Of a DNA stretch of 64,000 nucleotides, positions 1 through 64,000 are shown in pieces. The stretch is from Planctomycetota bacterium (GTDB lineage Bacteria; Planctomycetota; PUPC01; JACPCR01), in the NCBI GenBank assembly GCA_027625095.1, contig JAQBXN010000002.1, forward strand, positions 143,361 through 207,360, in the 5' to 3' direction. Made by a program: the position numbers and the translations under genes. A model generated the notes under the pieces. The model was not told where the DNA came from and searched no databases. It saw only the letters and a program-made list of their open reading frames with translations. Every line of letters starts with the position of its first letter. The stretch's first letter is position 1.

Positions 1-357
1 CACGTCCTGGTGGGGGTGAAGCTCTTGGAAAACATGCCCGGCATGGAGCCCGTGATCCCCGGCATCAAATATCATCATGAGAAGGTTGATGGCTCGGGCT
101 TCCCAGAGGGTCTCACCGGTGACAAGATTCCTCAGATCGCCAAGATAGTTGCCGTCGCCAACATCCTCGACCATCTGATGAATATGCCGGACGAAGAAGG
201 TAATACAAAACCGACCAAAGAGGCGCTGCTTGAGATGAGCAAGTTGGGAAGCAAGTCTCTTGATCCAGAGGTCGTGGCCGCTCTCTTCGTGGCCCACCGC
301 AGCGGCAAACTCTTTAATCCGAAAACAATCTTTGAACCAGCCAAGGCACGCGAATAA
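1..357 (+). CDS. HD-GYP domain protein, C-terminal part (5' end outside window)
   Basis: The reading frame is open from the first base, so this is the tail of a longer gene. It shows the second half of an HD-GYP domain: HHEKVDGSGFPEGLTGDKIP followed by a stretch like IAKIVAVANILDHL, the region around the GYP loop and the metal-binding histidines. HD-GYP proteins typically hydrolyse cyclic-di-GMP, though some act on other cyclic dinucleotides. The GYP tripeptide itself reads GFP here, a tolerated variant. The sensor or receiver half that would say what it responds to is not in the window. It ends just before a GTAATGA repeat. Identity of the fold is secure; activity is inferred from the family. 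Confidence 0.85.
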   Translation, partial: HVLVGVKLLENMPGMEPVIPGIKYHHEKVDGSGFPEGLTGDKIPQIAKIVAVANILDHLMNMPDEEGNTKPTKEALLEMSKLGSKSLDPEVVAALFVAHRSGKLFNPKTIFEPAKARE

Positions 358-376
358 GTAATGAGTAATGAGTAAG
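358..376 (+). repeat. Heptanucleotide tandem repeat GTAATGA (reverse complement of TCATTAC)
   Basis: Two full copies and a partial third of a 7-base unit follow directly on the TAA stop of the HD-GYP gene. This is the same family as the ATTACTC repeats elsewhere in the window, but here it lies antisense to the downstream gene, the exception to the usual orientation. Confidence 0.8.
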
Positions 377-407
377 TGTTAAATGCAGATTGTACCGCGG
401 TCCCTGA

Positions 408-451
408 TCCACCACTCAATTACTCTATCCCTCCACCACTCCATTCTTACA
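408..451 (+). repeat. G-poor, degenerate 7-base-period leader before the aminotransferase
   Basis: The bases just before the ATG at 452 are almost free of G and read as loosely related heptamers (ATTACTC, CCACCAC, TCCATTC). There is no Shine-Dalgarno. This matches the leaders of five or more other genes in the window. The periodicity here is imperfect, so this copy is less certain than the perfect arrays. Confidence 0.5.
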
Positions 452-1726
452 ATGTCCAAACTAGCTATAAACGGCGGCCAAAAGGCCGTACCAGACGACA
501 TCGGTTTTCGAACGTGGCCGGAGATCACAAAAGAGGACGAAGAGCTGGTCCTCGCATCACTTCGGCAGAACCAGCATGCTTCCGGCCCCCATGTTCAAAT
601 GCTTCAAAGTGAATTCGCCGCATGGAATGGCACAAAGCACTGTATGGCCACCAACGGGGGCACTGGAGCTCTTCACATGTGTGTTGCCGGTTGCGGCGTA
701 GGCCCGGGCGATGAAGTTATTACGACTGCCCTTTCATGGACGAGTTCCGCAACGGCCATTATCCATCACAACGCTATCCCCGTCTTTGTGGATGTGGATT
801 GGGAGACCATGCTCATTGATCCCGCGTGCGTTGAAGCGGCGATTACTCCGTCAACCAAAGCCATTCTTGTGGTTCATTACTTCGGTATTGCGTGCGACAT
901 GGAAGCCATCCGAGATGTGGCTGACCGGCATAATCTCAAGGTCATCGAAGATGCGTGCCAGGCGCACGGATCCACCTGGAAAGGAACGAAAGTGGGTAAT
1001 TTCGGGGACGCCGGTGCCTTCAGTCTGAATCAGAACAAGAACCTTTGCGGCGGCGAAGGAGGTTTCTTCGTTACCAACAACGATGAAGTGCTCCAGCGTG
1101 GAAAAGCCGTGACGAGCTTCAGCGATATGCGCCCGCCGGAGGCTGGACGTGACTTTCACGATTACGGCCTTGGCTGGATGTATCGCACCTCCGATCTCGC
1201 TGCGTCATTCGCCCTCAGCCAGCTCCGAAAACTCGACAAGACCAACGGCCAGGCTCGCGCCAACTGGTATCGACTCAGTGAAGCGCTGAAAGGAACGCCG
1301 CACCTTGTGCCCTCGTTCAGCAGTGATGATCAGCCAACCAATGGCTATTCATACGTTGTCCGTACCGACCCCGGATATGCAAAGGAACGAGGCGTCAAAC
1401 TCAGCAATCTGACCAACGCCGTTTCCAAAGCGCTCGGTGCTGAAGGCCTGCCCACGAGCCGGGCCAACTGGATGCTCCCGGCACACACAGTCTTCCAGGC
1501 AAAGAATGCATACGGAAAAGGTTCACCGTGGTCAGACGGCCATTGCCAGCGTGAGGTCAATTACGATGTCGCACAGTTCCCAGTCGCCCAAGACTGCGTG
1601 GATACCTGCCTCTGGAACGTGAATACCCATCGTCCGCCCAATGGTGACAGACAGGTCGATGCCTTCGCCGCCGCAGTACGGAAGGTATATGAGAATCTGG
1701 ATGAGGTGCCGGTGGAGAATGGGTGA
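452..1726 (+). CDS. DegT/DnrJ/EryC1/StrS-family PLP-dependent aminotransferase
   Basis: A 424-residue protein with the fold and motifs of sugar aminotransferases that act on nucleotide-linked keto-sugars. The start at 452 gives MSKLAINGGQ, a classic family N-terminus; a longer frame from 383 only adds translated repeat leader. Visible motifs are the glycine-rich NGGTGALH (about 68-75), Asp167 in IEDACQAHG, expected to contact the pyridoxal nitrogen, and NQNKNLCGGEGG with Lys196 as the expected Schiff-base lysine. Length fits the family. The following minus-strand SGNH hydrolase and the GT39-like gene suggest a role in surface-glycan or secondary-metabolite sugar modification, but no other sugar-nucleotide gene is adjacent, so the substrate is unknown. 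Confidence 0.9.
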   Translation: MSKLAINGGQKAVPDDIGFRTWPEITKEDEELVLASLRQNQHASGPHVQMLQSEFAAWNGTKHCMATNGGTGALHMCVAGCGVGPGDEVITTALSWTSSATAIIHHNAIPVFVDVDWETMLIDPACVEAAITPSTKAILVVHYFGIACDMEAIRDVADRHNLKVIEDACQAHGSTWKGTKVGNFGDAGAFSLNQNKNLCGGEGGFFVTNNDEVLQRGKAVTSFSDMRPPEAGRDFHDYGLGWMYRTSDLAASFALSQLRKLDKTNGQARANWYRLSEALKGTPHLVPSFSSDDQPTNGYSYVVRTDPGYAKERGVKLSNLTNAVSKALGAEGLPTSRANWMLPAHTVFQAKNAYGKGSPWSDGHCQREVNYDVAQFPVAQDCVDTCLWNVNTHRPPNGDRQVDAFAAAVRKVYENLDEVPVENG

Positions 1727-1832
1727 GGTATGACCCGAAGAACAGCTCGCTCTACCTGGCGACACGCGTAAGCCCGTGGCGATCTCTATTCTCTTCCAAG
1801 TGATATCTGAAGCAGCTTTGAAGGCTGCAGCA

Positions 1833-3461
1833 CTAATCACTATCTGCATTCCTGAGCCCCAGTGCGTCAAGTAGCGACTCCGTTTTCAATATCTTTTGCA
1901 CGGCAGCCTCCGCTGCCAGCCCGTGTCCAAGGGCGCTGGGGTGGGAATCCATGAAGCTGACCTGCAGGTCCTTGGGTGGATGCTTTGAATAGCACGAGAG
2001 CAGATCTACGACCTCGGCACCGTTAGACTGCATTACTTCAGTGACAGTCTGGTGGACCGACTTAAACGTGTAGTTCTCGAAGTCCATCGACAATGGGAAT
2101 AGAACGCAGAGGAGCGGGGCGCCGGCCTCTCGCGAAACGCGGATCATCTCGCGATGATTTGCACGGCAGGTCTCCCAGCCAGGCTGGCCCTCAGAGTAGA
2201 GGCCGAGGAGATAGGCTTCGTAATCGGGGTATTTTGAAGAGCTCTGAAGAATTCGGTTGTAGATGAAATTCACGAAAGTCGTGAGGTAATACCAGGATAG
2301 CTGGGAGTTCAGCGATTGCGGGAGCAGTGGATAAATTTTGAAGGCCGGGCCGGCAGGTTCGGCGTCGTTGAGGACAAAACCCAGGATGACCAGGTCCGGC
2401 TTGAGTGGCAGGCCATGTTTTATCAGTGCGGATAATTCTTCGGGCGTGTTCCAGCCGGGACGGCTGATGTTGATGATTTCGAATTTGATACCAGGGTTAG
2501 CCTCGCGCAGCAGGTCACCGATGCGCGTCGAGTACATTTCCTCGACTTTGACGCGCGCACCGTAAGTCACCGAATCGCCAAGGACCAAAATGCGCTTCGT
2601 GCCCGTCGGTTTTGCCAGTTCATGCTCCACGTCTCGGTAGCCGAGGGAATTATCCCGGTAAAGTGCTGCCTCAGCATCCTGATGGATCATGATGGGCATC
2701 GAAGCCCGGAGCACTCCCTCTACCGCTACGAAGCTGATGACGAGCCCAAGGCACACGATGAGCCACCTCCACACTGCACGCGATGGGATTCGAATGACGG
2801 GAAGGACCAGTAATCCCGACAGGGAGACCCAAAACAGTGCGGCGATATTCCGCGGCCAGCCCACGGCGAAATTCGGAAGCGACCATCTCGCTCCGTTATG
2901 CCCGAAGTAAAACCATGACCCTATGAAGATATACGTCAGTGCCAAAATCAGGAGTAAACGAATCCACGGCCCTCGTGTCAGCACCTGTGAGAGTCTGGAC
3001 AGTTCTTCCCGCTCGGCGAACAGGATCATCGAAATGCTGGCACAGGCGGATCCGAAGAACAGCGATTCATTTGCTGCTGCCATCAGGATCAGGGCCGTGG
3101 CCGATATCAATGCAATTCGGCCGTAGAGTCGCTGTCTGCGTATATTAAAGGCAATCAACAACACCAGCGAGGCACCTAATAATAACGTGGTCCACACCGG
3201 TCGTTCTATTTGCACACGAGCGAAAAGTCCGATGAACAATGCAAAGCAGAACAGTCGGAAAATTAGGATGAGTTTGGAAGATCGCTCGCGGAGCAGGTGA
3301 GGGAGCGTTTCCGCAAAACGCTGTTCACATGCGAAAATCAGAAACAAGACTACCGGCCCAAAGAGCTGCAGAAGCTGGAGACTAAAGAAAGGGCTGATAA
3401 GCGCGCCAAGAGAAAGCACGGATAACGTTATTTTCTCTAAAGGTGGGCTGTGCTTGGACAT
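1833..3461 (-). CDS. Membrane-bound SGNH/GDSL hydrolase
   Basis: A 542-residue protein with two halves. Residues 1-255 are a run of roughly eight hydrophobic helices. Residues 285-542 are an SGNH hydrolase: block I LVLGDSVTYG with nucleophile Ser297, block III GFVLNDA with Asn365, and block V MDSHPS with Asp505 and His507. Such domains usually deacylate or acylate glycans or lipids at the cell surface, so an envelope O-acyl hydrolase or transferase is the best guess. It is divergent from the GT39-like gene with about 117 bases between the starts, so the two may share a promoter region. No signal peptide beyond the first helix is needed. Confidence 0.85.
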   Translation of the reverse strand: MSKHSPPLEKITLSVLSLGALISPFFSLQLLQLFGPVVLFLIFACEQRFAETLPHLLRERSSKLILIFRLFCFALFIGLFARVQIERPVWTTLLLGASLVLLIAFNIRRQRLYGRIALISATALILMAAANESLFFGSACASISMILFAEREELSRLSQVLTRGPWIRLLLILALTYIFIGSWFYFGHNGARWSLPNFAVGWPRNIAALFWVSLSGLLVLPVIRIPSRAVWRWLIVCLGLVISFVAVEGVLRASMPIMIHQDAEAALYRDNSLGYRDVEHELAKPTGTKRILVLGDSVTYGARVKVEEMYSTRIGDLLREANPGIKFEIINISRPGWNTPEELSALIKHGLPLKPDLVILGFVLNDAEPAGPAFKIYPLLPQSLNSQLSWYYLTTFVNFIYNRILQSSSKYPDYEAYLLGLYSEGQPGWETCRANHREMIRVSREAGAPLLCVLFPLSMDFENYTFKSVHQTVTEVMQSNGAEVVDLLSCYSKHPPKDLQVSFMDSHPSALGHGLAAEAAVQKILKTESLLDALGLRNADSD

Positions 3462-3578
3462 TGTTCAGGACGTTTGCACCGAATCAAAGACAGACAGTAA
3501 TCCGGCAGAACATATTGCCAGGATGTCCCCACGCCATCGAGCTGTTGCGGTGATATAAGGCACTGATAGCTTACCGGC

Positions 3579-5114
3579 ATGAAGAAGTGGGGAAAGCCTG
3601 TCTCGCTGGTCGCCATCATCGCATGCACAGCGGGCCTGACTTCGTTCAACCTGTTCAAGGAATACTGGTACGATGAGGCGGTGACGATGCGGCTGTTTGC
3701 CGGTAGTGGGTTCTTCGGCGCCTTCACCGACTACCGTATGCCAAACAATCACATGGTTTTCAGCGCCTTGATGGCGGTCTGGTTGCAAATAGGCGCGGGC
3801 CTCAATTTGCCGCTCTGGTGGCCGCGAATCCTCCCCTGGCTGATCTCTGCTGCGACGGTTGGCCTGTTGTTTTTGGCGGTCGATTACTGGAAAGGCAGAC
3901 GGGCGTCGGTGTGTGCCGCGCTACTTCTGGCCTGTTCACATGCGTTTATCAACTTCTCGTGCCACATACGCGGATATGGGCTCTCCGCTCTGTGGAGCGC
4001 ACTTGGGCTGATGCTCCTGATTCGATATCTCACGCGGGTTGGAAGAACCGTCGACTTGATTCTCTATGCATTGGTTGCCGTGTTGGCCGTTGGTACTGTC
4101 CCAACGAATCTCCTTCTGTTCGGAGGGCTTGGGGTCTGGGCTGCTGTAGAAATTTATCGGGCTGGCGGATTGAGCAAACAGGAGGGAAAAATAGCGCTAG
4201 TGATCGTGCTCCTCTCCCCGGCCCTCGGAATGGTCTGGTACCTGTGGCATCAGATCGTTCGTGCCCAGTTCTTTGACCATGCCTCGGGTGGCAGCTCGAC
4301 ATTGGATGGCATCTGCGAGGTGCTTGGCCAGCTCTTATTCGCCTTGTTTATTGATTATCTGGCGCTCGTTCCGCTGTTCTTATGGGGGAGTTACGTTCTG
4401 ATACAAAGATCGAGATCTGGCGATAGCGGCAGGACCCTCAGTGTCGCATGGTTTCTGGGGTGTTCGTTGTTGCCGCTGTTTTCGCTGATTCTAAAAGTGC
4501 CCTACTCACGCAATTTCTTTCCGGCCTTCCCCTTCTGGTTTGCGGCTTCTGGAATCATCCTGGCTGAAGGGATTGACTCACTTGAAAGAATTCGGCGGCA
4601 GTTCAGATGGATAGAACCCGGATTAGCCGCATTTCTAGTTCTTATGAGCTTCCAACGCGAGTGGAATTTTCCAGCGCATTATCGAAAGCATTTCACCCAG
4701 CAACGCCCGCAGTCCCTCTACTATCAATATTACCAGGTAGATTTTCATCCTATTGCTGTCGTTAAGTTTTTGTTGAAACGTGGACGGAAGGAGCGGCTCT
4801 CAGCCTTCATCGACGAAAGTGATCCATACTCCATCAAGTTTCATTCGATTCTGTTTGGTTTTGAGCACCTTTACAGGAAGGGGGAAGAGCATACGCAAGA
4901 AGCGTTCACTCGCGCTCTTAAAGAAGCTCATTCAATTTATCTGATCTCCTCCTCCGCCGAGATGGCGGCATCACTTGTGGACGACTTGAATCCGGTCGGC
5001 AATTCGACAGGCCGTCCTGAAATGGTGTGCGACACCGGCTTCTTCAAAGTCTATCGGATTGGCGCACACCCAGCCCTCGGTGAAGGGGAGCCAGGCAATT
5101 CGGAGCCGAAATAA
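3579..5114 (+). CDS. GT39-like integral membrane glycosyltransferase
   Basis: A 511-residue multi-pass protein resembling the ArnT/PMT family, which transfers sugars from polyprenyl-phosphate donors on the periplasmic side. The first loop after the first helix holds KEYWYDEAVT with Asp32-Glu33, matching the conserved acidic pair of the family, followed by a P-N-N-H motif near 55-57. About ten more hydrophobic helices follow to residue 360, then a soluble C-terminal domain. The acceptor cannot be read from sequence. It is divergent from the SGNH hydrolase and followed at once by a terminator-like hairpin. Confidence 0.75.
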   Translation: MKKWGKPVSLVAIIACTAGLTSFNLFKEYWYDEAVTMRLFAGSGFFGAFTDYRMPNNHMVFSALMAVWLQIGAGLNLPLWWPRILPWLISAATVGLLFLAVDYWKGRRASVCAALLLACSHAFINFSCHIRGYGLSALWSALGLMLLIRYLTRVGRTVDLILYALVAVLAVGTVPTNLLLFGGLGVWAAVEIYRAGGLSKQEGKIALVIVLLSPALGMVWYLWHQIVRAQFFDHASGGSSTLDGICEVLGQLLFALFIDYLALVPLFLWGSYVLIQRSRSGDSGRTLSVAWFLGCSLLPLFSLILKVPYSRNFFPAFPFWFAASGIILAEGIDSLERIRRQFRWIEPGLAAFLVLMSFQREWNFPAHYRKHFTQQRPQSLYYQYYQVDFHPIAVVKFLLKRGRKERLSAFIDESDPYSIKFHSILFGFEHLYRKGEEHTQEAFTRALKEAHSIYLISSSAEMAASLVDDLNPVGNSTGRPEMVCDTGFFKVYRIGAHPALGEGEPGNSEPK

Positions 5115-5116
5115 AC

Positions 5117-5135
5117 GACTGTTCTCAGTCTTTTT
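5117..5135 (+). terminator. Rho-independent terminator of the GT39-like gene
   Basis: A 5-bp stem GACTG/CAGTC with a four-base loop is followed by TTTTT, starting three bases after the stop codon. The stem is short, so it may be weak. Confidence 0.6.
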
Positions 5136-5318
5136 CGCAATCCTGCTTCTGCCGTGGTACATGGCCTGACCAAAAGTACACGCTCTACGCGCAGAATTTC
5201 CAAAGTAATTCTCCACCGCGGCACCGATGCTCGAGTTCGGATACCGGAGATGTGAACTTCAACTGACCTGCCACCGATGAGGTGCCTTATTTTGCCAAGC
5301 AACTGCTTTGCAGCCAGC

Positions 5319-5396
5319 ATGCCTACCCAATGGGTCATTGGCTTTTCACTCCTATGCATCCTGAATTACCCGGACATTTCCTGGGCCCAGGGCTGA
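5319..5396 (+). other. Signal-peptide coding remnant ending at in-frame TGA (belongs to the next CDS)
   Basis: Translation from ATG 5319 gives MPTQWVIGFSLLCILNYPDI then SWAQG and TGA at 5394-5396. The frame is identical to that of the downstream barrel protein, and the residues form a textbook signal peptide with an A-x-G/A-x-A-like end (ISWAQG). An in-frame ATG at 5277 would lengthen it. A single base change would restore one continuous secreted protein. Confidence 0.6.
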
Positions 5397-6380
5397 GTGG
5401 CTGCACGTCAAGGGGCGCCCGTGGTTGGCGCCCAAGGAAGTGTTTACGTGGACCCTCATCACTGGCAGTTGACGATGTCCTACCGCTGGCAGAATTCTGA
5501 TCGGCACTTTAGAGGCGTTCACGAGGAGGCGAATCGCCAAGCGGAAGAAAGTGAAGTCATCAATGACCTTCACCTTTGGGATTTTGCTGCAACCTATCAA
5601 GTCACCGAACGATTCTCCGTAAGTCTCAGTGTTCCGGTACAGTACGCCAACCGCTCTTCGCCTCTGCGAGACGCGAATGGAGATGTCGTAGACCGGAGTT
5701 CTGTACAGGCTTCTGGGATAGGAGACATCAGTCTGGTCGGCAGGTGGTGGCTGTTGAAGACCACGACCCATCCAGACCATAACGCTTCTTTGGGTTGGGG
5801 TGTTAAGTTTCCTACTGGAGACTATGACGCAACTGACAATGTACGTAGGCTCAACGGTACGGAGCAAGTGGTCGTGGACCAGTCCATTCAACCCGGAGAT
5901 GGAGGCTACGGCGCTATTCTGGATCTGGTCGCATTCAAGCGACTTTTCGAAGGAAAACTAACCGCATTTGCTACCGGGACGTACCTGATGAACCCCGAAA
6001 ATAAGAACGGGGCCAGGACCGGACGCAGCCGTGCAGGTGAGGAGATCATGTCCGTCGCGGATCAGTATGTTGGCAAGGTCGGGTTGGCTGCACCTGTAAC
6101 GTATCTTAAGGGGCTGGCGCTGTCACTTGCAGCTCGTATTGAGGGTGTGCCGGTTCACGACGCGATCGGAGGCAGCGATGGCTTCCGGCGCCCGGGATAC
6201 GCAATATCGATCGAGCCTGGTCTGATTTTCGGGATTGGCAAGAATACCTTTGCCATCAGTGCACCTGTTGCTTTACAGAGGAACAGGCAGCGAAGCGTAT
6301 CGGATCAGGCCAACGGAGTGCACGGCGATGCCGCATTCGCCGATTACGTCATCCTGGTCAGCTATTCACGCTCGTTTTGA
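5397..6380 (+). CDS. Outer-membrane beta-barrel-like protein lacking its own signal peptide
   Basis: A 327-residue frame beginning with GTG directly after the TGA of the signal-peptide remnant. The sequence alternates polar and hydrophobic residues in strand-like blocks (for example WQLTMSYRWQ, RFSVSLSVPVQYA, TFAISAPVALQ) and ends in a phenylalanine (SYSRSF), the usual last residue of outer-membrane barrels. This resembles the transporter/MetA-pathway phenol-degradation type barrels (DUF-like), but I do not recognise the exact family. As it stands it would not be exported; either the TGA is a sequencing error, a real inactivating mutation, or it is read through. Position and frame agreement with the upstream signal peptide argue for one original gene from 5319 (or 5277) to 6380. 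Confidence 0.65.
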   Translation: MAARQGAPVVGAQGSVYVDPHHWQLTMSYRWQNSDRHFRGVHEEANRQAEESEVINDLHLWDFAATYQVTERFSVSLSVPVQYANRSSPLRDANGDVVDRSSVQASGIGDISLVGRWWLLKTTTHPDHNASLGWGVKFPTGDYDATDNVRRLNGTEQVVVDQSIQPGDGGYGAILDLVAFKRLFEGKLTAFATGTYLMNPENKNGARTGRSRAGEEIMSVADQYVGKVGLAAPVTYLKGLALSLAARIEGVPVHDAIGGSDGFRRPGYAISIEPGLIFGIGKNTFAISAPVALQRNRQRSVSDQANGVHGDAAFADYVILVSYSRSF

Positions 6381-7218
6381 AGACTACTCGCCGGTACCTG
6401 TCTCCTTCAGCCCCGCTCATTCGACTGCTGCAGTTCATAGCTCACTGGGCTAACTGAACTCAGCGGCAGTGACCCATAAGCCCTTACGGTGTGGTAACAA
6501 TGGCCACTCTTGGATAATGCCATCCGTAAACCGGGCCTCACCTGGAGTCAAAAGTCGCGTATCGGGTAGCCGAACGAGTCTGGCCGCGAGAGAGATTCAG
6601 AGCGTACACCTCAGAAGTTATCCCTTGTCACATTTCCGAAACTGGCAAAAGGTTACTCAGCGAAGAGTGATTCGACGAAGTCATTCTCGGATATGTTTGC
6701 CGATTTGGTTCGAGAGCCCGCGTGTGCAGTTGAGGGCATTTATGCGCTCTTTGGGGCCTGATCCAGGAGGCATTGTCAAGAGTTGTGGATGACGGCGATA
6801 TAGATGCGCATCCTGATACGAGTAATCAAGCGGCTGAATGGCCGCAATCAGATCGTAGCCAAAAGCTGCAAGATTCGTTCGTAAAAAGTCCCAAATTCAA
6901 AAACTACCCCTCACGGAATGGTCAATTTCAATTTGTACCCCTGCCCCTGAGTATGAAACAGGGGTCTCCATGAACCCCGTTTTTCTGAAAAAGGACTTAT
7001 TACGAGGGAATCTGCAAGCTTGTTGGCCGTGTAAGAGCCTGCAAGCTGGCAGTTTGCGGCTACGATGTTCTCCGCGCCGCGCGGAGAAGCGGCCCTAAAG
7101 ACTCTAACGCCACACAAGCCGATCCCCTGAATAGGAATCCATTTACTGCAAGATGATCCGATTCCCCCCTGAAAGCCTTGTAATATAGTCGGCACATACA
7201 TTGATTGGAGATGGTCGC
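6381..7218. other. Intergenic region, no convincing gene
   Basis: Several short open frames cross this stretch on both strands but none has recognisable protein character or a ribosome site. Near 7027-7062 there is a short repeat-like phrase (GCCTGCAAGCTGGCAG) that recurs in similar, reverse-complement form after larE at 39934-39950. Small GC-rich inverted repeats occur near 6950-6990. An AT-rich TAATAT near 7180 could be part of a promoter for the YaiI gene. Confidence 0.5.
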
Positions 7219-7671
7219 ATGCAGTTATGGGTGGACGCGGACGCATGTCCCAAGGTTATCAAGGACATTCTATTCAGGGCAGCGGAACGTGTGAGAGTTC
7301 ACTTGACGCTCGTGTCGAACCAGGATTTGAGAGTTCCGGTCTCGAAATACATTACCACGATACAGGTTCCGGGTGGGCCCGATGTGGCAGATAAACGTAT
7401 TGTTGACCTGATAGGTTCTGACGATTTGGTGATTACGGCAGATATCCCCCTGGCTGATGCGGTGATCAAGAAGGGCGGTTTAGCTCTGGATCCAAGAGGA
7501 GAGCTCTACACAGATGACAATGTCGGTCAACGTCTTGCGACGCGGAATCTCTTAAGCGATCTAAGAACTGCGGGGGCTATAACAGGAGGCCCCCCAACCA
7601 TCAGCAGCAAGCACCGGCAGGCTTTCGCTAATCAGTTGGATCGTTTTTTGATTCGAAACCGTAAGAAGTGA
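7219..7671 (+). CDS. yaiI: YaiI/YqxD family protein (DUF188)
   Basis: A 150-residue protein matching the whole family: it starts MQLWVDADACPK, with the conserved Asp6 and Asp8, and continues with VPGGPDVADKRIV, DLVITADIPLAD and LDPRGELYTDDN, all signature stretches of this PIN-like fold. The ATG at 7219 is chosen over the upstream TTG at 7201 because a GGAG lies 8 bases before it and it gives the canonical N-terminus. Members are presumed nucleases by fold, but no physiological role is established. It overlaps or nearly abuts the following GlmL-type gene, suggesting co-transcription. Confidence 0.93.
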   Translation: MQLWVDADACPKVIKDILFRAAERVRVHLTLVSNQDLRVPVSKYITTIQVPGGPDVADKRIVDLIGSDDLVITADIPLADAVIKKGGLALDPRGELYTDDNVGQRLATRNLLSDLRTAGAITGGPPTISSKHRQAFANQLDRFLIRNRKK

Positions 7672-7727
7672 GCGGCAAACTTCCGACTGCTAAGAGACTC
7701 TCAAGGCCCTTGAAACAATCAACAGAC

Positions 7728-9554
7728 ATGCATAAAGAAAACACCACCAATCCCGATTCACTGCGGGCCGTCCTGGCTACCGATTGCGGCTCGACAACAA
7801 CGAAGGCTGTCTTCTTTGAAAAGACCCCGGAAGGCTGGCGTCAGACCTGGCGCGGAGAAGCACCTACCACTGTGGAGAAGCCTTTCGAAGACGTCACTAT
7901 CGGTGCCCGTAATGCCATCAATGAAGTTGAGGAGCTGTCGGGACGCAAGATTCTGGCGGATGACGATGGCGACGGGCCACTCAAATTTCGGACGCCCGCG
8001 GACGACAAAGACGGCATTGACATGTACGTCTCGACCTCGTCGGCGGGCGGGGGCTTGCAAATGGCCGTTACGGGTGTTGTGCGCAGAATGACCGCCGAAT
8101 CCGCCGAACGTGCGGCGCTTGGCGCCGGCGCAATTGTGATGGATGTGGTATCCATCGATGACGGTCGCCAGCCCCACGAACGGGTCACTCGTATCCGGCA
8201 TTTGAGACCGGATATTGTACTGCTTTCCGGTGGTATCGATGGTGGGACTGAATCCCACGTACTCGAACTCGCAGAGACGATTTTATCTGCAGATCCTCGT
8301 CCCAGATTCGGTACAACGCTCAAGCTGCCGGTGATTTTTGCGGGGAATAAGCAAGTCCAGGTCGAAGTCGGAAATCTGCTCGGCGATCACTTTACGTTTC
8401 AAGCTGTCGAAAATATCCGGCCGACCCTGGAGGTGGAAAATCTCGGCCCGGCACGTGAAGCCATTCACGAGGTCTTCCTTTCGCACGTGATGTCTCACGC
8501 GCCCGGATACGACAAACTTCTCAATTCGACTTCCATCGAGATCATGCCGACACCACATGCCGTCGGCCTGATGACAGAAGCTGCGGCCAGGAAGCGTGGG
8601 TTCGATGTGATCGCTGTGGATATCGGTGGCGCGACTACGGATGTTTTTTCTGTGTGTGGTAGCACGTTCAACCGCACGGTGAGCGCCAACCTGGGTATGA
8701 GTTATTCGATATCGAATGTCCTGCTCGAAGCCGGCATCGACAACATCTGTCGCTGGCTGCCGTTCCTGGAAGATCCGAATCGCATCAAGGAATCGCTGCG
8801 GAACAAGATGATCCGACCGACCACGATTCCAGAAGAGCTTTCAGACCTCCTTGTTGAGCAGGCAGTCGCAAGAGAAGCGCTCCGGCTTGCTTTCGAACAT
8901 CACAAGATGCTCGCGGTTGGCCTGAAGGGGGTTCAACGTGAGCGTACTATCGCTGAAATTTTCACACAGGCAGGGGCCGGGGAATCGCTCATCGATATGC
9001 GCAACGTCGGGATGATCATAGGTTCAGGCGGCGTGCTTTCCCATGCGCCGGATCGTAGGGCTGCGGCGTTGATGCTGCTGGATGCATTCGAGCCGGAAGG
9101 CATTACCGAACTCTGCGTGGACAGCATTTTCATGATGCCTCACCTTGGAGTGTTCAGCCAGGCCAACGAGGAGGGCGCACTCGAGATATTCGAACGAGAT
9201 TGCCTCGTTTTTCTGGGCACGGCTATTTGCCCCGTGGCAAAAAGACTCAAACCCGGTCAGCGGCTCATGGAGTATGCCATTGATGGCGGCCCGTCCGGCA
9301 CGCTCTCTGTCGGTGAGTTGATCCGGCACGAACTGGGTGTCGGCGAGGAGGCGGAGATTCGTCTGACCCCTTCACACAGAAAAGTGGATATCGGGCAGGG
9401 GCCAGGACGTTCCATTACTCAGCGGATCAAGGGCGGTCATGCAGGGGTGATTCTGGATGGTCGGGGGCGGCCACTGATTCATGAGGTTGAGGAGCAGGGG
9501 AGGGCAGATTCAAATCGGAGGTGGATGGAAACCTTTGGATTGGAGCTTCCGTAG
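7728..9554 (+). CDS. GlmL/MutL-family ASKHA ATPase (glutamate mutase accessory type)
   Basis: A 608-residue protein with two actin-like phosphate-binding motifs: ATDCGSTTTKAVFFE at the N-terminus and IAVDIGGATTDVFSV near residue 305, plus LLSGGIDGGTESH and IIGSGGVLSHAP. This is the family of the putative chaperone/reactivase found beside B12-dependent glutamate mutase. The start at 7728 (MHKENTTNPD) leaves the first phosphate loop close to the N-terminus; a GTG at 7668 overlapping the yaiI stop as GTGA would add 20 poorly conserved residues and cannot be excluded. No glmS/glmE mutase subunits are in the window, so it either serves a distant mutase or has another client. Confidence 0.85.
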   Translation: MHKENTTNPDSLRAVLATDCGSTTTKAVFFEKTPEGWRQTWRGEAPTTVEKPFEDVTIGARNAINEVEELSGRKILADDDGDGPLKFRTPADDKDGIDMYVSTSSAGGGLQMAVTGVVRRMTAESAERAALGAGAIVMDVVSIDDGRQPHERVTRIRHLRPDIVLLSGGIDGGTESHVLELAETILSADPRPRFGTTLKLPVIFAGNKQVQVEVGNLLGDHFTFQAVENIRPTLEVENLGPAREAIHEVFLSHVMSHAPGYDKLLNSTSIEIMPTPHAVGLMTEAAARKRGFDVIAVDIGGATTDVFSVCGSTFNRTVSANLGMSYSISNVLLEAGIDNICRWLPFLEDPNRIKESLRNKMIRPTTIPEELSDLLVEQAVAREALRLAFEHHKMLAVGLKGVQRERTIAEIFTQAGAGESLIDMRNVGMIIGSGGVLSHAPDRRAAALMLLDAFEPEGITELCVDSIFMMPHLGVFSQANEEGALEIFERDCLVFLGTAICPVAKRLKPGQRLMEYAIDGGPSGTLSVGELIRHELGVGEEAEIRLTPSHRKVDIGQGPGRSITQRIKGGHAGVILDGRGRPLIHEVEEQGRADSNRRWMETFGLELP

Positions 9555-9566
9555 ACTGGTGGCCAA

Positions 9567-9588
9567 GGGGAGGGGCTTCCCCCGCCCC
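9567..9588. terminator. Strong GC hairpin between convergent genes
   Basis: GGGGAGGGG and CCCCCGCCCC pair across a short CTT loop, with extra flanking complementarity (GGCC at 9561 and 9600). It lies in the space between the plus-strand GlmL-type gene and the minus-strand lyase. No T-run follows on either strand, so termination would be rho-dependent or the hairpin serves RNA stability. Confidence 0.45.
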
Positions 9589-9766
9589 CTGAAGCCTTCG
9601 GCCACAAACAGTTTTCCATCTTAATCATCCTCTCAAGTCCAGATTGGGATTTGAGAAGGCGGCACTGATTCTTATCGCAGATTCAGGAAGGAAGATTTGC
9701 GGTGATCTGTTGACTACGAAAGAGAGTGCCATGGATCAAGAGGGCCTCGACCTGGTCTCGAAGGAC

Positions 9767-12700
9767 CTACCTGATGGGTACCTTGTGCTTGTCCAATAAT
9801 TCGTCCAATGAAGTTGCAATAACACTACCATCCGTAAGACGCACTGAGATTCCGTTTAGTTCTTTTCGAATGACTTCCGCCACTCGTGATTCCTCCTTAA
9901 AGGGCTCAAGCACCGAAACGAAATCCGCGTCCATCGACTTCAACCGGCTTATCAGAGTAGGGGCTTCGTCAGAGATGATCTTTGTGTTCGTGTTGTTCAG
10001 CCCGGTAATACCGGTGAAAAATTGGCAGCCTTCGGGGGCAAGCTGAACAAACTTGAGATGGATGGGCGGAAGCTTGGTCTCGTCTACCTTCAGGCTTTTG
10101 TTCCAATACGGATATTGACGGGTCATATCCCAGGTGGCCTGGAGTGGGCCTTTGCCGGTGAGGGCTCTGGGGGAAACGATGTTGTCGTAGTTGGCTGTGC
10201 TGCCCAGCGGGCCGGTGACGGCCGCACTCCAATCGTCACCGAATTTCAGGTCGCCGAAGTTGTGGTAGACGAGGTCGTAGGAGTGCTCCTGCTCGGAGCG
10301 GATCTGGTCAAACACGATGACGATCCTTTTCGTGAGCACGACGCCCCGGGTGTGGCTGACGCCGGGATACAGTCCATCCAACCTGCTTACCGCCACCTGG
10401 AAGTCATCGGTCTCCGACCATGCCAGCAGTTTTCCTACTGTCGGAAGTTGGCTTCTCTGATCCACCACGAGCACATTGTTGGAGAGCGATACGCGACCGT
10501 CGATGAAGCTCTTGAGCTTTGGATCCTGGTTGTATTGGATGCCGCCGCTGCCTGCGTTGTAAAGGGAGCCCGTGCCGTGGGTGAATATCCTGCCGAAAGC
10601 AGTCAGGGTGATTTGGTTCCGATCCAGGGCGGAATGAAAGACACTGCGGCCATAATCCAGAGTGACCATCACCTGGGTGTCGGCGGTATCCCCACTCCGC
10701 AAAATAGCGAGCCCCGCACTTCCGAAAAGTCGCGGCTTTGTGCTCAGCAGTTTTGTCCAGTTTGGCGTGATCGCCTTCGATTTTGATCGATAGCGTTGCA
10801 GGCTTGCAGAAATTGAAGAGCCCTGGCCAATATCCATCAACCATTTCGCATCGGGCGCCAACGATACGACTACGTCAGCCAGATTGCTGGGGCCGGCGCC
10901 CTGCCCTCGGCCGCAGTCACCCGTGTTAGGTACCAGGCCGTTGAGAGCGGCCCGTTCGTAGGGCATTCTGATCGCTGCCAGGATGCGTTCCCTGCCGTAG
11001 TTGATTTTCAGACCCGAGTTTTCGAGGTGTGTCACGGAAGGCAGATATTCATCGGCCGCGGCACCGTGATAGTTCAGTGGACGACCCTCGGAGGAGAAGC
11101 CGTCTTCATCGATGTCCTTCAAGCGCGAGACCAGCCCGCAGTCGCGGAGAGTAGCGTTCCATACGATTAGTGCATCATCGAATGCGAGACCGAGGAGGAG
11201 AAGGTTGTGGTTCGTAATGTCGGTCTGGTTGCTGATGGATGCGTTCAGTTTGACCAGTTCCGTGGCGTATGGCCGCACCCATCCTTCATAGACAAATTTG
11301 CGGTCGGCATCCGTCCACGAGGGCGAATCCGCAATCAGTGAGAGCATTTTGCAGTGCCATTTGAACTCCCAATTGCTGCCGTAGGAGCTGTTTGACGCGA
11401 TGCGGCTGGAAGTTTGGATTGGCGGTCCCGGAAACCAGGGGACGTCGAACAGCACATGCCATTTGTGCTGAGCATACTGCTGTGCATAGAGACGCATCAA
11501 TTCGATGGCCTTCCGGGCATATTTTTCATCCTGCGTAAACGCGTACGCGAGGCCGTTGTAGTAAGTGGCCTGGCCGGAGTAAGCGAGATACTCACGCCAG
11601 ACGGCTCCGGCCGTTGCATCGGCGATACGCCGCTCACCGGTCTGCGGGTTCACGGCTTCCGACATGATGTTCCCGGGCATCCACGGGTTGGGGTAACCGT
11701 TACGGACGTGATTGTAGCTTTGCGGGATCGTCTGAAGCGTCTTGCCAACGAGCTCATCAGCGCGGGCCACGACCCGATCGTAGTTGACGATTTTTCTCAT
11801 TTCGTCATCCCCGGCCGAGAGTTGCTGCCGAATCAGTTCAAGGTCCCCAGTCGCGATCATGACCTGGCGACGAAGTCCTTTCGAGAGCGGGCGCACGAGC
11901 CGGCCGGCCCAGCGGGTGGTGGCTTCCGGCCGATGAGAAGTCGCGAATTCCAATCGCAGCGGTTCGGCGAACAGCTCTTCGGATGCATCGAGTGCCGCCT
12001 TGGACATCGTTGCGGTCACTTTGAACGATGCAATCTGGGATGCCTTTACTTCGATGGCTTCGTTGTCAAGGGAGGTTTTGAATACCTGATTCGCAGAGGT
12101 GACTTTCGCGGTGATGGACGTCGGGCGGCCGCTGGTATTCAGTAATCCAAAGTCCAGCGTGTAGGTAACCGAGCCATCTTCGTTTTCAGTTTTCTGTGGC
12201 CAGGTAACTGGCGATTGAAAATCTCGTTTCAGGTAGAGCAGCCCGCGCACCAGGCGAACGTCGCGCAGCTCGATTACCGTATCCGGCGCGATGGCAAGCG
12301 CATTGAATGTGAAGTAGCCGGTCTCACCTTCGCCGTCCGGTTTGTCCCAGGGGAACCAGTAGGCATCTGCCAGGTCCAGCTCTGTTTGATGCCAGACCTT
12401 TCGCTCGGTCGTGACCAGGGCAATGCGCTGGTTATGAACTTTGTACTGCCTGGGCCCTGAGACATGGCCGACCGCGTTGAAACTGATGGAGCTCACCTCC
12501 CCCGAAACGATGCGATACTCGAACTGAAGGCGGTCGTAATACCTGAGGCGATCAAACAGCTCGTGCTCTGAGCGAATGGCCAGATCGCCACTCTGTCCCG
12601 TGTTGACCTTCCATCGCCATGCTTTCCGGCCATCGAGTGAGGCTGCTTCTACCGATCCATTTTTCAGATAGAGCAACTCTTCAACCGGATAATCGTGAAG

Positions 12701-12778
12701 GTTTTCGACGATTGGATGCGCGGCAAAAGTAGAAGTGAGAATGCCCAGCATGAGCGAGGCAAGAGGTGCTGTTTTCAT
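9767..12778 (-). CDS. Secreted heparinase II/III or alginate-lyase-like polysaccharide lyase
   Basis: A 1003-residue protein with a signal peptide (MKTAPLASLMLGILTSTFAA). Residues about 20-190 form a beta-rich carbohydrate-binding-like domain. The middle (about 330-620) reads like the alpha/alpha toroid of uronate lyases, with SNQTDITNHNLLLLGLAFDD and LNYHGAAADEYLPSVTH supplying the Asn/His/Tyr-rich residues expected for catalysis. The last third is an antiparallel beta-sandwich typical of heparinase II/III (LDYGRSVFHSALDRNQITL, VVLTKRIVIVFDQI). It should cleave a uronic-acid polymer such as alginate or a glycosaminoglycan outside the cytoplasm; which one I cannot tell. It starts 3 bases after the stop of the secreted esterase gene, a likely operon. 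Confidence 0.75.
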   Translation of the reverse strand: MKTAPLASLMLGILTSTFAAHPIVENLHDYPVEELLYLKNGSVEAASLDGRKAWRWKVNTGQSGDLAIRSEHELFDRLRYYDRLQFEYRIVSGEVSSISFNAVGHVSGPRQYKVHNQRIALVTTERKVWHQTELDLADAYWFPWDKPDGEGETGYFTFNALAIAPDTVIELRDVRLVRGLLYLKRDFQSPVTWPQKTENEDGSVTYTLDFGLLNTSGRPTSITAKVTSANQVFKTSLDNEAIEVKASQIASFKVTATMSKAALDASEELFAEPLRLEFATSHRPEATTRWAGRLVRPLSKGLRRQVMIATGDLELIRQQLSAGDDEMRKIVNYDRVVARADELVGKTLQTIPQSYNHVRNGYPNPWMPGNIMSEAVNPQTGERRIADATAGAVWREYLAYSGQATYYNGLAYAFTQDEKYARKAIELMRLYAQQYAQHKWHVLFDVPWFPGPPIQTSSRIASNSSYGSNWEFKWHCKMLSLIADSPSWTDADRKFVYEGWVRPYATELVKLNASISNQTDITNHNLLLLGLAFDDALIVWNATLRDCGLVSRLKDIDEDGFSSEGRPLNYHGAAADEYLPSVTHLENSGLKINYGRERILAAIRMPYERAALNGLVPNTGDCGRGQGAGPSNLADVVVSLAPDAKWLMDIGQGSSISASLQRYRSKSKAITPNWTKLLSTKPRLFGSAGLAILRSGDTADTQVMVTLDYGRSVFHSALDRNQITLTAFGRIFTHGTGSLYNAGSGGIQYNQDPKLKSFIDGRVSLSNNVLVVDQRSQLPTVGKLLAWSETDDFQVAVSRLDGLYPGVSHTRGVVLTKRIVIVFDQIRSEQEHSYDLVYHNFGDLKFGDDWSAAVTGPLGSTANYDNIVSPRALTGKGPLQATWDMTRQYPYWNKSLKVDETKLPPIHLKFVQLAPEGCQFFTGITGLNNTNTKIISDEAPTLISRLKSMDADFVSVLEPFKEESRVAEVIRKELNGISVRLTDGSVIATSLDELLDKHKVPIR

Positions 12779-12781
12779 CCA

Positions 12782-13768
12782 TCACTCCTTCTTCTGTTTC
12801 TCGAGCCACTTCAGTGCGGCGTTGGAAATGATTTCGTGTCCGCCTTCGAATATCGTCACATGTGCTTTGCCTGATGACCGGCGGAAGAGTGGGGGCTTGG
12901 CACCGAAATCTAGATCCTGGATATCCGTTTGTAATTCCTGGGGCACTTTTCGATTGTTCACGAAGTAAGCGATTTGCTCTCTGGTGAGTCGATCCTTTTC
13001 CTCAGCGACTTCATTAAAGGCAAGCAATGTGTGGCTGACTGGCACGCTCCCTTTGTGGCCGTCATGAATGCCAGTGCAAATCTGCAGCGGGAGACCTTGC
13101 GCGTCTTTCAGATAAGTGATGGCCGAGCGTTCCAAGTATTCTTTATCGATTTCGGCGTTCGTGTTCGGTGGCCCGCCGCAAGAGCTCTCGATGTCCTTGA
13201 AATACATTCTTCCTTTTACTTTGCATTCTTCATGCCACGCCCTGAGGTCGCTGATGGATGCCCACGCGGAAACGCCGGCCCAGATTTCGGGCGCCCGCCC
13301 GGCCATCAACAGCGAACCGTAACCGCCTCCGGAGACGCCAACCAGATAAATTCGTTTGATGTCCACGTTGGCGGCGCTTTTGGCGAACTCGACTGCGCTG
13401 ACAATGTCCTTGACAACATGCTCCGAGCCGCAGGCCTTGGGATGACGATTCGGGCCGCGGAAGTTTGGATGGATAAATGCCCAGTTCTTCTCCACGCACC
13501 AATTCCCATAGGGAATGCTGCCTTGTTGACGGTAATCGCCGGACCAGGTGTGGAGGCCCACGAGGAGGGGCACCGGAGTCTCCGTTTCAGGCTTGAAAAA
13601 CAGAGCTGGCTGGCTGGTGTTGTCGGCGGAGCTCGGATACTCCAGCTCGACGACCGAGGAAGGCCAGCCCTTGGGGGCCGGTTTAGAATTCTTCAAAATG
13701 CTCTGAAGGTCTTCTTGTGCAGATAGCGTTCCAGTAAGCATGAGTAACAGGGAGGTGGTGTTCGTCAT
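12782..13768 (-). CDS. Secreted alpha/beta hydrolase (esterase or prolyl-oligopeptidase type)
   Basis: A 328-residue protein with a short signal peptide ending near LSA-QED (about residue 17). The nucleophile elbow is GVSGGGYG with Ser146, preceded by a strand IKRIYLVG. FRGPNRHP and GLHTWSGDYRQ resemble the oxyanion-side loop of the dipeptidyl/acetyl-xylan esterase group. The acid and histidine probably come from CTGIHDGHKGSVP, while FEGGHEI near the end is an alternative. Just upstream of the polysaccharide lyase, it may remove acyl groups from the same polymer. The family is clear; the substrate is inference from the neighbour. Confidence 0.8.
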   Translation of the reverse strand: MTNTTSLLLMLTGTLSAQEDLQSILKNSKPAPKGWPSSVVELEYPSSADNTSQPALFFKPETETPVPLLVGLHTWSGDYRQQGSIPYGNWCVEKNWAFIHPNFRGPNRHPKACGSEHVVKDIVSAVEFAKSAANVDIKRIYLVGVSGGGYGSLLMAGRAPEIWAGVSAWASISDLRAWHEECKVKGRMYFKDIESSCGGPPNTNAEIDKEYLERSAITYLKDAQGLPLQICTGIHDGHKGSVPVSHTLLAFNEVAEEKDRLTREQIAYFVNNRKVPQELQTDIQDLDFGAKPPLFRRSSGKAHVTIFEGGHEIISNAALKWLEKQKKE

Positions 13769-13778
13769 CGACTCCAGT

Positions 13779-14477
13779 TCATTTCTTCGGTCGCCAAAGA
13801 GAGTAACGACCGATGGTGTAAATGATCTTGTATCCGGCTCTGATAGTACCGCTGATGGTGCCGGTGATTTTAGACACGCCGGTTCTCCTGCGATAGCTGA
13901 CGGGGACTTCGATCGTGCGGAGCCCGGCTCGTGGAGCTTTCATCTGGAGTTCGGCGGTCCAGCCAAAATTGGTATCGCACATTTCCACTTTGTCGAGAGC
14001 ATCCTTTCGAATCGCGCGGAAGGGGCCAAGGTCGGTGTAATTCACGCCAACGACGAGTCTCATCAAGAAAGTAGCGAGCTTGTTGCCGAAGAATGCCTGG
14101 GGCAGCAGAGCGCCGGGTTCGCGCTCGCCAAGCATGCGTGAGCCGAGCACGAAATCCGCTTCGTCATTGAAAATGGGGTTGAGGAGACGATTCATTTCGT
14201 CCGGGTGATCGCTGTAGTCTGCATCCAGAAAGACTACCACGTCCGGTTCATCCATTTCAGCGAGACCACGCAGGCAAGCAGAGCCATAACCTCGCCGTTC
14301 TTCTCTTACCACCTTGGCCCCGTGCTCCCTGGCCACCTCCGCAGTCTGGTCGCTTGAGCCGTTATCGACGACGATGACCTCGTTAACCAGGTCTTCTGGG
14401 ATGTCGTCCAGTACGAGCCCGATCGAGTGTTCTTCATTCAGCGCCGGGATGATGACCGAGACTTTCGGTGAAGACAT
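13779..14477 (-). CDS. Family 2 glycosyltransferase (polyprenyl-phosphate sugar synthase-like)
   Basis: A 232-residue GT-A enzyme beginning VSVIIPALNEE, with VVDNGSSDQT and the metal-binding DXD as LDADYSD (Asp85, Asp87). The length and the closing GVSKITGTISGTIRAGYKII fit the dolichol/polyprenyl-phosphate mannose or glucose synthase branch without the membrane tail. It would load a sugar onto a lipid carrier, the donor type used by GT39-like enzymes such as the one at 3.6-5.1 kb. It sits 96 bases after ptsP on the same strand and 10 bases before the esterase gene, so all four minus-strand genes may form one unit. Confidence 0.88.
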   Translation of the reverse strand: MSSPKVSVIIPALNEEHSIGLVLDDIPEDLVNEVIVVDNGSSDQTAEVAREHGAKVVREERRGYGSACLRGLAEMDEPDVVVFLDADYSDHPDEMNRLLNPIFNDEADFVLGSRMLGEREPGALLPQAFFGNKLATFLMRLVVGVNYTDLGPFRAIRKDALDKVEMCDTNFGWTAELQMKAPRAGLRTIEVPVSYRRRTGVSKITGTISGTIRAGYKIIYTIGRYSLWRPKK

Positions 14478-14573
14478 TGGCGAAGGGGAGGGGAGAAAAG
14501 CAGGATGTCTGGAACGGAGGAGACTGGGCCGCTTGTTCCTTCCTCACTTTTCTCAGGATGCCTACGGCCGCAA

Positions 14574-16943
14574 TTAATTCTCTTCAGACTTGAACTTTCG
14601 GGGATGGATGACCAAATCGGAGATGCCCCATTCATTGAAGATCACATTAAGGTATTCTTTGACTTCAGAGGTGGTGGCGAGGTGGAGCATATGTTCCACC
14701 GCTTTCGCTGCGTTGCTTGTATCGAGGCCTCTTAAGGCTCGCTTTACGAAGGGTATTGAACTTGGCGCCATGCTCAGCCTGTCGATCCCCATCATCGCCA
14801 GGACGACGGCCGTAGCGGGTGAGCCGGCCATTTCACCACAGACACCAACCGGAATGCCCTGCGTATGTGCGGCCTGAATTGTGTCGTAGATGGCAGTGAG
14901 AACCGCGGGATGGAACTCTTCGTAACGGTTGGAAACTTTCGGGTTATTGCGATCTACCGCCAGCACGTACTGGATGAGGTCGTTAGTGCCGATACTGAAG
15001 AAGTCGACTTCCTTGGCGAGTCGATCCGCGACAGCCACGGCGGAAGGAACCTCGATCATAATCCCGATCTCGATGAGCGGCTCCAGACCGAGCTCGTCGA
15101 TGACATTCTGCAGCGCCTCTTTAGCGGCCCTCAATTCTTCCACCCCGGAGATCATTGGGAACATGAGCCGGATGGGCGTCTTGGCTGCAACACGCACGAT
15201 GGCGCGGAGCTGCGGTTGAAAAATTTCCGGCTCATCCAGGGTCAACCTCATGGAACGCCAGCCAAGCAGGGGGTTCCGCTCCTCCGGCATGGAAAAATAG
15301 GGAGGAGTCTTTTCGCCGCCGATGTCGAGGGTTCGCACCGTCAGGCTCTTGCCGTTGAGCGCTTCGATTGCATTGCGAAGAATATCGAATTGCTCTTCTT
15401 CAGTCGGCATATTCGGCCGCGAGAGAAACGGGAATTCGGTTCGGAACAAACCGATCCCTTCGGCACCCTGTTCGTGACAGAGAGGTACTTCGCTGATCAT
15501 CCCGATGTTCGCCTCCATCATGATCTTGTGGCCGTCAAGAGTCTGGCAGGGATCGTCTCGTAGATCTTTCAGTTGCTCTACAAGAGTATGATACTGGGCT
15601 TCGAGGCGGACGTATTCCTCTACCGTGTCATCGCCAGGGTTGATGTAGACCGCGCCCGAATTTCCATCGACGATTGCGAAATCGTTCGGTGAAACGCCTG
15701 AAAGTACGTCCACCACTCCGAGCACAACCGGCAAATCGAGGGACTTGGCAAGAATGGCAACATGCCCTGTCACACCTCCGCGAGCGAGCACGATTCCCAT
15801 CAGCTTCGGTGAATCCAGATACATGAGCTCGGAGGGTGAGATATCGTCGCCAAAAACAATGAACTCTTCCTCGAATTCGCGCTGGAGCCGCTCAACCCCC
15901 AGCAGATTCTGCAACAGCCGTTTCTCAATATCCTCGACGTCTATCACCCTTTCGCGAAGGTAAGCATCATCGAAAGATGAGAATCTGTCCTTATAAAGTT
16001 CGGCCACAACCTCGACGGCGAACTCTGCCCGCCGGCCGTCATCGATGACGTCTTCGATGCGGTGACGAAAGCCTTTGTCTTCGAGCATGAGGAGATGGCC
16101 ATGAAAGATCGCTGAGTCTTCTTCGCTCAGCGTCAGGCTGACCTGGCCTTTGAGCTCGGTCACTTCTTCGATAGCCTTTGCAAATGCCTCATCCAGACGA
16201 AGTCGCTCCAAGGCGGTGTCTTCGGCCAGCTCGGCGTAACCGGCATCCATGTGGAAATCGTGCTGGTGGATATGCACGAGCCCCATGCCAAAACCCGGAG
16301 CGCCGGACAGCCCGTGAAAGACTTTGGGTTTCCGCCGTTCTTCCTGTCGCGCCTTGATCTCTTGGGTGTCTTCTGGCGTGTCTGTATAATGGACTTTCGC
16401 CTGATCGAGGTCGTCGAATTGCTTGGCGCGCTCCTCCACCATGGCGAGCATTCTGGCGGTCATGATCAGGCCGGTTACCTGGCTGGCGATGGTTTCCAGC
16501 ATCCGGATTTCATCACGGGAAAAATCCCTTTGTTCAGATGTCTGAACCGCCAGCACGCCGACCGGACTACGCCTCTCGATAAGTGGAACGCCAAGATAAG
16601 AGTGGTACTCATCCTCGAGGGTGACCGGAAAGAACTTGAAACGGGGGTGGTCCCGTGCCTCTCTGACTGCCACCGGTTTGACTTCCTGGACAACCAGGCC
16701 TGTCAATCCTTCTGTCACCTTCATCCTCACCCGTCCTACGGCCTCAGGGTCGAGACCAATGGTGGCTCTCAGCACCAGTTCCTCTTGAGGATCTTCGTAC
16801 AGATAAATGCTGCACGCATCCGCCGACATTTTATCGGAGACAAGCTGGACGATATTTTGGAGTGTCTCGTCCAGATCATGGGATTGGCTGATGATCCGGC
16901 CAATGTCAGCGAGGACATCAAGTTTTTGACTTTCATCAGCCAT
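14574..16943 (-). CDS. ptsP: Phosphoenolpyruvate-protein phosphotransferase with GAF domain (PtsP type)
   Basis: A 789-residue protein from the ATG at 16943; a TTG nine bases upstream would add only three residues. Domains in order: GAF (about 5-160), PEP-utiliser N-terminal domain (about 205-340), the phosphohistidine swivel with GGVTGHVAILAKS (His394), and a TIM barrel with DIGGEKTPP, GTNDLIQYVLAVDRNNP and the cysteine motif GVCGEMAGSP. This is the nitrogen-PTS type enzyme I, which passes phosphate from PEP to NPr as a regulatory signal. The residue before the histidine pair is Gly (TGH) where TSH is commonest. No HPr/NPr or EIIA gene is in the window. Confidence 0.9.
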   Translation of the reverse strand: MADESQKLDVLADIGRIISQSHDLDETLQNIVQLVSDKMSADACSIYLYEDPQEELVLRATIGLDPEAVGRVRMKVTEGLTGLVVQEVKPVAVREARDHPRFKFFPVTLEDEYHSYLGVPLIERRSPVGVLAVQTSEQRDFSRDEIRMLETIASQVTGLIMTARMLAMVEERAKQFDDLDQAKVHYTDTPEDTQEIKARQEERRKPKVFHGLSGAPGFGMGLVHIHQHDFHMDAGYAELAEDTALERLRLDEAFAKAIEEVTELKGQVSLTLSEEDSAIFHGHLLMLEDKGFRHRIEDVIDDGRRAEFAVEVVAELYKDRFSSFDDAYLRERVIDVEDIEKRLLQNLLGVERLQREFEEEFIVFGDDISPSELMYLDSPKLMGIVLARGGVTGHVAILAKSLDLPVVLGVVDVLSGVSPNDFAIVDGNSGAVYINPGDDTVEEYVRLEAQYHTLVEQLKDLRDDPCQTLDGHKIMMEANIGMISEVPLCHEQGAEGIGLFRTEFPFLSRPNMPTEEEQFDILRNAIEALNGKSLTVRTLDIGGEKTPPYFSMPEERNPLLGWRSMRLTLDEPEIFQPQLRAIVRVAAKTPIRLMFPMISGVEELRAAKEALQNVIDELGLEPLIEIGIMIEVPSAVAVADRLAKEVDFFSIGTNDLIQYVLAVDRNNPKVSNRYEEFHPAVLTAIYDTIQAAHTQGIPVGVCGEMAGSPATAVVLAMMGIDRLSMAPSSIPFVKRALRGLDTSNAAKAVEHMLHLATTSEVKEYLNVIFNEWGISDLVIHPRKFKSEEN

Positions 16944-17208
16944 GGAGGGCAATTCACAGAGGTGTCAGGCGCGCAAAGCCATTGCGTACAGAGGAGCATT
17001 TGCGCGAGGGAACTATTCCGCCGGGCTTAGTGTCGGAACTCACCACCTGATGGGAAAATCCCATAAGTATCTATAGTTTAATTGGTTGAGACAGCTGCCC
17101 GACCGGAAATCAGGCAGTCGTCAGGGGGCATTCAAAATGCGGCCGGATTATAGCCCTGAAGGTTAGAACCGCAATTGCGCTTAGGGCTGTCAATGCGCAA
17201 ATGAAAAG
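16944..17208. other. Intergenic region between thiC terminator and ptsP start
   Basis: This carries the upstream region of ptsP (minus strand). I see no small gene or recognisable riboswitch. The short AT-rich phrase TATCTATAGTTTAATTGG around 17069-17086 could contain a promoter element, but spacing to a second box is not convincing. Confidence 0.4.
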
Positions 17209-17240
17209 CCAAAAAAAGTTGTCGGTTACCGACAACTTTT
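17209..17240 (-). terminator. Rho-independent terminator of thiC
   Basis: A perfect 13-bp inverted repeat (AAAAGTTGTCGGT with its complement) lies about 60 bases past the thiC stop. On the minus strand it is followed by seven T residues, a textbook intrinsic terminator. On the plus strand the A/T ends would also leave a short T tract, so it may work both ways. Confidence 0.9.
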
Positions 17241-17298
17241 CAAAGAGCTTGCTCTTGGCAAGAGGTAACAGCTGAAATCTACCGACATCTCAGTTCGG

Positions 17299-18723
<1,425 letters not shown>

Positions 18724-18805
18724 CTACAAATTGACAGAAACTGAGTTGGCAGTGTAGCGGATGTTATCAGGCAATAAAGTGACTGCGGCCACAATCTGTC
18801 CGAAG

Positions 18806-19018
18806 TCACTTGCCGCTACCGCTATGTGCTGGTTCCCGTTCGCGGAACATGAGGGAGACGATCTGGAGTGGCTCGACCACCGACCACGTCTCGTCATGAA
18901 CCATCAGAATGCCTCTTTCATTGACAACTGCTACGAAATCCGGATGTGGGATGATGTTGGTGCTGCCCGCCCGCCAGGCAGACTGTAAACGGCTCGAAAG
19001 GGGTTCTGTGGAGCGCAT
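18806..19018 (-). CDS. Possible small hypothetical protein
   Basis: A 70-residue frame from ATG 19018 (MRSTEPLSSRLQSAWRAGST). The middle, with FVAVVNERGILMVHDETWSV, has protein-like composition, unlike the other frames in the same stretch. I do not recognise a family and see no good ribosome-binding site. It could be a remnant of a longer gene. A GTG at 19054 would extend it by 12 residues. Confidence 0.25.
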   Translation of the reverse strand: MRSTEPLSSRLQSAWRAGSTNIIPHPDFVAVVNERGILMVHDETWSVVEPLQIVSLMFREREPAHSGSGK

Positions 19019-19082
19019 CGCGTATGCCTTGATAGGTGGTTTCAAGCGTTGCACCGAACAGATTGGTCCGTAGCATCGATGT

Positions 19083-19319
19083 ATGCCATCTGTTTTACGG
19101 AGAGAGCCCTATCGAGTGTATTTTCATAGCCACGAGCCCAATGAGCCCCCACACGTGCACGTTGACCGTGATGCAGCCTCAGCAAAGTTTTGGCTTTCAC
19201 CTGTGGCGCTTGCTCGAAATTTGGGATTTGCCTCTTCCGAACTGCGTCGAATTCAGAGTTTAGTTGAAGACAATCAGGAACTGTTACTTGGAGCCTGGCA
19301 TGATTACTTCCGAACTTAA
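19083..19319 (+). CDS. DUF4160 family protein
   Basis: A 78-residue protein covering the entire family: MPSVLRREPYRVYFHSHEPN, then EPPHVHVDRD, SAKFWLSPVALARNLGF and a C-terminal LLLGAWHDYF. It overlaps the start of the DUF2442 gene by 20 bases. Such DUF4160/DUF2442 neighbours recur in many bacteria and behave in annotation like a toxin-antitoxin-type pair, but the biochemical role is not established. The ATG at 19083 gives the standard family N-terminus. Confidence 0.88.
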   Translation: MPSVLRREPYRVYFHSHEPNEPPHVHVDRDAASAKFWLSPVALARNLGFASSELRRIQSLVEDNQELLLGAWHDYFRT

Positions 19320-19584
19320 GGCCGGTGAGGCCGTGAAGGATGTTGATTTCACTGAAGATGATTTGGTTGTCGATCTCGTAGATGGCCGCTCAATCTGCGT
19401 GCCGCTGGTGTGGTATCCTCGCCTTCTCGCTGCCTCTCAAACTCAACGGGAAAATTGGCGGATCGCTGGCGGCGGATTTGGTATTCATTGGCCTGACATC
19501 GACGAAGATCTGAGCACTGAAGGTTTACTGCGGGGCGCCCCAGCGCCGCACACCTTTGCTCCAACAGACACGGCGGCCAGCTAA
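19300..19584 (+). CDS. DUF2442 family protein
   Basis: A 94-residue protein with the family pattern: an N-terminal strand VKDVDFTEDDLVVDLVDGRS, then VPLVWYPRLLAA, REN-W and a closing GGGFGIHWPDIDEDLS. Start at ATG 19300 lies inside the end of the DUF4160 gene, so translation is probably coupled. After the family core there is a short extra tail (EGLLRGAPAPHTFAPTDTAAS). Function is unknown; partner of the upstream gene by position. Confidence 0.88.
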   Translation: MITSELKAGEAVKDVDFTEDDLVVDLVDGRSICVPLVWYPRLLAASQTQRENWRIAGGGFGIHWPDIDEDLSTEGLLRGAPAPHTFAPTDTAAS

Positions 19585-19647
19585 CAGAACATTTTTTGTG
19601 CACCGATGAATCCGCCGCAGCTAGCCTGACCCGCTACTTCGATTCCA

Positions 19648-22600
19648 TCAATCCGGAGTTTTTGATACCACCTTCAGCCCCTCCACCTCGACGCCCTTCA
19701 GGCTTCGGAATCGGGCGTTGGCATTCCACCCGCCGCCGTTGTTGGTGACTTTCAGCATGAGCACGTTCCACTCTTTGGCGAGCTTGACCTTCACCTTATC
19801 CGTGCCGATATCTCCGCTGCGGAGGAGATTGGCTGCGTGGAAGACTTTGCCGTTGAGGAAGCATTTGATGCCGTCGTCGCTGCCGCACTGGAAGAGGACC
19901 TCCTGCTCATTTGGTGAGTAGACGTATGTGCGGAGATAGCCGGCTGCATTGTCTGATCCGATGCTGTTCTTCAGGTCAACCTGCCATTTGTTTTCCGGAC
20001 CTGGCTGCTTCTTCCACTTCACATCTTTGGCGTCAGGGTCTTCGGGTGGGAAGACGATATCGAACAGGCCCACGCCATCTTTGCCGTTTTCTTTGTAGTG
20101 GCCGCTGACCATCCAGTCAGTGATATAACCGCCGTATTTATCGATTTCATCGAACGCGGCGGTGATAGCTTTGATGGCCTCGGGATCTTTTGTGGCTTCA
20201 AGGAGCTTGCCGAGGAATTCTATGACATTGTCGCCTTTGCCAGTCATGAGAACTGGGATGAGTTTGAGCGCTACTTCAAGTGCGCTTTCGCGCAGGGCTT
20301 CGTCGGCTACATCTTTCTCAAGTGCCGCAAGGTAGTCCTTGTCGCCGGCGTAGGTGAGGCCTTCGAGTGGGCTGCCGTCGGGCTTGCGAAGGCGGGCCGA
20401 GGCTTCCCAGTTGGAGGTACCGTTGATGGACTTGAGCAGGAGCTCGTTCCAGCCGGCCGTGAGTTCTATCTCAGCGGATTTCTGGGCGGGGACGTATCGG
20501 TGCGGTTCTGGATCGGCAAACACCTGTTTGCCATTGAGCCAGACTTTGAGGGTGTCGTCGAATCCAAGCTCCAGCCGGGCGTCGGTGGATGCGGAACTGC
20601 GGACAAAGGTTCGGAGATACATGACCGAATCGTTGCCGCCGCCGTATTCATGTAGATCGGCATACCAGGGGTGCCCCGTCTTTGCTGTGGACACAAATTT
20701 CCAGATGGCCGGTTTCTTCGGCTGTTCGGGCTCAGGTGCGAATTTCTGATCGAAGAGATCCTTCAGCTTCTTATCCGGGTGTGTGTATTTTTCACTGACC
20801 AGCCATTCGGTGATGTGGTCTTCAAGTTTTTCGAGCTCGCTGATGAGGGCCGCGGCTTTCTTTGTGATGGCTTCATCCTTCGAGGCTTCCTTGATGGCAT
20901 TCACTCCGAGCTTGGCGCCTGCGGGATCTGTTTTGAAAACATCGAGAGCCACATTCCTGACTGCCGCCAGGGCGACGGCTGAATGCTCAGTGTCGGCGGT
21001 ATACGGTTGGAGGGTCTTGAGGGTTTCGAGGCTGGCGATGTTGCCCATGCCACCGATCATCAGATCCTTCTCCTGAGGGCGCTTGGCGGCCTTGAAGCCA
21101 CGTTCGTAAAGTTTGAGAGCATCAGCCGGTTTCATTTTGGTGGCCCGCAACAGGCGGTCGAAGCCGCGCAAAGACAACACCTGCTGAGCAATATCTGTTG
21201 TGGTCTCGGCAATGGCGACCTGATCATTCAGGGCTTCGGAATCAGGCCATTCTGCGATGGCGCGGATGGCCGCATCGACGATGGACTCACGGTCACTTTT
21301 CAGGCTTTTTCTGGCCTCCGCCAGGCCCTTAGAGAGGCCGACCCGCTTCAGTAGGTGGAGCAGTGAAGAAATGGTCGCTTCAGAAGCGCCCTGCATGCTC
21401 TTAACGATCTCGTCCGTGGCCTTGCTCTTGTCCCCTGCCCGAGAATAAACGTCGCTCAGCGCGCTTTGCGCGGATGTACGATCTGTATCGCTCTTGGCCG
21501 CGGCATGCAGTTCGAGCAGGCGAGGGAGGCGACTACCGTCACCCATGCTCTTGACCGCATTCCATGCCGCGGCACGGACGCCTGCATCTTCGTCGGTGAT
21601 GGTGCTGATGATTGAATCGAGCTGTGCCACCGCGCCTTTGCGGGTGAGAATGTCGATGAGGCCGGCCTTGGCCATTCCTTTTGATTTGGTCATCGAATCG
21701 GCCATGGCTGCGATGGCTTCAGTGTTGGAGATGCGGACCATGGCTTCCTGCGCGGCCTTTCGCTCCTCATCTTTATTGCTGCTGAGGAATGCGACCAGTG
21801 GCGGAACGGTGGTTTCGTCACCGAGAGTCACCACCGCATTTAGTGCGGCATTGCGGAGGATGGCGTTGTCACTTTTCAATTCGCTGAGAGCCGCGGCGAG
21901 GGCGAGTCGGTCCCCTCGTTCAGCGAGGATGTTGAGAATCTGCGCCTTTGTGACCGGGGTCGAATCCTTCAGTTTGCCGAGCCACCATTGGGTGACGTTC
22001 TGGCCTGTTGTCTGTAATGCGGCACGGCTGGCCACGGAACGGAGCTGAAAGTTCTTGGAATTGAGGGCCTGGAAGATCAGGTCGAGGGCTTTGTCCCCTT
22101 GCGTCCTGGCCAACCCCAACAATGCTGCGCACTGGACTTGGGCTTCGCCCTTGCCAATCTTGCCATTGAACAGATCCGTGTACATGACGCCCGCTTCAGC
22201 AGTTTTGCCCGCTTCTTGAAGCCGCCGAATGAGGAGGAGGTAAGCGTCGGTCGCCTTGTTGGCTTCGTAACGTGCATCTACCTTTGCCCTTTCAGCGATG
22301 AGTCCTGCGGACTCCGCATGGCCGATATTGGCCAGGGCGTTCATAGCGACAATCCGCATCTCCCGATTCTGATCGCTGACGGACCTGGCAATCTCGCCAG
22401 CAGAGGCTGCATCCCTTACCCCACCAAGGGCCTGAATCAGAGTCATACGTAAGGTTCCGCTGGATTTGGGAAGGGCGTCTCGCAGTGCATTTGTTGCCTC
22501 GTCTCCGCCGATGCTCAGCAGGGCCTGGGTGGCGTATTCACTGAGTTCCTCATCGAGCAGGCTTGCTGCGAGTGCCGGGACGGCTTCGAGCCCGCCCGCT

Positions 22601-22959
22601 TGGTGAAGTTGCTGGATGATGAAACCCTTCACCGGCTTTGTGTATTCGCCGGCCAGTTCCGCGGCCATCGCTTTTGAGAACTGCGCCCGCTCGGCCTCAC
22701 CGCCTGCACGCTGCACATGAACGGCAAGCCCGTGCAGCGCGTACCGAGCCGAGAGGTCGTTACCCTTACCCGGGTCGACCAGTTTCCTGCAGAGTTCCGT
22801 GATCGCTGAATGACCCAATTTGACGAGCTTGCCGAAGACATCGTCTCGCCCCTCGGCATTCTGGACAGGGAGTTCTTTGATGATGTTCTCGACTGTTTCC
22901 TGAGCGAACGAGTTTGAAGTGATCAACACAGAGAGGAAAAAGAGCTTGGCAGTGTTCAT
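19648..22959 (-). CDS. Secreted HEAT-repeat protein with two C-terminal PA14/galactose-binding-like modules
   Basis: A 1103-residue protein with a signal peptide (MNTAKLFFLSVLITSNSFAQ). Residues about 30-700 are helical HEAT-like repeats of roughly 30-40 residues, many with the pattern A-x-x-AL-x-x-IG or LGD-E-x-x-V-x-x-L. After a helix LEKLEDHITEWLVSEKY comes a beta-rich module (about 765-880) with LELGFDDTLKVWLNGKQVF; the whole unit including ITDWMVSGHYKENGKDG is then repeated (about 930-1095) with VLFQCGSDDGIKCFLNGKVF. The repeated module resembles domains found in Planctomycetes-type secreted proteins that bind sugars. No enzyme motif is visible. It is probably an envelope or extracellular scaffold. 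It is divergent from the ExbB cluster. Confidence 0.8.
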   Translation of the reverse strand: MNTAKLFFLSVLITSNSFAQETVENIIKELPVQNAEGRDDVFGKLVKLGHSAITELCRKLVDPGKGNDLSARYALHGLAVHVQRAGGEAERAQFSKAMAAELAGEYTKPVKGFIIQQLHQAGGLEAVPALAASLLDEELSEYATQALLSIGGDEATNALRDALPKSSGTLRMTLIQALGGVRDAASAGEIARSVSDQNREMRIVAMNALANIGHAESAGLIAERAKVDARYEANKATDAYLLLIRRLQEAGKTAEAGVMYTDLFNGKIGKGEAQVQCAALLGLARTQGDKALDLIFQALNSKNFQLRSVASRAALQTTGQNVTQWWLGKLKDSTPVTKAQILNILAERGDRLALAAALSELKSDNAILRNAALNAVVTLGDETTVPPLVAFLSSNKDEERKAAQEAMVRISNTEAIAAMADSMTKSKGMAKAGLIDILTRKGAVAQLDSIISTITDEDAGVRAAAWNAVKSMGDGSRLPRLLELHAAAKSDTDRTSAQSALSDVYSRAGDKSKATDEIVKSMQGASEATISSLLHLLKRVGLSKGLAEARKSLKSDRESIVDAAIRAIAEWPDSEALNDQVAIAETTTDIAQQVLSLRGFDRLLRATKMKPADALKLYERGFKAAKRPQEKDLMIGGMGNIASLETLKTLQPYTADTEHSAVALAAVRNVALDVFKTDPAGAKLGVNAIKEASKDEAITKKAAALISELEKLEDHITEWLVSEKYTHPDKKLKDLFDQKFAPEPEQPKKPAIWKFVSTAKTGHPWYADLHEYGGGNDSVMYLRTFVRSSASTDARLELGFDDTLKVWLNGKQVFADPEPHRYVPAQKSAEIELTAGWNELLLKSINGTSNWEASARLRKPDGSPLEGLTYAGDKDYLAALEKDVADEALRESALEVALKLIPVLMTGKGDNVIEFLGKLLEATKDPEAIKAITAAFDEIDKYGGYITDWMVSGHYKENGKDGVGLFDIVFPPEDPDAKDVKWKKQPGPENKWQVDLKNSIGSDNAAGYLRTYVYSPNEQEVLFQCGSDDGIKCFLNGKVFHAANLLRSGDIGTDKVKVKLAKEWNVLMLKVTNNGGGWNANARFRSLKGVEVEGLKVVSKTPD

Positions 22960-23528
22960 TCAATGCCTCTTGTTACTAGTGGAATTGGGTCGAGCGGACG
23001 TCTGTTTACTTGTGACCATGCCTTCATCTTCTCCCCCTCTTTTTGAGAGGAAGACTTCCTCGAAGACTTACCATCTATATGAGCGAATTCCCGGCTTTGG
23101 AATTCCGATATCTGATTCCTGCAGCGAATACGGCTTATAAACAACCTCTCTGGCCGGTCAAGCAGGCGGTTATTTCATTGCAGCCCGTTTGAGACGTCAG
23201 GCCCGAAATTTGAGTTTATATTTGAAGATTCCTACCCGTAAATCCTTGTAAACGTGGGGCATCCCATGATTGCGAGGCAGAGGGTGTCTGCTATGTTACC
23301 CAAGCTATTTTATCCGTTGATTCGGGAGTTTCTGACAAACAGCTTCCTGAGCCCCTGAAAAACTCAGAACCCATTGTTTCTACGTTCAATTCGCCATGTG
23401 GACGGCAGAAAATGGGTAACTTGCGGGACTACATTCAGACCCGCTGTAGCACTTCAGCCGACAAGGTAGCCATCCTGCGTTTCTGTCCAACAAAATTCTA
23501 AATCAACTTGCACCTGGAGTAATAATAG
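22960..23528. other. Divergent promoter region between HEAT protein and ExbB cluster
   Basis: No gene is supported here. A small inverted repeat CCTCTTTTTGAGAGG lies near 23035. A GGAG sits 11 bases before the exbB-like ATG at 23529. Promoters for both flanking units must lie here, but I could not assign boxes with confidence. Confidence 0.45.
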
Positions 23529-24278
23529 ATGTTGAACTTGTGGGAACTCGTCTTTAAGGGCGGATGGTTCATGGGCCCGCTGCTCGCATGTTCCATCGTC
23601 GGAATAGGAGTCATCATCGAACGGTTTCGTTACCTCAACGAAGTGGCCGTCGATAACGCGGGGCTTCGCAAGAAAGTTGCCGCACTCGTTCGCTCGGGTC
23701 GCTTGCGGCAGGCCATCCAACTTGTTGAAAGTACCCCTGGGCCGGTAGCGGCAATTTTTGATGTGGCGCTCCGCAAGCTGCAATTCCTGATCGGTCTGGG
23801 AAAAGAGCCGGATCAGGTTGAAGAGGGCGTTATCAAATCCATGGAAGACCACGCAATTCATGTGGTCGCAGACCTGGAGCGCTACCTGGTTGTGCTTGCA
23901 ACGGTCATCAATATAGCGCCAATGCTCGGCTTCCTCGGAACGGTGTCAGGAATGATTGGATCGTTCACCGTCATTTCGGAATCTGGAATGGATCCCCAGA
24001 AGATGGCCGGTGGTATCAGCGAAGCCCTCATCACCACCGCTGCCGGGCTTGTCATCGCGATTCCCTGCCAGATTGCCTACAACTATTTCACCAACAGTGT
24101 TCAGAGATTTGTGCTCGATATCGAAGAGAGTGCAGCTCACTTCATCGAAGTCCTTTCCGGTGACTTTGAAATGATTGAAAAACAGGTCGACACGCTGCAC
24201 GAAGCTGCCCACGAAGAGCATGACGAGGAAACGGCAGAGGAGGAGTCGGAAGAAGAGGAAGCCCTGGCCAGTACCTAG
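23529..24278 (+). CDS. ExbB/TolQ/MotA-family proton channel protein
   Basis: A 249-residue inner-membrane protein with the three helices of the family: TM1 about 12-30, TM2 about 118-147 with APMLGFLGTVSGMIGSF, and TM3 about 160-186 with GISEALITTAAGLVIAIPC, which is the most conserved family stretch. It forms the pentameric stator that, with ExbD, uses the proton gradient to drive envelope work. The C-terminal tail after residue 210 is unusually acidic and Glu-rich. It leads a plus-strand cluster of seven genes. Which of the TonB, Tol or gliding-type uses applies cannot be told; no TonB or TolA is visible. Confidence 0.92.
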   Translation: MLNLWELVFKGGWFMGPLLACSIVGIGVIIERFRYLNEVAVDNAGLRKKVAALVRSGRLRQAIQLVESTPGPVAAIFDVALRKLQFLIGLGKEPDQVEEGVIKSMEDHAIHVVADLERYLVVLATVINIAPMLGFLGTVSGMIGSFTVISESGMDPQKMAGGISEALITTAAGLVIAIPCQIAYNYFTNSVQRFVLDIEESAAHFIEVLSGDFEMIEKQVDTLHEAAHEEHDEETAEEESEEEEALAST

Positions 24279-24336
24279 GACGAAGATTAAGACTGAGACC
24301 AGGCAGTAACTTCAGCGAAGAGAAGAATTAAATCTT

Positions 24337-24876
24337 ATGAGAGTTCGGCAGAAGAGACGTCTTTCACCAGAAATCCCAACCGCGTCCATGGCGGATGTGG
24401 CGTTCCTGCTGATCATCTTTTTCCTGGTGACGACCAATTTTCTGAAGCAGAAGGGCATCAGGCTGGAACTCCCCAACACTGAAAAGTCCGAAGAGACTGC
24501 CGATCAGAAAAAAAAGAATCTGGAGTTGAGGGTGACCTCGTCCAATTTCCTGCTCAATGACAAAGAGGTAGCTGACGGCGAATTGGAAAACGAGGTGAAG
24601 AAGGCTCTCAAAGACGCGGAAAGTGATGCGGACAAGATCGTCATCATGAAGAGCGATAAGGGTGCATCGTACGACCGTTTCATTCTTGCGAACGACATCC
24701 TTCAGAGGACGAAGGCAATCATCACCATCGAGGTCACTGAGGGAGACGATTCGGCAACCGTCAAGAAAGAAGAGATCAAGAAGGTCAATCTCAAGGGTGA
24801 CATTGAGGCGAAGATGAAGGAAGCTGCAGAAGACGATGGGGACGGCCCTCCGAAAGGCCTGGAGGATGCGGAGTGA
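24337..24876 (+). CDS. ExbD/TolR-family protein 1
   Basis: A 179-residue protein with a short cytoplasmic N-terminus, one helix (about 19-37) beginning SMADVAFLLIIFFLVTT in which Asp20 is the expected proton-relay aspartate, and a periplasmic ExbD domain. The tail after residue 150 is Lys/Glu/Asp-rich. It follows the ExbB gene by 58 bases and overlaps the second ExbD gene by GTGA, so the three are surely co-translated partners. Confidence 0.92.
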   Translation: MRVRQKRRLSPEIPTASMADVAFLLIIFFLVTTNFLKQKGIRLELPNTEKSEETADQKKKNLELRVTSSNFLLNDKEVADGELENEVKKALKDAESDADKIVIMKSDKGASYDRFILANDILQRTKAIITIEVTEGDDSATVKKEEIKKVNLKGDIEAKMKEAAEDDGDGPPKGLEDAE

Positions 24877-25397
24877 AACTGGTTAAACAAAATAGAAAAG
24901 CCGAGCCGGTTATCCCGGTGGTTTCCATGTCGGACATCGCGTTCCTTTTGATCATCTTCTTTCTGGTGACCACAAACTTCATTAAGGAAAGCCACATCAA
25001 GCTCAAGCTGCCCAAAGCCGAGTCCGGCGATGATGAAGATAAAATTCAGATCAACGTATCAATGGATCAGGATGGCGAACTCTGGCTGAACGGAAAGCCG
25101 ACCTCCGCCCTGAAAGTGGATCTGGGTTTACTTTTGGGAGATAAGAAGGGGGACAAGCGAAAAGTCTTTTTCAAATGTCACAAAGCTATCCTGAACGAAG
25201 TTTACATGGCCGCAATCGAAGAAATTAATGGGGCTGGAGGTCTTCTCGTCCTCAAGACGGACGAGAAAAAAGTAGCGGAAGGTTCATCAAAGAAGAATTC
25301 AGAAAAGCCACAGGCCACGCCACCCAAACCTCCAGAACCGGCGACTTCGCCCACCCCTGGTGGCCCCGATGTGGAGGAGCAGGAAGTGCTGAAGTGA
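24873..25397 (+). CDS. ExbD/TolR-family protein 2
   Basis: A 174-residue second ExbD: SMSDIAFLLIIFFLVTTNF matches the helix of the first copy with the same aspartate (about Asp20), then a divergent periplasmic domain and a Pro/Thr-rich tail (about 148-174). The GTG start overlaps the stop of the first ExbD (GTGA), so translational coupling is expected. Having two different ExbD proteins with one ExbB suggests a hetero-dimeric core, as seen in several gliding and envelope systems; this is inference. Confidence 0.9.
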   Translation: MKLVKQNRKAEPVIPVVSMSDIAFLLIIFFLVTTNFIKESHIKLKLPKAESGDDEDKIQINVSMDQDGELWLNGKPTSALKVDLGLLLGDKKGDKRKVFFKCHKAILNEVYMAAIEEINGAGGLLVLKTDEKKVAEGSSKKNSEKPQATPPKPPEPATSPTPGGPDVEEQEVLK

Positions 25398-25525
25398 CGT
25401 ATCACACGGTTACAGATGAATTTCTAATTTCATTGAAAGCTTTTGGCTTCCCCGTTCGTTGTTTCCTTGAATTCGCTGGAAGCACTTCTCTTCCCTTTGG
25501 TTGCGGCCTTACGGCTGCGATATGT

Positions 25526-25552
25526 ATTACTCATTACTCATTACTCATTACT
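25526..25552 (+). repeat. Heptanucleotide tandem repeat (ATTACTC), about four copies
   Basis: Three exact copies of ATTACTC and a fourth differing in the last base end five bases before the ATG at 25558. There is no Shine-Dalgarno. This is the clearest leader repeat of the window. Confidence 0.95.
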
Positions 25553-25557
25553 AAACC

Positions 25558-26652
25558 ATGACCGCCAGCATAAATCAGGAAGACTTTCAGGTAATCGATA
25601 GCGCTAAAGAGCGACTGGTCAGTTTGGCATTTCTGCAGGGCATCCTTTGGGTTATTGCTCTCTTGTTGCCGCCGATCCTTGGATTTGAATTCCTGATCGA
25701 TGACAGTGCCCGCGAGGCCGTAATGAAAGCTAAGGAGAAGAATGAGGCCCCGCCGTTCAGTATCCGCAACGAGGCGGTTTTTCTGGCAAGAAGGGTCGTG
25801 CCGCGTCCGGAGGCCGGGGCGTTCTTCTTCTCGGGAGTGGCTTTGCTTTCTGCTCTTCTCGGAGGCTTGTTCGGTTTCGGCAAACGTTCCTGGACTTTCA
25901 TAGTCCTGGGTTTCTGGATGGTCGTGGGGAACGCCGCCCTCTTTGCGGTCATGTCGGTGATATCAGTGCTTCTGGCCGTCTGGAATCTGCTCATGATGGG
26001 GTTTCGGCTCATCAGCGGAGGTGGGAGCGAGTCGGCCGGTTACAACTTCGCCGAATTGCTCTCCTGGATCATCATTCTCGGGATTTCATTGATCCTGTTG
26101 CGTATTGCGCAAAGCGCACTCAAGCCAGCGTTTAAGGGCGTCCTTATCATCGGCCGCGCACAGGAAATGGATAGCGGCCTGCTGGACTTCCTCTCGCCAT
26201 TCGAAGGCCAGAATCGCTCACAAGTTCTGGCGATGCTGTTCCGAAACTCATTAGCCGAATGTGTGAGCTACGCGCTTGTCGGGCACATCGTTGTGCTCAC
26301 CCTGTTTTCAGGCCCCGGTTTCATCACCAAGCTGAATGACTTCATCATGGATTCTCAGAATACGGAGAAAACTGAAACGGCGGAACCCGGCGATAAGAAA
26401 GAGGGTGAAGCAGTCAAAGAAGGTGAAGAACCTGCAGACGGGAGTGCTGCTGGTGGGAATACGACGAATGCGGTCAAGCCAGGCCTTGGCCTCAACACCC
26501 CAGCCGCCAAACCAAGTTCAGAAGATTCAGACTTAGAACCAGATGAACGGAACTCTAAACCTACTGGCAAGCCTGACGATTACAAAAAGCACATCGATAA
26601 GCCTGGGAAGAAGGATGCTGCGGATTCTGATGATTTCCTGAAGCTGGATTGA
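25558..26652 (+). CDS. Hypothetical membrane protein of the ExbB/DUF4159 cluster
   Basis: A 364-residue protein I do not recognise. It has about five hydrophobic segments (near 22-44, 87-107, 109-143, 165-185 and 238-260), an N-terminal loop rich in charged residues between the first two, and a long hydrophilic tail from about 270 that is Glu/Lys/Pro-rich and ends KKDAADSDDFLKLD. Such tails often anchor partner proteins. It sits between the ExbD genes and the DUF4159 gene on the same strand, with a repeat leader and no ribosome-binding site. A structural part of the same envelope machine is the natural inference. Confidence 0.7.
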   Translation: MTASINQEDFQVIDSAKERLVSLAFLQGILWVIALLLPPILGFEFLIDDSAREAVMKAKEKNEAPPFSIRNEAVFLARRVVPRPEAGAFFFSGVALLSALLGGLFGFGKRSWTFIVLGFWMVVGNAALFAVMSVISVLLAVWNLLMMGFRLISGGGSESAGYNFAELLSWIIILGISLILLRIAQSALKPAFKGVLIIGRAQEMDSGLLDFLSPFEGQNRSQVLAMLFRNSLAECVSYALVGHIVVLTLFSGPGFITKLNDFIMDSQNTEKTETAEPGDKKEGEAVKEGEEPADGSAAGGNTTNAVKPGLGLNTPAAKPSSEDSDLEPDERNSKPTGKPDDYKKHIDKPGKKDAADSDDFLKLD

Positions 26653-26660
26653 AAGTGGCG

Positions 26661-26673
26661 AGTGATGAGTAGG
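26661..26673 (+). repeat. Degenerate antisense copy of the heptamer repeat
   Basis: AGTGATGAGTAGG just after the stop of the preceding gene is an imperfect reverse complement of the TTACTCATTAC leader 160 bases further on, so the pair brackets the intergenic stretch. The match is loose. Confidence 0.35.
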
Positions 26674-26828
26674 AAGACCCTGACAGCCATCTGACTAGTA
26701 ATGTCCGACTTACACTGAACAACCTGGTAACCAAGAACCATCCAAAACCCCACCCGCCGACAATAAAGACGGCCAACGCCACCGAGCATCCGCAGCCAAT
26801 CAACCAGCCAAGACAAAGACGCACTCAC

Positions 26829-26856
26829 CTTACTCATTACGCACTACGCCTCCCCC
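26829..26856 (+). repeat. Heptamer-type leader before the DUF4159 gene
   Basis: CTTACTCATTACGCACTACG followed by CCTCCCCC runs straight into the ATG at 26857. It contains the ATTACTC-type unit in sense orientation and drifts into related C-rich heptamers. No Shine-Dalgarno is present. Confidence 0.75.
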
Positions 26857-28836
26857 ATGTCCCGTCCTATCAACATACCCGGAACTAAGCTCGGACGACC
26901 TGCGTCGTTCTGGGTGTTCGCGCTGGGGATGTTGTGTGTGAGTGCCGCGGCCACGCTCTTCCCGGCCGGGCTAATGAGTTTTCTGACGCCGTTCCTTGGC
27001 AAGGGGCCAGCGGGGCATCTGCTCACGACGCCTGTTCTGGTCACTCTGTTGGGAGTGGTGGTTTTTCTTCTTCATTGCTTTTCTGTCTTGGCCCTGGGCG
27101 GAGCGGGGTGGTTGATTCTGCATCGGGCATGGAATCCGGGGCGGGTCTGGCATGCTGCCGAAAACGACCCGGTGTGGTTTCAAAAATTCGTTGGCCGATA
27201 CAACTACTGGTCGCGGCGACCAGTATCTCTGGCATGGAGAGGTACATATCTAGCCATCATTCTGGCCCTTTTCGGATTTGCCTACATGGCGGCAGGCGAG
27301 TCTTTGAGGCTGGGGTTTGAGGGGTCGCCGGACGGCATGATCTCCTATTACATTTACTGGCTGATCCTCTTTTACTGGCCAATCATTTTCGTGGCGCTTT
27401 CAAACATTTATTCGGTAAAGCAGCATTTCCTGAAAGAGGAGATCCAACTCGAAGGACTCGTACGCCCGCACGATGTGATGGATCTTATTCATGAAAGAGA
27501 CGTTATTTCCAAGAAACGGCGGGTGGAAATCCTGGCCAATGATCAGAAATCCTCCTTCGTTACCTGGACGTGGGAGCACCGGTTCGAGATCCTTCTGTTC
27601 ATCTTGTCTGCACCCGTACTTACCTGGCTGTTCAAGAACCACTTTCCACAAAGCGACCGAGGCATCCCGGGGCCGTTCACCTGGTATCAGGGATCATTTC
27701 TCGGCTGCTTCTTCGCCTTTGCCGGTTCGTTTTTTCTGCACATGCGGACCTCACTCCTTCGCCAGCGAACTTCGGAGATCGGGCATACAGATGTGCAGGC
27801 CCGTTGGGCAAGCCAGCAGATGCTGCGTGCTTACCGATACGGTGACGACCCTCGATACAGCGAATCCAACGGAATCTCATTCGCGATTCATTTCTTGCTG
27901 ATTGCTGGCCCGATCCTCCTTGCTCTTCTTACTGGACTCTTCGGCTGTATCGATCCCTATCGCATCCCTCTTGGTGGAGGCGATGCCCCCGCATCCCCGC
28001 AAAAGAAGCAGGTGAAGGTCGTCAAGAAGAAGCGCAAGTTTCTCGTCAATCCGTTCAGTTCGATCGTATTTGCTGAGATCACGCCGGAGATGATGGATAC
28101 GGAACTTAACGAGGCTACCCAGCACGCGTACTCTGGACGACGAGGAGGCGGCCGCGGAGAGAAAGGTAATCCCGGCTTTGGCGGAGGCGAGGGAGGTGGT
28201 GCGGTGCGATTCATTCGAATTCAGCACAACGGGGCTGATTGGGACCGCAACATGACCCTCAACGGCGATACCCAGATGCTGCAGGAATTTCACAAGCGTA
28301 CCAATGGCATCCCTGTCGCACGGAAAACTGAGTCCGTCCGAATCGATGACATCCCGAAGTGGAAGAAAGATCAGAGCGCCCCATTCTTATACATCACCGG
28401 CCGGAAGCCGTTCAGTGTCACGGCTCGAGAGGCACGAATTCTCAAAGATTACATGCTCAATACGGGTGGATTCATTATCGGGGACAGCCCGGGCGAGTAT
28501 TTCGCCAGCTCCTTCACCACGATGATCAGCCGCGCTCTTGGCTCGCAGGCAAGGTGGGTCGATATTCCAAACGACGACATTCTGTATACCTGCTATTTTC
28601 AACTGCCAAATGGCGCCCCGCCACTCTGGCATCATGACGGCCTGCGGGCAAGAGGCATCAAGATCAAGGGACGCTGGGTAGTCTTTTATCATCCTGGCGA
28701 TATTGGTGACGCATGGAAAATCGGCCATTCAGGAGCGGCTAAAGATTCCGTGGAGATGGCCTACAACATGGGCGTCAACCTGATGTATTACGCCTTCACC
28801 CGCTACATAGATTTCCATCACAAAGCAAAATTTTGA
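26857..28836 (+). CDS. Membrane protein with C-terminal DUF4159 domain
   Basis: A 659-residue protein. The first 370 residues hold about six to eight hydrophobic helices with a cytoplasmic-looking region of about 150 residues between groups; the end, about 390-659, is a DUF4159 domain: VRFIRIQHNGADWD, LYITGRKPFSVTAREARILK, GGFIIGDSPGEYF, and a closing GVNLMYYAFTRYIDFHH. DUF4159 is usually found as a soluble or secreted domain of unknown function beside AAA-ATPase and von Willebrand-type genes. Here it is fused to a membrane half. A Gly-rich loop at about 428-447 joins the parts. It is a core member of this cluster. Confidence 0.82.
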   Translation: MSRPINIPGTKLGRPASFWVFALGMLCVSAAATLFPAGLMSFLTPFLGKGPAGHLLTTPVLVTLLGVVVFLLHCFSVLALGGAGWLILHRAWNPGRVWHAAENDPVWFQKFVGRYNYWSRRPVSLAWRGTYLAIILALFGFAYMAAGESLRLGFEGSPDGMISYYIYWLILFYWPIIFVALSNIYSVKQHFLKEEIQLEGLVRPHDVMDLIHERDVISKKRRVEILANDQKSSFVTWTWEHRFEILLFILSAPVLTWLFKNHFPQSDRGIPGPFTWYQGSFLGCFFAFAGSFFLHMRTSLLRQRTSEIGHTDVQARWASQQMLRAYRYGDDPRYSESNGISFAIHFLLIAGPILLALLTGLFGCIDPYRIPLGGGDAPASPQKKQVKVVKKKRKFLVNPFSSIVFAEITPEMMDTELNEATQHAYSGRRGGGRGEKGNPGFGGGEGGGAVRFIRIQHNGADWDRNMTLNGDTQMLQEFHKRTNGIPVARKTESVRIDDIPKWKKDQSAPFLYITGRKPFSVTAREARILKDYMLNTGGFIIGDSPGEYFASSFTTMISRALGSQARWVDIPNDDILYTCYFQLPNGAPPLWHHDGLRARGIKIKGRWVVFYHPGDIGDAWKIGHSGAAKDSVEMAYNMGVNLMYYAFTRYIDFHHKAKF

Positions 28837-28846
28837 GATTGTATCG

Positions 28847-30349
28847 ATGAATAAATTACTGCTTCTTACAGTTCTGTCGTTACTCATGCTTCCCTTTGCC
28901 TCGGCCGGGCATCACAACACCGGTTTCTCCCCGCTGGACCTTGAGCGCTACAAGCAATTGCGAGAGGCGGAGCGATATCAAATTGATCTGGCCGATAAAC
29001 AATTTCAAGCCAGCCAGTGGGATGCCGCTATCAACGAGTACAACAAATTCCTGAAACTTTATCCGGACAGTAATTCCTGCTCCTACGCCCAGATGATGAT
29101 GGCCTACTGCCACGAAGGCAAAAAGTACGTTAACGAGGCCATGAAGCAGTACCAGAAAGTCCTCGACTACTATCCCAAGAGTCTGGAAGGGCCGCATGCG
29201 TTATACCGCATGTCCCAGTGCAATCTGAAGTCGGGCGAGTTTGCAGATGAAATAAAAATCCTGATGCAGATCATCTCAGATAAGACATATGCAGGGCATC
29301 CGGTTGTCCCGGTTGTCCTTTATCGTCTTGCAGGCATCGCGGATGCGGACCCAAAGCAGATTGAACAGTCTGTTAAATACCGCAAACAGATCGTTACCGA
29401 CTACCAGGGATACGACTACTTCAGGCACTGTGTGTCGTGGCTCGCCAGTCATTACCTGTTGAGTGAAAACGACCCGGTCAGTGCGCGAAACATGTTCATC
29501 AAGTACCCCGGCCAATCCAATGAAACGGTGGAGCTCTGGGCTGCTGATACCTATCTTGCCGCGGCGCGCTCCAATAAAGACAAGTCTGACGAATACCGTG
29601 CAAATGCACGCACTATCTGGGAGGAATTTCCAGCCAAATTCCCGAATGCGACCAGTTATTCAAAACAGTGCACCATGCGGCTGGCACAGAGCTACCGCGA
29701 TGCGGGCGACCACAAAAAGGCTCTTGAAATTTACGCTGCCTACATTGCCCAATACCCGAACGATGATGGTGCACGCTTCGAAGTGGCCCGTTACCTGGAA
29801 GAGCAGAAGCGGTGGAACGACGGGCGCATGGAATACCTCAAGATGGAGGACAAGCTTCGCGCCCAATGGGAGATCGCTTACAGTTACGAACGCCAGGGCG
29901 GCAAGTCAGATGAAGCCATTTCGAATTACCAGACGGTGATCGATAGTGATTTCGTTCGCTACGCTGACGCCATGTACCGCATGGGCGAGGTGCTCTACTA
30001 TCAGAAGAATGATTACGAAACCGCGCTGAAGCGATTTATGGAAAGCAATTACAGCCCACCCACTCATCTGTTCCGGGTGGCTGATTGTCTCAAGGCGCTT
30101 AAGCGTTTCGATCCCGCCATCAAACAATACGGCGAAATCGTGACCTTCTTCAAGGGCAGCGCCTCGGAAGCTTATCTTAGAATGGGCCGCGTTTATCTTG
30201 ACAACCTCAAGCAGAACAAAGCGGCTATCGAAGTTTTCCAGACACTTATCCGAAACTTTCCGAAAAGTGGCCAGGCCTCTCAGGCACACCGAATCCTCGA
30301 AGATCTCGGCGTTGTACTTACGGGCGGAGGCTTGAAGGAAGAGAAGTAA
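28847..30349 (+). CDS. Secreted TPR protein
   Basis: A 500-residue protein with a signal peptide (MNKLLLLTVLSLLMLPFASA) and at least ten TPR-like helical pairs: for example AINEYNKFLKLYPDS, EAMKQYQKVLDYYPKS, KALEIYAAYIAQYPN and AIEVFQTLIRNFPKSGQA. It lies 10 bases after the DUF4159 stop. TPR proteins of this kind act as periplasmic scaffolds, similar in role to YbgF/CpoB next to the Tol system, which fits the ExbB/ExbD genes upstream. The start codon lacks a ribosome-binding site, so translation is probably coupled to the upstream gene. Confidence 0.85.
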   Translation: MNKLLLLTVLSLLMLPFASAGHHNTGFSPLDLERYKQLREAERYQIDLADKQFQASQWDAAINEYNKFLKLYPDSNSCSYAQMMMAYCHEGKKYVNEAMKQYQKVLDYYPKSLEGPHALYRMSQCNLKSGEFADEIKILMQIISDKTYAGHPVVPVVLYRLAGIADADPKQIEQSVKYRKQIVTDYQGYDYFRHCVSWLASHYLLSENDPVSARNMFIKYPGQSNETVELWAADTYLAAARSNKDKSDEYRANARTIWEEFPAKFPNATSYSKQCTMRLAQSYRDAGDHKKALEIYAAYIAQYPNDDGARFEVARYLEEQKRWNDGRMEYLKMEDKLRAQWEIAYSYERQGGKSDEAISNYQTVIDSDFVRYADAMYRMGEVLYYQKNDYETALKRFMESNYSPPTHLFRVADCLKALKRFDPAIKQYGEIVTFFKGSASEAYLRMGRVYLDNLKQNKAAIEVFQTLIRNFPKSGQASQAHRILEDLGVVLTGGGLKEEK

Positions 30350-30360
30350 ATTTCTGAACG

Positions 30361-30444
30361 ATTCAGGAGACTCAGGATTCAGGATTCAGGTTCTTTCCTG
30401 CACACTGAATACTGAAACCTGAACACTTACTCATTACTCATTAC
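30361..30444 (+). repeat. Two heptamer families, ATTCAGG and ATTACTC, in one leader
   Basis: Copies of ATTCAGG (30361-30367, 30377-30383, 30384-30390) are followed by their near reverse complement (CTGAATACTGAAACCTGAAC, 30405-30424), so the RNA can fold back. Next comes CTTACTCATTACTCATTAC (30426-30444), ending 13 bases before the ATG at 30458. Confidence 0.85.
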
Positions 30445-30457
30445 CAATCACGATTTC

Positions 30458-31978
30458 ATGAGCGACGAAGACAAAGGCAAAGATCAGGAAGATAAGGGCA
30501 AGCCTGCAAAAACATTCGATTCAGTAGAAGGATCGCTCAAGGAAGAAGTCGAGGACTTTGTTTCGAAGATGGATGGTTTGGAATCTGATAATGAGGAGCA
30601 GGACGGAGAACCGGTCACGGTGGAGACGGTCATGGTCAGCAACAATCCCCAAACAGATGACGGCGAAGGAGAAGCTGATTCGCCTGAATCCGAGAAACCT
30701 TCCAACGACGATTCCGACCCTACTCCATCCCGAAAGAAGGAAGACGGCCAGCCGGAGAAGCCGAAGATGAGCCTCCAGCAGATGGGCATTGGCCAGGATG
30801 CAGTGCCCGAGCTGGACACTGAGACAGGACAGCTAACCCTGGATGGCACGGCCATCGAAGAGGGCGTAAAGGTATTCATTTACAACGACCAGGGGCAGCC
30901 GGTCTTCGGCTTCATGCTCGAAGATGGCAGCGTGGTAATCACCCCGGAAGAAGCCGCAAGCAGCATCTCCGTCGAAACGAAGCCAAAGAAGAAGAAGAAG
31001 ACAAAGAAAAAGTCCTTGAAGAAGGCGTCCCCGAAGTCCAAGTCGGAGACCGTTCTGAAGGGTACCGCTGAACGACGCGCACGTGCGAGCGCCAGAGCGA
31101 GCGGCAAACGGGTCAGTGTTTCACCGGCAAAGAAAAAATCTTCCTTCTTTCTGACCTTTTTCATGATGCTCTCGACGATCTCCTGCCTGGGCTTGATCGC
31201 CTGGTTCTACCTGTTCGACGGCAAGGCCTACGTGCAGAATTACCTGAATCCAGAGGCACAGACGGGGGCGACGCCGGATGGCATCGACCAGATGGCTCGT
31301 TTTGAGCCAAGAGCATTTGCTCCAAGTGACATGGACGTGGAAGGGGAAGTGGACGCAGCCCAGGCTCGACTGACGGAATCGGGATGGATAATTGCCGCTC
31401 CGGAAAATGGATCTAGATGGGCTCTGTGGAGCAGCGGCGTGACTGAAAACGGTGATGCCAATGGAAAAGGAACGATTCAACTCAAACGAAAGGGCGAGGA
31501 TGATTTTCATGTCTCGTTCCTTGTTGGCTTTTACAAAGGCCCCAATGATACTCCTGCCAGGCAGGGCAACATGACCCTCCTGCTCAATGCCCCCAAGTCA
31601 CGCAGGAAGGTCTTCTTCGGCTTTGGTGTGCAGCTTAACAAGATATTCCTCGTGCCTTTCCTTGGCAGCCAGAAGGGGGAGGAACGCCGGCACACGCCAT
31701 CAATCAATCTGGCTTACAACACTTGGTATAAGCTTGATGCCAAGGCCGAAGGCCGCTTTGTCAATTTTTACTTCAACGGTAAGAAGATCGATGGAGTGCA
31801 GTTGAACGCGAATGAGGTCATGGATGTTGCACTGACGAATATCCAGTCACGAGTGTTCTATCGCGATTTCACTATGCAGGAAGATGGTGTGGAAACCACC
31901 ACAACGACCGTGCAGCCTGCAGATAAGAGTGCGGATAAAGTGGAGAAACAGCAATCTGAAGAGGATGGGGAGAAGTAA
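30458..31978 (+). CDS. Single-pass membrane protein with LamG/concanavalin-like C-terminal domain
   Basis: A 506-residue protein. Residues 1-110 are highly acidic and disordered; about 175-228 is a Lys/Arg-rich linker (many KKK and a repeat ARASARASGK); one helix spans about 229-253; the outside part ends in a beta-sandwich with WYKLDAKAEGRFVNFYFNGKKIDGV (about 425-450), which is typical of LamG/DUF1080-like sugar-binding folds. A charged tail follows. It is the last gene of the ExbB cluster on this strand, with a repeat leader. It could sense or bind a surface polymer for the machine. I do not know a homologous family for the whole protein. Confidence 0.7.
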   Translation: MSDEDKGKDQEDKGKPAKTFDSVEGSLKEEVEDFVSKMDGLESDNEEQDGEPVTVETVMVSNNPQTDDGEGEADSPESEKPSNDDSDPTPSRKKEDGQPEKPKMSLQQMGIGQDAVPELDTETGQLTLDGTAIEEGVKVFIYNDQGQPVFGFMLEDGSVVITPEEAASSISVETKPKKKKKTKKKSLKKASPKSKSETVLKGTAERRARASARASGKRVSVSPAKKKSSFFLTFFMMLSTISCLGLIAWFYLFDGKAYVQNYLNPEAQTGATPDGIDQMARFEPRAFAPSDMDVEGEVDAAQARLTESGWIIAAPENGSRWALWSSGVTENGDANGKGTIQLKRKGEDDFHVSFLVGFYKGPNDTPARQGNMTLLLNAPKSRRKVFFGFGVQLNKIFLVPFLGSQKGEERRHTPSINLAYNTWYKLDAKAEGRFVNFYFNGKKIDGVQLNANEVMDVALTNIQSRVFYRDFTMQEDGVETTTTTVQPADKSADKVEKQQSEEDGEK

Positions 31979-32041
31979 GCCGTTTGTCTTTTCCAGTAGA
32001 GGCAAACTCCTCTCTGGTCCCAATCGCAGGTTAGCCATCTC

Positions 32042-32722
32042 ATGCTCTCTGCCACTCAAATCCAGACATACAACGAAAAAGGCTACCTGCTTGTTCCGTC
32101 GCTCGTCGGCAGTGCAGACATCGACGAATTCAATGAGTACCTGGCCAGATGGCGAGCTGAAGGCCGGGCTGCGGTTCAGGGCCACCAGAAAGATCAAAAG
32201 TGGATCGGGATGGCCGCTGTGCCATCGATTCTGGAAATAGTAGATGAACTTATCGGCGGCGAAGCGGTCCTTCTGCAAACCATGTATCTCTCCGGCGGCA
32301 CTCAATCGCGCCTTCACCAGGATGAGTTCTTCTTTCCCTGCGATAAGCCAACTATCATCGGGGCCTGGATCGCAATGGAAGAGGTAGGAATCGAACAGGG
32401 CCCATTGCACGTAGTCGAAGGCAGCCATACAGGACCGCTCATCACGGCTGCGGATCTGTCGGGCCGCTGGTGGATAGATGAAGGTGTTCGGGCTGAGTTA
32501 TCAGACCGGACCGATGAAATTGCAGATCTGGATCGTCTGAGACCATTGACCGCAAGTAAGGGCGATGTGATTTTCTTCAACGGTCGCCTCATCCACGGCG
32601 GTGCCAAAGTGCTCAAGCCGGGCTCTTCCAGACTTTCCTATGTGTGCCACTACCACCGAATCGATACGACGGTTGATCCGAGCAATAACCGCGTAGATCT
32701 GACGCCGTATCCGTTGAGGTAG
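32042..32722 (+). CDS. Phytanoyl-CoA dioxygenase (PhyH) family protein
   Basis: A 226-residue Fe(II)/2-oxoglutarate-dependent oxygenase. The metal triad is His92 and Asp94 in RLHQDEFFF and His185 in NGRLIHGG; Arg197 in PGSSRLSYVCHYH is placed to bind 2-oxoglutarate. GPLHVVEGSHT is another family signature. Length is typical of bacterial PhyH proteins, which hydroxylate small lipids or natural products; the substrate is unknown. It sits between the ExbB cluster and the PilB-like ATPase with only short gaps, yet no functional tie is obvious. Confidence 0.9.
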   Translation: MLSATQIQTYNEKGYLLVPSLVGSADIDEFNEYLARWRAEGRAAVQGHQKDQKWIGMAAVPSILEIVDELIGGEAVLLQTMYLSGGTQSRLHQDEFFFPCDKPTIIGAWIAMEEVGIEQGPLHVVEGSHTGPLITAADLSGRWWIDEGVRAELSDRTDEIADLDRLRPLTASKGDVIFFNGRLIHGGAKVLKPGSSRLSYVCHYHRIDTTVDPSNNRVDLTPYPLR

Positions 32723-32731
32723 AGTTCTGGG

Positions 32732-33994
32732 ATGGTCCCAGCTGACCGCAACCTCCAGATGCAGCTCGACCGCGGCGCTGCGGCAAAGGCCGGGACAGAG
32801 GAGCAAATCCATGAACTGTCCGATTTGCTGGATGAGGCGGCCGTGATCCGGCTGGTGAATTCGTTTCTTCAAGAGGGGATCGAAAAACGGGCCAGCGATA
32901 TTCACATCCAGGGCGAGCAAAGCAGAGTGCAGGTCAGGTATCGGGTGGATGGCGTTCTGGCCGATGGGCCGGCCGTTCCGAAGTCACTGATGAAGGTCAT
33001 CGCCGCACGTGTCAAAGTTATGGCCAATCTGGACCTGGCGTCTCGTAAGACCCCGCTCGATGGCCGCATCTCCTTGAAGCTTGTCAACAAAAAATTCGAA
33101 GTGCGAGTATCGATTCTGCCAACAGTCCGGGGCCCCAAAATAGTGATGCGTATCGCTGAACAAGGGGCTATCCAGATCGGCATCGACAAGATGCAGATGG
33201 GCGACGAGATAACCAAGAACTTCAGGTCAGTCATCAGCCACCCACACGGTATGTTCCTGATCACCGGCCCAACGGGTTCCGGAAAATCCACCACTTTGTA
33301 TTCCGCACTGGCGGAATTGAATACGCCGGAAAAGAACATCCTCACGGTTGAAAACCCTGTCGAGACTCAGTTGGAACGTCTCTCCCAGGCGGAGATTGAT
33401 GAAAAGGCCGGGCTGGGGTTTGTCGAATGCCTGAGAGCGGCGCTACGCCAGGACCCGGATGTGATCATGGTTGGTGAAATACGCGACCTGGAGACCGCCT
33501 CCATTGCTGTTCAGGCCTCGCTGACAGGTCACCTTGTCTTGAGTACGCTTCACACCAACGATGCCCCAAGCGCCGTTACCAGGCTGGTGGATATGGGCGT
33601 TCAGCCTTTCCTGGTGGCCTCGTCACTGATCGCGGTATTGGCACAACGGCTGGTGCGAAAGCTCTGCCCGGCATGTGCCGTGTCATTTGTGCCCTCGCCC
33701 GGAGAACTCGCCGGACTTGGGATGCAGCTTGCCGAGGGCCAGACTCTGAAGAAACCGGGCGGCTGCCGGAAATGCAGCAGCGGTTACAGTGGGCGAGTCG
33801 GCATTTTTGAACTGCTCAACGTCACGGAGACCATCCAGCGGATGATCCTGGAGAGGAAGCCTGATTCAGACATAAAGACCAGAGCGATTGAAGAGGGCAT
33901 GGTGACTCTGAAGGATAGCGTCTGCAGGCGTCTGAGTGAAGGTCTGACCAGCCTGGCAGAAGCTCACCGCACAATCTTTATCGGCGGACACTAA
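32732..33994 (+). CDS. GspE/PilB/PilT-family secretion ATPase, short form
   Basis: A 420-residue AAA-type ATPase for type II secretion or type IV pili. Residues 30-170 are the N2 domain (SDIHIQ, RYRVDG, ILPTVRGPK). The Walker A is GPTGSGKST (179-187), the Walker B region DPDVIMVGEIRD (241-252), and the HTND box is at 274-277. A zinc-binding set C312-x2-C315 and C345-x2-C348 is present, which favours GspE/PilB over PilT. The N1 domain that docks on GspL/PilM is missing and no other pilus gene lies nearby. The Asp box reads ENPVE rather than EDPVE. The start at 32732 lacks a clear ribosome-binding site; an alternative ATG is at 32759. Confidence 0.9.
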   Translation: MVPADRNLQMQLDRGAAAKAGTEEQIHELSDLLDEAAVIRLVNSFLQEGIEKRASDIHIQGEQSRVQVRYRVDGVLADGPAVPKSLMKVIAARVKVMANLDLASRKTPLDGRISLKLVNKKFEVRVSILPTVRGPKIVMRIAEQGAIQIGIDKMQMGDEITKNFRSVISHPHGMFLITGPTGSGKSTTLYSALAELNTPEKNILTVENPVETQLERLSQAEIDEKAGLGFVECLRAALRQDPDVIMVGEIRDLETASIAVQASLTGHLVLSTLHTNDAPSAVTRLVDMGVQPFLVASSLIAVLAQRLVRKLCPACAVSFVPSPGELAGLGMQLAEGQTLKKPGGCRKCSSGYSGRVGIFELLNVTETIQRMILERKPDSDIKTRAIEEGMVTLKDSVCRRLSEGLTSLAEAHRTIFIGGH

Positions 33995-34110
33995 AAACTA
34001 ATTTTCGCGCAGCCTTCTGGCCGGATGCACCTATCGCAGGACAGGCGTTTCGTCCTTCAGCCTTAGAACTCCCTCCCCTGTCGGACAAGAGGTAGAGTTC
34101 TGGGCAATAT

Positions 34111-34944
34111 CTACGGGCCTGTATAGCCTCTGCTCTTCAGCATCGGAGCGATGTTGGTGCCTTGCGCGGGAGGCTGCTTAATTTCCACATCCACAACGAT
34201 CAGCGCTTCAGCGCTATCCCCATAAGGCCCTTGAGCCAGGATTTCACCGTCCGGCCCCACGGCAAGGGAACAGCCGATGGCCTTGCGTCCCGACCACGGG
34301 CCGGCATCAAGCCGGCCGACATTGCTGACACCGACGATAGTCAGGTCGTACAGGCGGGCCAGCTCGGTGTAGGAATCGCGCCAGAGCTGCCCATAAGGAT
34401 CACTTTCATTATCGTGTTCAGCATCTACCGCCCAGGCAGAGGGCGACAAAACCAACCGCGCTCCCATCCGCGCCTGGACATGTGAGATGGCTTGTGATGA
34501 TCCGAAATTGTCAGCGCAGATGTTGATGGCAACCGTGCCGAATTCAGTGTCAGCAACGGTGAGCCGGTCGCCGATGGAATAAAGGTCGTGCGCTATATTG
34601 AGCACATTTATCTTGCGATGCAGACACAGCAATTCTCCGCCCGGCGAGATCAGGACTGCCGAGTTAAAGAGCCGTTCCCCGTCCCGCTCAACGAGTCCAG
34701 CGACAACGTAGATTTCGTTTGCGCTGGCCGTGTCACTGAGCGTTTGAAAGCGCGCGCCCGGGATTGGCTGCGCGAGTTCCCTCGCGCTGGGATGCGTCCA
34801 GCCCAGGTCCATGCACTCAGGCAATACGACAACCTTGCAGCCGAGATGGGCCGCTTCCTGAATTCGTGCGGCGGCCCGTGCGAGATTTGATTCTGGCTGG
34901 CCCCCTTCAACCAGGATCTGGGCCATACCGATTTTCAGTGACAT
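34111..34944 (-). CDS. Carbon-nitrogen hydrolase (nitrilase superfamily)
   Basis: A 277-residue amidase-type hydrolase with the whole catalytic triad: Glu43 in VVLPECMDLGW, Lys111 in CLHRKINVLN, and Cys143 in AINICADNFG. Length is typical. It would hydrolyse an amide or nitrile, with omega-amidase or N-carbamyl-amidohydrolase as plausible types; the loop after Cys143 is not diagnostic to me. Its start is preceded on the sense strand by an ATTACTC-type repeat and no Shine-Dalgarno. Confidence 0.9.
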   Translation of the reverse strand: MSLKIGMAQILVEGGQPESNLARAAARIQEAAHLGCKVVVLPECMDLGWTHPSARELAQPIPGARFQTLSDTASANEIYVVAGLVERDGERLFNSAVLISPGGELLCLHRKINVLNIAHDLYSIGDRLTVADTEFGTVAINICADNFGSSQAISHVQARMGARLVLSPSAWAVDAEHDNESDPYGQLWRDSYTELARLYDLTIVGVSNVGRLDAGPWSGRKAIGCSLAVGPDGEILAQGPYGDSAEALIVVDVEIKQPPAQGTNIAPMLKSRGYTGP

Positions 34945-34948
34945 GGGC

Positions 34949-34980
34949 GTAATGAGTAAAACGTAATGAGTAAGACGTAA
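34949..34980 (-). repeat. Heptamer-type repeat leader of the amidase gene (sense on minus strand)
   Basis: Read on the minus strand this is TTACGTCTTACTCATTACG followed by TTTTACTCATTACG and CCC before the ATG at 34944. The same words occur in the plus-strand leader of the divergent gene, at 35143-35165. Confidence 0.85.
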
Positions 34981-35142
34981 TCGCTTTTGCGACCGAAGGT
35001 CGCGTTCAGCCAGTGGGGTGCTGGCGAACCCGGACGCGGCCGTCGGGCAACCTCAAGCTCTTTATAAGTTTCGACCGGATTTGGCAATGGCAATGACCGA
35101 GATTTGAGATTCCAATTGCAGAGGCATCTGATACAGTCTGCG
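34981..35142. other. Divergent intergenic core between amidase and glycosidase-like genes
   Basis: About 160 bases with no gene. It lies between the two inverted heptamer arrays and should hold both promoters. I could not identify a confident box pair. Confidence 0.4.
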
Positions 35143-35165
35143 CATTACTCATTACTCATTACGTA
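35143..35165 (+). repeat. Heptanucleotide repeat before the glycosidase-like gene
   Basis: CATTACTCATTACTCATTAC then GTATTAAG lies about 70 bases before the ATG at 35235. With the copy at 34949-34980 it forms an inverted pair around the divergent promoter region. Between 35165 and 35234 there is a second G-poor stretch of related units (CCATCATCCATCAACC), reaching the ATG. Confidence 0.85.
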
Positions 35166-35234
35166 TTAAGTGCCCCCGGGATCCTCAAGCCGAATCTTCC
35201 ATCAACCCTTAACCATCATCCATCAACCATTCCT

Positions 35235-38228
35235 ATGCTCTCACTCATCTTTTCGTCCTTTCTGTCTTTAATTCTTCTGTGTTCGAATTCCTTTGCAGAG
35301 ACCTTCTTGCCACAGGTCGTGGTTGCCGAGGGTGAGAAGTTTGTCCCGCAGGATGACAAGGGCTGGCGAATCACAAAACAGGATGACACTTACGCCAGCC
35401 ATTCATACGGAGGCATGTGGATGACTCATGGGGGCTGCCTTGGGGCACCACTTGATAGTGTCGATTCAGTGGCCACGTCGGTTGTCCATCTGCCCGAAGA
35501 TGGCGAATATCGGGTGTGGAGTAAATACCAGGCGATGCCCTACTTCAGCTATCTGCACAGAATCGAGATCGTGCAGAAAGGCAAGACGGTGTACTCCAAT
35601 GTTTATGGTGGTGAAAAAACAGAACGGCTCTGGAGTTTCAGCGGGAAGAGCAACGTTCTCTGGTGGCCGTGGGGTGTGGATCACGATGCTGCCGAAGCAC
35701 CCTCCGATACAGCAAGGCTGGAGGCAGGCCCGGCGGAGATTCGCCTGATCACGGCAAAGAATCCAAGCCGCGGTGGCGACCGATTTATCGATTTCGTCGT
35801 TTTGACCACGCGCAAAGAAGATACCTACATTGGCCACAAGCCTTACGGGGTAGGCTCGCCATTTACGAACGAGGCATTTGCCGCGAGCAGTGTCTACATG
35901 CGGTTTCAAAACAAGTCTGCCGCCCCGGCCAGGATTACCCTCAGTCGTGCGGGACATTACCAGCCGAGTTACGGAGGCGCGAGCGCCAGCTATCCTGAAA
36001 TTGAAGTGGCGCCAGACAAATGGAGCAACTGGTTCAATTTCGGGCCATTCTGCCGGCTGGTGCACAATGAAGGCATCTGGGTTTCGGTGAAAGGGGCCGA
36101 AGTTGTCCCGGTACAAGTCGCACAGGATGTTGGTGGTGAACGGTTGGTCGGCGATCTGAAGGTGCCCAATGGCGACGCGATCAATATCCCGATTGACGTC
36201 ACCTGGAATCTCGACGCACGCGTCGAGACCTGTGAACACCTGGCCCTCTCGTTGATCGAAAAAGCCAAAACGTGGCGCAAAGCCAATGGTGGCCAGAAGC
36301 CCAGGGAGATCCTTTTCTACGGCGCTTTCCGAGGCAAAGGAGACTGGGTCATGCAGATGAAGGACGCGCTTGGGTACAACACAAATCTGCCTGATAGATA
36401 CGAGCATGTGAAGCGGGATGGTTATCACACTCACGCAGGTGATGAAGCCAGTATCAAGAACGTTGCCGCCAATTTGAAGGATAAAGAAAACTTCCGGGTG
36501 TTGAGCTTTGGCGATGAGATTCACCTCGGCAGTATCAACTACAAAGATCCGGAGAATCTGAAGAAATTCCGGGCCTGGCTGGAAGCGAAAAAACTGAAGA
36601 AGAAAGAACTCGGAATCAAGCCAGAAGACGCCCCGCTACTTGATCCACAAGCAGCAGTCGCGGACGAAAGTACCCATCGCCTCGCCTGGTACTCGCAACT
36701 CTTCAATGAAGAAGAGCGATTCGCTCACTACCGCAGTCTGACCGAACTTGCTAAAGAGGTTATCGGGCCGCATGTCCTTACTGGAGCGAACTATTCACCG
36801 CACCATCTGGCTCTCTGCTATGGGCCGATTTACAAATGGGTCGATATCTTCAAGCATCAGGGGATGAGCATGTTCTGGACTGAAGACTACATCTTCAGCG
36901 TGCCCGAGGCCCCACAGATTATTTCGTGGATGTTCGCCCAGATTCAGTGTGGCGTAAAATATCACAACCAGCCGGTGCATTTTTACGTAATGCCCCACGC
37001 CCCTGGACAAGTGCCGGGCTTCCTGAGGCGTAACATGATTTTTTCTGTCGGCGCCGGTTCGAGTCACATCGACAACTTCTGGATCGGACCACAGGAAAAC
37101 TTCACCGAAAACTATGTGGCGTGGGGAGAAGATGAGACCTTCAAAGCTCTGCACGATGCCATCTACGAAACGGCAGAAGTCGAACCATATCTCATCGGCA
37201 GTAAACCCCGGTCGGCACAGGTGGCACTCATCTTGAGCAAAGCCACCGACTTCAACGAATCACGCCTGATGGTCGACAAGAGCCAGGATCCGTTTGCTGC
37301 TGATTCCCGAAACGCGCCACAGAAGCTGAATCAGATTCTCTGCAGAAAGGATCAGCAGATGCTTTATCTGTCGCTCCGGCACACGCAGCATGAGGTCGAC
37401 CTGATCACCGAAGACGACATCGTCGACCTCGGAGTCCTCGAAAAATACAAGGCTGTCTACTTCGCAGGAGAGTGGGTCGACAACCGCATCCTCAAGCCGC
37501 TGCAGAGTTGGGTGAAGCAGGGCGGAGTTTTCTTTGCCACAGCCGGTATCGGGCACAGAAACCAGTTCGACGAGCCCGAAGAAGACATGCTCGACCTGCT
37601 CGGTCTGAAAGCTGTCACTCTTACCAAGAATGCTGTGATCATTCGCACCCTGCAGGAGCTTCCCATTCTTCCTGCCATTGACACTCTGGATTTCGAAGGA
37701 ACAAAGATCGAGGCCATCGGGATGAAGCAGGTGCTCACCCCGCGCAAGGCAAAGTCGATAGCAAAATGGTCAGACGGCACTGACGCCGCTACCATTTATG
37801 AGAATGGCAAGGGCAAGGCCATCGCAGTCGGTACTCTTGCCGGAAACACGCACATGAAAACCGCTGTAAAAGCCCAGCCTTGGCCCCGAGGCGGGCACAA
37901 ATCTGTTTACAACCCCGTTGACTTCAGCCCGGCGACCACACGCCTCGTTCGATTGGGTATAGATGCGGGCCTGGAGAGGCAGATCGAGTGTTCGATTCCT
38001 TTCGTTGAGGCACTTGTTCGGGACAACGAGAAGGGAACGCTCATTACCCTGGTCAATTGGACAAACAAGCCAGTAAATGGCCTGAAGGTGAAGGTCCGGA
38101 TGCCTGCCACACCAAGTCGGATCCGCTCCATCAGCAAGAATAAGGTGCTCGATTCCGAGTACCAAGATGGTTTTGTCCAGTTTCAGGTAGATCTACAGGA
38201 AGCAGACTTTTTGGTTCTTGATCGCTGA
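35235..38228 (+). CDS. Large secreted protein, likely glycoside-hydrolase-like
   Basis: A 997-residue protein with a signal peptide (MLSLIFSSFLSLILLCSNSF). Residues about 25-200 form a beta-sandwich; about 340-650 look like a TIM-barrel-type region with LSFGDEIHLGS, LTGANYSPHH and MSMFWTEDYIFS, where Glu and Asp residues could be catalytic; about 660-830 resemble the glutamine-amidotransferase-like trimerisation domain of GH42-type proteins (VALILSKATDF, YKAVYFAGEWVDN); and a beta domain ends the protein. I do not recognise a defined family. A secreted glycosidase acting on a plant or algal polymer is the best inference, in line with other carbohydrate genes here. Confidence 0.6.
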   Translation: MLSLIFSSFLSLILLCSNSFAETFLPQVVVAEGEKFVPQDDKGWRITKQDDTYASHSYGGMWMTHGGCLGAPLDSVDSVATSVVHLPEDGEYRVWSKYQAMPYFSYLHRIEIVQKGKTVYSNVYGGEKTERLWSFSGKSNVLWWPWGVDHDAAEAPSDTARLEAGPAEIRLITAKNPSRGGDRFIDFVVLTTRKEDTYIGHKPYGVGSPFTNEAFAASSVYMRFQNKSAAPARITLSRAGHYQPSYGGASASYPEIEVAPDKWSNWFNFGPFCRLVHNEGIWVSVKGAEVVPVQVAQDVGGERLVGDLKVPNGDAINIPIDVTWNLDARVETCEHLALSLIEKAKTWRKANGGQKPREILFYGAFRGKGDWVMQMKDALGYNTNLPDRYEHVKRDGYHTHAGDEASIKNVAANLKDKENFRVLSFGDEIHLGSINYKDPENLKKFRAWLEAKKLKKKELGIKPEDAPLLDPQAAVADESTHRLAWYSQLFNEEERFAHYRSLTELAKEVIGPHVLTGANYSPHHLALCYGPIYKWVDIFKHQGMSMFWTEDYIFSVPEAPQIISWMFAQIQCGVKYHNQPVHFYVMPHAPGQVPGFLRRNMIFSVGAGSSHIDNFWIGPQENFTENYVAWGEDETFKALHDAIYETAEVEPYLIGSKPRSAQVALILSKATDFNESRLMVDKSQDPFAADSRNAPQKLNQILCRKDQQMLYLSLRHTQHEVDLITEDDIVDLGVLEKYKAVYFAGEWVDNRILKPLQSWVKQGGVFFATAGIGHRNQFDEPEEDMLDLLGLKAVTLTKNAVIIRTLQELPILPAIDTLDFEGTKIEAIGMKQVLTPRKAKSIAKWSDGTDAATIYENGKGKAIAVGTLAGNTHMKTAVKAQPWPRGGHKSVYNPVDFSPATTRLVRLGIDAGLERQIECSIPFVEALVRDNEKGTLITLVNWTNKPVNGLKVKVRMPATPSRIRSISKNKVLDSEYQDGFVQFQVDLQEADFLVLDR

Positions 38229-38389
38229 CCCGGACTTAGGCGATGCCCCCATTTCTCCAATGTTTCGACTGCGCAGGATGCCATTTCAGGATACAACTGC
38301 AAGCGAAACCAACACCTAATGCTCTATTTCTAAACACCTTATATCCGACCCGCTCCGAGATATTGTCCAATTTGAAGCATAAAGACTCA

Positions 38390-38417
38390 TTGACATTGAT
38401 TTTCAAGTTGATACACT
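38390..38417 (+). promoter_or_regulatory. Candidate sigma-70-type promoter of the HU gene
   Basis: TTGACA at 38390-38395, a 16-base spacer and TACACT at 38412-38417, about 90 bases before the HU start codon. The -35 box is perfect; the -10 matches four of six positions. Confidence 0.45.
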
Positions 38418-38508
38418 CGCCCGGCCTCTGGGGAAAACGTTGTAAAACGCTTTGTCCATTGAGGTTACAAGCAAAAACTGAACAGAACAAAGACTGAAAG
38501 GGGCCAGA

Positions 38509-38958
38509 ATGCCGACCATTACCAAGAAAGATTTGGTGCAAAGCATTTCAGATAAGATGGGTTTTAACCCATTGCAAGTAAGAGACATAGTCCAGGCGGT
38601 TCTTGACGAGATCGTAGTTCAGCTTTCTCAGAGCAACCGAATTGAATTCAGAGACTTCGCCGTCTTCGATATTCGCGTCCGTCCGGCCCGCATTGGACAC
38701 AATCCACGCACTCTGGAGAAGGTGCCCGTTCCGGCCCGGGCTGTTGTTGAGTTCAAGATGGGCAAGAAGATGAAAGAAGCTGTTTCATTGCTCGCCTTGG
38801 AAGAGGATCGAAAAGCAACAGGGTCCACTCTCCAATCAAATTCGCCTGTACCACCAGCTTCCAGCGAAGCTTCTGCACCAGTTCCAGCCCCCAACCAACA
38901 GGCCGAAGGAAAATCGACTACCAACCCAGGGAATGACAGCAGGAACCAGCCTAACTGA
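38509..38958 (+). CDS. HU/IHF-family DNA-binding protein with Pro/Ser-rich tail
   Basis: A 149-residue protein. Residues 1-95 are a complete HU/IHF fold: TKKDLVQSISDKMGF, the conserved Phe/Gly region EFRDFAVFDIRVRPARIGHN and Pro66 in HNPRT, which is the residue that wedges into bent DNA. From about 100 on there is a 50-residue low-complexity tail rich in Ser, Pro and Ala rather than the Lys-rich tails of some HU proteins. The family organises nucleoid DNA. The Gly in the usual GFG is Asp here (RDF). A good AAGGGG lies seven bases upstream of the ATG, and a candidate promoter and a strong terminator frame the gene as a single transcription unit. Confidence 0.92.
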   Translation: MPTITKKDLVQSISDKMGFNPLQVRDIVQAVLDEIVVQLSQSNRIEFRDFAVFDIRVRPARIGHNPRTLEKVPVPARAVVEFKMGKKMKEAVSLLALEEDRKATGSTLQSNSPVPPASSEASAPVPAPNQQAEGKSTTNPGNDSRNQPN

Positions 38959-38980
38959 AAATTGATTTATGCAATATTGG

Positions 38981-39007
38981 AGGCTCGCCCTTGTGCGAGC
39001 CTTTTTT
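38981..39007 (+). terminator. Rho-independent terminator after the HU gene
   Basis: AGGCTCGC pairs with GCGAGCCT around a six-base loop and is followed by TTTTTT. It begins 22 bases past the HU stop and is a textbook intrinsic terminator. An ATG inside it (38969) therefore should not start larE. Confidence 0.95.
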
Positions 39008-39085
39008 ATTGGCATTGGTTTGAATGTTGACACCCCTGCCACGAGTGATTTGATCGCTCACTTCATGTCGCCAGTAAAAAGAATT

Positions 39086-39928
39086 ATGACCCTGCAGCAC
39101 AAGACTGCTGAATTGCGAAGAATACTTACCAGTATGGAGAGCCTGCTGATTGGCTATTCAGGCGGAATCGATTCCACCCTAGTGGCCAAATTGGCCCACG
39201 AGACACTTGGGGCGGGTATGCTGGCAGTCATTGGTGATTCCGAGAGTTTGCTTCCCTCTGAACTCGAAGAGGCGAAGGAACTGGTGGAACTGGAAGGCAT
39301 ACCGTATCGAATCATTCACCCCCGCGAGCTGGATAATCCGAATTACTCCTCGAACCCATCAAACCGCTGCTTCTTCTGCAAGGATGAGTTGTTCACAATG
39401 CTCAGAGACCTGGCTACTAAGGAGGGCTTCCGTTTCATCGCAGACGGCGCCAATGCGGACGACGCCGGTGACCATCGCCCCGGATTGCAGGCCGCGGCCG
39501 AACACCAGGTTCGGCATCCGCTTCAGGAAGCAGGCTTCACAAAAAATGATGTCCGGGAGCTTGCCAGGGAGCTCGGCCTGTCAAACTGGGACAAACCGGC
39601 CATGGCTTGCCTCGCCTCTCGTTTTCCCTATGGAACAGAGATCAGCCAGAAAAAACTCGCCATGGTCGCCGAAGCCGAAGAGACACTGAAGGCTCTCGGA
39701 TTCCGAAACTACCGGGTCCGTCACCACGAGTCAGGCAAGGACACCATCGCGAGAATCGAATTGTCCGACGACGATTTCGACCGCATCCTTGACAGTAAGA
39801 CACGAGCGGAGATTGATACAGCGTTGCGTAAAGCGGGCTACCAGTTTGTAGCGCTCGACCTTCAGGACTTTCGCTCAGGCCGCCTGAACGATTCACTGAA
39901 AAAACAGTTAGTTCAGTTGAAAACGTAA
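39086..39928 (+). CDS. larE: ATP-dependent sacrificial sulfur transferase LarE
   Basis: A 280-residue PP-loop enzyme that adenylates and thiolates the nickel-pincer cofactor precursor of lactate racemase. The PP-loop SGGIDST is at 25-31, CFFC at 95-98, and ACLASRFPYG with Cys175 matches the sacrificial cysteine of characterised single-cysteine LarE proteins. I chose ATG 39086 because it gives family length and puts the cysteine at the expected number; ATG 39065 is possible, and the frame from 38969 would begin inside a terminator. No larA, larB or larC is in the window, so the cofactor pathway must be completed elsewhere or LarE serves another pincer enzyme. Confidence 0.93.
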   Translation: MTLQHKTAELRRILTSMESLLIGYSGGIDSTLVAKLAHETLGAGMLAVIGDSESLLPSELEEAKELVELEGIPYRIIHPRELDNPNYSSNPSNRCFFCKDELFTMLRDLATKEGFRFIADGANADDAGDHRPGLQAAAEHQVRHPLQEAGFTKNDVRELARELGLSNWDKPAMACLASRFPYGTEISQKKLAMVAEAEETLKALGFRNYRVRHHESGKDTIARIELSDDDFDRILDSKTRAEIDTALRKAGYQFVALDLQDFRSGRLNDSLKKQLVQLKT

Positions 39929-40006
39929 CAGCAGGCTGCCAGCTTGCATTTCAAGTATTTACAAGCAGGCCGCAGCCTGAAAATACGTTTGCATCCGGAT
40001 TTAGAA

Positions 40007-40645
40007 ATGAAGCACTCAGCAACAGCAATCCTTCTGATCTCCATGGCCTGCAGTTCATGCACTCAAGTCTATTACTCCGTTCTTGAGAAAGCTGGCAAAC
40101 ACAAACGCCACATTCTTCGGGACCGAGTCAAGGCCGGACAGAAGGAACAGGAAAAGGCGAGTAAACAGTTCGAAAGCGCGCTCCAGCAATTCAAATCAGT
40201 CGTCAATTTCAGCGGGGGCGAGCTCGAAGCCAAATACAACAGGCTCAAGTCCGAATATGATTCCTGTGAGGCAAGAGCCGCTGCTGTCAAGAATCGCATC
40301 ACCTCTATCGAACAGGTGGCCCTCGATCTGTTCGCCGAATGGAAAGCTGAAATCGAACAATTTCAGAGCGAGGATCTGAAACGTCGGAGTCATGAAGCAC
40401 GCCTGAACTCTCGCGAGCAATACGCCCATCTCATTACGGCCATGCACAAAGCCGAGTCAAAGATGGGGCCCATCCTGAATGTGTTCAAGGACCACGTGCT
40501 CTTCCTGAAACACAACCTCAACGCTCAGGCGATAGCTTCACTCAAAGGGCAGGTCGTCACCATTGAAGCGGGCGTAACCGACCTGATCCGGGAGATGGAA
40601 ATATCTATCGCTGAGGCGAAGAAATTCATCGACACGATGGAATAA
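40007..40645 (+). CDS. DUF2959 family lipoprotein
   Basis: A 212-residue protein from ATG 40007. The N-terminus MKHSATAILLISMACSSC has a lipobox, with Cys at about 16 or 19 as the lipidated residue. The rest is DUF2959: YYSVLEKAGKHKRHILRDRV, KEQEKASKQFESALQQF and KFIDTME, almost all alpha-helical and coiled-coil-like. Function is unknown; members are usually single envelope lipoproteins. An upstream in-frame ATG (39944) lies in a region with a repeat-like CAGGCTGCCAGCTTG, so the shorter start is preferred. Confidence 0.88.
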   Translation: MKHSATAILLISMACSSCTQVYYSVLEKAGKHKRHILRDRVKAGQKEQEKASKQFESALQQFKSVVNFSGGELEAKYNRLKSEYDSCEARAAAVKNRITSIEQVALDLFAEWKAEIEQFQSEDLKRRSHEARLNSREQYAHLITAMHKAESKMGPILNVFKDHVLFLKHNLNAQAIASLKGQVVTIEAGVTDLIREMEISIAEAKKFIDTME

Positions 40646-40666
40646 TCTCAGCAGGCAGGAACAGTC

Positions 40667-41455
40667 ATGGATCTTGGATTAAGAGATAAAGTCGTCATCG
40701 TGACCGGCGGCTCCAAAGGAATCGGCGAAGGGATCGTCCGCTCCTTTCTTGCTGAAGACGCAAAGGTTGTCATCGTAAATCGGAGCACCGCGGAAGGGGA
40801 ACACCTTGAAGCCGAGCACACCGAACAAGGCAAAAACTGTTATTTCGTTCAAGGGGACCTGACCCGGGTGGAGGCATGCAGAGACGCTGTCGAAAAGACT
40901 CTTGAAAAGTATGGTCGAATCGATGTTCTGGTAAACAATGCTGGTGTTAATGACGGCGTCGGGCTTGATGCCGGAACGGATGCCTTCCTCGGCTCCCTCC
41001 AGCGAAACCTGGTGCATTACTATGCTATGGCGCACTATGCGATCTGTGAATTGAAGAAGAACAAGGGTTCGATCATCAATATCACATCAAAGGTCGCAGA
41101 CACCGGCCAGGGCAACACCTCAGGCTACGCCGCGTCCAAAGGCGGCATTAACGCATTGACCCGCGAATGGGCGGTTGACTTGGTTGAATACGGCGTGCGA
41201 GTCAATGCGGTCGTTCCTGCAGAAGTCTGGACGCCGCTTTATGAGAAGTGGATTCAGACCCTTGACCATCCAGATGAAACACTCAACCAGATAAGGAGCC
41301 TCATCCCACTCGAAGCGCGCATGACCACCAAAGAGGAAATTGCGGACATGGTAGTCTTTCTCGCCTCTCCTCGTTCGAGCCACACCACTGGACAGATCAT
41401 CTACGTCGACGGCGGTTACACTCATTTTGATCGTAAGTGCACTTCGCGAAGGTAG
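40667..41455 (+). CDS. Short-chain dehydrogenase/reductase (possibly sugar dehydrogenase)
   Basis: A 262-residue classical SDR: cofactor motif TGGSKGIG (13-20), NNAG (90-93), catalytic Ser141, Tyr154 and Lys158 in SGYAASKGG, and the closing GQIIYVDGGYTHFDR. The closing HFDR and the segment AVVPAEVWTPLYEKWI recall L-fucose/L-galactose dehydrogenases, so an NAD(P)-linked sugar dehydrogenase is a reasonable guess, supported by the adjacent sugar-metabolism-like genes. An AGGAAC precedes the ATG at suitable distance. Confidence 0.9.
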   Translation: MDLGLRDKVVIVTGGSKGIGEGIVRSFLAEDAKVVIVNRSTAEGEHLEAEHTEQGKNCYFVQGDLTRVEACRDAVEKTLEKYGRIDVLVNNAGVNDGVGLDAGTDAFLGSLQRNLVHYYAMAHYAICELKKNKGSIINITSKVADTGQGNTSGYAASKGGINALTREWAVDLVEYGVRVNAVVPAEVWTPLYEKWIQTLDHPDETLNQIRSLIPLEARMTTKEEIADMVVFLASPRSSHTTGQIIYVDGGYTHFDRKCTSRR

Positions 41456-41518
41456 TACCCCCCAACAGTTTGATGAATGTTCCCATCAAACTGCTGTTGG
41501 ATCCGAAGCAGAACCTCC

Positions 41519-42673
41519 TTACCCGAACGTCACTTCCGGGGGACTGATGAAGTTGTGGAAATGTTCGGAGACGTTCGCACTGGCCGGGTCGTCTTTGTGC
41601 ACGATCAACCGGTATTTGAACGCGAGTTCCTCCCCCTTGTCGATCTTATGGCCGCCGTCGCGTGACTTGTCACCATAGAAGTGGGACAGGCCGAACGGGT
41701 TCGCGGTCATCAGGCCGTAATTGCGCACGTGCCAGTAGGTGGGATAGCGGAAGTTATCCGGGTGATCGAAGATGGCGACGCCGACATGCTTACTGTGGGC
41801 CGTACCGGAATAGTCGCACCAGGGAGCGCGTTTGCCCCAAGTCTCCTTTTCGTTGATACCGTTGTGGCCGTTGGTGATAAGCCCACCGACCGGAACGTCC
41901 ATGGAGCTTGCGACTCTAACGCTCAAGATGCCGCCTTCTTTGGTGTCCTGGAAATGGAGTGAGCCCTCGGTGGCGATGAATTTCACGTTGTAATCGATCA
42001 TTCTCGTCGCCGCGGGATTGTTGTAGAAGGTGATCTCACGAATTTCCTCACAGACCTTCTTGCCTTTGTTGCTGACCCAGTGATTGCGGGCAACGAGTCT
42101 TCCATAAATGGGGCCCTGTTGCATGACTTCAAAGCCCTGGTGGACCTGCCGCGCATGGCCGTCCATCTCGCTCCAGTTGTCCGTGCCATTGAGCTCACCC
42201 CATGCAGTCCACACCGAGCGGTGATGCGGGTGGTCTTGCCTTTCGCCCTCGGGCCCGCCGGACATAGGATAATCACGGGTGACCGTTTTGTTATATGGGC
42301 CGTTAAGAGGGTGGAGGAACGGGCGGGGGTATTGCTCGCCGTAGTAGTAATTCGTCAGCAGCTTTCCGTTAAGGAAGACGGAAACTTTCTCACCCTCTAT
42401 GTCCACGAGCTCGACTCCGCCCTTGTTGTTAAGTGCGCGTTTGGTGCGGATATCGAAGATCTTGCTCTTCCCCTTGCCTAGCTTGCCGATAAGCCACGTG
42501 AGTTTGACATTGTTTCCGCTGGTATCGACCTGCACCGCGGTATTCACGCCAGCCAGCACCAGCCCGAGACGCTCTGGTTCTGAAACTGAGCTGGCGTCCA
42601 GCTCAATGGAAACCGGGCAATGAACCCGATCGTGATTGCCTGCATCTACGACGATTCCGTTTTTCTTCGCCAT
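41519..42673 (-). CDS. PmoA-family protein (DUF6807)
   Basis: A 384-residue beta-rich protein. Family stretches include YPRPFLHPLNGPYNKTVTRD, DHPHHRSVWTAWGELNG, DYNVKFIATEGSLHFQDTKEGG and the closing YRLIVHKDD, all typical of the so-called methane-oxygenase PmoA group, which despite its name is usually encoded near sugar and oxidoreductase genes. The ATG at 42673 is chosen because a GGGAG lies upstream at normal spacing; a TTG at 42679 is too close to it. It starts two bases after the TIM-barrel gene stop (TGA-TC-ATG), so the two are surely an operon. The biochemical reaction is not known to me. Confidence 0.88.
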   Translation of the reverse strand: MAKKNGIVVDAGNHDRVHCPVSIELDASSVSEPERLGLVLAGVNTAVQVDTSGNNVKLTWLIGKLGKGKSKIFDIRTKRALNNKGGVELVDIEGEKVSVFLNGKLLTNYYYGEQYPRPFLHPLNGPYNKTVTRDYPMSGGPEGERQDHPHHRSVWTAWGELNGTDNWSEMDGHARQVHQGFEVMQQGPIYGRLVARNHWVSNKGKKVCEEIREITFYNNPAATRMIDYNVKFIATEGSLHFQDTKEGGILSVRVASSMDVPVGGLITNGHNGINEKETWGKRAPWCDYSGTAHSKHVGVAIFDHPDNFRYPTYWHVRNYGLMTANPFGLSHFYGDKSRDGGHKIDKGEELAFKYRLIVHKDDPASANVSEHFHNFISPPEVTFG

Positions 42674-42675
42674 GA

Positions 42676-43506
42676 TCAATTACTCCCTTGTATTTCGTTC
42701 AAGATTGTCCTGAGGTGATTCAAGCTTTCCCGTGCGATGGTCACTGGATCCGGGGAGTAATCGAAGACCTCGACGGACACGTATCCGTCGTACCCCATCT
42801 GAGCCAGCGCACCCAGCACCGGTCGAAAATCGGTTTTGCCAAAGCCCGGCCCGCGGCGGTTGGCATCATTGGCATGCACGTATTTGAGCTTGTCGCCAAC
42901 GCCCAGGATCATTTCGTCCAACGGCTTGCCCTCTGCGCTCATGCTCTTCACATCGACCATCATCTGAAAATTCGGATGCCCGACGTCGTTAACCATTTTC
43001 ATGGCATCGTCCAGAGTCTGAATAAAGTTGCATTCCGGCGCGGGCAGCGACTCCATAAGCAGATAAACATCTTTCTCACCTGCGGTCACCGCGGCGCGGC
43101 CGAATGCAGTCTTGGCGTATTCCCACGCCTGGCCAAACGAAACACCCTCAAGCAGGTTGCGCTGCGCCGGTGAGCCAAAGACAAGGGTCTTCGCACCGAG
43201 ATCCGCGCAGAGCCGGACAAGCTCATTCAGATAGTCAATGGTGAACTCACGGGTCTTCTCATCGGGCGAGGTCAGATACAGGCCCTTAGGCCCCAGCATG
43301 AGCCAGTGCAGTCCGGTAAGTTGAATGCCTTTGGCATCGGCCTGTTCACGCAGTTCTCTGCGGCGAGCCGTACTGATGTCATAGGCACTTTTGGCAAGAG
43401 TGAACGGCGCTACTTCCATGCCGTCGTACCCAAGCTCGGCCACACTGGCCAATTGGTCTTCGAAAGACCAGCCCTCATAGGTCTCATTACAAATGGCGAA
43501 TTTCAT
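42676..43506 (-). CDS. Sugar-phosphate isomerase/epimerase-type TIM barrel (AP-endonuclease 2 fold)
   Basis: A 276-residue protein with the xylose-isomerase-like barrel: MKFAICNETYEGWSFEDQL, GYDGMEVAPF, TGLHWL, GAKTLVFGSP, LMESLP with a metal-binding Glu, HPNFQMMVDV, YVHANDANRRGPG and YVSVEVFDY. The usual set of Glu/Asp/His metal ligands is in place. Members isomerise or epimerise ketoses and inositols. It directly precedes the PmoA-family gene. Which sugar is used cannot be read. Confidence 0.9.
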   Translation of the reverse strand: MKFAICNETYEGWSFEDQLASVAELGYDGMEVAPFTLAKSAYDISTARRRELREQADAKGIQLTGLHWLMLGPKGLYLTSPDEKTREFTIDYLNELVRLCADLGAKTLVFGSPAQRNLLEGVSFGQAWEYAKTAFGRAAVTAGEKDVYLLMESLPAPECNFIQTLDDAMKMVNDVGHPNFQMMVDVKSMSAEGKPLDEMILGVGDKLKYVHANDANRRGPGFGKTDFRPVLGALAQMGYDGYVSVEVFDYSPDPVTIARESLNHLRTILNEIQGSN

Positions 43507-44006
43507 AGCAGGATGTCTGTGGTGTCGCGGCGGACATTTTTCGAATAGCTTTCTATAACGCCTGACGGAATGTTTTTAAAGCGGAGTAGAGAGTTGAAGC
43601 GGTGGCGCGGTGGAAGATTGTAAATGGGGGAGTGGCTGAGCTGTGCGGTTTTTTGGCGTGTCGTGACCAGCTTCATTCAGTCGGTTAGAGATCTAAACCC
43701 GCTGAAGCGGGGTTACTGTGACCTTAATGGAACGATTCGTGAAGACCCAATGAGGCAAGCTCTGTCCCTTCCACATAAATCATGCCGAACAGTGAGTGTT
43801 TGAAACATCGTACAAACTCTGCCGCCATTGGGTCCGTCGATTCAATCCGATGATGCCACTGGGCAAGCCGGTGGCCTCATAAAATCGACAGCCCCCAAGC
43901 AGGCAGGGATCTTCGCATGCTGTCGTCGTCCAGCGAGACTCCTGGAAAGGACGGGGCGAGTTCATTGGGATCTCTAAGCATCTCTCAATTCAGGCCTCAA
44001 CCACTG
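43507..44006. other. 500-base intergenic region with hairpin and G-poor leader stretch
   Basis: No open frame here looks like a protein. AACCCGCTGAAGCGGGGTT at about 43696-43714 is a good hairpin and lies downstream of the FHA gene on the minus strand, so it may end that transcript. On the minus strand, about 43595-43645 reads as G-poor heptamers (CCACTCC, TCCACCG, GCTTCAA) some 90-140 bases before the barrel gene at 43506, recalling the other leaders, but the match is loose. Confidence 0.4.
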
Positions 44007-47000
44007 TCAGTCCGTCGCGAGGTCAGACAGTTTGAATGCGTAGAGGAAACCGTCCCCCGAGGCGGCCAGCAGATGCGCGGATGTTGCGGCCATACCGAAG
44101 ATGCGCGCTCTGCCTGCCAGGCAGGTGCGGACGTGCGAACCGTCATTCTTTTTCATCTGAATGATCTCTCCGCCGCTGGTGCCAGCGAAAAGTGAGTCAC
44201 CGTAAACAAACAGAGAGCTTGCCGCTGCTGATTCCAATCTCGTCTGCCAAAGGGGCTCGTCATTCTCGGGTTTCAGACAGATCGTTTTACGATCCTCTGT
44301 GGCGAGGATCGCGCTTTCGCCGTCCATGATCAGGGCCGCCGAGGGAACGCCAAGACGCCAGCGTCGCTGAAGCCGGCCTTCTTGGTCCAACGAATAGGTG
44401 ACGCCATTGCTTGAACCGACGAGGACTGTGCTGCCTGACGCGACTGGCGCAAACAGGACGGCGCCCTCGGTATCGAATTTCCAGACTTCCTTCAGGAAAT
44501 TTTCTCCCGCATCTCTTGCCGGCGTGAGGCAGTAGACCTCGCCGCTTTCGTTTCCGACGACCAGCCTGTCTCCAGAGAGAATCGGCCCGGTCAGAAAGAT
44601 ACCGTTGTCCGGGTGTGTGAATTCGAACTCTTTGCCGCCGAATTCCAGGCCAAGTCCAAACACCTTTGCCCCCGCGGACACAAAGACAGAGTTTCCAAGG
44701 ATACACGGAGTGGTGACCACCGGTTGACCCGCGTCAAATGCTCCTTTCCAGCGCGAGAATCCAGTAGATTGCTCGATTGCATAGACCTGTCCGTTGCCAT
44801 TGCCGAAAATGAGCGAACGCACACCATCGATTCGCGCCTGAGCCGGTCCGGAAGCGATGAGGCTGAACGCGCCCTTCCTGGAAATCTCGTAGTCCCTTGG
44901 CTCGAGAGTGATTTGGTTGTTACTGAATTTCACTGCCATCAACCGGCCTTCACTCGTTTTCTGGTAGGCGACACCTTCGTCCACAAATGGCTTCGCACCC
45001 AGCCCGCCACCCACAGCGAGGCACCATAGAGGTGCTCCAGTTCTTGCACTAAGACACCAGAGTTGCTTGCCTGGGCCATCCATGCGATTCGTTGAAACCA
45101 GAACCCTTCCTTCTCTCAATTGGACCGGGCTCGTGGCTTTGCCAAAAGGGGGCCAGCCTGAAGAACCGTTGAAGGACCAGCGACGGCGAAAACGATCCTC
45201 TTCGAATTGCCGGAATTCGATCGACCTTACCGCATTGCCTGCGGCAAAAAAATGCCGACCTTCTTCTGTCACCTTAAGCCAGACAGGGGCGTCAAGCTCG
45301 AGGGATCTGCCGCCCTTGAGCGCGTCGTAAACCGGATTCTTGTCTTGCTGAACTTCCACGCCAAGGCCGAGAACGCTCCCTTTTGTGCCGGTCAGGAAAA
45401 CCAGCGCGGCTTCAACTGATGGCTGCGTCAAAGGAGGCTCGGATAGTTCCAGCACTTGCCACTCATCACGCTCGGCAACACCTTTTTCATCCACGCGGAC
45501 CGCGGTCACGCGGCCCTTGCCATCGAGTTCCTGAAGGAAGACGGCGAAAGGTGAAATGATGATCGGTGGCTGGACTACCGGACCCTCCAGGTTCAGTCCG
45601 CCGACGCTCTTGCCATCTTCGCCGACTACATAGACATGCCCTCTCTGGGAGCAAACGAATGTGAGCAGACGTTCGCCGCCGGCGGTATTCATTCGCGCCT
45701 GGAGGGGAGCGCAGGTCAGGGCGTTGGGCAGGTCTGTCCATGCCACCGTTTCGCCGGAAAAGGCATCAAGAGCGAGCAGGCGGTGCGGCCAGTCGTCATC
45801 ACGTTCGGGTTGGGTGCTCAGCCAGATACGCTTGCCGTCGGTGGTGGGCGTGGAGGTAACTTTTCCCTTTAATCGCACTCGCCACTTTTCGGTACCATTG
45901 CCGGATGATACGAGTATCAAATCCCGATTTGCTCCGTCAAAACCGAGCATGTGGGCCGGGGCATTCGGAAGAGGAACTTCGGCCAGAGGTAGGTCACTGT
46001 GGCCGTGCGGAGCGGCCCACCGGATTTTTCCGGACTCAGGGACAACGCCGTAATACACTCCGCCGGCCTGGATGACCGCCAATGACGCGCCTTCTTCATC
46101 CGCCGATTCGAGAATTTCCTGGCCCCAGACTATACGCGTTTCATCTCCTTTTGGCAGATAGAGCGTTTGAGTGAGTCCCCTGGAAATAGCGGACGGTCCT
46201 TCGTATTTCTTTACCTTCAGATCTTTCAGATTGCCCGGCACTTCAAAGGAGATTTGTATTTCGCCAACCTGGGCGTGATCGAGCGCTTTTCGGGCGGCGC
46301 GAACGTTACTTTTCAGCTCCGCATCATTCGCCGCTTCGGGCACTGCCTCCACCAGATTCTTGAACTGATTCAATATTGCCTGGTAGTCACGTCGTTTCAG
46401 CAGGCCGGGCGCGTCTTGTTTGGCTGCGCGAACTCTCGCCTCCTTTTCCTGGGCCGAGGATTCGGACTTGACCTCCTTCTGAAGCGCTTCAATCCGCGCC
46501 CTGGCAGTCTGCGCTACGACCGTGCCGGGCCTGTAATTTATGGCGCGATCATAGAATGCAATCCCGGCCGCTTTATCTCCTGTGAGGACGCTCTTCTCGG
46601 CAAGCTTTATGAACGAATTCTGGGCGATCGGGCGCATAACAAATTCGAAGTTGGGATCACCGCTCAGATATTTTTCTATCTGCTCGATGACCTGATCGTG
46701 ATCGCCATTCGCTTCGTCTTGCTGGATCTTGATCAGCGAGGCGATTTCCTTCACCCGGTTCTTCTGACGGTCGGTGTAAGGGCTCTCCCAGAATTTTCTT
46801 TCAAGCTCGCTGGCCTCTTCGGTGCGGCCGTCCGCGAAGGCTCCGACGAGATCATCGAACACAGGATTTTCAGTGACCTTCTCTGGTGGGTTCAGCAAAA
46901 AATAACCGAGGAAGAGCATGCCCGCGATGGACAGGACCACCACGCTGACAGTCATTATCGTCTGACTTTTCGAGGACTCACCATGCACTCTGGGCTCTCG

Positions 47001-48056
47001 TCTGCGGACCTGACCGCCGCCGGCATAGCCGCCAAGAGAAACGAATTCTTCATCAGAGCCATCATCGGTTACAAACCGGATGCCGTTCTCCTGCTGGGTT
47101 TCAATGGCTGTTTCCGGATATGGCTGCCGAAAGCCCGGGGGGGATGCAGGGGTCAGCGAAGGCTGCACCGGCATCGGTTTCGTAATCGGGGGCTGCATAT
47201 GCTGCGGATCGTTGAATTCCCAGCCTGTTTGTGCAGTTGGGGGATTATCTGCCTGCGATGATTCCGTGAAACGGATGTTGCTGAGATCAAGATCGTCCCC
47301 GTGCGCTGGAGTCTGATCGCCGAAAAGCTCGCCGGTATCAAGCCTCATGGCCGACTCCGCGGGCCGGCCCGCGGAGGGATCGGGGAAGTTCGGCAGATTG
47401 GGTACATCACCCAATACGGCGGGAGGGGCCGGGCCGTCTTCATCTTGGAAGTTGAGGCCGACGTTTCCACGCTCAATATCCTGGGTAAGGGGTTCCAGTT
47501 CGGGCTCATCGGACTCGTTCACGCTTGCCAGGTCAAAGGCTTTCGGACTGGAAAGATCACTCTTCTCTGAGACAAGGCCCTTTAAATTCATGGTCTGCGG
47601 GCTGCCTTCATCGAGGGAAAGCGGCTCGAGATCGATGTCCTTGAGATCGATGGTCTGCGGCGGTAGGGTCGACGATTTTTCCTTTTCAGGCAGCAGATTG
47701 GCAAGGGTGGTCGATTCATCAATTGGCAGATCCACAAACTTCTGAGGCATCAGGCTGCCGTCCAGCTCTTCGAAACGTAAGACGTACTGGCCGATAACTA
47801 TTGAGTCGCCGTGGCGGAAACGGCCTTGTGCGCGAGGTTGGCCGTTGACCATTATAGGCGCCCGTGAAGACGGGGTTCTGAAGACCCAGGTCCGGCCATC
47901 GAACTGCACCTGGACATGGACAGGAAAAATATCTTCACCTTGAAGGACGTAATGGTTGTTATCCCCCGAGCCGAAAGAGGTCATCCCGCTGGGCTCGAGC
48001 TTCATTTCACTTACTTCGCCGGTTGGCGCTGTGTATTTGATTTGGGCAGACGACAT
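44007..48056 (-). CDS. FHA domain - TM - TPR-like - PQQ beta-propeller protein
   Basis: A 1349-residue protein. Residues 1-105 are an FHA domain (GSGDNNHYVL, ...IMVNGQPRAQGRFRHGD, IVIGQYVLRF), which usually binds phosphothreonine peptides. A Pro/Asp/Glu-rich linker of about 250 residues leads to one helix (about 368-390, TIMTVSVVVLSIAGMLFLGYF). Outside the membrane are helical TPR-like repeats (about 410-600) and a long WD/PQQ-type propeller (about 640-1349) with repeats such as WRVRLKGKVTSTPTTDGKRI and TGFSRWKGAFDAGQPVVTTP. It joins an intracellular phospho-reader to an extracytoplasmic propeller, so a sensor or signal-relay role alongside Ser/Thr kinases is likely. No enzyme is visible. Confidence 0.85.
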   Translation of the reverse strand: MSSAQIKYTAPTGEVSEMKLEPSGMTSFGSGDNNHYVLQGEDIFPVHVQVQFDGRTWVFRTPSSRAPIMVNGQPRAQGRFRHGDSIVIGQYVLRFEELDGSLMPQKFVDLPIDESTTLANLLPEKEKSSTLPPQTIDLKDIDLEPLSLDEGSPQTMNLKGLVSEKSDLSSPKAFDLASVNESDEPELEPLTQDIERGNVGLNFQDEDGPAPPAVLGDVPNLPNFPDPSAGRPAESAMRLDTGELFGDQTPAHGDDLDLSNIRFTESSQADNPPTAQTGWEFNDPQHMQPPITKPMPVQPSLTPASPPGFRQPYPETAIETQQENGIRFVTDDGSDEEFVSLGGYAGGGQVRRREPRVHGESSKSQTIMTVSVVVLSIAGMLFLGYFLLNPPEKVTENPVFDDLVGAFADGRTEEASELERKFWESPYTDRQKNRVKEIASLIKIQQDEANGDHDQVIEQIEKYLSGDPNFEFVMRPIAQNSFIKLAEKSVLTGDKAAGIAFYDRAINYRPGTVVAQTARARIEALQKEVKSESSAQEKEARVRAAKQDAPGLLKRRDYQAILNQFKNLVEAVPEAANDAELKSNVRAARKALDHAQVGEIQISFEVPGNLKDLKVKKYEGPSAISRGLTQTLYLPKGDETRIVWGQEILESADEEGASLAVIQAGGVYYGVVPESGKIRWAAPHGHSDLPLAEVPLPNAPAHMLGFDGANRDLILVSSGNGTEKWRVRLKGKVTSTPTTDGKRIWLSTQPERDDDWPHRLLALDAFSGETVAWTDLPNALTCAPLQARMNTAGGERLLTFVCSQRGHVYVVGEDGKSVGGLNLEGPVVQPPIIISPFAVFLQELDGKGRVTAVRVDEKGVAERDEWQVLELSEPPLTQPSVEAALVFLTGTKGSVLGLGVEVQQDKNPVYDALKGGRSLELDAPVWLKVTEEGRHFFAAGNAVRSIEFRQFEEDRFRRRWSFNGSSGWPPFGKATSPVQLREGRVLVSTNRMDGPGKQLWCLSARTGAPLWCLAVGGGLGAKPFVDEGVAYQKTSEGRLMAVKFSNNQITLEPRDYEISRKGAFSLIASGPAQARIDGVRSLIFGNGNGQVYAIEQSTGFSRWKGAFDAGQPVVTTPCILGNSVFVSAGAKVFGLGLEFGGKEFEFTHPDNGIFLTGPILSGDRLVVGNESGEVYCLTPARDAGENFLKEVWKFDTEGAVLFAPVASGSTVLVGSSNGVTYSLDQEGRLQRRWRLGVPSAALIMDGESAILATEDRKTICLKPENDEPLWQTRLESAAASSLFVYGDSLFAGTSGGEIIQMKKNDGSHVRTCLAGRARIFGMAATSAHLLAASGDGFLYAFKLSDLATD

Positions 48057-48200
48057 GGTGCTTCAGGGTGGTTATATGATGTCATTGGCAGGCGATTCTG
48101 CGCACCGGGCATCATACCACAAGTTGTGAGGTGTGGTTTCCAATCAAGCTCTGCCGAGTCTTCACCGGGTGTGCGGACTATTCTTGAACACGTCCTTGGT

Positions 48201-49364
48201 TCAGCCAAAAAACGGGCTGAGCCATTCTTCTTTGATATTCAACCCAAACCCGGGCTCGTCTGAAGGTACGAGGTAGCCATCTTCCGGAACAGGCATTCCT
48301 GGCAGGGCTGAGCTTTCGGCCAGCGGGACGCCGGGGCCCATTCTGGGCAGGTATTCAATCCAGCGGACGTTAGGGGTGGCGATGCTGAAGTGCTGGCCAT
48401 ACGGATATGCGCCGCCCGCGTGAAGGCAGACTTCGATCCCGGCGGCGGAGGCCATGTCCGCTACTTTGCTGGCTTCGCTGAGACCGCCGACCCAGAAGAT
48501 GTCCGGCTGAACTATGTCGAGCGCGTGGGCATCAAGGATCGCTTTAAAAGGGAACCGGGTGGTCATGTGTTCCCCGCTCGCGAGTGACACGCCTTGAATG
48601 CGGCGGCGCAGTTCCTTGTGGCCGTCGATGTCCTCAGGAATCAGGCACTCTTCAATCCAACGCAATTTGTACGGGCGAAGCCGCTCTGCCAGGCGGACGG
48701 TGTATTCGATATCGAAGGCCATGTAACAATCGAGCATGATGTCTACGTCGTCACCCAATTGCTGTCGCTTCTCCCCGACAAAATCTTCATTTGCCTTGAG
48801 GCCATCGAGTCCGTCCGCCGGGCCGTAAGGGCATGCGAGTTTGAATGCGTGGAAACCAAGCTCCTGATACCAGTCCGTATCGTTGCCGGTGGCGTAGCAG
48901 AAAATTTTGTCCCTGACCGGGCCGCCCATAAGTTCGTAAACCGGTCTCTCATGCAGCTTGCCGGCGAGATCCCATAAGGCGAGATCGACGCCGCTGATAG
49001 CGCAGGCAACAAGCCCTTGAGAGCCGTACGGTTTGGACATGCGGAACATCATGTCCCAGAGTTTTTCGATGGAGAGACAGTTCTCGCCGGCCAGGTGCTG
49101 TGCGAAATGGTCTTCGATGACTGCGGCAACGGGGCGGCCGTGGGAGGTCATGCCCAGGCCCCAGGTTCCATCTTCCGCAGTCACTTTAACGCCGACGCTG
49201 CTCCACTTCGGCAACCAGAGTGAGCGCGTCTTTTTGAAGCGTGGATAAACGGACATGGGGTTCGCTATCTCGGCTCCGTCCCACCAGGAGGGCCGTCGCT
49301 CCGGGGTGACCGGCTCGCATTTGGGCAGGTTTAGACGGACGGTCTGTATAGATTGGATTTTCAC
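48201..49364 (-). CDS. Enolase-superfamily dehydratase, L-rhamnonate dehydratase-like
   Basis: A 387-residue mandelate-racemase-subgroup enzyme. Metal ligands are Asp212 (MLDCYMAFD), Glu238 (WIEECLIPED) and Glu265 (SGEH), and His315 (EVCLHAGGAY) is the expected acid/base; MSVYPRF near 37-43 and CAISGVDLALWDLAGK with CYATG match the RhmD group. RhmD dehydrates L-rhamnonate to 2-keto-3-deoxy-L-rhamnonate. Other acid sugars are possible. The GTG start overlaps the TGA of the upstream 1579-residue gene by GTGA, so translation is coupled to an apparently unrelated membrane protein, which is unusual. Confidence 0.88.
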   Translation of the reverse strand: MKIQSIQTVRLNLPKCEPVTPERRPSWWDGAEIANPMSVYPRFKKTRSLWLPKWSSVGVKVTAEDGTWGLGMTSHGRPVAAVIEDHFAQHLAGENCLSIEKLWDMMFRMSKPYGSQGLVACAISGVDLALWDLAGKLHERPVYELMGGPVRDKIFCYATGNDTDWYQELGFHAFKLACPYGPADGLDGLKANEDFVGEKRQQLGDDVDIMLDCYMAFDIEYTVRLAERLRPYKLRWIEECLIPEDIDGHKELRRRIQGVSLASGEHMTTRFPFKAILDAHALDIVQPDIFWVGGLSEASKVADMASAAGIEVCLHAGGAYPYGQHFSIATPNVRWIEYLPRMGPGVPLAESSALPGMPVPEDGYLVPSDEPGFGLNIKEEWLSPFFG

Positions 49365-52300
49365 GCGGTCTGTTCTACGGAGGCAAGTCGCCTTGCAGAT
49401 TCCTGCTGCAGTTTGAGCTTGGCGAATGGATGGCCGCCGAGGGCGTCCAGGAAGTCAGGCTTAGCCAGCGAGAAGAGGATCAGCGGTCCGGAAGCCTGAA
49501 CGCTTGCGGTGCGAGGGATGTTTTGTAACAGGGCGATTTCACCGAAGTACTCTCCCGGCCGGAGGGTTCGAATCTTTTCCTCCTGCTCCTCTCCCGTAAC
49601 CAGGACTTCTGCCATACCGTCCTGGATGATATAAAACTTGTCGCCGAGTTCGCCCTGCTGGATGATGCGTTCGCCGGCCAGGTATCGCTCCAGTTGGAAT
49701 TTGGAGGCTACGGTCGCCATCTCTCCGGCTCCGAATTCTTCAAAGAGCGGCATGCGTTGAATGACACGGAGCGCACGAATGGCGTTGGCAAGTTTGTCCC
49801 GCGCCCCACCCGCTCTTTGTACAAATTTATCGAAAATGGGACGTTCGAGGACAAGGACGTGGGTCTCCGCCACGGCACGAACGTTTGCCGAACGCGGCAT
49901 GTCCTCAAGTAGCGCCAGCTCGCCGAAAAAGTCCCCAGCGCTCAGGCTGGCTACCACGTGATAATCGCCCGTCTCATCTTCGACCACTACCTCCACACGG
50001 CCACTCTGAATGACGTATGCCTCATTGCCCGGGTCGTCCTGCTTGATGATCAGTTCGCCAATCTTGTAGGTCTTGCTGTTTACGATGCGGGCGATCTGGG
50101 TCAGCTCGGCATCCTCAAAATTGTGGAAGAGGAAGGTGCTTTTCAGCAGTGCGAACCGGTCGTCTTTGGAGAATTCCTTCTCCACTCCAATGGCGGATGC
50201 CCACCGCGGATCCTGGATAAGGTGGGCGGACAGCATGTAACGCTCGTCCCAGTGCAGATGCTTGTGAAGCTCCCGCAAAGTATTTGTGAGGGCGGTCGCA
50301 CCGGTGACACTGAAGCCACGGGTGAGGCTGTGACCGATCATGGCACGCATGGGAGCAACCAGTTCATCGAACTCTTTGTCTTTGTTGCCTTCGATACTGA
50401 TGAGCTGGTGGTCTTCACTTTCGAAGTTGAGCTCGAGGTCGCCTGCTTTCTTTTTCAGTTCGCTTTTCAGGGTTTCTAAGAACGCCTGCCCGCCGCAGCG
50501 TTCCAAATTGAGGAGTAGCGTGTTTAGAGAGAAATTGAATGCGGCCAGCAGCAATTCCTCTTCGGTCTCGGATTCATCAAGATCGTAATCAGGCACGGAA
50601 GGCTGGTAGTGGCTGGCAACGAACCATAGCCCCCACGCGTTCGCCTGAAAATAGAGCCCGCCGGCAATGATCATCGAGAGCGCGAACCCGGAGATCTCTG
50701 GAACGCTTGCCCCGCGAAGCGTGGCCAGCCCCTGGGGGTAGCCAGTCGCCAGCAACGTGCCAAGGCCCACGGCCTTTCCGAACCAGATGACATCGAAGAA
50801 TGTTCCCATGGATGAGAACAGGTTTTTCAAAACCATAAGCATGGCGACCGCTGCGAGGATCAGACCGGCCATCAGCAGCATTCCCCGGCCCTCCGGGACT
50901 GAATATTGGAAGAGGGCGCCGGTTGCCGTCACTACGCAGGCGGCGCTGCCCAAGAGTTGTGGGAGCGCCCAGCCCCTGGCGATATTGCCTTCGGTTTCAG
51001 CATTGGCCTGGCTGAATACGATAAGAAACATCGGGATACCCAGCATCACCGCGACGCCCCAGAAAACCTGCGAAATGGATGATTCGGGGGCATAAAACAG
51101 AAAACCAAGAAATCCAATGAACAGGGAGCTGATGGCTGTGCCCAGGACGTAACTGGTCGGATTCGTCCAGGTACCCATCTGCCTGAACATGCGGTAAGTG
51201 GAACTGGCGACGAAGAACGCGCTGAGTGTCAGGAACAAGACCGCCGGGACAAGCACCATAAAGATCATGAGGAGGGCAAACAGCTCATCCAGGCTGATTT
51301 GTGCATTCTGAGAAAAGAGGGCGGAAACCAACTCTACCACAGTCGAAGTGAACTGATTCTTGAGAACAAAGGTGGCGAACTTGGCGGCCATAGTGAGCCA
51401 GACGACGCACCAGAGGCCGAAGAGAAGGAAGGCGACCTCGCTTTTCTGCCATCTGGTTTTTGTCCAGAGCTGCGACCAGTATTTCGGGCGGAGAAATCGG
51501 ATTGCCGCTTTTCGCAGATGGGGGCTATCCATGCCTTCCGTGGCAGCGATGTAACCCTCAGATTTCGTCAGTGGGCACAGGTGGAGGAAGACTCGCATAC
51601 CAAGGACACAGGCCCCGAGAGCCAATAGATCCCTCAACAGCGCTGAGCTGCCGATCTGATTGTTAATGATGGCGAGCGCGCCCAGCACCCCGGCGGCGAA
51701 GATCTCAATAGCAATTCCGGTCAGGTGAATGAGCACTTGCGTACGCTTGCTGAGCCGTTTCGAATCCCGGATGTCGGCATAAAAGCCGAGTAATCCAAAA
51801 CGCAGAACGAATGACACGTCGTTGACCTTGCAGAAGTTTGATTTCACCGCGATGCCGCGGCCCGATGTGTGAATAAATGAACCGAAAAAGTTCCATAAAT
51901 AAATACCAAGCAATGCCGAGGAGTAATAGCCGCCTCCAGGCCGGAAAATCTCATAGGCTTCCCGGCCTCTGCTGCCGGATAACGACAGCACGAAGGCAAT
52001 CAGGCTTCCAATGCCCAGTAAGACAAATGAAGCAAGGACCGTTTCGGCAAATAGGAAGGCACCCCCTGCATTCAGGAAGGACTGGAACAGTCCATCCCCG
52101 CCTTTTGGTCCGATAGGGCGGAAGGCAAGCCTGGTCTTTGCCTCTTCCAGCCATCCTTCCACCTCTCCGATGGCTGTCTGGCCGGTGGTCTCGGATGCTG
52201 CCTTCAGAAACCCCGTATCCTCGAGCTTGTGATAGAGCCGCTCAATACTCTTGAAACCAAGCGAATTGTATTTGCGATAGTAGGCCTCAACGATTTCTGC

Positions 52301-54100
52301 CAGGCTTGTGTCACCATCCATCTTCCGCCAGATGAATCGCTCTCGAGAGTCGATGCGCATATAGCTTCCATCATCTGGATGCTTGAGCATGTAGAACCTC
52401 GAAGTGGGCCCATCATCAAGTTCCAGGCAGATGACGCCTTCGACCGGTTCGGGAATGGTGAACATTACTTCATCAGCCCCAGCGATTGCACGCCGGAGGA
52501 TTGAGGTGCCGCCCGCGCCGATGCGGGGAAGATTTACATCCTCTTCGTCGAGGTGGTCTTCGGTGATTTCCATGTGATCATCATCGTCCTCTTCTTCTTC
52601 TGCTGCGGCTCGGGCCTTCTCACTGAAGCTTTCAGCCTGCAGTATTTCCGCCGGCGTAGAGTCTTCAGATTTGTAAGTAGTTTCTCCTGATTCGTTCGCA
52701 TCCTTCAAATCTGCCTTTTCTGAATCCGGCTCTTTGGATTCATCCGGGCCATTTTGTGGTTCACCTGCTCCCCCTTCGGCCGCTTCCCCATCCGTGGCCT
52801 CGGCTGACACCTCCGGTCTCGTTACCTGGGCGCCCTTATCGTCATCTTCCACTGAAGAGACTTCCCCTGCTGCTTCGGCTGATTCTTCAGCGTCGCTAAC
52901 ATGATCCGTTGATTCGTCGCTCTTGCTCATCTCGGATTCGCTTTCAGTGGTTTCAGCATCTTCGGATGCCTTTTCAGGTCTCTCAAATTCCTCACTCACG
53001 GTCATTCCTCTTTGGCGGGATGCAGGTGGCGGCTCAGTGTAATCACCGGGGCGTAAATTTAAAAGTGCTAAGTGGTCATTTTTCGGGAACTTCCCTGCCG
53101 ATCTGAGTTTGATTGCCTCTCCCAGCAATTGGTCAAGCAGCGGCCCCCAGATTGAGAGCGCCCGGGTGTAATAGAGTCGCGCGGACCGCAAATCACCGCG
53201 GCTGATGGCTATCTCGCCAAGGAGACATGGGATGTATTCTTGAAAATCGGTGAGCTGGGTTTCAGTAGCCACTCTTTCCTGAAGGCCTTTGAGCGCTACC
53301 TCTGCCGCATCTATTCGGCCGGTTTTGAGCAGGCAGACCGCGCGGAAGAATTCAGTATGAGCGGCAAAGAAATCATCAGTGGGAACATCCTCTAATGCTG
53401 CCAGAGCTTCCTCGAACCGCCCCATCTCAATTAGCGTGAAACCTCGGTAGTATGCCAAACCTGTCTGTTTGGGTTTGAGGTTTTGCGCCCTTTCAATGCT
53501 CTTCAAAGCTTCTATAGCCTTGCCTCCAAAGAGCTGGCGCACACCTTTATCGAGAGCCATTTTTCCCCGGAGGCCTTTCAGTGGACCGCCAGCGGGTTCG
53601 ACCAATGATGGTGGCGAGACTTCTGTTTTCTGCCCGGTTTCATTGGGCATACACATCTGGAGCAGGATCATGAGGCGAACGCGCACCTGCAGGTTGTCAC
53701 AGATTCCATACTGCTGCATCGAGCAGATCGCGGCATCGATATCGCCTTTGACCCAACTCACCAGCGCGAGGATATTAAACGCCAGGGAGTTGTTGGGAGA
53801 ATTTCGAATCACTTCCTGTGCCAGGCCCACCGCTTTCCCCAGATCGCCATGGTCGAGCCAGACGAGGGCTTCGGTCAATTGAAATGCCGGATTGGCCGGC
53901 TCCCACTTTCGGGCGCGCCTGATACACTGAAGAGCCTCATGTGTCTGCCCCAGGCTCAGGTGAGCGATGGAGCAATGGGCATCGATGCCTGCATCATCCG
54001 AGAGCCTTGAAGCCGCGGTGTAGCTTTCTATAGCCTCCGCGGGTTTTCCTTCGGAGGCCAGCTTTTGACCCTGTTTAAAAAGCTTTCTAGCCTCAAACAT
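49361..54100 (-). CDS. TPR - PqqD-like - M50-type (catalytic motif lost) - double cNMP-binding fusion
   Basis: A 1579-residue membrane protein. Order: TPR-like helices (1-330); a disordered Glu/Ser/Asp-rich linker (365-525); a PqqD-like domain (about 545-635, RFIWRKMDGDTSLAEIV); a multi-pass region (about 680-1130) that aligns with peptide zinc metalloproteases of the M50 YydH-type; and two cyclic-nucleotide-binding domains (about 1318-1435 and 1445-1560, with FGELALLEDMPRSANV and FGEIALLQNIPRTASV). In the protease region HExxH is replaced by HTSGR (744-748) and the usual NPLxKxDGY by CPLTKSEGY (842-850), so zinc proteolysis seems lost. FYADIRDSKRLSKR is retained. It overlaps the next gene by GTGA and is divergent from the cysteine-cluster gene. 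Role unknown, probably regulatory or scaffold. Confidence 0.85.
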   Translation of the reverse strand: MFEARKLFKQGQKLASEGKPAEAIESYTAASRLSDDAGIDAHCSIAHLSLGQTHEALQCIRRARKWEPANPAFQLTEALVWLDHGDLGKAVGLAQEVIRNSPNNSLAFNILALVSWVKGDIDAAICSMQQYGICDNLQVRVRLMILLQMCMPNETGQKTEVSPPSLVEPAGGPLKGLRGKMALDKGVRQLFGGKAIEALKSIERAQNLKPKQTGLAYYRGFTLIEMGRFEEALAALEDVPTDDFFAAHTEFFRAVCLLKTGRIDAAEVALKGLQERVATETQLTDFQEYIPCLLGEIAISRGDLRSARLYYTRALSIWGPLLDQLLGEAIKLRSAGKFPKNDHLALLNLRPGDYTEPPPASRQRGMTVSEEFERPEKASEDAETTESESEMSKSDESTDHVSDAEESAEAAGEVSSVEDDDKGAQVTRPEVSAEATDGEAAEGGAGEPQNGPDESKEPDSEKADLKDANESGETTYKSEDSTPAEILQAESFSEKARAAAEEEEDDDDHMEITEDHLDEEDVNLPRIGAGGTSILRRAIAGADEVMFTIPEPVEGVICLELDDGPTSRFYMLKHPDDGSYMRIDSRERFIWRKMDGDTSLAEIVEAYYRKYNSLGFKSIERLYHKLEDTGFLKAASETTGQTAIGEVEGWLEEAKTRLAFRPIGPKGGDGLFQSFLNAGGAFLFAETVLASFVLLGIGSLIAFVLSLSGSRGREAYEIFRPGGGYYSSALLGIYLWNFFGSFIHTSGRGIAVKSNFCKVNDVSFVLRFGLLGFYADIRDSKRLSKRTQVLIHLTGIAIEIFAAGVLGALAIINNQIGSSALLRDLLALGACVLGMRVFLHLCPLTKSEGYIAATEGMDSPHLRKAAIRFLRPKYWSQLWTKTRWQKSEVAFLLFGLWCVVWLTMAAKFATFVLKNQFTSTVVELVSALFSQNAQISLDELFALLMIFMVLVPAVLFLTLSAFFVASSTYRMFRQMGTWTNPTSYVLGTAISSLFIGFLGFLFYAPESSISQVFWGVAVMLGIPMFLIVFSQANAETEGNIARGWALPQLLGSAACVVTATGALFQYSVPEGRGMLLMAGLILAAVAMLMVLKNLFSSMGTFFDVIWFGKAVGLGTLLATGYPQGLATLRGASVPEISGFALSMIIAGGLYFQANAWGLWFVASHYQPSVPDYDLDESETEEELLLAAFNFSLNTLLLNLERCGGQAFLETLKSELKKKAGDLELNFESEDHQLISIEGNKDKEFDELVAPMRAMIGHSLTRGFSVTGATALTNTLRELHKHLHWDERYMLSAHLIQDPRWASAIGVEKEFSKDDRFALLKSTFLFHNFEDAELTQIARIVNSKTYKIGELIIKQDDPGNEAYVIQSGRVEVVVEDETGDYHVVASLSAGDFFGELALLEDMPRSANVRAVAETHVLVLERPIFDKFVQRAGGARDKLANAIRALRVIQRMPLFEEFGAGEMATVASKFQLERYLAGERIIQQGELGDKFYIIQDGMAEVLVTGEEQEEKIRTLRPGEYFGEIALLQNIPRTASVQASGPLILFSLAKPDFLDALGGHPFAKLKLQQESARRLASVEQTA

Positions 54101-54128
54101 TATGAAGGATTAAATCAGCAGGAAACGT

Positions 54129-54641
54129 ATGAACTGGGAGTTGGCCGAATCTATGTCGAATGAACTCAAAGACGCTCTTTCAGAACTGGAACAGGTTTAT
54201 CAGGCGCTCGATGACGCCCTTCGGGAGATGAATCCCAAATGTGAGGCGAGCGGCGTTTGCTGTAACTTTCGCACAGGAGGCTACATCCTTTACACAAGTG
54301 AACTCGAAACAGAACGGGTTCGTCAAGCCATTGGGGAGCAAGGCCCCTGGGCGCTTACGGACGAGGGAGAATGCCCTTTCCTCAGCGCTGACCGTAAATG
54401 CAGCATCCACCCGGACCGACCCCTGGGGTGCAGAACTTACTTTTGTGACCCGGCATACCGGCCTCTCGAGGGCGAAGTCTACCAGAAATTCATCACCCGG
54501 ATTGGTGAAATCAATGCTCGGTACGGCATCCCATGGAATTACACGCCTTTCCACGGCGAGTCCGGGCATGAGGCCGTAAAAACGCCATGTCGTGGCACGG
54601 ATCGTGCGCCTGTGTTCCCTATCCTTGGCCAGGAATCCTGA
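54129..54641 (+). CDS. YkgJ-type cysteine-cluster protein
   Basis: A 170-residue protein with the CxxxxxCC...C...C...C...C pattern of the zinc/iron-chelating YkgJ family: Cys38, Cys44, Cys45, Cys82, Cys91 in KCSIHPDRPLGCRTYFC, Cys101 and Cys106. An N-terminal helix (6-36) precedes the cluster. Members probably bind zinc or an iron-sulfur cluster; the function is not established. AGGAAA lies six bases before ATG 54129. It is divergent from the 1579-residue gene with only 28 bases between the starts, so the two promoters overlap and may be co-regulated. Confidence 0.88.
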   Translation: MNWELAESMSNELKDALSELEQVYQALDDALREMNPKCEASGVCCNFRTGGYILYTSELETERVRQAIGEQGPWALTDEGECPFLSADRKCSIHPDRPLGCRTYFCDPAYRPLEGEVYQKFITRIGEINARYGIPWNYTPFHGESGHEAVKTPCRGTDRAPVFPILGQES

Positions 54642-54787
54642 AAAGTGAGTAGTTAGACCCCCGCAATTCTTGATTCCAAAAGGATGCAAGTTAATCTTTC
54701 CTTGTTCTGTAGGGACTTAACGACACTTGAAACCAGCATTCACATTTCCTCTGACGTCCTGATTCCCCGGACTGGAGTTTTCAAATC

Positions 54788-55528
54788 ATGAACAGACTCA
54801 GCACTATTTTCCTTACCGCAGGAATTCTTTTCTCGCCTTGCGTGCTTCACGCGGAGGATGTGTCGGAAGCCGCAACCTTTGCCCACCTCCAGGAAGCACT
54901 CGCCAAACGCCTGCCTACCTATGAGACAAAGGGCAAGCCGTTCAGGGAAGTGATGGCCGATCTACAAAGCAAAACAGGCATCAACATCGTGCTCGACCCC
55001 GAGCTCTTCGAAAAGGGCGCCGCCGATGTAAACATAAATCTCAGCCTGAAAAACGTCAGCGTGAAATCGATCTTCAAGGTCATCCTTCGTATGACCGGTT
55101 TTATTATGGATTATCGGGACGAGGTTCTATACGTCACTACCGAGAAGTCAGTCGTGGCTGATGTCCAGTTATTGACCAAGTCATACGACGTGCGCGCCGT
55201 CATCTCGCCACTGCCACAGGCCAGTGATACCGTGCTACCGAACTCACTCGCGGAGCGGGAGTTGATCCAGGATCAACAGAATTCCAGCAGCCTCCTGGGC
55301 CAGGAGACACTTCAGGAGCTGTCCGGACGCACGAGTGAGGGCAAGCGTCAGAAGGAAGTCGATCAGAACGGTCTGACACTGGTTGAGCTCATCAAAGGCC
55401 ATATCGAACCCCGCAGTTGGGCAACCGATAATCGTTTCTCCATCAGTTACGACCGCGGTACGATCACAGTGACTCACACGCTGCCAGTACACCTGGCCAT
55501 TGTGAAGTATCTGAAGGGCCGGGAATGA
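54788..55528 (+). CDS. Secreted STN-domain protein (secretin/TonB N-terminal type)
   Basis: A 246-residue protein with a signal peptide (MNRLSTIFLTAGILFSPCVL, cleaved near HAE). About 45-115 is an STN domain: GKPFREVMADLQSKTGINIV, LSLKNVSVKSIFKVILRMTG and VLYVTTEK. Residues about 185-246 (TLVELIKGHIEPRSWATDN, SISYDRGTITVTHTLPVHLA) match secretin-type N1/N-terminal repeats. It ends before any barrel, so it is a stand-alone module that could dock a secretin or a TonB-type receptor. TGGAG precedes the ATG. No secretin gene is in the window; the PilB-like ATPase at 32.7 kb is a possible but distant partner. Confidence 0.75.
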   Translation: MNRLSTIFLTAGILFSPCVLHAEDVSEAATFAHLQEALAKRLPTYETKGKPFREVMADLQSKTGINIVLDPELFEKGAADVNINLSLKNVSVKSIFKVILRMTGFIMDYRDEVLYVTTEKSVVADVQLLTKSYDVRAVISPLPQASDTVLPNSLAERELIQDQQNSSSLLGQETLQELSGRTSEGKRQKEVDQNGLTLVELIKGHIEPRSWATDNRFSISYDRGTITVTHTLPVHLAIVKYLKGRE

Positions 55529-55680
55529 TCTGAACAAAGCCGAATCACAAAAGGCGAGCCGGTTGCTGTTACCTGGTTTCTCTAGTTCTAGTGCGTTGGT
55601 TCGGCGGACGTGCCGGACCGGGACAAGGGCGGCTTCCGAGGCTACGTGTGCCGTGCCCGAGCCTGTCTGAACAAGCGCCG

Positions 55681-58227
55681 CTACGCCGCGCTTATTCCAG
55701 CTCGTCGGCATTCTTCTTTCAAAATCTCATTCCAACTTGTTGATAGTTTCTTGGCCAACTGTGCTTGATCCACATAGTCGTCGAATACTGCTCGTTTTTC
55801 GGCCAGTCGTGCTTCCATTCGCTCTTCAATCGTATCCCGAGCCAGCAATCTGACTGCGTGTACCTTCTTCTCCTGGTTCATTCGATGCGCACGGGCAATT
55901 GCTTGTGACTCCACGGCTGGGTTCCACTGCGGCTCAAAGATGACAACGTGATTGGCCGCCTGCAGGTTCAGGCCAGTGCCGCCAGCGCGGATTTGAATTA
56001 GTATCGTTTCCGGCTCACGGCTTTTGTTGAATTTGTCTATCAGCTTCGTTCTTTTCTGTTGTGGGACATCGCCGTAGATCAGGTATTCCGTGTCAAGCTC
56101 CTGCTGCAAGACTTCGAGCGTCTTAACGAAGAACGAAAACACGATAACTTTGTCGCCCGATTGTTCCGTTTCCGATAGGAGTTCCAATAGATATTGGAGC
56201 TTTGAAGATCTTCCGGTACTGCTCATGTTCGCTGCCTGGCGGAGATGCATGATTGCGTCCCAGCCTTTGCCAGTGGACATAAGTATTTCGTTGTATTCCT
56301 TACGTTGCTGGGGCAGCAGGTCGAGATATATGCTCTGTTCAATCAGTGGTGGCAGGTCTTCAAACACATCCTCTTTCTTCCTTCTCAGATAGAACGATGA
56401 TGCCTTCCTCTGCAATGTCCTTGGACGGATATGGCCATATTCCGTCCAGAGGTCCGATGAATTGCCCAACGGTGAGCCCAACGCCTCCGAAAGCGAGTAA
56501 AAATCCTCTATTCTATTCTCCAAGGGAGTACCTGTGATCAGGAACCTGTAGTCGATCTTCGACGCCAGCTTCTTTGCATTGATGGCAGTCGATGCATCCG
56601 GGTTACGAATTCGCTGGGCCTCATCCATCACGACGACGTCTAGACTTTCCCAGTCCCAGTCAGCGGGAACTTTGGGACCGTATGGATAGTCTCGGATGAA
56701 AGTTTCGTATGAGGCAATCCCAATGTCCGCATGACCGTTCAGGATGGTCCGATATGCTTTCTGCCGACTTGAGCCCGCGATCAACATCGGTCGCAAGCTT
56801 GTAAATCTCCTCGTTTCTCGTTTCCAATTGTCGGTGAGGCCAGCCGGACACAGTATCAGGACACGTATGTCGCCCTGAGTATTGGCGAGATGCACCAGTG
56901 CGGCGAGTGCCTGGATGGTCTTCCCTAACCCCATTTCATCCCCGAGAAGTGCCTTTTTCGCCGAAATGAGGAATTTAGCCCCGGTTCGCTGGTAGGCGTA
57001 GAGTTCGCCTCTGAATCCATCTCCAAGAATCAATTCCGTACGATTAATGCGGTCGGCAAGTTCGGAGTAGAAGCGGTCCTTCTTCTCCTTTTCCTTGGTA
57101 ACAGGTACCGTCGGCGTTGACTCAGGATACTCCTCCTCAATTGTACCGAGTTCCTCCACAAGCTTTTCGTAATACTCACGTTCAAGAGCTTCTAGCTCCG
57201 CAAACTCATCGTCGAATGGGGGCGAATACTCGGCCTCAATCTCTTCGAAGTCATCTTCCGCTGCTGTGTCTTTGGGCTTGTTTCCTGTCGCTGTGGGTGT
57301 CTGAATGACATCCTCGAAATGCTCGTCCGCTGAACTCTTGGAGACACGCGGCGGGCTTGGAAACGTCGGTGGCTTAAGTTGGAATGTCAGGTGACCAAAG
57401 AGAAACACGGCCTGAGCGCCGACAGTCAGATACATTGCGAATGCCAGCACACAGCCAAGGAGGCTCAAAGTTACGGAGCCGAACTTCAGATAGGCGAGAT
57501 ACGACCACGCTGTCAAGACAATGGGACTTCCAAGCATGAGACCCCATCCTAAAGGTTCGTTGTAATACGGCGTGCCCTCTTCGACTGCCAGGCTGAACGC
57601 GATTGGTGAAGGTGGCCTATGCGCGTGGACTTCCCTGACCTTTGCCTTTATCTCTCGAAGTGTGTTGACGAAGCGCCGCTCCAGATTGGTGAAGTATTCA
57701 ACATTACCGATGTAGGCCGCAAAACCGGGCTGACGGCGAGTCCGAGGGCCAAAATCCAGAAAGTCATTCAGTGACTCTCGCAGCGACGTGCGATATACAT
57801 TCACGACAGCTTCGATAATGGCGTCAATTCTCGAAGAAGAAATGACTGAGAGTGCACGAAGACGTTCCGGAAACATGTCTTCGAAAGTGTGCATTCCAGC
57901 CGAAATCAGAGCTTCGACAGTCTTGGGCCCAATCTCTTGGAGCGCCGCCAGACCTGCCGTCTTATGCTCTCGAAGTTGCTCCGTCAGAATTGCATTCAAG
58001 ATCTCGCTTTGCCGACGGCCGACCTCTGTGCAGGTTTTGATGGCCATTTTGCGAGTCGATTTCAGATCTCTCTTCAGCTTTGTCAGCCACTTTCTGTGGT
58101 CACAAAATTCGACGACGGCAGGCTCTTCCCAGTATCGACCTCGGATGAATGCCATGAACGCAATCGCCCAACTGATACAGACCACAATTGCCAGGAGTGA
58201 AAGAATGCCTAATCCAATTAAATCCAT
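55681..58227 (-). CDS. Membrane-anchored SNF2-family helicase
   Basis: An 848-residue protein. Residues 3-28 are a transmembrane helix; about 94-118 look like a helix-hairpin-helix (LQEIGPKTVEALISAGMHTF); about 228-281 hold two more hydrophobic helices; about 300-385 is an acidic linker. A full SNF2 ATPase follows: GDEMGLGKT (429-437), DEAQ (535-538), ITGTPLENR (565-573), the linker helix LRRKKEDVFEDLPPL, then RAGGTGLNLQAA and QAIARAHRMNQEKKV. SNF2 enzymes translocate on double-stranded DNA and are normally soluble, so a membrane N-terminus is exceptional. The gene begins 22 bases after the stop of a small membrane protein, so they form an operon. Possible roles are DNA handling at the membrane or defence. 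Confidence 0.88.
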   Translation of the reverse strand: MDLIGLGILSLLAIVVCISWAIAFMAFIRGRYWEEPAVVEFCDHRKWLTKLKRDLKSTRKMAIKTCTEVGRRQSEILNAILTEQLREHKTAGLAALQEIGPKTVEALISAGMHTFEDMFPERLRALSVISSSRIDAIIEAVVNVYRTSLRESLNDFLDFGPRTRRQPGFAAYIGNVEYFTNLERRFVNTLREIKAKVREVHAHRPPSPIAFSLAVEEGTPYYNEPLGWGLMLGSPIVLTAWSYLAYLKFGSVTLSLLGCVLAFAMYLTVGAQAVFLFGHLTFQLKPPTFPSPPRVSKSSADEHFEDVIQTPTATGNKPKDTAAEDDFEEIEAEYSPPFDDEFAELEALEREYYEKLVEELGTIEEEYPESTPTVPVTKEKEKKDRFYSELADRINRTELILGDGFRGELYAYQRTGAKFLISAKKALLGDEMGLGKTIQALAALVHLANTQGDIRVLILCPAGLTDNWKRETRRFTSLRPMLIAGSSRQKAYRTILNGHADIGIASYETFIRDYPYGPKVPADWDWESLDVVVMDEAQRIRNPDASTAINAKKLASKIDYRFLITGTPLENRIEDFYSLSEALGSPLGNSSDLWTEYGHIRPRTLQRKASSFYLRRKKEDVFEDLPPLIEQSIYLDLLPQQRKEYNEILMSTGKGWDAIMHLRQAANMSSTGRSSKLQYLLELLSETEQSGDKVIVFSFFVKTLEVLQQELDTEYLIYGDVPQQKRTKLIDKFNKSREPETILIQIRAGGTGLNLQAANHVVIFEPQWNPAVESQAIARAHRMNQEKKVHAVRLLARDTIEERMEARLAEKRAVFDDYVDQAQLAKKLSTSWNEILKEECRRAGISAA

Positions 58228-58249
58228 CGGTTGCTTTCGATAGGCAAAG

Positions 58250-58510
58250 TTAAGTCTGTTTTGTGCGTGACCTGGAGGTTGGCGTAGCTGCCTCGCGGGC
58301 GGCCTGGATCTTGTCCCCTCGCTTCAAAGCCTCAATGATTTCATCCGAGATGCCCTCGCTCGGGTTGAAATCAATTTCGAGATGCTTCAGTACCGCGTCG
58401 AGTTTGGCGTCAAGTCTTGAGAGCCTTGCAATCCGATTCTCCAATCCAATCACACGCTGGTAAACAATCAGAACAAGCACGAAAGACGCGCCGGCGAGTG
58501 CTGCGGCCAT
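58250..58510 (-). CDS. Small membrane protein with C-terminal L7/L12-like helical part
   Basis: An 86-residue protein from ATG 58510, chosen because AGGAG lies six bases before it; a longer frame to 58720 has no protein character. One helix (about 3-19, ALAGASFVLVLIVYQRVI), then a short coiled coil (LENRIARLSRLDAKLDAVLK) and a Glu/Lys-rich helix (DEIIEALKRGDKIQAARE) that resembles the C-terminal part of L7/L12-like small proteins. A basic tail follows. It is the upstream partner of the membrane SNF2 helicase. I know no function for it. Confidence 0.7.
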   Translation of the reverse strand: MAAALAGASFVLVLIVYQRVIGLENRIARLSRLDAKLDAVLKHLEIDFNPSEGISDEIIEALKRGDKIQAAREAATPTSRSRTKQT

Positions 58511-58607
58511 GTGAAGCTCCTGTGTGGTTGAAAAGGAGTGTGAGATTACAGCATCAAAAGGACATGAGATCGAATGAAAAGGCTTGCGCGGGATCAGGGT
58601 GGGCCGG

Positions 58608-61600
58608 CTACTTCTTCTCTCCCCACACAATCTCACAGCCCTTCTTTTCCAGTCTGGCAATAATTGCGTATGAGTTGGGGGTGAGTTTCTGTTCTTTGGG
58701 AGGAAGATGAAGCCGATCAAGATTCATGCCTTCCAACGCGGAAAGGTCGGTGATTGATGCGCCATTCATGTACAGAATGGTAAGTGGCATTCCTTTCAGC
58801 GGAGATAGATCGGAATACCTGTGTGCACTCAGTGAGAGATATCCAAGGGCCATACCTCGGAGGGGCTCAATAGTTTTGACTTTTGTGTTATTCAGATCGA
58901 GGTTCGTCAATGGCATGTTCTTGAGCGGCGCGATGTCTTCCACTTGTTGGCAGTGCAGGAGAAGCAGCTCTTCAAGCTTCAACCCCTCGAGAGGGCTTAG
59001 ATCGCTTACCGGTGTATTAGCAAGGTTCAGCTTTTTGAGCCGCATGCCTTTTAGCGAACTCAGGTCACTGAATGCGGTGCTGTGGAGGTCGAGGAGTTCG
59101 TTGCTTTCGTCGTTAAATACCCCTCCACGTTTCTTGAGGTCGATAATGACCTCGCAAGATGCCTGGGTAAACGGGGCTCCTCGCATGAACTTGAATTGCG
59201 GAAGTTTCAGACTCCCCAAACTCTTCTTGTTGGCGAGCGGCGTAAGATCCGGCGTCGCCTCCCGCCCTGTAAGATCCAGGGACTCCAACGGCAGCCCCTT
59301 CAGCACACTGAAGTCCGATATGGTTCCCCTTCCGTGAATCGCAAGCCTTTTCAGAGGCATCCCCGCGAGTGGGGACAAATCTGTGAATGTCCCCTGCACT
59401 TGAAGCGCTTCCAGGGGCATGGCGCGAAGTGGTTCCAGACTCGCGATCGGATAGCGATTCCTGTCATCGTCTCCGACATACAGTTCCTCCAGGGGCATCC
59501 CCTTTAATGGCGAGAGATCCGTGACCCAGGTCCTTGTGACGTTCAGTTCTCTCAGCGGCATTCCTGTCAAAGGCGACAAGTCGCTCACATTGCATTGAGA
59601 AAGCGACAGTGAGTTCAGAGGCATCCCTTTTAGTGGACCGAGATCCGTGAGATTCCTTCTTTCAAGGTGGCCGACATTCCCCAGTTTCAGTGAGGTCAGC
59701 GGCATACCGCGAAGCGGATTCAGATCGGTCACATTAGTCCAGGAAAGATCAAGACGATTTAGTGGCATGCCACTCAGGGGCGTAAGGTCTGTTATCGGAT
59801 TGCTTCCAACAGCCAGGTGACTCAACGACAGCCCCTTCAATGGCTGCAGGAATCTCAGATTCAGGTTGTGGCCTGGGTGAATTCGAAAGCCTGAGATCTG
59901 ACCTTCCTCGATCTCGATGTCGATTTTTTCAGTGCTTTGCAGCCCGTTCAGATTCGCGATTTTGTCACGGAGTCGAGATGCCTGTTGCTTCACCGGAAGT
60001 TTCTTGATCGACTCATAAAATCCTTCGCATTTGACCCATGCATCGGCACGCTCCAATTGTGCCTGGGCATCCTGGATCTCGTGCCTGTCGGTATTGCCTG
60101 CCTCCATAAGAGAAACAGCCCGGCGATAAACATCCCGGGCTTCGCGGTAACGTGCGTCGTTCATGAAGACCCGGCCCGCGTTCACCAGGGCGCGCGCATC
60201 GGTGACCTTGTCCAGATTTTTCAACAGGCCTGCTGCCTCAGCCTGGCCGCCTGTGATGGACAAGACTTTTGCCAGTGCCGCTTTAGCAGGAGCGAATGAT
60301 ATATCTCGCTCGTGCGCCTGCCGAAGCCACTTCTCCGCCTCCTTCATTTGGCGCTTTTCGAGAGCTACAAGTCCGAGGGCATAAGAACCCCAGTGAGCAT
60401 TCTTGACGAGTTCGTGAGAGGTCTTTGCGGCGTTTTCGGCTTCCCTGATTCGCCCGCCCGCCAGGAGCTCTTCCGCCTGCATCGCGAGCGTCTCCGCAGA
60501 CCTCAACGCATCTTTCGTTTGCTGTTCCCAGGCCACCCTCGCAGCCTTCTCACTCTTGATGGCACGGTTCAGGGTCTGCTGCTGCTTGATGAAAAAGACA
60601 CCGGTCAGGACGACGATGATGGCCGCTGCTGCCGTTACCGCGGCGCTGACCGGTTTGTTCCTCCTGATAAGTTTGAGGAACGTCTCAACAGAAGAGTCCT
60701 CCTTTGCAGAGACGGTTCGGCCTTCGAGAAAGAGATGGATGTCTTGCGAGAGAGCCTGCACCGATTGGTATCGCTTGATCCGACTTTTCGACATCGCCTT
60801 CATGCAAATGGCGGAGAGTTCCTTCGGAATGTCACGCGTTGGGGAACGCTTTTCTGGGGCGAGAATTCTGCCGTCGGACACTTTCAGAAGAATGTCATGA
60901 ATCGTCTTTCCTTCGACAGGACGTTTGAGGGTCAGGATCTCATACAGGATCGCCCCGAGCGAGTAGATGTCGGACCGATGATCGATCTTGTCCGCATCGC
61001 CCTCGGCCTGCTCCGGTGGCATGTAGGTAGGCGTGCCCTGCACTGAGCCGTCTATGGTCAACGCAACGTCGGAGTCGGCGCGGACGCTCCTTACAGACGG
61101 GGCGGGAGTGTGGGTGGATGGGCGCGTGGGAGTGGAAGAGGCCGCGACGGTGTCAGCCTCACGAGCAGCTTCTGAAGTTGAACGTTGAGCGTTTGAAGTT
61201 GAACGTTGAATGTCTGTGTGTTTCGGTCCATGGTCTGTGGTCTCTGGTCTCTGGTCTGTGAGCACCTTCGCCAGGCCCCAATCCATGACCAGCACTTCAC
61301 CGAAATCGCCGACCATGATGTTGTCCGGTTTCAGGTCGCGATGGATGACTCCTTTCGAGTGGGCGAAGGCGATGGCATCGCAGACCTTGAGGAAGACGTT
61401 GAGGAGGTATGGGAGTGTGGGAGAGGAAGACGTGTGGGGGTGGCGGTGGCGGGGGGTATGGGAGTCGAGATTCTTTTCACCCGCACCCCCATACTCCCAC
61501 ACCCCCATACTCTTCAAGATCTCTCCAAGCGAGCTTCCCTTAACCAGCTTCATGGTGAAGTAAAGCTGACCCTCCGTGTCCTTCCCCAATTCATGGATCG

Positions 61601-61994
61601 GGACGATGTTCGGATGTTCAAGTTGTCCGGTGACTTGTGCTTCCTCGATGAATCGAGCGCGGGCGTCTTCCGATTCAGTGATCTGCGGACGCATGACCTT
61701 CATGGCCACCGGCCTAAGGATGGTCTGATCCACACAAAGGTTTACTGCTCCCATTCCGCCGCGGGCAATCTCTTTGCCCGGCAAGTATCGGGTGGCTGCA
61801 GAGCTCGCCCGGTCCAGGGCGAGGTTCACTTCTTCGATACTCGCTCTCTGTTCGTGAGGGCTCGAACTTGGATGGGGTACTGAACTGACGGTCTTACACG
61901 CGGGGCAGCGGACCTTCTGACCCGCCTTCTCATCCGGCATGCTCAGTTTTTTCTGGCACTCAGGATTGGAACAGTGGAATTCGATGCCCGGCAT
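58608..61994 (-). CDS. Membrane Ser/Thr protein kinase with zinc ribbon, TPR-like and leucine-rich repeats
   Basis: An 1128-residue protein. A zinc ribbon (Cys8, Cys13, Cys30, Cys33) precedes a Hanks-type kinase (about 70-430): IARGGMGAV, Lys99 in VAMKVM, HRDLKPDN (218-225), DWG in place of DFG (238-240) and GTPTYMPPEQ (320-329). Two low-complexity inserts, 164-193 and about 246-307, come from repeat DNA; the second sits in the activation segment. One helix follows (about 448-470), then TPR-like helices (about 480-660) and short leucine-rich repeats of the form LxxLxLxxTxVTDLSPLxGMP to the end. The LRR part should be outside and sense a ligand. It is minus strand, downstream of the NTase pair. 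Confidence 0.9.
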   Translation of the reverse strand: MPGIEFHCSNPECQKKLSMPDEKAGQKVRCPACKTVSSVPHPSSSPHEQRASIEEVNLALDRASSAATRYLPGKEIARGGMGAVNLCVDQTILRPVAMKVMRPQITESEDARARFIEEAQVTGQLEHPNIVPIHELGKDTEGQLYFTMKLVKGSSLGEILKSMGVWEYGGAGEKNLDSHTPRHRHPHTSSSPTLPYLLNVFLKVCDAIAFAHSKGVIHRDLKPDNIMVGDFGEVLVMDWGLAKVLTDQRPETTDHGPKHTDIQRSTSNAQRSTSEAAREADTVAASSTPTRPSTHTPAPSVRSVRADSDVALTIDGSVQGTPTYMPPEQAEGDADKIDHRSDIYSLGAILYEILTLKRPVEGKTIHDILLKVSDGRILAPEKRSPTRDIPKELSAICMKAMSKSRIKRYQSVQALSQDIHLFLEGRTVSAKEDSSVETFLKLIRRNKPVSAAVTAAAAIIVVLTGVFFIKQQQTLNRAIKSEKAARVAWEQQTKDALRSAETLAMQAEELLAGGRIREAENAAKTSHELVKNAHWGSYALGLVALEKRQMKEAEKWLRQAHERDISFAPAKAALAKVLSITGGQAEAAGLLKNLDKVTDARALVNAGRVFMNDARYREARDVYRRAVSLMEAGNTDRHEIQDAQAQLERADAWVKCEGFYESIKKLPVKQQASRLRDKIANLNGLQSTEKIDIEIEEGQISGFRIHPGHNLNLRFLQPLKGLSLSHLAVGSNPITDLTPLSGMPLNRLDLSWTNVTDLNPLRGMPLTSLKLGNVGHLERRNLTDLGPLKGMPLNSLSLSQCNVSDLSPLTGMPLRELNVTRTWVTDLSPLKGMPLEELYVGDDDRNRYPIASLEPLRAMPLEALQVQGTFTDLSPLAGMPLKRLAIHGRGTISDFSVLKGLPLESLDLTGREATPDLTPLANKKSLGSLKLPQFKFMRGAPFTQASCEVIIDLKKRGGVFNDESNELLDLHSTAFSDLSSLKGMRLKKLNLANTPVSDLSPLEGLKLEELLLLHCQQVEDIAPLKNMPLTNLDLNNTKVKTIEPLRGMALGYLSLSAHRYSDLSPLKGMPLTILYMNGASITDLSALEGMNLDRLHLPPKEQKLTPNSYAIIARLEKKGCEIVWGEKK
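61174..61258. repeat. In-gene heptanucleotide repeats (GTTGAAC)n and (TGGTCTC)n
   Basis: On the plus strand 61174-61211 reads as degenerate copies of GTTGAAC/GTTGAAT with a 7-base period, and 61231-61258 is four adjoining copies of TGGTCTG/TGGTCTC. Both lie in the kinase gene. Because three heptamers equal seven codons, they encode 7-residue repeats (QRSTSNA/QRSTSEA and DQRPETT/DHGPKHT). Confidence 0.9.
61425..61515. repeat. In-gene low-complexity GGGTGTGG/CCCCATACTC repeat
   Basis: Two near-copies of CCCCCATACTC spaced 16 bases apart (61485-61510) and a GTGGGGGTGGCGGTGG tract (61434-61450) encode the first kinase insert, rich in Gly, His, Thr and Pro. A similar GGG-every-8-bases run (61100-61135) encodes part of the second insert. 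Confidence 0.6.
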
Positions 61995-62173
61995 ATTGAG
62001 ACCAAGCGTCCTTTGGGAAGGGAAAGCAGCGCATTGAGATACCAGAGAAAAGCCGATCTCTCAAGGCTGCCTTACGGGCGGCAAGTAAAGAGGTATGAAC
62101 CACAGCTCTCAAGCCCGACAACATCGAATGGCAGTTATAGCAACGCCAGTGTCCGACACTTTCGAACCGACAT

Positions 62174-62776
62174 TCAGCATCCAGGACCACCTTCGGATTT
62201 CATCAACCAGGCTGTTTGAGACTCTTCGACCATCTTCTCGAATCGTTGAACGATCTCAGGGGCTTCTTTGAGTTCACAGAGGGGGCTCAAATTCTCTCGA
62301 ATTAGTTGAAGATCAAGCGCTCCGCCGTGCCGTATGAGTATCCCTTGTACGTCTATCCAGTCTTTCGGCCTGTCGGCGAAGGCCTTCATAACTATCAGGT
62401 CTTCAGCAGAGCAGGTCTTGAGAGTGTATTCGTCGGCGAACTTGAACTCCGTTCCCCGCTGCGTCATCTGTGCTTCGAACGGAAGCCCACCCAGGGAGAC
62501 GTCAATCTGAGTGCCGCTTTGAGATTTGAGAAGCAGGATTCGATTGTGAACGGCGAATTCCACTGCATTGGCAACACGTGATTCGTAATGTTTGAGTAGT
62601 TCATCAATGAACGCCTCCTCACCGCCGAAGCCCGTTAACAGACATAGATCCACATCTTCGGTGAGCCGAACTTCACCCCAGCGAATAACAGCAAGACCGC
62701 CTATGAAACAGAAGTCCCAACCCCGGCTCAGCATGAACTGCTGGATCTCCACTGCGGTGTCGAAGTTGCCGTTCAT
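62174..62776 (-). CDS. Nucleotidyltransferase-fold protein (toxin-antitoxin type)
   Basis: A 200-residue protein from ATG 62776, which overlaps the stop of the upstream gene by ATGA. Its nucleotidyltransferase core is FIGGLAVIRWGEVRLTEDVD with Gly26-Gly27 and the metal pair Asp41 and Asp43; the third acidic residue is Asp in IDVSLGG. It fits the broad AbiEii/MNT group used in toxin-antitoxin and abortive-infection pairs. A longer frame to 62875 would run through the neighbour and is not favoured. The partner gene upstream is translated in tandem. Confidence 0.8.
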   Translation of the reverse strand: MNGNFDTAVEIQQFMLSRGWDFCFIGGLAVIRWGEVRLTEDVDLCLLTGFGGEEAFIDELLKHYESRVANAVEFAVHNRILLLKSQSGTQIDVSLGGLPFEAQMTQRGTEFKFADEYTLKTCSAEDLIVMKAFADRPKDWIDVQGILIRHGGALDLQLIRENLSPLCELKEAPEIVQRFEKMVEESQTAWLMKSEGGPGC

Positions 62777-63027
62777 TCCGAGGCGGCCTCGAGTTGTTCC
62801 CTCCACATCTTGAAATATTTTTGCATTTCCAGCAGGCCGGAACTGGTGCGCGGTTTGGCATTCCTGTGTGCCCACTCAAGCATCTGATCTATTGCCGGCC
62901 AATGGTCTTCGTGATGGTAGTTGGCGAGTTCCTCCGCCTTTATACGCTCGAGCTCGGGACCGGCTCGCCGCCAGGTATTCACCCACCGCTTCGCCATCTC
63001 AAGTTCACTGGGGGTCATGCTTTTCAT
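62773..63027 (-). CDS. Small partner protein of the nucleotidyltransferase (putative antitoxin)
   Basis: An 84-residue helical protein starting MKSMTPSELEMAKRWVNTWR, with WPAIDQMLEWAHRNAKP and closing KMWREQLEAASE. A GAGGA lies before ATG 63027; a TTG at 63051 is the next possible start. Its stop overlaps the NTase start as ATGA, the usual layout of such pairs. I do not recognise a named family; by position it would be the antitoxin or regulator. Confidence 0.7.
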   Translation of the reverse strand: MKSMTPSELEMAKRWVNTWRRAGPELERIKAEELANYHHEDHWPAIDQMLEWAHRNAKPRTSSGLLEMQKYFKMWREQLEAASE

Positions 63028-63227
63028 CGGCGGAGGATTCCTCGTGATCAACTTGGCAACGCATCCAAATTCTGGTGAACCAGATCATATCAGGGCATAG
63101 TCAGGCCGCTCAGTTTGCGCGACTTGCCCGCTATGTCTTACGCCGAGTCTGTATCCTTCACTCGGAGATATTTCGCCCACGCGCAGGCTGTAGACCGGAC
63201 ATCTGACATTCACTTCAGTACCAGGAG
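63028..63227. other. Intergenic or degenerate coding DNA
   Basis: In one minus-strand frame (63085-63333) the residues LVTGDIKVFLTPGTEVNVRC and GYRLGVRHSGQVAQTERPDY look protein-like and may be the frameshifted end of the next gene. No intact gene is supported here. Confidence 0.35.
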
Positions 63228-63539
63228 TCAAAAAAACTTTGATGTCGCCGGTGACCAGGAGAGGCACCTGCCGCGCACTTCCCTTGATGATCCTCCTGTA
63301 ACAAGGTAAGCGGCCAAATATCTCTGGCAGCATCCGTATTTCTGGATGGCCTCGGGCTTGGCCACGGCATTGAATTCGTAGCTGAACTCCTTTGGCTTGC
63401 AGGCAGAAGTTCGTGGTGAGTCCTTAATCGTTACAAGATTCTCGCGTGCCAGATTCCGCAAATATGGAGGGGCGTCTGCGTCCAAAGCGAACAGTGCGAG
63501 GATTACAGACAGTTGAAGAGCGGGTATTGAGTACCTCAT
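63228..63539 (-). CDS. Small secreted protein, possibly frameshifted
   Basis: A 103-residue frame from ATG 63539, preceded by GGGGGA at good spacing. The N-terminus MRYSIPALQLSVILALFALD is a signal peptide. The body holds three or four cysteines (TSACKPKEFSYE, KYGCCQRYL). Near 63300 the protein-like signal moves to another minus-strand frame that runs to 63085 and reads VTGDIKVFLTPGTEVNVRC. A one-base shift between these would give a longer secreted protein. I do not recognise the family and the frameshift is only inferred. Confidence 0.4.
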   Translation of the reverse strand: MRYSIPALQLSVILALFALDADAPPYLRNLARENLVTIKDSPRTSACKPKEFSYEFNAVAKPEAIQKYGCCQRYLAAYLVTGGSSREVRGRCLSWSPATSKFF

Positions 63540-64000
63540 GATTTTCCCCCGGGAGAATGATCGTTTTTGAATTGAGATACAAAGCGTGCGGCCCAACTTT
63601 ATCTCAGCCGCAGCGGGATCAAGATTCAATGGGATTCCATTCGCGAGATTCGAATCTCAATCAGTTTATTCCTATCGCTTCACCGCCTCCATCTCCTTCC
63701 TCAGTTTCGTCAGCAGGTCGTTCCCCTCATTCGGGATGGGCATCGATTTTCCTTGAAAGGTTCCACCTGGACTGGAGGGAGGAGCAGCGAGTTTAGTCCC
63801 GTTCTCGCACTCGACAAGCCTGTACCGATTGCGCCACACGAGCGGCGTTGGAGTTGGAGCCGGTGTAGGTCGGAGTTGCACTCCGACTCAGAAACGGAGT
63901 GAAACTCCGTGCCACGATGAAATCGTCCCTTCTAGTGCGGTGCCCCGAAAGTTCTGACCCTTTTTTCGGCAATTCATTATTCCGGATTCCAGGCCATTTC
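63540..64000. other. Window end without a supported gene
   Basis: A minus-strand frame at 63672-63881 (ending GNDLLTKLRKEMEAVKR) has protein-like character and an acidic/basic tail but no recognised start or family. The last 60 bases include GTGCGGTGCCCCGAAAGTTC, which recalls the outer end of some transposable elements, but no transposase is inside the window. Confidence 0.3.
63871..63912. repeat. Inverted repeat with CGGAGT-N-ACTCCG units
   Basis: CGGAGTTGCACTCCG and CGGAGTGAAACTCCG follow each other with a short spacer. Each half is itself a small hairpin and the two halves can also pair, giving a compact structured element in otherwise noncoding DNA. Confidence 0.7.

Follow-up and report, generated by a model that had tools for sequence, protein, structure and literature searches.

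Heptamer Repeat Arrays at the Edges of Intergenic Gaps in a Planctomycetota Genome

Introduction

Tandem repeats of 7 bp in Haemophilus influenzae are linked to the phase variation of hmw1A, a surface-protein contingency locus. The heptamers of that system are tied to this one locus, whereas those described below lie beside many unrelated genes, and at stop codons too.

The closest described repeats are the intergenic heptamers of Xanthomonas and Nostoc, GGGAATC and GGGGA(C/T)T (Rehm et al., 2015; PMC4692102). As far as the accessible part of that paper describes them, within 0–50 bp of an open reading frame they occupy mostly the non-coding strand when upstream of it and the coding strand when downstream, with the G strand directed away from the frame, and they form inverted pairs (70 cases in Xcc and 75 in Xac). 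Their units are heterogeneous, with positions 1–4 and 6 conserved, and length and sequence vary between related species. They form quadruplexes in vitro; in the same accessible part a regulatory role was not found and the function was left open. The cyanobacterial STRR repeats, cited there for Calothrix, are tandem heptamers dispersed in the chromosome, as are the repeats of this study, and according to the accessible text of PMC5088731 they have been used as a typing marker. Heptamer-derived arrays are likewise dispersed in Chloroflexus aurantiacus, where the (GATAGRA)n satellites are built from one word, the accessible part of PMC6749651 giving no account of their orientation. For Planctomycetes, a search of the literature on repeats returned no report of heptamer arrays.

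Here we analyzed such arrays in a stretch of 64,000 nt (hereafter, the window) and in a larger sample of the same Planctomycetota genome. They resemble the repeats of Xanthomonas and Nostoc, as presented in the accessible text of PMC4692102, in their period of 7, mostly intergenic location, lack of a functional gene class, heterogeneous and partly conserved units, G strand pointing away from the downstream frame, and inverted pairs within one gap. Unlike them, most of our arrays have no G-tract, many words (including octamers) coexist in one genome, some arrays end a dispersed element, and orthologous gaps likely reveal the arrays as added DNA. Thus, the positional rule and the inverted pairs were already known from that paper, and we describe a similar arrangement for words mostly devoid of G-tracts. 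The published rule was studied on quadruplex-forming words. Here a similar rule at starts, the inverted pairing and the partly constant units all hold for words that mostly have no G-tract, so the cause must lie elsewhere; geometry is in this sense separable from sequence.

The account that we favor, with a probability of about 0.45, is that arrays whose units mostly combine a core of 4 or 5 nt with a 3-nt spacer occupy the edges of intergenic gaps, the C-rich strand mostly directed into the neighboring gene, that they represent inserted or expanded DNA, and that selection has acted on them at starts. Behind it stand the core and spacing counts, the orientation bias, the facing arrays, the longer gaps and the varied ends of a dispersed element.

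Materials and Methods

A single draft genome was used (8.95 Mb in 262 contigs; 94.97% complete, 5.8% contamination). The sample comprised 1.95 Mb (22% of bases), on contigs picked partly for the presence of arrays; the window lies on contig C222. For one window gene, the nearest named protein matches are records from Gemmataceae, Planctomycetia and Singulisphaera, which makes a planctomycete likely. In total, 1297 genes were called from sequence alone by a simple coding-score finder that has no Shine-Dalgarno model, so the called starts are unbiased by the start-signal question; some of them are wrong and some short genes were missed, for example that of HU at 38509. The Shine-Dalgarno test scored AGGA, GGAG or GAGG at positions −20 to −5, AAGGGG not being counted.

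ATTACTC runs were considered if 11 nt or longer; of the 92 classified, we left out 13 located in called coding sequence, which gave 79 intergenic runs. Arrays of any word were collected at a slightly lower threshold and merged, in 999 gaps of 30–1500 nt. For the core and spacer counts, each gap was read in the direction in which its C-form points inward. Reversed patterns provide no valid null, as ATTACTC read backwards is its own rotation and AGTC-N3 arrays exist themselves.

Results and Discussion

The original prediction listed five ATTACTC-type arrays that directly precede start codons in the window. Four of them were confirmed: a perfect array of 3.9 units at 25526–25552 (plus strand), 5 nt before ATG 25558; a TTACTCA array at 30427–30444 (plus strand), 13 nt before ATG 30458; a CATTACT array at 35143–35162 (plus strand); and, on the minus strand, an array at 34949–34980 before the minus-strand ATG 34944, in which an unchanged TTAC core with changing spacers (GTC, TCA, GTT, TCA) is directly visible. 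The last two face each other across a divergent gap, the CATTACT array on its right side, and a plus-strand CCATCAA array (35199–35230, 76% matches) lies between the latter and ATG 35235. The fifth array, placed at 26829–26856, shrinks to about one and a half units (1.6 perfect units) of TTACTCATTAC and a degenerate C-rich leader that together fill 26830–26856 of the plus strand up to ATG 26857, and it falls under the threshold of the array test. In the gap of the 30427–30444 array, the left half holds a plus-strand TCAGGAT array (30372–30390), which is the G-form of the GAATCCT family. A degenerate octamer array of ACTCC-like units is located on the plus strand at 408–443, just before a predicted start at 452; TRF gave it period 8, 67% matches and a score of 30, the lowest in its listing. 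The pattern TTAC-N3-TTAC-N3-TTAC matched the window eight times and none of 100 shuffles; the window arrays are beyond chance. An Rfam search of the window gave no match.

The proteins encoded at 25558–26652 and 30458–31978 have no Pfam match and belong to a cluster with ExbD, DUF4159, TPR and T2SSE genes; among 149 genomes of the phylum, this one included, they had a match outside this genome only in the sister genus. TGAACGT and TGGTCTC heptamer arrays are present at 61173–61260, within a large minus-strand ORF (58608–61994), so heptamer arrays also enter called coding sequence.

With a single threshold, we found in the 267 kb of non-coding DNA of the sample 79 arrays of period 7 and 16 of period 8. 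Periods 5, 6, 9–13 and 15 gave 0–4 arrays each in the same DNA, and those of 14 and 16 are multiples. The 1.68 Mb of coding DNA held 11 arrays of period 7. When any word was admitted, 137 merged arrays were counted in the 999 gaps versus 0.3 in shuffled gaps. The exact 14-mer (ATTACTC)2 was matched 67 times in this genome. Of 391 other genomes of the phylum, three have a single match and the rest none, from which it follows that this word is local to the lineage.

The arrays are oriented with respect to genes. In 72 of the 79 intergenic ATTACTC runs the C-rich strand points into the nearer gene, and the median distance to the nearest gene end is 13 nt over all 79. Among the 53 runs nearer to a start, 51 obey this rule and two do not; among the 26 nearer to a stop, eight of which lie between convergent genes, 21 obey and five do not (p = 0.0025). 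A window array at 358–376 had been singled out earlier as the only copy that breaks the orientation rule. In fact it fits the edge rule that ATTACTC shows at stops: the (TTACTCA)n array found by pattern match at 358–375 on the minus strand begins at the very next base after the TAA (355–357) of ORF 10–357, and its G-bearing strand, GTAATGAG, reads away from this gene ((AATGAGT)n was confirmed at 353–375).

An orientation could be assigned to 133 of the merged any-word arrays (four have equal G and C) and 25 of these break the rule, the ratios being 78:13 at starts, 30:12 at stops and 20:10 at stops in gaps with arrays on one side only. The bias is stronger at starts than at stops (p = 0.036 for ATTACTC, p = 0.059 for all words). 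ATTACGT, ACCATTA, ACCATCA and GAATCCT are biased at starts too, but not at co-directional stops, where 15 arrays of these four words follow the rule and 19 break it; convergent gaps gave 17:2 over five words. The rule at stops therefore rests on ATTACTC and the convergent gaps. Set against the downstream rule described in the accessible part of PMC4692102, these stop-side ratios, 21:5, 30:12, 15:19 and 17:2, are mixed. The rarer words CACTGAA, CTTAGAC and CCGTCTT, with 3–8 intergenic cases each, gave no clear pattern. In the sister genus (G001), which has different words, the ratios were 7:0 at starts and 5:2 at stops. Orientation bias is thus strong at starts, and at stops it is weaker and depends on the word. 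ATG is present in the G-form of ATTACTC and ACCATTA and absent from that of ATTACGT and GAATCCT; since the latter two nevertheless keep a bias at starts (8:1 and 16:5), avoidance of AUG alone is insufficient.

According to the original prediction, the arrays replace Shine-Dalgarno sites. The corresponding explanation is a Shine-Dalgarno-independent start signal or regulatory leader, in which a ribosomal or RNA-binding factor would bind the G-poor repeats and these would define the start. The 51 ATTACTC runs in sense orientation at start edges agree with it, as does the state of the leaders, which had been predicted to be poor in G and unstructured and are G-poor and less structured than array-free ones: the fraction of G at −30 to −11 is 0.04–0.06 with arrays and 0.19 at array-free starts, and the median folding energy is −2.35 versus −7.0 kcal/mol (52 array starts and 300 sampled from 908 array-free starts). 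Array leaders thereby fit the weaker start structure of non-Shine-Dalgarno genes described in PMC5397173, where Planctomycetes are among the groups with small fractions of Shine-Dalgarno genes; the accessible part of that paper mentions no repeats. All five starts named in the window are indeed ATG codons without AGGA, GGAG or GAGG at −20 to −5. In the sample the motif precedes two of 52 array starts. Among array-free starts it precedes 234 of the 908 that have 60 nt or more upstream, and 355 of all 1235. The low count of array starts is partly built in, however, because the array itself fills the tested region. Further upstream, the motif background is 79 and 100 of 908. As 674 of the 908 array-free starts have no motif, its absence is weak evidence. 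Similarly, the supposed contrast between array starts and other genes did not survive in the window, where 12 of 38 predicted genes looked at have the motif and 26 do not, 21 of the latter being outside the five array starts. Among neighbors said to possess a Shine-Dalgarno site, those starting at 7219, 54129 and 58510 (the last predicted on the minus strand) have the motif, and HU at 38509 has AAGGGG, which the test does not count.

Other observations speak against a start signal. Arrays are also found at stops and between convergent genes, and our scan of 1.95 of the 8.95 Mb, which confirmed the anticipated strand bias, revealed a bias toward gap edges and not toward starts only. Array-to-ATG distances are spread over 0–25 nt, 25 nt being the limit of selection, with no fixed spacing, and a single TTAC before array-free starts is only 1.23-fold enriched. 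In addition, at three array-led junctions compared with their orthologs in the sister genus, no array was present there. The earlier idea of an alternative start mode keeps in its favor the sense arrays at start edges and the less structured leaders, while stop-side arrays, loose spacing and the array-free sister junctions speak against it; the first two also disfavor an alternative Shine-Dalgarno site. We regard a start signal as distinctly improbable, and the arrays probably do not act as a special signal for starting protein synthesis. Slippage-prone repeats might still alter expression. An upstream neighbor in the same direction was found for 40 of 52 array starts versus 493 of 908 array-free starts.

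In the account that we favor, selection at start codons would likely have kept the G-poor strand as leader. The C-form at a start edge may form an unstructured leader that suits limited use of Shine-Dalgarno sites; arrays would be tolerated there and might tune expression.

Arrays also face each other across single gaps. ATTACTC was present at both edges of eight co-directional (n = 516, length at least 50 nt; 0.88 expected), two divergent (n = 173; 0.21 expected) and one convergent gap (n = 141; 0.06 expected), that is, 11 versus 1.15 in sum. For five word families, co-directional gaps have an excess of facing arrays in every family, from 1 versus 0.09 up to 8 versus 0.88, and divergent gaps contain five facing pairs together versus 0.53, two families having none. 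Irrespective of the word, the two edges of a gap share an inverted match of at least 9 nt in 42 of 915 gaps (6.8 with shuffled partners) and a direct match in nine of 915 (5.4). By gap type, the inverted matches, which include ordinary hairpins and terminators, amount to 28 versus 4.6 in co-directional, 11 versus 1.6 in convergent and 3 versus 2.2 in divergent gaps.

For matches around genes, single-gene flanks gave 13 versus 14.0 expected at 9 nt, 5 versus 1.7 at 11 nt and 3 versus 0.0 at 12 nt, and blocks of four genes gave 5 versus 1.0 at 12 nt. It follows that the main unit is the gap, and that a few cases frame a gene in addition. Gene-sized cassettes framed by inverted arrays were rejected on the count at 9 nt. 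One of the three single-gene matches of at least 12 nt surrounds the gene at 115640–116533 of contig C74, which by eye we take to encode a formyltransferase of the tetrahydromethanopterin pathway. In this region (115499–116768), 111 nt of one array gap recur inverted in the other with 91% identity, so that the gene looks as though it had terminal repeats around it.

Facing arms could reflect a folded nucleic acid at gene ends, either cruciforms or hairpins between the arms, or quadruplexes. The arms are complementary over up to 25 bp, and the inverted edge matches, abundant in co-directional and convergent gaps and scarce in divergent ones, follow the expectation for RNA hairpins, terminators included. 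However, arrays of the same word family also face each other between divergent genes, and the arms listed, inspected by eye, have no T run after them, so we rejected an RNA hairpin or terminator as sole cause. Many arrays have no partner to fold with, as in 27 of 35 right-edge ATTACTC arrays of co-directional gaps. As for quadruplexes, GTAATGA contains no two adjacent G, and GGG or CCC is found in 7 of the 79 non-coding period-7 arrays; quadruplexes are thus not the general cause. (Words of the sister genus such as GGGAGCA do contain a G-tract.) Folding as the general explanation is quite unlikely. Under the favored account the facing arm might instead have arisen by fold-back copying across the gap.

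The units have an internal structure. TTAC-N3-TTAC occurs 151 times with 14 spacers (4.0 expected), while other spacings of TTAC give 0–17. Equivalent excesses were obtained for CTGA-N3-CTGA (41 versus 5.5 expected, 17 spacers), GTCT-N3-GTCT (33 versus 2.1, 14 spacers), ACCA-N3-ACCA (44 versus 3.4, 12 spacers) and, for the octamers, ACTCC-N3-ACTCC (55 versus 0.6, 10 spacers). For all 4-mers with at least three letters, the count is 1929 at spacer 3 versus 569–753 at 0–2 and 5–8, and 1013 at spacing 4, which represents the octamers; in a coding sample the codon peaks are present and there is no peak at spacer 3. ATTACTC arrays also end in phase, 49 of 93 beginning with TTACTCA and 34 of 93 ending with TCATTAC, and in 28 cases the terminal CATTAC is followed by G. 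When the unit after TTACTCA carries a single mismatch, this falls in the 3-nt spacer in 24 of 28 cases (p = 4e-6 against 3/7), a test that partly repeats the phase of array ends. With both neighboring units perfect, mismatches were in the spacer in 6 of 7 cases for TTACTCA, 6 of 7 for CCATCAA and 4 of 4 for CCATTAA, which are small numbers. None of seven single mismatches of CTGAATC was in the spacer; all seven fell within CTGA, five of them C to T, and the core idea therefore fails for CTGAATC as cut here.

The arrays may have grown through repeated rounds of synthesis, with the core re-annealing each time as a short primer and the copying of the spacer being less constrained. Conservation of the core could instead reflect a binding site under selection. 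Replication slippage alone, favoring units of 7–8 nt and involving neither selection nor insertion, would explain why many arrays are perfect repeats, and the accessible part of PMC4692102 cites a link between the polymerase footprint and heptamer slippage. Nevertheless, slippage produces neither the orientation bias, nor facing inverted arms, nor the phase of array ends, and we consider it very improbable as the whole explanation.

A broader proposal is that a general process of Planctomycetota writes core-plus-3 arrays into gene junctions by repeated priming from a core of 4 or 5 nt, comparable to the re-alignment of its product by telomerase, the facing arm being added by fold-back. If so, each lineage would run its own set of cores, TTAC being one here, with the sequence free and the geometry constant. 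Of 382 genomes of the phylum, 119 (this one among them) have matches to (CTGA-N3)3-CTGA, with very variable spacers where listed; simple arithmetic gives about 0.002 chance matches per 5 Mb genome for 16 fixed bases. The reversed CTGA control matches in a number of genomes as well, sometimes outnumbering the pattern, as AGTC-N3 arrays exist. In the pieces analyzed, the sister genus has a modest peak at spacer 3 (245 versus 113–192), and genome G002 has 14 period-7 arrays in 160 kb with no clear peak of this kind. No array was detected in 91 kb of genomes G004 and G006 or in 39 kb of named relatives. A process common to the phylum appears unlikely to us.

We compared 16 orthologous co-directional junctions between this genome and the sister genus G001. 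Three have an array in this genome only and measure 160, 108 and 235 nt versus 57, 4 and −1 nt in G001; two have an array in G001 only and measure 102 and 692 nt versus 10 and −8 nt here. All five are longer on the array side, by 92–700 nt. The remaining 11 junctions, counted as array-free, have medians of 3 and 8 nt in the two genera; this set includes gap 26652–26857 (204 nt versus 121 nt in G001), whose short array is under the threshold. Three of the five informative junctions belong to the window cluster, namely gaps 25397–25558 and 30349–30458 and junction 28836–28847, which is 10 nt long in this genome and has its array on the G001 side. For junction 25397–25558, placing the G001 start by tblastn reduces the gap there to 30 nt from the 57 nt of the gene finder. 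The C74 gene mentioned above is flanked by array gaps of 141 and 235 nt, and in four relatives with the same neighbors (seven junctions) the gaps are −1; 14 and 5; −4 and 4; 2 and 40 nt. According to the accessible part of PMC4692102, most Xanthomonas repeats are located between the same genes in two species, whereas the arrays of our five junctions are not shared. From these comparisons, with five informative junctions of which three are in one cluster, it is likely that the arrays are added DNA, and they would likely have originated by insertion or expansion at formerly tight gene junctions.

Part of this DNA belongs to a dispersed element. A copy of about 130 bp occupies 25398–25525 (plus strand) of the window; it begins directly after the TGA codon that closes the upstream ExbD-like gene and ends in the array at 25526. 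It has 52 matches in this genome, many of them partial, and none in 30 relatives. Seven of the copies compared extend to the 3′ end, two of them consisting of a 3′ part alone, and their ends differ: ATTACTC units are present in contigs C222, C90 and C16, and ATTACGT or ATTACGC units in C61, C165, C72 and C189. These ends carry one to seven TTAC cores with the spacers TCA, GTA, GCA, GTG and GGA, although the element parts are 89–95% identical to the window copy. C29 holds a truncated copy, and C10 two short pieces with no array. With junctions that have and do not have arrays, and copies of one element with differing ends, the origin of bacterial heptamer repeats becomes testable.

The arrays may accordingly be read as ends or remnants of MITE- or REP-like mobile elements, whose TTAC- or ACTCC-type termini moved into junctions and then grew or varied. 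The window array forms the 3′ terminus of an element specific to this genome among those searched, TTAC units are found at the 3′ end of the copies and in many cases at the 5′ end too, and the inverted 111 nt shared by two array gaps of one operon in C74 points the same way; REP palindromes in Planctomycetes are reported in the accessible part of PMC3733652. Yet a recognized dispersed repeat is present in only 23 of 117 array gaps, and the accessible part of PMC4692102 saw no general link to mobile elements. A search for Y1 transposases gave ten matches; three of these and one further locus recognized by eye were examined, and no repeat lay directly beside any of the four, although one has the element one gene away. 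These four loci speak against a REP/Y1 link. Taken as the origin of the arrays in general, mobile elements are a serious though unlikely alternative to insertion or expansion of core-plus-spacer DNA at gap edges.

One reverse transcriptase (RVT_1) is encoded in the genome. A search for Ku gave no match in this genome or the sister genus G001, Ku being present in two of 13 genomes searched; Ku-dependent end joining was discarded for this reason, and we name no repair route.

Dispersed intergenic families (0–4) occur in the gaps, and one of them has GGAGTGC/GCACTCC ends, in which the ACTCC core of the octamer arrays can be recognized. A third class of arrays has a spacing of 12 (AGATT-N7-AGATT, 12 seen versus 0.5 expected) and by eye is tied to one dispersed family. 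Finally, the gap of about 400 nt at 64872–65275 of C189, downstream of a gene presumably involved in phospholipid synthesis (judged by eye), contains a stop-edge ATTACGC array, an inverted copy of the element and a start-edge array whose units change from ATTACGT to ATTACTC.
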